Source: a virus
DNA length: 22,420 nucleotides
Reading direction: 5' to 3' (one strand)
IMG/VR virus record: IMGVR_UViG_3300022540_000165
Span: 1-22,420 of that record
Part shown: positions 1 to 22,420 of the stretch, in pieces
How the letters are laid out: every line of letters starts with the position of its first letter
Position numbering within the stretch: position 1 is the first letter of the stretch
Program-made: the position numbers and the translations under genes
The notes under the pieces: model-generated
Seen by the model: only the letters and a program-made list of their open reading frames with translations
Told to the model about the DNA's origin: nothing
The model's database searches: none

Positions 1-91
1 CAAGACGTCTTCCATACATTAACTCTTGTGTAATATCTATACCACTTGTTGTAAATGAAGTATCTGAAACATATGTTGCTAATATAGCCAT
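1..91 (-). CDS. Partial tail or fibre-region protein, N-terminus only
   Basis: An ATG at 91 opens a minus-strand frame that runs off the left edge of the window without a stop, giving only about 30 residues that begin MAILATYVSDTSFTTSG and continue to ELMYGRRL. A GGAG element lies about nine bases before the ATG, inside the end of the preceding gene, whose stop codon directly abuts the start. The pattern 'YVSxTSF...GRR' resembles N-termini I remember from phage tail-fibre or host-specificity proteins, but that is recall, not a search. It belongs to the same tail operon by position. The function cannot be settled from this fragment. Confidence 0.6.
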   Translation of the reverse strand, partial: MAILATYVSDTSFTTSGIDITQELMYGRRL

Positions 92-559
92 TTATTTAAT
101 CTCCATTTTTGGATAGTTATTTTTCACATCATCAACTATATTTACTAACTCTTGTAATTCATCAGGTAAATCATTTTTAGTTTTTAAGTATTTCATTATT
201 GCACCTATTTGATCAGAAATTTGAGGATAATGACTACGTCTATATTGAAAATTTAATTCATCTTGTATCTGTTCATTTGACTTTAGTTTATAAACACCAT
301 CAATATCAGTCCATAATTTCTTTCTATCTTTATATTGCATAGAAACTAATTGTGAATGAGGAACTTCAATACAATGTAATCTAAAACTACCATTAATATA
401 TTCAACCCATATTTTATCAAGATTAAGTAAATCAATTAATTTATTACCATCCCACCTCATATGGTCAAGACCAGCACCTTTAGGAAGAGAACCAATCTCA
501 ATACCATTAGGATCTTTTGTTTTTAATAACATATCGTGATTATGAATCAGAACTTTCAA
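92..559 (-). CDS. Tail-fibre-associated protein, possibly assembly chaperone-like
   Basis: This is a 155-residue protein with a probable TTG start at 559. The TTG is preferred over the ATG nine codons inside because an AGGAG sits ten bases upstream of the TTG and nothing comparable precedes the ATG. The gene overlaps the end of the previous gene by 20 bases, which suggests translational coupling. Residues about 107-155 carry the pattern YRRSHYPQISDQIGAIMKYL followed by a short helix and a 'YPK' near the end. This is a common C-terminal signature of small phage proteins encoded next to tail fibres, often annotated as tail-fibre assembly or XkdW-like. The N-terminal part contains a short beta-rich stretch. 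No enzyme motif is visible. The role in fibre folding or attachment is inferred from the C-terminal signature and from the position after a collar-like fibre gene. Confidence 0.7.
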   Translation of the reverse strand: MKVLIHNHDMLLKTKDPNGIEIGSLPKGAGLDHMRWDGNKLIDLLNLDKIWVEYINGSFRLHCIEVPHSQLVSMQYKDRKKLWTDIDGVYKLKSNEQIQDELNFQYRRSHYPQISDQIGAIMKYLKTKNDLPDELQELVNIVDDVKNNYPKMEIK

Positions 560-911
560 TTTGTAATAACTCCTCTTGTGGAATTTGTTTTACTTTATCA
601 CTTATAGATGCAATACATTTTAAAGCATTTTCATTGTCTAACATTATTTGGTTAAACATCTGAACATTAACAGCAGTATCAATCATTCTATTATTTGCTT
701 TGTTTGTATCGGCCTGCATACCTCTTAATGCTCCTGTGAGATGTGGAAACTGATCTGCTAACCATACAGGTAAATGAAATTTTTTTGTAATTAATTCCTT
801 CATACCTTTTTCTTTATCAAATTTTTCATACTTTATTTCTATAGTTAAAGCATCTTTTAATTCCTCTTGTATAATAGTTCTTATTTGATCTAAATCTTTC
901 TTTGATAACAT
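540..911 (-). CDS. Small helical protein of the tail-fibre module, unknown function
   Basis: This 123-residue protein has an ATG start preceded by a GGGGGA ribosome binding site seven bases upstream. Residues 1-25 are strongly helical and charged (MLSKKDLDQIRTIIQEELKD), and residues 70-115 form another long helical region, so an oligomeric coiled-coil protein is plausible. No signal peptide, membrane segment or catalytic motif is seen. It lies between the collar-type fibre gene and the fibre-associated 155-residue gene, overlapping the latter by 20 bases. I do not recognise the family. Similar short coiled-coil proteins follow fibre genes in many siphoviruses, so a structural or assembly role is possible but is only an inference from position. 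Confidence 0.65.
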   Translation of the reverse strand: MLSKKDLDQIRTIIQEELKDALTIEIKYEKFDKEKGMKELITKKFHLPVWLADQFPHLTGALRGMQADTNKANNRMIDTAVNVQMFNQIMLDNENALKCIASISDKVKQIPQEELLQIESSDS

Positions 912-922
912 AATTATTCCCC

Positions 923-1576
923 CTATACATTTAGATATTGAATGGTTACCACAGCTGCCGCCGGTCTATATGTTGAACCATGGTTATGAGAACTACCACT
1001 TCCAGTATTACCAACTGTATGTGTATGGTCTCCGTTTGATAAAACATTGTCAGCAACATCAACAAAAGAACCTGAAGCATCATCTTCCCGTTTTATTGTA
1101 GTTGGGCCGGATTCAGAAGATCCGTATAATCTCACATCATGTGTATGGTTTCCATTTGTTGAAAGTGTATGATTATGAACTGGTATTTGTGATGTAGATA
1201 AAGTCATACTTGGTTGAGTCCATGTTCCAGCAGTTGAACCTCCAGTTGTATATGTTGAACCACCTTTAGTTGCTATTACTCTATCACCATTTGCTGTATC
1301 AATAACCCAACCATCCATAGCAGTATTTCTATATACCAGCATTTTCTGACTAGTATCACCACACATAACACCTAACCAAGCTGAATTTGCATTATTTCTT
1401 ATTTTTAATAATTTATTGGTTGTATGAAACCATTGTTTTCCAGCTATAGCATTAGCAGGTGATGAAGAACCAGAAAAATTTGATCTCAAACATTCAAAGT
1501 TATTCTCCATATTTTGTAAATCCGATTGACCATTGTGATCAGCTTGATATGAATTGGTTGTATAATTTTGTGCCAT
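923..1576 (-). CDS. Collar-type tail fibre / minor tail protein
   Basis: This 217-residue protein starts at an ATG preceded by AGGAG. The N-terminal half (about residues 18-70) has the pattern LQNMENNF, then SSPANAIAGKQWFHTTN and LKIRNNANSAWLGV. I know this pattern from phage structural proteins that attach fibres to the tail tip. The C-terminal part is rich in Gly, Ser, Thr and paired histidines (VHNH, NHTHD, DHTHT, SHNHG). It ends in RPAAAVVTIQYLNV, the usual closing motif of tail-collar and short-fibre proteins. His-X-His pairs of this type bind metal ions inside trimeric fibre tips of the T4 gp12/gp37 kind, so a trimeric metal-stabilised tip is likely. It follows the large tail hub gene. 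Host receptor binding is the probable role, by family. Confidence 0.85.
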   Translation of the reverse strand: MAQNYTTNSYQADHNGQSDLQNMENNFECLRSNFSGSSSPANAIAGKQWFHTTNKLLKIRNNANSAWLGVMCGDTSQKMLVYRNTAMDGWVIDTANGDRVIATKGGSTYTTGGSTAGTWTQPSMTLSTSQIPVHNHTLSTNGNHTHDVRLYGSSESGPTTIKREDDASGSFVDVADNVLSNGDHTHTVGNTGSGSSHNHGSTYRPAAAVVTIQYLNV

Positions 1577-1590
1577 GCTTATTGCTCCTA

Positions 1591-4500
1591 TTATGTTTTT
1601 GTAAATAAATTTAATATAAAGTGTTCTACTTGAGCATATGTTTCAGATGATGGATCTGTTATTTCTATTTTAACTTTAAAATATCTTGCATTAACAATAG
1701 CTGACAATATTTCAGCATTTTTCATTTCTGACCAACCATCACCAGATAGTTTTTTATAAAATATAGTTATATCAACACGTGGTGCTTCTTCAACTTCAAA
1801 TATTTCACTCCAACTTTTTGTTGTAATACCAATGCTATTCCAAGTATTCGGAGAAGGTATTGCACCATTCCAAGTAGTTCCTCCGTCAGTTACAACAACA
1901 TCAGCTTCTAAATACATATAATATTCAGCGGCAGTAACACCAGTATCAAATTCCCTTGAATAATAATAACCATATAAAACATCAGATGTATGAGAACACA
2001 TTAAATAATCATCTGATGCATATGTTGTATGTTCTGTATTATCAAATACTCTACCTGTTGGCGCACTTATATAATCATCTGTAAAAGAAGTACTTAATGA
2101 CCAACCAGTAGGATCAATTAATGTAGCATTTGCATATTGTGGATCTGTTCCATATAGTCCATTTGTTCCTTTTGTATTACACCAAAATCTATGTATTCCT
2201 GGTTTAACACCGGGTAATGATTCTTGCGGGCTTCTTTTAGCTGATAAAAATACGGAACCATTCCAAGGAGCTGTCTCCATACCAACTCTAAATTCATATA
2301 CTTCAATATCAGGATCATCTAATTTATCTGAAAATAAGGTTAAAGAATTATTACTTGGTATAGCAGATAAATATGAAAGACTTTGAGGTGCATCTGAATT
2401 ACCAACAACTAAATGAGATAGTTTTGGTGCACTATCAAAACACTCTTTAACATCAAAAATACTAACAGAAATTAAAACAATATAATATTTTTGGCCTTGC
2501 TCAACATGATCTATATTAAAATCATTTGTAGTATTAAACTGGTGTTCATAATCTGCTTCATCTGGTACTGTACCTGTTGATGTTGTTATAGCTTGCCACA
2601 CTTCACAATGTTTGAACCAAGTTGCTTCTTCTGGAACTGTAAACGTTATATGTAATCTACTTTCAGTTCTTAATCTATAATAAAAAGTTTCTTCTGTTAT
2701 TTGTGGATTTTGTATCTGTATAACCACATTTGGATTTGGTAAATTACAAGTATAAGTTCCCTCAATACTTGCATCATAATCATCATCATATAATTCCAAT
2801 GATTCATATTGTAATGATAAATTAATTAAACCATTTCCAGCATATGAAGTTGATATAACTCTCATTGCTTGGTCAGATATTGCAAGAGCTGTACTATTAA
2901 ATGTTATTAAATCATGGGGTGCTAATTCAAGACAATCATCTCGAAATGTTCCAGATATAGTCCTATTTAATCTTGCTCTTTCTAATTGGTATGTTGCTAT
3001 ATTACATACTGTTTCTCTATCTGTATAACCCATTAAAGAAATACTTTTTACAACACCTGATTCTTCACCTATAAGTATAGTATCTTCTGTATATGATTTA
3101 TCTTTATCTATAAATTTAACTTTTAAACCTTTTGGTTTATTAAACCTGTTCGGTTGAGTCAATCTTATTTCAGCTTTTCCAGATTCATCTTGTACTATAT
3201 GTTTATCTTCTATGGTCATTACACTTGATTCTTCATTTAAATCAGCAATTAATAAATAATATTTTCCATCAAACCAAGATATATTACATCTGAAATGTGT
3301 CATTATATCTTGTGCCACTATCCAAGTATTTTTATTACCAGATGTTATATAATTAAATGACCATCCTTTACTATCAAAATAATTAGCAGCGACAGTCCAA
3401 GAAGTTATATCAATTTGATCTGCTGTGCAACCTTTAAGTCCATACCTATCATTAATGAAAAAATCATACAAACATAATATACCATTATCAGACCATGCTG
3501 TTGTATCATCTCTAAAATCTAATACTTTCTTACCTTTTAATTCTAGTAATCTTGTTGGTTTACCTGCTACATATAAATCTTTATCGTGTTGAAAATACCA
3601 TCTAATATAACAAGTGTGTCTCATATTATCAGTATAATCACTGTTAACAGCATTTATAGTTGTGTCATATGTCTGAGTTGATGAACCTGAATAAAATTGA
3701 TAACTAACTTTACTTCCAAAATAAGAAGGTAAATGATCATCAATAAATATTTGATCAATACTATCTTTTTGATTAATACCTTCACATTCACCTTCACTTA
3801 ATGTTTGAATGATGTATAAGTCTCTGTGATAATCACCTCTGGTTTCCATAAATACATCATTACCACCAACTTTTTGTAAACCATATACCACTTTCAGAGG
3901 TTCTTTAGTTGATCGTGTATTTATTTGACGACCAATATCCAAATCGTCTGGAGTTTCTGGTTGATTAAAGTATGCCCAAATAGCAGTAATTAAAGATATA
4001 ATTAAAGAAACAATTGCGGCTATTGCACCTACAAAAGCCCAATCAATAACACATTCTGCTACTTCACCATCATATAAATAACTATCTTCTTCGATAAGTT
4101 CTAATTTATCTGTTTCATCATTAAGTTTATATATAGCTTTAGTAGTAATCTTTCTTGGTTTTTCTCTAACTCTATAAACTTCAAATATATTTAAACCATT
4201 TAAACTTATTACTTTAATTCCATTCTTTATTGCTATAGGTTTATCACCTTTTTTCAATGCAACTTCTACTTTTTCTTTTCTTGTTATTAATACTTTATTC
4301 CCACCAGCAAAAACACATGGAGTTTTAATACCATTCCCACTATCAAGAATTATAATATCACCTTTCTTCATTTGATGTGGAGGAATTATGTCATAATAAT
4401 TACTGAAGTGTCTTTCTAATTCCTTGAATACTTCTTTTGGATTATCTTTAAATAATTTAACTACATTCTTCCAACTAATATCACCTGTTATCTGGTCTTC

Positions 4501-4644
4501 GAATGTATAAGGCATATCATATTCATTCTTACAGAAGTCTAAACATAAAGATAAACAATTATATCCATCTTCTTTAGATATACCTTCTGGATTGTAATCT
4601 AATCCTGTATATTTGTTTGTAGTTTTATAATCCCATTTTTTCAT
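1591..4644 (-). CDS. Fused NlpC/P60-like domain, membrane segment and J-like tail hub
   Basis: This 1017-residue protein combines parts that are separate genes in lambda (K, I, J) or gene transfer agents (gp14, gp15). Residues 1-160 resemble NlpC/P60 cell-wall peptidases, with a Cys at 30 in GYNCLSLCLDF and a GDIIIL strand at 95-100. The segment where the catalytic His-Val-Gly should sit reads KTPCVFAGGNKVL, so the histidine is missing. Residues about 201-226 form a hydrophobic membrane-like helix. From about 228 onward the sequence is a J-like hub (INTRSTKEPLKVVYG, then LSEGECEGI). It continues through the hub domains to about 620 and then beta-sandwich domains, probably fibronectin-like, to the end. 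The protein should sit at the tail tip and contact the host surface. Its start follows the hub gene by three bases with a weak ribosome binding site, suggesting coupling. Confidence 0.88.
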   Translation of the reverse strand: MKKWDYKTTNKYTGLDYNPEGISKEDGYNCLSLCLDFCKNEYDMPYTFEDQITGDISWKNVVKLFKDNPKEVFKELERHFSNYYDIIPPHQMKKGDIIILDSGNGIKTPCVFAGGNKVLITRKEKVEVALKKGDKPIAIKNGIKVISLNGLNIFEVYRVREKPRKITTKAIYKLNDETDKLELIEEDSYLYDGEVAECVIDWAFVGAIAAIVSLIISLITAIWAYFNQPETPDDLDIGRQINTRSTKEPLKVVYGLQKVGGNDVFMETRGDYHRDLYIIQTLSEGECEGINQKDSIDQIFIDDHLPSYFGSKVSYQFYSGSSTQTYDTTINAVNSDYTDNMRHTCYIRWYFQHDKDLYVAGKPTRLLELKGKKVLDFRDDTTAWSDNGILCLYDFFINDRYGLKGCTADQIDITSWTVAANYFDSKGWSFNYITSGNKNTWIVAQDIMTHFRCNISWFDGKYYLLIADLNEESSVMTIEDKHIVQDESGKAEIRLTQPNRFNKPKGLKVKFIDKDKSYTEDTILIGEESGVVKSISLMGYTDRETVCNIATYQLERARLNRTISGTFRDDCLELAPHDLITFNSTALAISDQAMRVISTSYAGNGLINLSLQYESLELYDDDYDASIEGTYTCNLPNPNVVIQIQNPQITEETFYYRLRTESRLHITFTVPEEATWFKHCEVWQAITTSTGTVPDEADYEHQFNTTNDFNIDHVEQGQKYYIVLISVSIFDVKECFDSAPKLSHLVVGNSDAPQSLSYLSAIPSNNSLTLFSDKLDDPDIEVYEFRVGMETAPWNGSVFLSAKRSPQESLPGVKPGIHRFWCNTKGTNGLYGTDPQYANATLIDPTGWSLSTSFTDDYISAPTGRVFDNTEHTTYASDDYLMCSHTSDVLYGYYYSREFDTGVTAAEYYMYLEADVVVTDGGTTWNGAIPSPNTWNSIGITTKSWSEIFEVEEAPRVDITIFYKKLSGDGWSEMKNAEILSAIVNARYFKVKIEITDPSSETYAQVEHFILNLFTKT

Positions 4645-4647
4645 ATA

Positions 4648-5343
4648 TTAATGTCTCGCTATATATTCTGCTTCTGTTTGATTTGGACCCCATTGAAACT
4701 TTTTGTTTTCTATACTTGGTAACCATCTAAATCCACCAAAATTAGCAGTATTACTAAGTTCTACACATCTTGTATGACTTCTATCACAGTGTGTTTCAGG
4801 TCCACTATATGCACATTCAACCCCAACAGCACCAGGAGTTCCATTGAATACTTTCCATCTACATGAAGATGAATGTTTACTATATGATTCATGCCCCCAT
4901 CTTGTAAAAATACTACCTATAACCAATCTTACTTCTGTTTCATCCAACTCAAATGAATCAACTTCACCTGTAAACATCAAAACAGTTCCTAATACTTCTG
5001 ATGTAGTTCCAGATGTAGTTATCAAACCCATATAAACTGATGCCGTTTTTTCTTCAACTGTACCAGGCACAAATATGGATGTAAGAACTTGATCTAAATT
5101 ATCGATTTTTAATGTACAGTCATCCATCACATTTGATAAAGTATAATTTATACTCTCAAATTCAAAACCTCTTGGTTGATATAAACCAGAGGCTGTTGTA
5201 CCACAGTTTGTTAAATCTATAGGAACATCAAGTGTTGTATATTTATAATCACTACTTCCATCTGTAAAATCCAGAGCAAAAAACGGAAACATTTGTTCAG
5301 CAGCTAACTCATCTAATATATCTTGACTTAATCCTCTTGCCAT
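4648..5343 (-). CDS. Tail tip hub protein, lambda gpL / DUF2163-like, likely FeS cluster
   Basis: This 231-residue protein has its ATG preceded by AGGAG. The first 150 residues are beta-rich and match the DUF2163/gpL style (FFALDFTDGS, then VLMFTGEVDSFELDE). The C-terminal region contains four cysteines at 161, 177, 186 and 193, followed by NTANFGGFRWLP. In lambda gpL and in the gene transfer agent hub protein, four cysteines followed by a 'N..NFGGF' motif coordinate a [4Fe-4S] cluster, and all four ligands are present here. It lies between the DUF2460-type distal tail gene and the fused J-like hub, the same order as gene transfer agent gp12-gp13-gp14-gp15. Its role is to close the distal end of the tail tube and seat the J-like hub. 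Confidence 0.85.
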   Translation of the reverse strand: MARGLSQDILDELAAEQMFPFFALDFTDGSSDYKYTTLDVPIDLTNCGTTASGLYQPRGFEFESINYTLSNVMDDCTLKIDNLDQVLTSIFVPGTVEEKTASVYMGLITTSGTTSEVLGTVLMFTGEVDSFELDETEVRLVIGSIFTRWGHESYSKHSSSCRWKVFNGTPGAVGVECAYSGPETHCDRSHTRCVELSNTANFGGFRWLPSIENKKFQWGPNQTEAEYIARH

Positions 5344-5353
5344 TTATCTACTC

Positions 5354-5938
5354 CTATGAGTTCAAGAGCCCTTGCAACTCTACTCCGAACGTTCTTAATC
5401 TATTATTAAATGTATCAAAAGACATACTATCTTCTTTAAATCTACATCTTATTTTTAATTTTCCTGAGAAATCTATTATAATTCTATAACCAGATGTTGG
5501 GGCAGAATTAAAAGTAATTTCATCACAACCATCAGTTCCACCTAAAGCAGAATAAGTATAATCAGATCCTTCTGTTTGTGCTATACTATTAACATACACT
5601 GTTCTTGCACTTGAATATCTACATGGTAGATTATATAAAACTGTTGAACCATCACCAGTTCCTATGTATTCACCCTCAAATGTTTCTACTTCGTATTTAA
5701 AAAATGTAAAAGCTTCATACGCACCAGATCTATCAATATAAAATTGAAATATAGTTCTTGCATCAGTTAATGAAAGATATTCATATTGAAGTGTTATTGT
5801 TCTTTTAGGAAACAACCATTTACGCTTTCTACGTTCTTCCCCTAAATCATCATAATTACTGAACAGTGTTTTAAATAAAATTCCATCTGATACAGTAACT
5901 CCGTAATTTATATCTTGATATGATGGGAAAAGTGCCAT
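5354..5938 (-). CDS. Distal tail protein, DUF2460-like
   Basis: This 194-residue protein starts MALFPSYQDINYGVTVSDG and carries the region WLFPKRTITLQYEYLSLTDA and FYIDRSGAYEAFTFF, the typical opening of DUF2460 proteins (gene transfer agent gp12, distal tail). The middle holds a beta-hairpin region 'GTGDGSTVLYNLP...VYVNSIAQTEGSDYTYS', like the repeated fold found after this domain in many phages. Its ATG overlaps the stop of the tape measure gene (TAATG), so translation is probably coupled. By family, it forms the hexameric ring that links the tail tube to the tip hub. The gene order tape measure, distal tail, FeS hub, J-like hub supports this. Confidence 0.85.
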   Translation of the reverse strand: MALFPSYQDINYGVTVSDGILFKTLFSNYDDLGEERRKRKWLFPKRTITLQYEYLSLTDARTIFQFYIDRSGAYEAFTFFKYEVETFEGEYIGTGDGSTVLYNLPCRYSSARTVYVNSIAQTEGSDYTYSALGGTDGCDEITFNSAPTSGYRIIIDFSGKLKIRCRFKEDSMSFDTFNNRLRTFGVELQGLLNS

Positions 5939-8364
5939 TATTGATTTACACTCCTTATAATATTGTTTAAAGCTAAATTACCTCTTTGCATTTGTTCTAT
6001 TATTGGACCTGCTATTGCTTGTGGATTTTTTCTAGTGAACTCAAAAAATGATTCGGAATCCATTGCATCTATTCTTATACTAACATTCATTGGTTGTTGC
6101 CCGCCGGTTGATTTAACTCCTAGTTCACCACCAGGCCCTCTTGTTAAAGGCATAATTGCTTCTGGTCCTGCCTCGCCCATAAGACCCATATTGAAAGATG
6201 TTGGTTTATCTATTATTTGATTAGTGAAGACACCGCCTTTAGCATAAGCAAATTCTTGTTTTGATATATTTGCTATTTGAACTGCAGCAGTTGCACCAAT
6301 TATACCTGCCATAGCTATACCAGGCCAACCAGGATATTCATTCATCGCTTTAACAGCTGCCGCGGCTCCAGCCATTGTTGCTTGTGCCATATTTAAATTC
6401 TTTTGTCTGTTAAAACTACTTCTATCTTGTTTAGCGCCAGCCTCACTCATTTGAGCATTCATTGCGCTAAATTGACTAAACAAACTACCCATACTACTAA
6501 ACATATCAGACATTGTTTGTAATTTTTTCTTTTGATTTTCTATTGCATCAGATGTTGTTTTATCATCAATTTCTTTTAACGCTGCTGCTTTAACTTTCGC
6601 AGCTTCTACTTCTTTAAAACCTAACTCAATCATATAATCATATTGAGCTTGAATTCTTTCTCTTTCTAAATCATCAGCTGATTTATCCATTTCATACAGC
6701 ATGGTTCTAAAAGTCTTTTTATCTTCCATTTGTCGGTCATAAAAAGCTTTCATAGTTTCTTGTACTTTGTCAGCCGATTCTTGAGCTTTAAGTATTTTAT
6801 CTGATTCTTTCTTAATATAATCCTGGAAATCTAGGTCTCTTAGTTCCATGTTCATTTTGGCGATTTCTTTCTCATAATCCATCGCAGCTTTAGCTGCCGC
6901 CGTTTTAGCTGCCGCAGCCGCTTTAGCTTCAGCCGCCGCTTTAGCAGCAGCTTCTTTTCTGGATTTATTAAATTTAGCTAAAGCCTTTTGTTGTGCGTCT
7001 GAAATACCTGGACCAGTTAATCTACCTTCCTCGCCTTTTATTGATGCTATCTCTTTTAATTCCTTTATCTGTTTTTTTAAAGCCTCAACTCTTTTTTCTG
7101 CAGACATTATATGTCCAGCACCATATTTAATCCAATTCCAGAAACTATGTCCTTTCTTTGCTATGGTTTCCCATCTTTCTAATTCAGAATTTAATCTTGA
7201 TAATTCTTCTTTAAATTTTCTAGTACCTGTTTCTGCTTTTACTAAACCAGAAACAAAATCAATTACTAAAATAGCGGCTACTCCCGCCATTATTGGACCA
7301 GAAAGTAACCAAACAGCATTTAAACCTTTACTTGCTCTCGCTAAATTATTTGTGACATTTAAATATTGACTTAAGAAACCAGTGCCTTTAAATATAGCTG
7401 TGGAAAAAATACCATAAACTAATATTGCTTTAGCTATACCTGCTATCCATAATCTTAATTTAGAATCAGATTCAAATAATTCTTTTGTAATTTTAGGTAA
7501 GTATTTAGCAATGCCTGCTAAACCGTCCGCGAACTTTTCTAAATTAGCAATAAATGCTGGATCTTTGAAGGTTTTATTTAATTCCTCTAATGTTTCAGCA
7601 AATGATTCTAATGATCTTCCTGCTAATGTAGCCATTAAACCTTCTATATTAGACCAGAACTGTTTCACTTGATTGGCATAACTACCCATAGTTCTTGCCC
7701 AATCACCAATAGCATCAGCAGAACCTCTAACCATTAATGAATAAGCTGCTTGAGCTTTTGTATTGGCATCTAATAAATCACCCTCTTGAGCCAGTCCTAA
7801 TCTATATGCTTCTGCTTTAACAACAGTTTCATTTAAGATAACACCATACTTCTTCATTGTTTCAAAATTACCTACTAAAGCAGACTGCATATCCATCATT
7901 ACTTTTTCAGTACCAAGATTATTAAAAGAGCCTAAATCAACAGATAATTTAACAACTTCATTAGACATTCTTGCTGCAGCATCAGAAGCCATACCCATAG
8001 GTTTAAGTAAATCTTGTACACTAGATAGATATTGTTTAGCAGCGCGCTCGGATAAACCATAAGAATCAACTAGTGTATCAGAAAACTCATTAGCCATATT
8101 TATCTGATCTCTAAATACAACACTAAACTTACCCATAACTTCTTGTAAATTAGAAGCAGCATCAATAGATTTCTTACCAAAAGCAATAGCTGCAGCAGCA
8201 CCAAAAGCTACTAAAGCGACTGTAGCTAACTTCATATGTTTAGTCATAGCTTTGCTGGACTTAATGCTTTGCTTCTCCATACCCTTAATAGATTTAGAGA
8301 CTTTTTTAACAGTAGCTGTGCCTTTATCGTCTATTTTAAGTGTTGCTTTGATCTGTTTTGGCAT
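5938..8364 (-). CDS. Tape measure protein
   Basis: This 808-residue protein has an AAGGA site seven bases before its ATG. Residues 1-45 are basic and helical. A hydrophobic Ala-rich helix at about 46-62 is followed by the region SIDAASNLQEVMGKFSVVF, typical of tape measure N-terminal domains. Further hydrophobic helices occur at about 305-325 and 350-375. A long Ala/Lys/Glu coiled coil at about 465-500 is followed by more helical repeats, and a final segment contains GGVFTNQIIDKPTSFNMG and MGEAGPEAIMPLTRG, the usual closing motif of this family. It follows the chaperone pair and precedes the distal tail gene, as expected. The length would correspond to a tail of roughly 120 nm by the usual 0.15 nm per residue, which fits a long flexible siphovirus tail. 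It is the scaffold around which tube subunits polymerise. Confidence 0.95.
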   Translation of the reverse strand: MPKQIKATLKIDDKGTATVKKVSKSIKGMEKQSIKSSKAMTKHMKLATVALVAFGAAAAIAFGKKSIDAASNLQEVMGKFSVVFRDQINMANEFSDTLVDSYGLSERAAKQYLSSVQDLLKPMGMASDAAARMSNEVVKLSVDLGSFNNLGTEKVMMDMQSALVGNFETMKKYGVILNETVVKAEAYRLGLAQEGDLLDANTKAQAAYSLMVRGSADAIGDWARTMGSYANQVKQFWSNIEGLMATLAGRSLESFAETLEELNKTFKDPAFIANLEKFADGLAGIAKYLPKITKELFESDSKLRLWIAGIAKAILVYGIFSTAIFKGTGFLSQYLNVTNNLARASKGLNAVWLLSGPIMAGVAAILVIDFVSGLVKAETGTRKFKEELSRLNSELERWETIAKKGHSFWNWIKYGAGHIMSAEKRVEALKKQIKELKEIASIKGEEGRLTGPGISDAQQKALAKFNKSRKEAAAKAAAEAKAAAAAKTAAAKAAMDYEKEIAKMNMELRDLDFQDYIKKESDKILKAQESADKVQETMKAFYDRQMEDKKTFRTMLYEMDKSADDLERERIQAQYDYMIELGFKEVEAAKVKAAALKEIDDKTTSDAIENQKKKLQTMSDMFSSMGSLFSQFSAMNAQMSEAGAKQDRSSFNRQKNLNMAQATMAGAAAAVKAMNEYPGWPGIAMAGIIGATAAVQIANISKQEFAYAKGGVFTNQIIDKPTSFNMGLMGEAGPEAIMPLTRGPGGELGVKSTGGQQPMNVSIRIDAMDSESFFEFTRKNPQAIAGPIIEQMQRGNLALNNIIRSVNQ

Positions 8365-8373
8365 CGTTTATCC

Positions 8374-8996
8374 TTATTTTTCCCTACTTTTATTTATAGC
8401 TGCCGATATATATATCATGATTTTCCGCGCGAGTAAAGGTTGTTCATCTTCAGGAACTTTCTCCAACTCAAACACTAATCTAATACCATCTGGGCATATT
8501 GAACCATCAGTGACTAATATAGAATTGTATTGTTGTGTTAGACCATACGCATAGATATTCTCTGATAGTAATGAAGGTCTATCACAAGTTTTACAATCTA
8601 CAGCTTTGCCTTGGAGTTTTTTTATCTTTAAACAAGTATGACAATCTACCCTATTTTTAGTATATTCGTATTCTCCAAGGCTTTTTAATTTCCCAATGAT
8701 TTATTTAATTTAGTTCTAAGTTCTTCTTGCTTCTCAAAAACGAACTCTCTTACATCAGTATAGTAATCATAAAGATATTGTTTATTTTCATCATTACATT
8801 CAAGAGGTTTATCATTCTCATCATTAATACCTTTCCAATCAGTGGTACAATAATTAAACTGTTGCATCATACCTTCAGCTACATTATCTAATTTCATGAC
8901 GGAGAACTTGAATGGTCTAATAAGAAACTCTACTTTACTATTACCTTTACCAAATTTAAACCATTTTGCTTCCACATTCTTTTTATTAATCTTCAT
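8374..8996 (-). CDS. Tail assembly chaperone GT fusion made by -1 frameshift, with zinc ribbon
   Basis: The frame from 8700 to the TAA at 8376-8374 is open for over 100 codons, but a stop precedes it at 8703-8701. It has no ATG, GTG or TTG until deep inside, so it needs frameshifting to be translated. A -1 slip at 8694-8688 joins it to the 103-residue G protein and gives about 207 residues. The added part starts LKSLGEYEYTKNRVDCHTC and carries a CX2C-X12-CX2C zinc-ribbon pattern (Cys 119, 122, 135, 138 of the fusion). By analogy with lambda G/GT, the G part coats the tape measure while the T part recruits tail tube subunits. The zinc ribbon in the T part is unusual relative to lambda. The extension ends nine bases before the tape measure start. 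Confidence 0.85.
8608..8694 (-). promoter_or_regulatory. Programmed -1 ribosomal frameshift element
   Basis: Read on the minus strand, the heptamer G GGA AAT (8694-8688) has the canonical X XXY YYZ form in the zero frame and differs from the lambda GGGAAAG only in the last base. The zero-frame stop TAA follows at once. Six bases after the heptamer begins a perfect 9-bp stem, GCCTTGGAG (8681-8673) with CTCCAAGGC (8616-8608), enclosing a 56-nt loop. Slippery site, short spacer and stable downstream stem are exactly the parts needed for stimulated -1 frameshifting. Confidence 0.85.
8685..8996 (-). CDS. Tail assembly chaperone, G-like
   Basis: This 103-residue protein is translated without frameshifting and has a GGGGGA site seven bases before its ATG. 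Its central segment reads KVEFLIRPFKFSVMKL. It is followed by a 'DWKGINDENDKPLEC' and 'NKQYLYDYYTDVREFVFEK' pattern, which is typical of short tail assembly chaperones that precede the tape measure gene. In lambda the equivalent protein gpG is made in large excess over gpGT and both bind the tape measure protein during tail assembly, then leave. It lies directly after the tail tube gene and before the frameshift extension. The assignment is supported by position, size and the frameshift element at its end. Confidence 0.9.
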   Translation of the reverse strand: MKINKKNVEAKWFKFGKGNSKVEFLIRPFKFSVMKLDNVAEGMMQQFNYCTTDWKGINDENDKPLECNDENKQYLYDYYTDVREFVFEKQEELRTKLNKSLGN

Positions 8997-9015
8997 AATT
9001 TCCCCCTATTTTTTA

Positions 9016-9435
9016 TTAAGCTGATTCACTCCAATCTCCTCCAACTTCAAATGAAAATTCAACTGGTATAATAGCATTCTGTTCTGCGCTAACATTATAT
9101 GATGTAATATATACACCATCATTAGTATCAGTACCATCGGCGTAATAATATATAGTATCATCTATATAAAGTCTAAAACCACTTACAGTAGTACCAGCCT
9201 CATAAGCAGTTACCAAAACATCCTGACCTGTAGTATCATCTGTTGCTAAAAAACCACTAACTGAACCAGAGATATTTCTTGTACCCATACCATGCACTTT
9301 ATTGAAAGTGTCACCAAATACAGGTGCTTTCAATGCCTCTCTTTCATCAGTGAAACTCCAGGATGCTAAAGCTAATACAGTAATTGTACCTAATTTTACA
9401 GTTGCATCTGTCCCACTCTTAGTATTCATACTCAT
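9016..9435 (-). CDS. Major tail tube protein
   Basis: This 139-residue beta-rich protein has an AGGAGG ribosome binding site, the best in the tail block, as expected for an abundant structural protein. The opening MSMNTKSGTDATVKLGTI, the middle 'VFGDTFNKVHGMGTRNISGS' and the closing 'QNAIIPVEFSFEVGGDW' fit small tail tube subunits, which end with a strand describing a beta-sandwich. It lacks the extra immunoglobulin-like domain carried by lambda gpV, which explains the short length. It sits between the tail terminator and the chaperone pair, the standard place. It would polymerise in hexameric rings around the tape measure protein. Confidence 0.85.
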   Translation of the reverse strand: MSMNTKSGTDATVKLGTITVLALASWSFTDEREALKAPVFGDTFNKVHGMGTRNISGSVSGFLATDDTTGQDVLVTAYEAGTTVSGFRLYIDDTIYYYADGTDTNDGVYITSYNVSAEQNAIIPVEFSFEVGGDWSESA

Positions 9436-9459
9436 TGTTAATTCCTCCTAATTGTTTTA

Positions 9460-9888
9460 TTATAATTCTTGTTGATATCTTATAGTTAGATCCATTTGAA
9501 AATATGAGTAAGGCGCACTTATTCCGCCCTCAACCAAACGAATTGTGCCAACGTGTGTATTATTCATATGTGAAAAATCATATTTAAAGAAATATTCTAG
9601 ATCTCTAACTAGCGTATGTATATTAGTATAGTCATTAATGCTATCATTGTCCATCCGTCCATTTAAGAGTATATCCATCACCCTTAATTTATTACCACCA
9701 AGTAAGTCTTCCTCAACAATATCTTCTTGTAATGTAAAATTGATGAAGGGTTTGTTCACTATATCATTCCATCCAAAATAGCCCCTTTCCACTTGTGCTA
9801 TGTCAGATGAATAGTTAGTATCAACTGATTGTATAGTTTCTTTTAATTCATCTTTAAGTTCTGAAAGTATATCGTCTCTATCTGACAT
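9460..9888 (-). CDS. Tail terminator / tail completion protein
   Basis: This 142-residue protein has a helical charged start (MSDRDDILSELKDELKETI), then a mixed fold including 'VERGYFGWNDIVNKPFINF' and the closing 'ISAPYSYFQMDLTIRYQQEL'. The size, the terminal strand motif and the position between the HK97 gp10-like gene and the tail tube gene match tail terminator proteins of the gpU kind. These cap the growing tail tube as a hexamer and join it to the head. Its ATG overlaps the stop of the gp10-like gene (TAATG), so coupled translation is likely. The family is assigned from order and general look rather than from a diagnostic residue set. Confidence 0.75.
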   Translation of the reverse strand: MSDRDDILSELKDELKETIQSVDTNYSSDIAQVERGYFGWNDIVNKPFINFTLQEDIVEEDLLGGNKLRVMDILLNGRMDNDSINDYTNIHTLVRDLEYFFKYDFSHMNNTHVGTIRLVEGGISAPYSYFQMDLTIRYQQEL

Positions 9889-10256
9889 TATCTTACCCCT
9901 TTAATTATCGTATCCATTATAATTTCTTCAACTTTATCCATGTTATTTTCCCAAGCAACAGATAGAAAAGGTCTTTGTCCAAACTCATGTTTTCCGGCGT
10001 ATTCAACTTCACTTGCTAAATAAGCACCATCATTTTCGATTCCAGATTTTATGCTACGACGAAGATGGCCAGTTCTACTTGTGAGTATTGTTGGATGAGG
10101 GTCCCCTTTTCCAGAAAGAAAACCTTTCTTTGCTTCAGCTTCGCCCATGAAAGCAATATCACGCATAGATTTAATAAGAGCCTCTCTGAAATTCTTAGGC
10201 ATTTCCTTAATATACTTAAGGTCAGATTTTCTCCACGAAAAATCTATTTTAATCAT
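9888..10256 (-). CDS. HK97 gp10-like neck / tail completion protein
   Basis: This 122-residue protein has the hallmark pattern of the HK97 gp10-like family. It carries the central 'TSRTGHLRRSIKSGI' followed by 'SEVEYAGKHEFGQRPFLSVAW', where a tyrosine-glycine-histidine-glutamate-phenylalanine-glycine series precedes RPFL. The N-terminal half is helical and basic. By family, it acts at the head-tail junction during maturation. It follows the head-tail adaptor by one base and overlaps the tail terminator gene by one base. Its own ribosome binding site is weak, so coupled translation from the adaptor gene is probable. Confidence 0.85.
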   Translation of the reverse strand: MIKIDFSWRKSDLKYIKEMPKNFREALIKSMRDIAFMGEAEAKKGFLSGKGDPHPTILTSRTGHLRRSIKSGIENDGAYLASEVEYAGKHEFGQRPFLSVAWENNMDKVEEIIMDTIIKGVR

Positions 10257-10257
10257 A

Positions 10258-10842
10258 TTAAATCACCCATAGCCTTTTATACATATCTAACACTAATGTA
10301 GTCTCGACCATTAATCCCTGTGCAGTATAACTTACTGAACCATCTGCCAGTGTTTTTGAAACCACACCTACTTCATTACGGCCTTTGTAAGATCTTGCAA
10401 CTTCCTTAATACAGGACAACTTTATATCCTCTGGCACAGAAGAATAACCAGCAGTATAAATAATCTTAATATTCTCAATATAGTCACCTAGTGTAGTGTA
10501 TCTGAAATTAATAATACCTGAGGCTTCGTCAGACACTCTATATGATGTTGAATCAACTTCGGTAGTGCTATTCCATTCCCAATCAGAATCGTCCCATATA
10601 CCACTTATAGTTGTTATTGGGTATTGATTTAGAAACAGCATGTCATGACCGCCACCATCATAATATTGAGTATACTCTCTGCTTAAGATATCTCTATTCA
10701 TATAATTTTCAAATAGAATAGAATATCTATTTATCAAATTAGATAATAAGTCATCTGTTTCACTATTTGATACGATCATATCTATAAAATTTTTTACCTC
10801 AGCCAGACTAACTAGTGCATATTGGTTTACATTTATACTCAT
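10258..10842 (-). CDS. Head-tail connector adaptor, HK97 gp6-like
   Basis: This 194-residue protein has an AGGAG eight bases before its ATG. It begins with a helical segment (LVSLAEVKNFIDMIVS, then LSNLINRYSILFENYMNR) that matches the gp6-like head-tail connector family. The middle forms a beta-rich lobe ('LFLNQYPITTISGI', then 'IKIIYTAGYSSVPEDIKLSC'), and the last third is helical again. The 'YPI' turn and the 'YTAGY..VPEDIK' motif are typical. By family it forms a dodecameric ring under the portal. It lies between the capsid-proximal small zinc protein and the gp10-like gene, the expected connector order. Confidence 0.85.
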   Translation of the reverse strand: MSINVNQYALVSLAEVKNFIDMIVSNSETDDLLSNLINRYSILFENYMNRDILSREYTQYYDGGGHDMLFLNQYPITTISGIWDDSDWEWNSTTEVDSTSYRVSDEASGIINFRYTTLGDYIENIKIIYTAGYSSVPEDIKLSCIKEVARSYKGRNEVGVVSKTLADGSVSYTAQGLMVETTLVLDMYKRLWVI

Positions 10843-10854
10843 TGGTTATTCTCC

Positions 10855-11019
10855 TTACTTGGTTACTATATAATTTCCACACACAACAAAGTTAGGTTGT
10901 TTACACGGGCATGTATTTGGTTTATCATACCTATTGCTTATTACTTTCCTAGAGCAATGCAAACATTCCCATACCAGTTTCTCTTTATCATGTATCATCT
11001 TTAAATGTCTTCTATCCAT
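10855..11019 (-). CDS. 54-residue Cys-rich small protein, probable zinc ribbon
   Basis: A short minus-strand frame starts at ATG 11019 behind a strong GGGGGA site and ends at TAA 10857-10855, giving 54 residues. It reads MDRRHLKMIHDKEKLVWECL and continues with Cys at 19, 22, 37, 39 and 47. The paired cysteines (CLHC, then CPC) and a His at 21 suggest a small zinc-binding fold. It fills the otherwise empty gap between the major capsid gene and the connector adaptor, with the adaptor's ribosome binding site directly behind it. The family is not recognised. Its place suggests a head-related or DNA-binding accessory protein, but there is no direct evidence for function. Confidence 0.75.
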   Translation of the reverse strand: MDRRHLKMIHDKEKLVWECLHCSRKVISNRYDKPNTCPCKQPNFVVCGNYIVTK

Positions 11020-11041
11020 TTTATTTCCCCCTATAATTTGA

Positions 11042-11058
11042 GGCGGGCAGAACCCGCC
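11042..11058 (-). other. GC-rich stem-loop behind the major capsid gene
   Basis: GGCGGG (11042-11047) and CCCGCC (11053-11058) are perfect complements around a five-base loop, in DNA that is otherwise very AT-rich. It lies 17 bases after the capsid gene stop in the direction of transcription. No run of T follows on either strand, so it is not a classic terminator. It could protect the 3' end of capsid mRNA or slow transcription so that capsid is made in excess over connector proteins. Confidence 0.6.
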
Positions 11059-11075
11059 CCATAATTATTCATATC

Positions 11076-12230
11076 TTAAGCCTGTAGTTTAAACAATCCC
11101 ATAGCAGCCTCAAGACCAACATCACCATCAAGTCTGGTATGACAGATAAATTGAGTTTTACCCTCTGCCATATATTTATATGGATTAACTTGCATTTCAA
11201 TACCTTTACGAACACCAAGGTAATAATATTTCAAGTTTCCAAAAACACCAAAAGCATCTCCAGCAGAAGGTGCAGCAGGAAGTTTCTCTACTTGAACATA
11301 AGGATAACTATAAATAGTAGCAGGATTACCTGCAGTAGGTAATGTCCAAATCAACCTTTGATTATCATCTTTCTCAGTTCTAATATAGTGAGTAGCAGCC
11401 TTATTCATATAAAACTTCATACCAACAAGTTTATTATCACTAAATTTAGAAATAGCTTCACTAAAATGAACATAACTAATATCAGCAATACTACCAGATA
11501 TAGTCACTATATTAGTAGTAAGGTCAAAAAGATCACCAGTAAAACTGGAGCCAGTAAATACATATTCATCAATAGACTGACCAATAGCTTCAGCATTCAA
11601 GCTTGTAAGCCAACTTGAAATATCAAAGAATGAATCTTCCAGTAAATCGTTATAGCAAATAGAGAAATTACCTATTCGTTTCATGTCCAATTTAATCTGG
11701 TCGATTGTAGGTTCACTTTGAGTATTAGCAGTTCCAAATGTCTGAACATCAACAGAAGTGCCTGCTGTTTCAATAGGAATAGTTAAAGTATCTCTACTAA
11801 TATTAAAAATTCTACATTCCCTCATTGCTACTGATTCCAAACGAGCAAGAGCCATAAGGTCTAATTCATATTCATCAGGTACAAATTCAGAGTGAGTTGT
11901 TTCAGTCATATCTGCTTTCTGAATCATGTCAATTATGAATTTGGCATTTCTTTGTTTTCTTTCTTCATCAGCTACTTCAAAGTTCATAAACTGTCTACGA
12001 AGGTCGTAACCTTTATAGATGAAGTCTACTGTTTTATTCTCACCAGGAACTTCCAATTCAACCTTAACACCAGGTGCATTATTTCTTTTTTCCTCAACTG
12101 CTTTAAAAGCAGTATTTTCTTCAAGCAGTTTAGCATAATTTTCATCTTGCTCTGCTTGGTTTTTCTTTAAGGCATCTTCATCCATAAGTTCGCGAAGCAA
12201 GCCTTTTAATTCTTTTCGTTTATCTTCCAT
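11076..12230 (-). CDS. Major capsid protein, HK97 fold
   Basis: This 384-residue protein has an AGGA element nine bases before its ATG. The first 75 residues are helical and highly charged (MEDKRKELKGLLRELMDEDA and beyond), like the removable delta domain of HK97-type capsids. The rest contains the N-arm and fold of the family, including 'FVPDEYELDLMALARLESVA', 'NISRDTLTIPIETAGTSVD' and the closing 'QFICHTRLDGDVGLEAAMGL'. A prohead protease gene lies directly upstream, consistent with cleavage of the delta domain. The cut site is not visible. The 83-base leader between protease and capsid holds an imperfectly supported TATAAT and a small inverted repeat (12289-12301), so independent capsid transcription is possible but unproven. 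Confidence 0.93.
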   Translation of the reverse strand: MEDKRKELKGLLRELMDEDALKKNQAEQDENYAKLLEENTAFKAVEEKRNNAPGVKVELEVPGENKTVDFIYKGYDLRRQFMNFEVADEERKQRNAKFIIDMIQKADMTETTHSEFVPDEYELDLMALARLESVAMRECRIFNISRDTLTIPIETAGTSVDVQTFGTANTQSEPTIDQIKLDMKRIGNFSICYNDLLEDSFFDISSWLTSLNAEAIGQSIDEYVFTGSSFTGDLFDLTTNIVTISGSIADISYVHFSEAISKFSDNKLVGMKFYMNKAATHYIRTEKDDNQRLIWTLPTAGNPATIYSYPYVQVEKLPAAPSAGDAFGVFGNLKYYYLGVRKGIEMQVNPYKYMAEGKTQFICHTRLDGDVGLEAAMGLFKLQA

Positions 12231-12313
12231 TATATTTTCCTATATTAATTTATTTTTATATCAAAATAGTATACGATTATTATACGGTCATACGTAGTAT
12301 GCCTAATATCTAG

Positions 12314-13087
12314 CTATTTTATTTCATCTATCATTTCTTTATATACTTTGTTCTTTTCAAATTCTTCTGATTTATAATCATCATATAATTCATATATATA
12401 ATCATTACCTTTTAACTCTTCCATTTCAGCTTTAAGTTCAGTGATTAATTTTGTATAATCTGTTTCCTCTTCCTTGGTATGACCCTCATCTTCAATTATA
12501 ATCGATTCTGTATCCTCTGAGAGAGTTTCTGCTACTATTTCATCATATGTATCTAGTGTAGATTTATCTACTACTTTATCCTCTATAGCTTTCTCTATAT
12601 TACTACGGAATGATTTGGCTTCTATTGAAGTTGCGTTGTTTGCACCAATATTTACTGCACTGACTTCAAGCATTGTAGCATTATTAATGACAGCTGTTCT
12701 ATTACCTTTCTTATCCTCTTTATATTCTATTGTTTTATAGTCAGGTATGAATGATATAGAGACATTATTTATATAGCCGCCAGCAATAAGCTTATATATC
12801 TGATAACCAAATGGGTATTCTTCTTCACTGGTCATCTGTGCTTTACCTCTTATTGTTTTACCATCTTTCCAGATACGGATTATTTTTCCAATAGGTGGCG
12901 CTGTTTGTTGGTGAGACCATAGAAAGGATTTGGTTTTCTTTATCTTTGAGATATCCATACCATCTACTTTAACTATATCACCATCATAATCTCTTATTTC
13001 TTTTGTAGCTACAAATTCTACAATACGATCTTCCTTGTTAGCAGCTTTTACATCTATTATACTTAAATATTTAATTTTTTGTTCCAT
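12314..13087 (-). CDS. Prohead maturation protease S78 fused to acidic scaffold-like tail
   Basis: This 257-residue protein has AAGGAG before its ATG. Residues 1-160 match the HK97 prohead protease family. His59 lies in 'FLWSHQQTAPPIGKI', the nucleophile Ser110 is in 'YINNVSISFIPDY', and 'MLEVSAVNIGANNATSIEAK' follows, as usual for the third active-site strand. Residues about 165-257 are rich in Glu and Asp and predicted helical, and resemble a scaffolding extension rather than protease. It cuts the capsid delta domain and itself after prohead assembly, by family knowledge. It sits between the portal and capsid genes, the standard order. The acidic tail suggests that no separate scaffold gene is needed, which is consistent with none being seen. 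Confidence 0.9.
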   Translation of the reverse strand: MEQKIKYLSIIDVKAANKEDRIVEFVATKEIRDYDGDIVKVDGMDISKIKKTKSFLWSHQQTAPPIGKIIRIWKDGKTIRGKAQMTSEEEYPFGYQIYKLIAGGYINNVSISFIPDYKTIEYKEDKKGNRTAVINNATMLEVSAVNIGANNATSIEAKSFRSNIEKAIEDKVVDKSTLDTYDEIVAETLSEDTESIIIEDEGHTKEEETDYTKLITELKAEMEELKGNDYIYELYDDYKSEEFEKNKVYKEMIDEIK

Positions 13088-13096
13088 ATCATCTCC

Positions 13097-15091
13097 TTAT
13101 TCAATATATGGTGCTATTGCACAGCGACAATTACACACTTCTGATGCCGGGCCAGAATCTCCTGGAAATTTCATTCCATTAGAATATATATGATTCATTG
13201 GTACTGGTCCTACACTAAAATTATTAGCGTGTGTGTCTCTTGTGGATTCATCCATATTAGCTATCCATTCTTTCTTTTGTACACCTTCATTACCATATTC
13301 CTTAAATGCACTGGTATTCATCATACTGGCTGTTTCTGTTATTGCAATTAATTTAGACCTAACCTTAGCAAACACATATACACCTTTTATTCGTTTAGCT
13401 ATCTGGTCAAGTGATTCACCTGCATTAGCACCTTCAAATATTTCCATTTTAATCTGATTGTATACTGTAATATTAATACCTACTATCTTATTTAGTTTAG
13501 TTAATAGTATATCAGGATCTATCATGTCTTTCTTTATACTCTTAACACCTAATGTAGATCGTGCTAATTCTACAGCTGTTTCGCCTGCGCTGATATAAAG
13601 TGGTTTAGTAACTTTTCTTAACCTGTCATCTTCATTATTAGTGAAGAATTTACTCAGGTTGTTTGTTAGATTATGTATATGTTTACTATTACTAACTATC
13701 TTTAAAACTTCTTTCCTTTGTTCAAAGAAATACTTTTTAACTTTAGTTTGAAATTGTTTCTCATGTTTTAATTGTTGACGATTGAAGTTTCTTCTATATA
13801 GAGATTGTCTTGATTTAGTATTAGTTTTAGTTAGAATATCTACTATTTTATCTATCTTAGCTTCTTTTTTAGGTTCTATAGGTTCTATCTCTAAAGAATT
13901 CTCTTCCCGGCGAATTAAATTAAGCGGCAATAAATCATCACCATCATTAGTATCAGGCATATCTAAATTTAATCGTTCATTAATTTCATTCCTTGTATAA
14001 CCCATATGAAGCATCTTCTGCGCTGATTCTAATGTAATATTAAGGTCACCTTTCAAATCATCTATATCAGACAAGTCAAATTTACAGTGATAACCCGGGA
14101 AGTATGGATTAAATAGTTCAGAATTAAGTTTCTCTTGATATCGTATGAGTTGTGGTTTGATTGTTAAAGTCCAGAGTTGACGCATACCTTCTTTTGCATT
14201 AGCTCGATTAACATCATCAGATATACCCATGACAGTTTTATTAACACCGAGGGCAGTCATAATTCTATCCCTTATTGCGGCCCTTCCCTCGATGTATTCC
14301 ATTTCCCTTTGAGACATTCCTGTTTCAACATATTCCATACCACCTAGTAGACCAGCTATTTTATATGCATTATCAGACCCTTGGTGTGTTGCGTTCCATT
14401 GTCTTACCACCCTCTTTAATTGGTCTTCATTAACTGTTCCATCTTTAGGTGTCTTTAAGAAACCACCTATCTTAGCGAAGTTTTCAAAGAATACCTTTTG
14501 ATATTTAGCAGCATAGGTATCAGCGGCATATTCCATTAATACAGTTTGAATAGGTGATAGACCTCTTAGTCCTTTAGTGTTGGGAAACTTGAAGTGTATT
14601 ACTTGTTCTTTAGGCATTGGTATTTTATCATTGAATACCCATGATTCTATTTGACCAGTTTGTTTGTTCTTTTTGTGTTTCATGAACCTAGGATTAAGTG
14701 TGTGTATACTATATATTCTTTTGCTACCTTCTTGTAAGTTTAAATACCAGAATGCTTCACCATCATTGTAGAAATATATAAGTGTCTTCTCCCATAATTC
14801 AAACCTGCTTACATCTTCCGATGGTGTAATAAACATATTGTTGATTTCATGGTTCTCTGGTATTTCTTGTTCACCTCTGTACACTCTCAAAGGTACTTGT
14901 GCAAAATTAGTTGCTATAAGGCTTATTCCTCTATTAATAATATAGTTATCTCTAAAACTATCAGTTGTCGATATATCCCACTCTTCTAATTTGTTCCCCG
15001 AAACGGCATATAAAATATCCGTCCATCCTTTTTCCTTTATGGGAGTATCTTGTGGTACATATAGTGAACCTCTCTTCTCATAATTGCTCAT
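13097..15091 (-). CDS. Portal protein fused to MuF-like minor head domain
   Basis: This 664-residue protein has AAGGGA before its ATG. Residues 1 to about 395 are an HK97-type portal ('IINRGISLIATNFAQVPLRV', then 'TLNPRFM', 'VIHFKFPNTKGLRGLSP', 'LGVNKTVMG'). This part is followed by a basic linker at about 400-470. The C-terminal 100 residues match the Mu F / SPP1 gp7 minor head family: 'VRSKLIAITETASMMNTSA', 'KEWIANMDESTRDTHA' and the closing 'EVCNCRCAIAPYIE'. In most phages these are two adjacent genes, while fused forms are known in some. The portal forms the DNA entry dodecamer at one capsid vertex, and MuF-type proteins are injected or line that vertex. No frame break is visible at the junction. 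Confidence 0.9.
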   Translation of the reverse strand: MSNYEKRGSLYVPQDTPIKEKGWTDILYAVSGNKLEEWDISTTDSFRDNYIINRGISLIATNFAQVPLRVYRGEQEIPENHEINNMFITPSEDVSRFELWEKTLIYFYNDGEAFWYLNLQEGSKRIYSIHTLNPRFMKHKKNKQTGQIESWVFNDKIPMPKEQVIHFKFPNTKGLRGLSPIQTVLMEYAADTYAAKYQKVFFENFAKIGGFLKTPKDGTVNEDQLKRVVRQWNATHQGSDNAYKIAGLLGGMEYVETGMSQREMEYIEGRAAIRDRIMTALGVNKTVMGISDDVNRANAKEGMRQLWTLTIKPQLIRYQEKLNSELFNPYFPGYHCKFDLSDIDDLKGDLNITLESAQKMLHMGYTRNEINERLNLDMPDTNDGDDLLPLNLIRREENSLEIEPIEPKKEAKIDKIVDILTKTNTKSRQSLYRRNFNRQQLKHEKQFQTKVKKYFFEQRKEVLKIVSNSKHIHNLTNNLSKFFTNNEDDRLRKVTKPLYISAGETAVELARSTLGVKSIKKDMIDPDILLTKLNKIVGINITVYNQIKMEIFEGANAGESLDQIAKRIKGVYVFAKVRSKLIAITETASMMNTSAFKEYGNEGVQKKEWIANMDESTRDTHANNFSVGPVPMNHIYSNGMKFPGDSGPASEVCNCRCAIAPYIE

Positions 15092-15124
15092 ATTTATATC
15101 CCTTTATATATTTCCCCCCATATA

Positions 15125-16297
15125 TTATATTACCATTCCATATTGTATTTGTGGTTTACCATAATGTGTGTACATTGCATATCTAAAAGCATCCATTAGA
15201 TGGTCATTGAACTTTATTGGATCATCCCATACTCTACCATCACGATCTTTACGATAGGAATACGCCCTTATCTCTTTAATTAAATCTATACTATTATAGT
15301 ATATATATAATGTAGATCGTTTGCAGAAATCTAGTCCGTCTGTCACTGATTTATCAGCTGGTTTGATATTGAACCCTGCTCTGCTTATTTCTTCAATACG
15401 AGCTGGCTCTGCATTATCTGCATATATTATATCTTTCTTGTTCTTGATTAGATATTTTAGTTTAGCAATAAGATCATTGTTGGTTAAACCTGTTTGATAT
15501 AACATCTGTTCTAAGTAATACTCTTGATCAGATAATCCTATCTTTACAACTGCCGTTGCATTATTAAAACCAAAATCAATACCATATATTGTTTCTTCTA
15601 TTGTAGGTCTAACTTTTACTATAGTATAGTTATTATATATTACTTCATCTAGTGTTCCCCATTCACCTTCTCCGTAGATTTTCCAGTAAGTTGGATTAGT
15701 ATCTCTGATTGATTCTAAATATTTAATATATTGTTCGCCCAGGAAAGGATTATCTTTATATGTTGATAGTATTTCTTGAACATCCTCTTCTACATCTAGT
15801 AAATTTACTTTGAGCCACGAGAAGGCATCAGTAGGATTAAATGCCATGTATATCTGATTCATCAAATCATTTGGGGCTGACATCCTTAATTTTAATGTCA
15901 TATAATCATCATATGTGAAGTTGTTTGCTTCTTCCATTAATACATAATTCCATTCAGTTGATCTCATTTTGCTCGGGTCGTCAAATGCCGTAAATTGTAC
16001 TAATGTATTATTAGGTAGATAGGTTAGTACTTTATCAGTTTTATTATGTTCAAAATATCTGTAATAATCATATTGCTTCAGTAGATTGATAAAATCTTTA
16101 ATCAGTACCATCTTTAATGCTGGTGTAGTCTTCATTGTTAATAGTATCTTCTTATTTGGTTCGTTGGTTATCTTCTGAATGAATAGTTGATATAATGAAT
16201 GAGACTTTGAAGATCGAGCTCCACCACGATTAACTACGGTAGATTTGGTCGATTCGAAATTCTGTTTGAATATGTTAGTAACAGTTACTTTCTTCAT
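15125..16297 (-). CDS. terL: Terminase large subunit
   Basis: This 390-residue protein is the packaging motor ATPase and nuclease. The deviant Walker A is GGARSSKS (25-32) and Walker B is YVLMEEA (118-124) with the catalytic glutamate. The coupling motif MAFNP is at 151-155. The RNase H-like nuclease domain shows Asp241 in GIDFGFN, Asp294 in YADNAEP and Asp365/Asp369 in FNDHLMDAFRYA. The arrangement resembles PBSX-type large terminases. At 390 residues it is compact, but both domains are complete. Its ATG shares a base with the stop of a small membrane-protein gene (TAATG) and has no strong ribosome binding site of its own, so translation is probably coupled. Confidence 0.95.
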   Translation of the reverse strand: MKKVTVTNIFKQNFESTKSTVVNRGGARSSKSHSLYQLFIQKITNEPNKKILLTMKTTPALKMVLIKDFINLLKQYDYYRYFEHNKTDKVLTYLPNNTLVQFTAFDDPSKMRSTEWNYVLMEEANNFTYDDYMTLKLRMSAPNDLMNQIYMAFNPTDAFSWLKVNLLDVEEDVQEILSTYKDNPFLGEQYIKYLESIRDTNPTYWKIYGEGEWGTLDEVIYNNYTIVKVRPTIEETIYGIDFGFNNATAVVKIGLSDQEYYLEQMLYQTGLTNNDLIAKLKYLIKNKKDIIYADNAEPARIEEISRAGFNIKPADKSVTDGLDFCKRSTLYIYYNSIDLIKEIRAYSYRKDRDGRVWDDPIKFNDHLMDAFRYAMYTHYGKPQIQYGMVI

Positions 16298-16440
16298 TAC
16301 ATTCTATCAAGACTTATTAAATATTTTAATGCAAAAAATAACATCAAACAAAGTGAGAATATCATTAAACCTGTTTCATTTATTAGTGCACCAAATCCCA
16401 TTAATAATACTGTTATTAACATTCCAGTTAAATAGCTCAT
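16297..16440 (-). CDS. 47-residue two-helix membrane protein coupled to terL
   Basis: A short frame starts at ATG 16440 with TAGGAG five bases upstream and stops at 16299-16297, overlapping the terL start by one base. The 47 residues form two hydrophobic helices (LTGMLITVLLMGFGALI and LMIFSLCLMLFFALKYLI) separated by a short NETG turn, with a basic end LDRM. An upstream in-frame ATG (16455) exists but has no ribosome binding site. The size and two-helix plan would allow a holin, a superinfection-exclusion or another membrane role, but no family is recognised. Its main visible effect is translational coupling to terL. Confidence 0.75.
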   Translation of the reverse strand: MSYLTGMLITVLLMGFGALINETGLMIFSLCLMLFFALKYLISLDRM

Positions 16441-16540
16441 ATGTTCTCCTATCATGGTTATTTAGTTGATACTTACCCCCTGTAAAAAGGACACCTATAA
16501 AAAATAATAGTATAGTATAACATATAGTTATAGGATAGTA

Positions 16541-16963
16541 TTATTCCCCCTTATCATGGTCATTCAGTACAAATGTAATTGGCTCTGGTGTAGCCACAGT
16601 TATTTCTGCCTTGGTTGGTGTATCCAGACCTTCAAACTTCGACCTTCGCTCTTCAATCCTTAGCATAGTGTTAATCGCTCCCAGGTCGCCTGTATCGATC
16701 TTTCCTTGTATAGCGTCTAAAGCCCTATCCAAACGCGTTAAAGCAAGAGTTCTGACTGTCTCAGCTTCTTCTAATGATAGTTCCTTAAGCTCTGCTATAC
16801 TATCCATTACATATCTATATGCTGTTGAATGGTCTACACCAAGTAGTTTACCTATTTCTCTATAGGTTTTACCTGCTTGTCTATATTTAAGAGCGTCTAC
16901 CATGTTCTCTCGGCGGCGGGGCTGGGCTCCTTTAGTCATGTTATGTGTGTGTTTAGCTTTCAT
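16541..16963 (-). CDS. terS: Terminase small subunit
   Basis: This 140-residue protein has a helix-turn-helix at about 22-60 (YREIGKLLGVDHSTAYRYV), then a helical oligomerisation region (VRTLALTRLDRALDAIQGKI, GAINTMLRIEERRSKFEGLD) and a C-terminal strand-forming tail. This domain order and the 'RIEERRSKFEGLD' phrase are typical of small terminase subunits. It binds the packaging site on phage DNA and hands it to the large subunit. It lies upstream of terL, separated by the small membrane gene. Short AATAGTATAG repeats flank it on both sides. Its own ribosome binding site is not obvious, because the leader upstream is AT-rich without a clear AGGAG. Confidence 0.88.
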   Translation of the reverse strand: MKAKHTHNMTKGAQPRRRENMVDALKYRQAGKTYREIGKLLGVDHSTAYRYVMDSIAELKELSLEEAETVRTLALTRLDRALDAIQGKIDTGDLGAINTMLRIEERRSKFEGLDTPTKAEITVATPEPITFVLNDHDKGE

Positions 16964-16971
16964 AGTTGTAT

Positions 16972-16995
16972 AATAGTATAGATAAAATAGTATAG
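16972..16995. repeat. Direct repeats AATAGTATAG beside terS
   Basis: Two exact copies of the 10-mer AATAGTATAG lie at 16972-16981 and 16986-16995, just upstream of terS. A third lies at 16506-16515, downstream of terS. Related AT-rich strings also occur elsewhere in this AT-rich genome, so chance or promoter-like composition cannot be excluded. Packaging sites often sit in or next to the small terminase gene, which makes these a weak candidate for terminase binding. Confidence 0.35.
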
Positions 16996-17014
16996 TAATA
17001 AATAATTCAAATAG

Positions 17015-17104
17015 TTAGTGTAGTTTAATGTGTTTATTCTTTCGTGTATATTTTTTCTTATCTTTAAACCATATTGTAGCTGGTGGTGTTGGTAAACTAT
17101 ATTC
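17015..17104 (-). pseudogene. Start-less fragment of a small basic protein
   Basis: A minus-strand frame runs from a stop at 17107-17105 to TAA at 17017-17015 and has no usable start codon. It encodes 29 residues including SLPTPPATIWFKDKKKYTRK and ends NKHIKLH. The Pro-Pro stretch followed by 'FKDKKKYTRKNKH' resembles C-termini of small basic phage proteins I remember, and it looks more protein-like than the other frames here. It lies directly behind the HNH gene and overlaps its last bases. A plausible reading is the 3' remnant of a gene broken when the HNH gene inserted, but without a database comparison this is only an inference. Confidence 0.35.
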
Positions 17105-17654
17105 TTATTATTAATTCCTTAGGTATAATATAATCTTCATTATTATTCTTACACAAATTATGATGCGCGGGAATAACCTGTAAATTATCTGGATGATGAA
17201 GACCACCTTTACTGATTGGTTTTATGTGATCCACATGCCAGTCTTCTCCCATAAATTCTGATATCTTATAGTATAATAGTAACTTAGCATTCTCTTGTGG
17301 TGTTAGTGTAGGTGATTGATTTTTCTTTAATGCTCTGTATTTAGCATCATAAGAATTACACCTATCTCTGTTGTCCTGTTGCCAACTACTCATTAGTTCT
17401 TTATAATGTTTTTTATTATCCTGATAATACTGTTTTAAATATTGTTTATAATGTTTTGGATTATTTTTACGCCATTGTTTGTTTGAATGTTTATGTTGTT
17501 CTTTATTATTTTCATACCATAATTTAACTCTATTCTTATTACATTTCTTACACTGTGATGCTTTCCAGCCTTTCTTCTTATTTAACCAATTAAAGTCATC
17601 TTCACTTAATACTCTTCTACAATCACTACATATCTTAATTACTTTTGATTTCAT
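17097..17654 (-). CDS. HNH homing-type endonuclease (copy 1)
   Basis: This 185-residue protein has two N-terminal CX2C pairs (Cys 9/12 and 35/38), a long basic helical middle, and an HNH nuclease motif at about 139-170. In the HNH motif, Asp142-His143 lie in 'WHVDHIKPISKGG', Asn157 is in 'LHHPDNLQV', and a final His-Asn pair at 165-166. It is a free-standing homing-type endonuclease that would nick or cut DNA and help spread its own gene. Its start lies one base after the Lon-like gene stop, with an AAGGA site inside that gene's last codons. Its ends match two further HNH genes at 21529 and 22366, on the other strand, while the middle differs. It separates the Lon-like gene from terS. Confidence 0.92.
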   Translation of the reverse strand: MKSKVIKICSDCRRVLSEDDFNWLNKKKGWKASQCKKCNKNRVKLWYENNKEQHKHSNKQWRKNNPKHYKQYLKQYYQDNKKHYKELMSSWQQDNRDRCNSYDAKYRALKKNQSPTLTPQENAKLLLYYKISEFMGEDWHVDHIKPISKGGLHHPDNLQVIPAHHNLCKNNNEDYIIPKELIIRI

Positions 17655-17655
17655 A

Positions 17656-18054
17656 TTATTCCTTATCCATTATGAGTTTTTTACCATATTCTTCTGCTGT
17701 GGACTGTTTCTTTTTGATTCCCCCGACCGCAAGAATTTTACCTTCTGGTGAAACAGCTCCTGTGTAAACAACACTATCATCATCTGGTGAGTTATTGAGT
17801 GATCCAAGGAGACCTTTGTAGATAGCCAGGCCCAACGACGGTCCTGTCAGTGAATATCGACCACCTTGAATATCAATATCGATATCTGTATTTTTTGGAA
17901 CCTGGAGGCTGTGAAGGGCGTTCTTGACACTATTCAAGATATCTTCTGACACAGATCCTGTTATTTTTAAAATACCATTACCTTGTTTAGTGGTTGTTTT
18001 GATCTCTATCAATTCCCCTTTGTTGTTGTTTATGGCTACACCAAATGTTTTCAT
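17656..18054 (-). CDS. Stand-alone Lon-type proteolytic (S16) domain protein
   Basis: Translated from ATG 18054, the protein has 132 residues and is a Lon P domain without the ATPase or N-terminal parts. It starts FGVAINNNKGELIEIKT, the usual first strands of the domain. The nucleophile Ser73 is in LTGPSLGLAI, where Lon has GPSAG. Next comes VVYTGAVSPEGKILAVGGIK with Lys114 as the partner, 41 residues after the Ser (43 in E. coli Lon). It ends GKKLIMDKE and lacks the last helices of full-length P domains, exactly where the HNH gene begins. A TTG at 18099 in frame is less likely as start, because the domain match begins after the ATG. Without an ATPase it may cleave flexible substrates, need a host partner, or serve virion maturation. 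The substrate is unknown. Confidence 0.85.
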   Translation of the reverse strand: MKTFGVAINNNKGELIEIKTTTKQGNGILKITGSVSEDILNSVKNALHSLQVPKNTDIDIDIQGGRYSLTGPSLGLAIYKGLLGSLNNSPDDDSVVYTGAVSPEGKILAVGGIKKKQSTAEEYGKKLIMDKE

Positions 18055-18255
18055 AATATTTACCCGCGCGGGCTGCAAATTATTCTGACCAGGGACCAAA
18101 ACTTTCTGATGTTTTGTCAGGTATGGCCAAGAAAAATCTTGTATAAAAAAACACTCTCTATTAACATAGACGACGCTAGGTCATAGTAAACTGAATTTAT
18201 TGATAAAAATTTTTTAGTGAAAAATAATTGAAAATAAATGAAAAATAGTTTATGA

Positions 18256-18283
18256 ATGACATTCAGTGTAAAATAGATATAAT
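18256..18283 (+). promoter_or_regulatory. Sigma70-like promoter P1, rightward
   Basis: ATGACA (18256-18261) and a perfect TATAAT (18278-18283) are separated by 16 bases. Transcription would begin near 18290 and run through a long leader containing an inverted repeat before the first early gene at 18516. Confidence 0.5.
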
Positions 18284-18344
18284 ATAGTGTAGATGTATGG
18301 TACTGTAAGGCTTAGGTAGGAAATAAGTGTGTATGTTATGTTTA

Positions 18345-18396
18345 TTTAATTAACTAACCATAGTAAGGTAGAGAAGGTTAATTTATGTTAATTAAA
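18345..18396. repeat. Interrupted inverted repeat in the early leader
   Basis: TTTAATTAAC (18345-18354) and GTTAATTAAA (18387-18396) are perfect inverted copies, and inside them TAACC (18355-18359) pairs with GGTTA (18376-18380). The arms thus give 15 pairs with a six-base bulge and a 16-base loop. It lies between the two candidate promoters, so it could be an operator or a leader RNA hairpin. Confidence 0.45.
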
Positions 18397-18436
18397 CTAA
18401 GAAATAAAAAAAGTTTGAAAAAAGTTAAAATAAAAC

Positions 18437-18464
18437 TTGACATTTGGAAATTAATGCTTATATT
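18437..18464 (+). promoter_or_regulatory. Sigma70-like promoter P2, rightward
   Basis: A perfect TTGACA (18437-18442) and TATATT (18459-18464) are separated by 16 bases. The start would be near 18471, about 45 bases before the first early gene, which has a strong AAGGAGG site. This is the best promoter in the window and probably drives the rightward early block. Confidence 0.7.
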
Positions 18465-18472
18465 GTAGGTAA

Positions 18473-18488
18473 GTAAGAATTATCTTAC
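18473..18488. promoter_or_regulatory. Small dyad at the P2 start, candidate operator
   Basis: GTAAGA (18473-18478) and TCTTAC (18483-18488) are perfect inverted copies around a four-base ATTA. The dyad covers the predicted transcription start of P2. A repressor bound here would block the early promoter. As RNA it would be a weak hairpin. Confidence 0.4.
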
Positions 18489-18515
18489 AAATAAAATAGA
18501 ATTAAGGAGGTTATT

Positions 18516-19010
18516 ATGAAAGAGAAAAAGAAAAGAGGAAGGGGAAGACCGAAAGGATTCAAAATGAAAGAGTGTAGTAAGAAAGCAATAGCTTTATCAA
18601 AAACTGGTTATGTTATGTCTGAAGAAACTAAAAAGAAAATAAGTGATGGTGTTAGAAGAGCTCATGAGGTAGGTGCCCCTATTGAAGTGTTAATGGAAGC
18701 TGATTTAGAAAAGTGTGGTCAATTTAAGAATGGTGAGTATATTAGTATTGGTATACCTAATCCTGTTTTTGGTGAACCTTCTTACCAACAGAGACTTCAT
18801 GTAGCAATTATGGAGCAATTCTTAGGGAGGAAATTAAAGCGCCAGGAGGAAATTCACCATTGGGGTAATAAAGATGATAACAGGTTTGAAATGTTAGCTC
18901 TTTGTAAAACCAGACGAGAGCATATGATGTTGGATAAAATTAAAAATAGAACTTTAAAAGGAGAATTAAAAAAGATAGAAAATTTAAAGGGAGGAGGAGG
19001 AATAATATGA
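18516..19010 (+). CDS. AT-hook / NUMOD3 / HNH endonuclease
   Basis: This 164-residue protein has AAGGAGG five bases before its ATG. Residues 7-14 are a Lys/Arg-Gly-Arg-Pro AT-hook (RGRGRPKG), suited to binding AT-rich minor groove. Residues about 35-50 (SEETKKKISDGVRRAHE) match the NUMOD3 DNA-binding motif of homing endonucleases. The nuclease core is 'RLHVAIMEQFLGRKL' followed by EEIHHWGNKDDNRFEML and REH, with His114/His115, Asn122 and His136, a different HNH subtype from the other HNH genes here. It is the first gene of the rightward block and overlaps the next gene (ATGA). It is probably a mobile nuclease, but could have been recruited for phage DNA metabolism. Confidence 0.85.
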   Translation: MKEKKKRGRGRPKGFKMKECSKKAIALSKTGYVMSEETKKKISDGVRRAHEVGAPIEVLMEADLEKCGQFKNGEYISIGIPNPVFGEPSYQQRLHVAIMEQFLGRKLKRQEEIHHWGNKDDNRFEMLALCKTRREHMMLDKIKNRTLKGELKKIENLKGGGGII

Positions 19011-19165
19011 TAGAATTATTTGCTATTATGGGAATAGCAACATTACCAAAATGGATGATAGGGATTTTTTTAGGAGGTTGTTTATTGGGTATTATATTTT
19101 TACTCTACCTTATAGGAATAACACTTCAATATTTTAGTGATGAAATTAAAAAGGAGAATAATTAA
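19007..19165 (+). CDS. 52-residue membrane protein
   Basis: The ATG overlaps the TGA of the HNH gene (ATGA) and lies behind a GGAGGAGGAATA ribosome binding site. The protein of 52 residues has a short amphipathic start, a strongly hydrophobic helix at about 17-40 (MIGIFLGGCLLGIIFLLYLI) and a charged tail SDEIKKENN. It is a single- or double-pass membrane protein. The family is not recognised. With the next gene and the one at 19619 it forms a group of tiny membrane proteins in the early block, a place where phages often keep superinfection-exclusion or host-membrane effectors. That role is only an inference. Confidence 0.8.
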   Translation: MIELFAIMGIATLPKWMIGIFLGGCLLGIIFLLYLIGITLQYFSDEIKKENN

Positions 19166-19273
19166 ATGAATACTTTAATTAATGGAGCAGCAAATATATC
19201 ACTTGGTGAACACGCAATTGCTGCCGTTGTACTTATATTATTAATAGGTTTAATGATTTGGATATGCAATTAA
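19166..19273 (+). CDS. 35-residue membrane protein
   Basis: The ATG directly follows the stop of the preceding gene, with AAGGAG nine bases upstream inside that gene. The 35 residues have a polar start (MNTLINGAANISLGEHA) and one hydrophobic helix (IAAVVLILLIGLMIWI) ending in CN. The plan fits an N-out or N-in single-pass peptide inserted in the inner membrane. No family is recognised. Confidence 0.7.
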   Translation: MNTLINGAANISLGEHAIAAVVLILLIGLMIWICN

Positions 19274-19335
19274 ATGAGGTGGGGGATGTTAATAGTATCT
19301 CTGAAACAGAATTTTTAGCGCGAAAACAAAATTAA
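19264..19335 (+). CDS. Possible 23-residue peptide overlapping the membrane peptide
   Basis: A frame starting at ATG 19264 overlaps the end of the 35-residue gene and encodes MQLNEVGDVNSISETEFLAR plus three residues, stopping at 19335. The composition looks protein-like and the frame leads up to the ribosome binding site of the next gene. However, no good ribosome binding site precedes it, so expression could only be by coupling. This could equally be chance. Confidence 0.25.
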   Translation: MQLNEVGDVNSISETEFLARKQN

Positions 19336-19350
19336 AGGAGGAAAAGAATA

Positions 19351-19614
19351 ATGGGATGGGTTAAAAGTAAAAAATATAAAGCTGAAATAATGCAAGATAA
19401 AGTAATAAAACATTTAGTTAAAAATGAAGCTGTATTAATTCAATTCGGTGAGTATGATGATGAATTTAAAGATTTTGTTACTGTGATAAACATTAAAGAT
19501 AGATATAATTATAAAATAGATTACGATGTAATAATTAATTCTAAGATAGATTTAGAACATGTAATGGAAGTATCAAGAGCAAATAAATTAGAAAACAAAA
19601 CAAAAGGAGAATAA
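19351..19614 (+). CDS. 87-residue soluble protein, unknown function
   Basis: An AAAGGAGG site lies about ten bases before the ATG. The 87 residues start with a basic segment (MGWVKSKKYKAEIMQDKVIK) and continue with a beta-strand-rich middle containing 'LIQFGEYDDEFKDFVTVINI' and 'YNYKIDYDVIINSKIDL', then a charged helical tail. No membrane segment, cysteine pair or catalytic motif is visible. It lies between tiny membrane-protein genes in the early block. I do not recognise it. Confidence 0.8.
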   Translation: MGWVKSKKYKAEIMQDKVIKHLVKNEAVLIQFGEYDDEFKDFVTVINIKDRYNYKIDYDVIINSKIDLEHVMEVSRANKLENKTKGE

Positions 19615-19618
19615 ACTT

Positions 19619-19732
19619 ATGCATGCAATTTTTATTATATTACACATAGCAGCAGTTATGTTTGGATTGATTGGATTATTTATTACTATACCATCGCATA
19701 TTATTTATACTTTTATAGTTGGAAAAAAATAA
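19619..19732 (+). CDS. 37-residue membrane protein
   Basis: The ATG follows an AAAGGAG site located in the end of the preceding gene. The 37 residues are almost entirely hydrophobic (MHAIFIILHIAAVMFGLIGL and FITIPSHIIYTFIVGKK), enough for one long or two short membrane helices with a Pro-Ser-His break and a basic end. No family is recognised. It is followed at once by the AAAAGGAGG site of the next gene. Confidence 0.75.
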   Translation: MHAIFIILHIAAVMFGLIGLFITIPSHIIYTFIVGKK

Positions 19733-19748
19733 AAAGGAGGAATAGTAA

Positions 19749-19907
19749 ATGAGTGTATTTAGTAAATCTACACAGAAAGAACTTATTAGAGTTCAATTAA
19801 TTGATGATGTACCAATCTATGGTTTAAAAGATGTTATGGATTATTTATTACAACATTATGAACCTGAGATTATTCTAGAAGTTAAACGAGAATTGGCTGG
19901 TGCATAG
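19749..19907 (+). CDS. 52-residue soluble protein, unknown function
   Basis: An AAAAGGAGG site lies nine bases before the ATG. The 52 residues (MSVFSKSTQKELIRVQLIDD, then VPIYGLKDVMDYLLQHYEPE and a charged helix) predict a strand followed by two helices. No motif or membrane segment is visible. It is the last gene before the structured non-coding stretch at 19914-20037. I do not recognise it. Confidence 0.75.
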   Translation: MSVFSKSTQKELIRVQLIDDVPIYGLKDVMDYLLQHYEPEIILEVKRELAGA

Positions 19908-19913
19908 TTTTTT

Positions 19914-20037
19914 ACGCGCGGGTGAAAATCCTGCGCACAAGTTGGTCCTCTTCTGTAAAAACAGAATACATTTCAGGGTCAATTTAACTTTTCCTTTTAA
20001 AGCGTCAGCAGACACCCTTGGAAGGTTTGACTGACGC
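19914..20037 (+). ncRNA. Structured RNA candidate with three strong hairpins
   Basis: The 198-base gap between two early genes is more GC-rich than its surroundings and folds well. Hairpin 1 pairs GCGCGGG (19916-19922) with CCTGCGC (19930-19936), seven pairs around a seven-base loop. Hairpin 2 pairs 19939-19949 with 19975-19985, eleven pairs including three G-U, and encloses a second perfect stem TTCTGT/ACAGAA (19951-19956, 19961-19966) with an AAAA loop. Hairpin 3 pairs GCGTCAG (20002-20008) with CTGACGC (20031-20037). No convincing open frame covers it. It could be a trans-acting phage RNA, a leader controlling the next gene, or an RNA processing site. I do not recognise the family. Confidence 0.55.
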
Positions 20038-20105
20038 ACAAGACAGAATGAATTATCTGACCTTGTTACTTATAGGTGAGTAAAATTTTAAAGGAGGTGA
20101 TTTGA

Positions 20106-20402
20106 ATGTATTCAGATGAAAAGTATAATGTAGATGGTATTATGATGGACATGACAGAAATAGCCGGTGATGTATATGAAAACTGGAAGTTATGTAGAGA
20201 AAAACTATATTACATGTATGGTCATAATTATTCAGGTGGAAGACATAGTGTAGCTATGTTAGCTCTGTATCATATGAATGATTTAGCTCTGACACTGTCT
20301 GAGGAGGAAGAATTAGAAGCTGCCAGACATGAGCAGAAGATGCGTTGTCATGATTATATGGAAAATAAAAATGGTAGTAGGAAAAATAACAGAGTAGCAT
20401 AG
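20106..20402 (+). CDS. 98-residue early protein, unknown function
   Basis: This gene has an AAAGGAGGTGA ribosome binding site, a near-complete match to the 16S rRNA tail, so strong expression is expected. The 98 residues are acidic and helical: MYSDEKYNVDGIMMDMTEIA, then 'ENWKLCREKLYYMYGHNYSG', an Ala/Leu/Met-rich helix, and a Glu-rich stretch (SEEEELEAARHEQKMR) leading to a basic tail. No catalytic or membrane motif is visible. It sits between the structured RNA candidate and the probable replication initiator. I do not recognise it. Confidence 0.8.
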   Translation: MYSDEKYNVDGIMMDMTEIAGDVYENWKLCREKLYYMYGHNYSGGRHSVAMLALYHMNDLALTLSEEEELEAARHEQKMRCHDYMENKNGSRKNNRVA

Positions 20403-20407
20403 TAATA

Positions 20408-20449
20408 GGTTAGGTTGAAATAAACCTAACCACAAAGCTCCTAGGAGCT
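20408..20449 (+). repeat. Two inverted repeats before the replication gene
   Basis: GGTTAGGTT (20408-20416) and AACCTAACC (20423-20431) are perfect inverted copies around a six-base loop. Four bases later comes the perfect 14-base palindrome AGCTCCTAGGAGCT (20436-20449). No T-run follows either, so a classic terminator is unlikely. They lie just before the ribosome binding site of the probable replication initiator and could be operators or an RNA control structure. Confidence 0.6.
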
Positions 20450-20471
20450 AATAATATAAGGAGGTGGTATT

Positions 20472-21251
20472 ATGAATGATTATCTTTATGATCATGGTAA
20501 TAGGAGACAATTACCATACGAATTAATCAAGATGAAGTATGGAGAAATGATAGCTGACACATGTGTTTCTTATGCTGATAAGAAAGAATTATATAGTGAA
20601 AAACTTAAAGGTATAATGATAGCTATGCATAAAAATGAATTCTCTATTACTTTTGTTGAGAAATGTTTCAGGAATAATTTAGACCCACTCATCGAAAATT
20701 CAAAGAAAATGAAGGGTGATTACCATGCTAAATGTGTTGTTGACCCTATTCAAGATAAGATAGCTTTGGATAAAATGGCCCAGAGGCATGATGATGATTA
20801 TAATGATCCACTTGCTGGTGTAGAAAAACCCAGGAAGAAATATTATCCTAGTAATAAAGCTCCACTGTTAGGACTGGAAAATAAATTTATACAAGATGGT
20901 GATTTCTTTGGTAAGTTAGGAACATTTGGAGAAGTTAAGACTTATATGTTTCTTAATTCTTACTTAATCAAAGGGGAGCTTGTTAATGATCCATTTAATC
21001 TATACCAAGGTTATTTCATAGAGAGAAAGCTTTTAGCTGCGAGTGTAGCTTATCCTATGATGCTTGAAAGAACACACTTAGCACCAGGAACATTAAGCTC
21101 TGCTATTAAGAAATTAAAGAAGAGTGGTATAATTAAAGTTGAGAAAGCGCCTTTTCAATCTAAAGGAAAGTATCCTCAAAACATTTATATTCTTGGTTAT
21201 CATGTTGGAGAAGGCAAAGATAGACTATACCATTATTATATTATGGATTAA
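20472..21251 (+). CDS. Winged-helix protein, probable replication initiator
   Basis: This 259-residue protein has AAGGAGG before its ATG. The N-terminal 100 residues are helical and charged without a clear match. Residues about 135-225 look like a winged-helix domain: a helix 'GTFGEVKTYMFLNSYLI', a turn, 'YPMMLERTHLAPGTLSSAIK' as the recognition helices, and the wing strand 'SGIIKVEKAPF'. Proteins of this plan initiate replication in many phages and plasmids (lambda O-like or Rep-like). The strongest support is context: three iteron-like repeats and three AT-rich 13-mers begin at its stop codon, as expected for an initiator with its own origin. It could instead be a transcription regulator. 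No helicase or primase motif is present. Confidence 0.6.
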   Translation: MNDYLYDHGNRRQLPYELIKMKYGEMIADTCVSYADKKELYSEKLKGIMIAMHKNEFSITFVEKCFRNNLDPLIENSKKMKGDYHAKCVVDPIQDKIALDKMAQRHDDDYNDPLAGVEKPRKKYYPSNKAPLLGLENKFIQDGDFFGKLGTFGEVKTYMFLNSYLIKGELVNDPFNLYQGYFIERKLLAASVAYPMMLERTHLAPGTLSSAIKKLKKSGIIKVEKAPFQSKGKYPQNIYILGYHVGEGKDRLYHYYIMD

Positions 21252-21308
21252 AAACTGTAGTGGTTGTTACTCAAAAACTGTAGTGATGACCACTACAAAA
21301 ACTGTAGT
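21250..21308 (+). repeat. Iteron-like direct repeats, candidate initiator binding sites
   Basis: AAAAACTGTAGTG occurs at 21250-21262 and 21273-21285, and AAAAACTGTAGT at 21297-21308, with start-to-start spacing of 23 and 24 bases, about two helical turns. Between the second and third copies TGTAGTG (21279-21285) and CACTACA (21291-21297) form a perfect inverted pair, and GTAGTGGT (21257-21264) is the inverse of ACCACTAC (21289-21296). The array starts within the stop codon of the probable initiator gene. Confidence 0.75.
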
Positions 21309-21311
21309 ATA

Positions 21312-21350
21312 GAACATATAGTTTGAACATATAATTTGAACATAAAGGTG
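21312..21350 (+). other. AT-rich 13-mer array, candidate DNA unwinding element of the origin
   Basis: Three tandem units of 13 bases follow the iterons: GAACATATAGTTT (21312-21324), GAACATATAATTT (21325-21337) and a diverged GAACATAAAGGTG (21338-21350). The first two differ at one base. Iterons followed by tandem AT-rich 13-mers is the classic layout of oriC and iteron origins. The unwinding role is an inference from that layout. Confidence 0.6.
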
Positions 21351-21528
21351 ATACTAATTTTTAATACAAATAAAACTGACACAAAAAAGATTAACTGGTT
21401 AAATTTGATTCACGGGCTATTAGCAAACTATTATTTGATAAAGGTCAAGTTAGAATTAAAAGTTGATACTATTGGCTGCCGCCAGTGTTTATTTGAAACA
21501 GTAAATTTAGAAAGGAGGTTTTGTAATT
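21351..21528. other. Stretch without a convincing gene
   Basis: Between the 13-mer array and the next HNH gene no frame has both a normal start and a ribosome binding site. A plus-strand frame covering 21336-21557 could encode about 70 residues but has only poorly supported TTG/GTG starts and overlaps the HNH gene. A short tract near 21436-21459 is very similar to the leader of the last HNH gene (22344-22366), which suggests this stretch is a mosaic left by HNH-gene movement. Confidence 0.4.
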
Positions 21529-22083
21529 ATGAAATCAAGCGTAATCAAAATATGTAATAATTGCCATAGAGTTTTGAGTGAAGATGATTTTTATTGGTGT
21601 AAAGATAATAGGTCTCCTAATGGTGGTTATAAACATTCTACATGTAAAAGGTGTCATAATAATCAAGTTAAATTATGGCATGAAGATATAAATTATTATT
21701 CAAAGTGGCGGACAAATAATATAGAAAAAATTAGACTATATGATAAAGAATGGAATAAGAAACATCCCAATAGTAATAAGCGAAGATGTAAAAAATCATA
21801 TGAAAAAAATAAAGATAAACGATATATATATGATGCACATAAAAGAGCGAGAAAAAGAAATGCTGCACCAAACCTAACTGAATTAGAAAAGAAAAAAATT
21901 AACCTTTATTACAAGATAAGTCAATATATGGGACCTGATTGGGAAGTCGACCACATTATTCCTCTTAGTAAAGGTGGTCTTCATCATCCAGATAATTTAC
22001 AGGTTATTACTATGAGTGATAATAGAAAGAAATATAATAATGAAGATTATAAAATAGATGATTTGTTTCAGATTCAAATTTAA
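21529..22083 (+). CDS. HNH homing-type endonuclease (copy 2)
   Basis: This 184-residue protein has an AAAGGAGG site about ten bases before its ATG. The N-terminus matches the copy at 17097-17654 (MKSSVIKICNNCHRVLSEDD versus MKSKVIKICSDCRRVLSEDD), with CX2C pairs at Cys 9/12 and 39/42. The nuclease motif is WEVDHIIPLSKGGLHHPDNL with Asp141-His142 and Asn156, followed by Asn165 in 'SDNRKK'. The middle third differs from copy 1, so the DNA-recognition part has probably diverged while the ends stayed the same. Its first 30 bases are identical to copy 3. It lies directly after the origin-like array. Confidence 0.92.
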   Translation: MKSSVIKICNNCHRVLSEDDFYWCKDNRSPNGGYKHSTCKRCHNNQVKLWHEDINYYSKWRTNNIEKIRLYDKEWNKKHPNSNKRRCKKSYEKNKDKRYIYDAHKRARKRNAAPNLTELEKKKINLYYKISQYMGPDWEVDHIIPLSKGGLHHPDNLQVITMSDNRKKYNNEDYKIDDLFQIQI

Positions 22084-22142
22084 GTGTCTTTAATGTAGCC
22101 TTAGTTTAAGTAGAGTCAATAAATTTATGAAGGGAGGTAATT

Positions 22143-22328
22143 ATGCAATTGAAAAGGCAAACAACATATATTATCCTTGAACGCGGGGTCGAGGACCGTG
22201 CTTTATGGGTTGAATTAAATAAGATTGTTGCAGCTTTAAAAGTAAAAGCTGTTAAAGATTTTGTAAATAAATTTCCATTACTTTATGAACTTAAACACAA
22301 TTTAAAACTTGAACTTGATGCACAATAA
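22143..22328 (+). CDS. 61-residue protein, unknown function
   Basis: A GGGAGG site lies before the ATG. The 61 residues (MQLKRQTTYIILERGVEDRA, then a long helix ending in ELDAQ) are basic and helical, without membrane segments or cysteines. It lies between two HNH genes and does not look like part of either. I do not recognise it. It may be an early gene of the original block that the HNH genes flank. Confidence 0.7.
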   Translation: MQLKRQTTYIILERGVEDRALWVELNKIVAALKVKAVKDFVNKFPLLYELKHNLKLELDAQ

Positions 22329-22365
22329 TATAGTTAAATTTTATGATAAAGGAGAATTAGAATTA

Positions 22366-22420
22366 ATGAAATCAAGCGTAATCAAAATATGTAATTCGTG
22401 TCACAGAGTTTTGAGTGAGG
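22366..22420 (+). CDS. HNH homing-type endonuclease (copy 3), 5' end only
   Basis: The ATG at 22366 follows an AAGGAG site, and the frame runs off the right edge. The 18 visible residues, MKSSVIKICNSCHRVLSE, are almost the same as the start of copy 2, and the first 30 bases are identical. The first CX2C pair (Cys 9/12) is present. By this match it should encode another homing-type endonuclease, but the nuclease domain lies outside the window. Confidence 0.8.
   Translation, partial: MKSSVIKICNSCHRVLSE

Follow-up and report, generated by a model that had tools for sequence, protein, structure and literature searches.

The window analyzed here is the whole 22,420-nucleotide stretch of IMG/VR virus record IMGVR_UViG_3300022540_000165, from a tailed phage, in which the genes are arranged divergently. 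The leftward genes, on the minus strand, begin with an open reading frame (ORF; positions 17656 to 18054) for a 132-residue stand-alone S16 (Lon-type) proteolytic domain, designated LonP, which was recognized by Pfam, NCBIfam, PDB, and Foldseek matches. This ORF is followed by an HNH/endonuclease VII-like gene (17097 to 17654, minus strand; HNH, E = 3.1e-4 in Pfam; phrog_1035, 3.5e-22), a gene for a small terminase-like HTH protein (TerS; 16541 to 16963, minus strand; HTH_38, 4.4e-5; phrog_645, 3.5e-21), whose terminase role is inferred from its position, and a small ORF. The genes for the large terminase (TerL; 15125 to 16297, minus strand; Terminase_3, 5.2e-29), a portal fused to a Mu-F-like minor head domain (13097 to 15091, minus strand; Phage_portal, 4.9e-60; Phage_Mu_F, 1.4e-11), an S78 prohead protease (12314 to 13087, minus strand; Peptidase_S78, 4.5e-11), the major capsid protein (11076 to 12230, minus strand; Phage_capsid, 6.9e-29), a connector, and tail proteins come next. 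Between the capsid and connector genes, positions 10855 to 11019 encode a 54-residue protein with paired CxxC/CPC cysteines (zinc-ribbon-like). The rightward side consists of an HNH gene, small ORFs, and a gene for a winged-helix protein. The first of these rightward genes (18516 to 19010), opposite LonP, encodes a NUMOD3-HNH homing-type endonuclease of a different kind from the leftward HNH protein.

LonP heads the leftward packaging/head operon as its first transcribed gene. The original prediction had placed it at the head of the packaging/head block and had reported a separate S78 protease, and the gene order is as described on both counts; the HNH gene intervenes between LonP and TerS. 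Upstream of LonP lies a stretch of ca. 460 bp (18055 to 18515) that contains no convincing gene and from which transcription diverges on both sides, based on the sequence, a GC-skew switch, and a start-site check. The palindrome CCCGCGCGGG is located in this region ca. 10 bp ahead of the LonP ATG, and the region is a possible operator or cos region. The start-site check revealed no clear Shine-Dalgarno sequence for LonP or TerS, and a search for a structured leader RNA found nothing (z = -0.64).

The LonP ORF extends on the minus strand from an ATG at position 18054 to a TAA codon finishing at position 17656. It is a real ORF, otherwise intact, with normal codon use that fits the phage coding frame. 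Comparison with Pfam matched residues 4 to 126 to Lon_C (PF05362; 1.8e-13, 51 bits for a cut-off of 21.1), versus 0.0052, under the cut-off, for ChlI (RadA/ComM-like). NCBIfam models for lon scored ca. 1e-11 (lon, 2.4e-11), versus 3.6e-5 for RadA, and the best PDB sequence matches were Lon protease domains (8dvh, 8.5e-11; 1rr9, 1.8e-9). Identity to bacterial Lons was ca. 28 to 32%. By these sequence criteria, LonP is a Lon/S16 proteolytic domain, and a chance match is excluded. The profile search suggested with the original prediction thus favored Lon, and RadA/ComM (ChlI-type) identity, which had been named as a possible refutation, was rejected because the Lon profiles score far better and the catalytic dyad is present. 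A Pfam search of the 132-residue ORF revealed no AAA+ match, nor was any AAA+ protein matched among the tested neighboring proteins of the 22,420-base record, in agreement with the proposal that LonP has no ATPase.

An AlphaFold2 model of LonP built with 34 Lon domains as the alignment had a well-formed core (pLDDT, 88.3; pTM, 0.85) and matched the protease domains of E. coli and other LonA enzymes with a TM score of ca. 0.88 and a superposition of ca. 2 Å. All of the top 50 Foldseek matches were Lon proteins (TM scores of ca. 0.8 to 0.88; rmsd mostly of 2 to 3 Å), in agreement with the claimed Lon P domain. Among viral models, the best matches were giant-virus Lons of 675 to 1,028 residues, and the best tailed-phage match was weak (2.9e-3). 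The fold collapsed (pLDDT, 42) when the alignment contained only LonP and L224, a stand-alone S16 protein from another phage (see below). The LonP model leans on the alignment of cellular Lons and therefore supports the fold assignment rather than providing independent proof.

The dyad was read from the columns of the alignment of LonP with the 34 Lon domains, in which those of E. coli S679 and K722 are invariant (34/34). LonP residues 73 (codon 17836 to 17838, minus strand) and 116 (codon 17707 to 17709, minus strand) align with S679 and K722, respectively, with no gap between them, and the active-site pattern matched positions 17707 to 17844. Thus, Ser73 was correctly assigned in the original prediction, and the lysine was not: the catalytic residue is Lys116, the third lysine of GGIKKK, and the proposed Lys114 is the counterpart of the noncatalytic K720. 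In SepM-type domains, only the third of these lysine positions, the counterpart of Lys116, is kept. With this correction, the spacing predicted to be near normal is the exact Lon value, since the Ser73-Lys116 step of 43 is identical to that of Ser679-Lys722. LonA and LonB have exactly 42 residues between the serine and the lysine, and a proline preceding the catalytic serine is a mark of LonA (PMC9569914). In addition to the dyad, LonP keeps T98 as the counterpart of T704 and the framework of G677, P678, G705, G717, and G718, residues that are invariant in the alignment, as are G681 and G711.

Four residues present in all 34 Lon domains are replaced in LonP: H665 by D59, H667 by D61, D676 by T70, and E706 by A100. 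As a consequence, LonP reads SLTGPSLG and TGA rather than PKDGPSAG and TGE, the LonA signature. In the Lon of Yersinia pestis, the aspartate near the catalytic serine (D676) obstructs the dyad while the enzyme is inactive and is displaced upon activation (PMC8163871). SepM-type domains have G or S-G in place of D676 and T or A in place of the TGE glutamate, with one TGA as in LonP. The losses of D676 and E706 thus provide LonP with the local signature of motor-free S16 domains. Loss of E706 could equally weaken LonP, and it is not common to both phage proteins, since L224 retains TGE. In a phylogenetic tree, LonP fell outside the LonA, LonB, and SepM groups, on a long branch of ca. 5 changes per site. 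The preservation of the dyad despite this very long branch argues that catalysis has been under sustained selection. Only one sequence of the LonP gene itself was found.

The original prediction had named virion protein processing, control of a host protein, and service as an adaptor to host Lon as candidate roles. Phages are known to inhibit Lon, PinA of T4 being an example. LonP could have the same aim, by binding host Lon or its substrates either as a decoy or as a single protease-ring subunit, and its nature as a Lon P domain ca. 30% identical to bacterial Lons would suit this role. A decoy, however, needs neither an intact dyad nor the loss of D676, and mixed rings are doubtful because LonP is only ca. 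30% identical to any Lon found. We consider such antagonism of host Lon quite unlikely.

The distribution of LonP-like genes was investigated by several approaches. Scans for exact 8-mer peptides revealed no close relatives of LonP in viral contigs or genome contigs and no close relatives of TerL in viral contigs. The search for TerL relatives reached identities of up to 54%, and the nearest named genomes by TerL were mostly Elusimicrobia metagenome-assembled genomes (MAGs; 41 to 48%). In the stretches examined near TerL relatives, no Lon domain was detected apart from one full-length Lon located 6 kb from a TerL on an Elusimicrobia contig, which is probably the host's own. A Lon_C search of 49 complete records of viral contigs related by TerL was negative, contrary to the expectation that the same gene might be found beside terS in related phages. 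Since none of the examined phages with a similar TerL carries LonP, the protein is not part of a conserved head machinery. This bears on the possibility that LonP acts alongside S78 in the processing of a head or tail protein, which its leading place in the packaging/head operon would favor. An S78 protease is already present in its usual position before the capsid gene, and this, together with the lack of conservation of LonP with head genes, disfavors a role in head maturation. A virion-processing function is therefore unlikely.

Among nine phage tblastn matches to LonP, seven were in full-length lon genes and one was a contig-end fragment; the ninth (H7, a near-duplicate of H6) was classed by its lon annotation only. 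Of the 71 Lon-like viral loci, all were full-length or interrupted by the edge of a contig, except for L120, an in-contig Lon fragment. A full-length Lon is encoded near attL in Moraxella phage Mcat3 (L002, positions 4126 to 6588) and is annotated as a hypothetical protein. A pattern scan for TG followed by any residue but E returned no match (the syntax was checked on the loci with a form of the pattern lacking this exclusion). When the LonA framework was sought with any residue but Asp at the D676 site, L224 was the single match, and a scan based on the alignment of LonP and L224 returned nothing further. A search of 150 Elusimicrobiota genomes with LonP detected only full-length Lons, contig-edge frames, or other large frames, and a pattern scan of 341 Elusimicrobiota genomes detected one small S16 gene. 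In a Sphingobacteriales chromosome (L233), a frame of 353 residues, shorter than full Lon, contains a normal LonA domain (DGPSAG, TGE) and could represent part of a Lon or one with a frameshift. The stand-alone, dyad-bearing domain of the original prediction is correct and uncommon, and no paper describing such a phage mini-Lon was found in searches of an open-access library.

L224 originates from a phage record (IMGVR_UViG_3300045996_001573) encoding Sak4 and DNA polymerase A, along with terminase-, portal-, and capsid-like proteins recognized by eye. Its S16 protein has 180 residues and is stand-alone, without an ATPase. The gene sits exactly between the two halves of a split polA (8391 to 11327 of L224), in the linker before motif A; in the numbering of the intact Microcystis phage polymerase, the N half runs to residue 544, with the C half starting from residue 564. 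Start and stop codons overlap on both sides of the insert, which contains no nuclease gene. LonP and L224 share GPSLG, AVGGI..K, a dyad step of 43, the loss of D676 (V in L224) and of both histidines, the absence of an ATPase, and a phage origin. They differ in that L224 is longer, keeps the C-terminal element and TGE, and belongs to another phage and gene context, the two proteins being 24% identical. The tree pairs LonP with L224 (support, 86/86); given the great length of both branches, their kinship is suggestive only. The small S16 gene from the scan of 341 Elusimicrobiota genomes is an ATPase-free S16-like gene among ordinary chromosomal genes of an Elusimicrobia MAG (L230, 7397 to 8218, minus strand; ca. 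173 residues from MMDSLEG). The product displays VTGPSIG and a dyad step of 43, with a Pfam match weaker than that of LonP (Lon_C, 2.7e-6).

LonP differs from a complete S16 domain by its C-terminal end. The protein stops after the strand KKLIMDKE, and the C-terminal strand and helix (ca. 35 to 40 residues) are absent. The other S16 domains compared (LonA, LonB, SepM, L224, and L229), two stand-alone ones included, all extend ca. 35 to 40 residues past the last strand of LonP. The ATG of the HNH gene is located 1 nucleotide past the LonP stop codon (TAATATG). The last LonP codons, ATG GAT AAG GAA, also serve as the ribosome-binding region of the HNH gene and are similar to the leader of a third HNH copy (TATGATAAAGGAG). 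The HNH/endonuclease VII-like family has three copies in the record, at positions 17097 to 17654, 21529 to 22083, and 22366 to 22420, the third being cut by the end of the record. The first is 55% identical to its paralogue at 21529 to 22083; the presence of this paralogue and of the third copy indicates that the family is mobile. The HNH gene has a low GC content (0.28), and the LonP (0.39) and TerS (0.42) genes on either side of it have higher values. Together, the missing end, the abutting mobile HNH gene, and the GC pattern make truncation by a homing-type HNH cassette plausible, and this is the main rival explanation: a longer stand-alone S16 gene would have been cut at its 3′ end by insertion of the cassette, leaving LonP as an unstable or weakly active relic. 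Against this explanation, no Lon C-terminal remnant was detected past the end of the HNH gene, the ORF shows no other damage and has normal in-frame codon use, the dyad and glycine framework have been retained across a very long branch, and the predicted core is well formed. We regard a truncated remnant as a real but minority possibility. A split gene with a Lon tail surviving past the HNH gene was rejected, since no remnant is there, and a search bearing on an intron gave no Rfam match.

In our preferred reading, for which we see about an even chance, LonP is predicted to be an ATP-independent S16 serine peptidase for the limited proteolysis of a specific partner, based on its sequence and on analogy with known enzymes. 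Replacement of the locking aspartate (D676) by threonine would free the catalytic loop from the ATPase-driven switch, and Ser73 would attack the substrate with Lys116 as the general base, independently of ATP. We infer that loss of the lock residue would render LonP constitutively active. Since LonP is unable to unfold proteins, limited cuts in flexible segments are expected rather than bulk degradation. These cuts would affect one or a few partner proteins, of phage or host origin, at the onset of late expression. LonP would act in the manner of SepM on a peptide pheromone and of CalpL on CalpT, rather than replacing the S78 prohead protease. More tentatively, LonP and L224, possibly together with cellular relatives such as L229, may represent a phage mini-Lon family in which loss of the ATPase and of the autoinhibitory aspartate yielded constitutive, ATP-independent peptidases of narrow specificity spread between phages by insertion beside or inside core genes. 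The 132-residue LonP would be the smallest S16 candidate in this analysis, and it would provide a test of whether loss of the D676 lock suffices for ATP-independent activity. If the preferred reading is true, phage gene sets gain a new class of protease. The retention of both catalytic residues without a motor suggests that some viruses use their own energy-independent miniature Lon.

Lon is regarded as a machine driven by ATP, and the known S16 enzymes without an ATPase are mainly larger fusions, including SepM with a PDZ domain, CalpL with a SAVED domain, and LonC. Without ATP, the ATPase-free MtaLonC is able to cleave unfolded proteins but leaves folded ones uncut (PMC3391209). LonP would in principle be a similar ATP-independent S16 peptidase, but LonC has ca. 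720 residues, an AAA-like domain, and an aspartate before the serine, in contrast to the 132 residues and the proline of LonP. CalpL, which cuts CalpT (PMC11417357), and the related CRISPR-Lon and SAVED-Lon effectors resemble LonP as ATPase-free S16 proteins, with a specific cut for the CalpL type and weak PADLOC profile matches (SAVED-Lon, 6e-8; CRISPR-Lon, 1.3e-7). Since a virus carrying the SAVED half (AcrIII-2) has been reported (PMC12751052), LonP might conversely be a scavenged Lon half of CalpL. Lon_C nevertheless scores far higher (1.8e-13), and true CalpL domains have G[NDK]SW, no GG before the lysine, a shorter S-K step, and a fused sensor domain, whereas LonP is of the LonA type (GPS, GG, and 43), with the motif GPSLG and no fused SAVED/CARF sensor. 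This motif comparison led to rejection of a CalpL origin, which we deem extremely improbable. LonP resembles the proteolytic domain of LonA (E. coli Lon, residues ca. 585 to 784; PDB 1rr9, 3wu4, and 5e7s) in its fold, Pro-Ser motif, step of 43, T704 counterpart, and glycine framework; it differs by the absence of the AAA+ and N domains, of H665, H667, D676, and E706, and of the C-terminal strand and helix. SepM is an ATPase-free S16 enzyme that cuts a peptide pheromone. The match of LonP to the SepM/YlbL model NF041438 (0.015; 14.3 bits) was far below the cut-off (200), and no PDZ match was detected in LonP. The SepM/YlbL-type PDZ-S16 peptidases differ from LonP by their PDZ domain and N-terminal extension, their retention of the C-terminal S16 element, and their separate clade, but they have in common with LonP the absence of an ATPase and the replacement of both D676 and the TGE glutamate.
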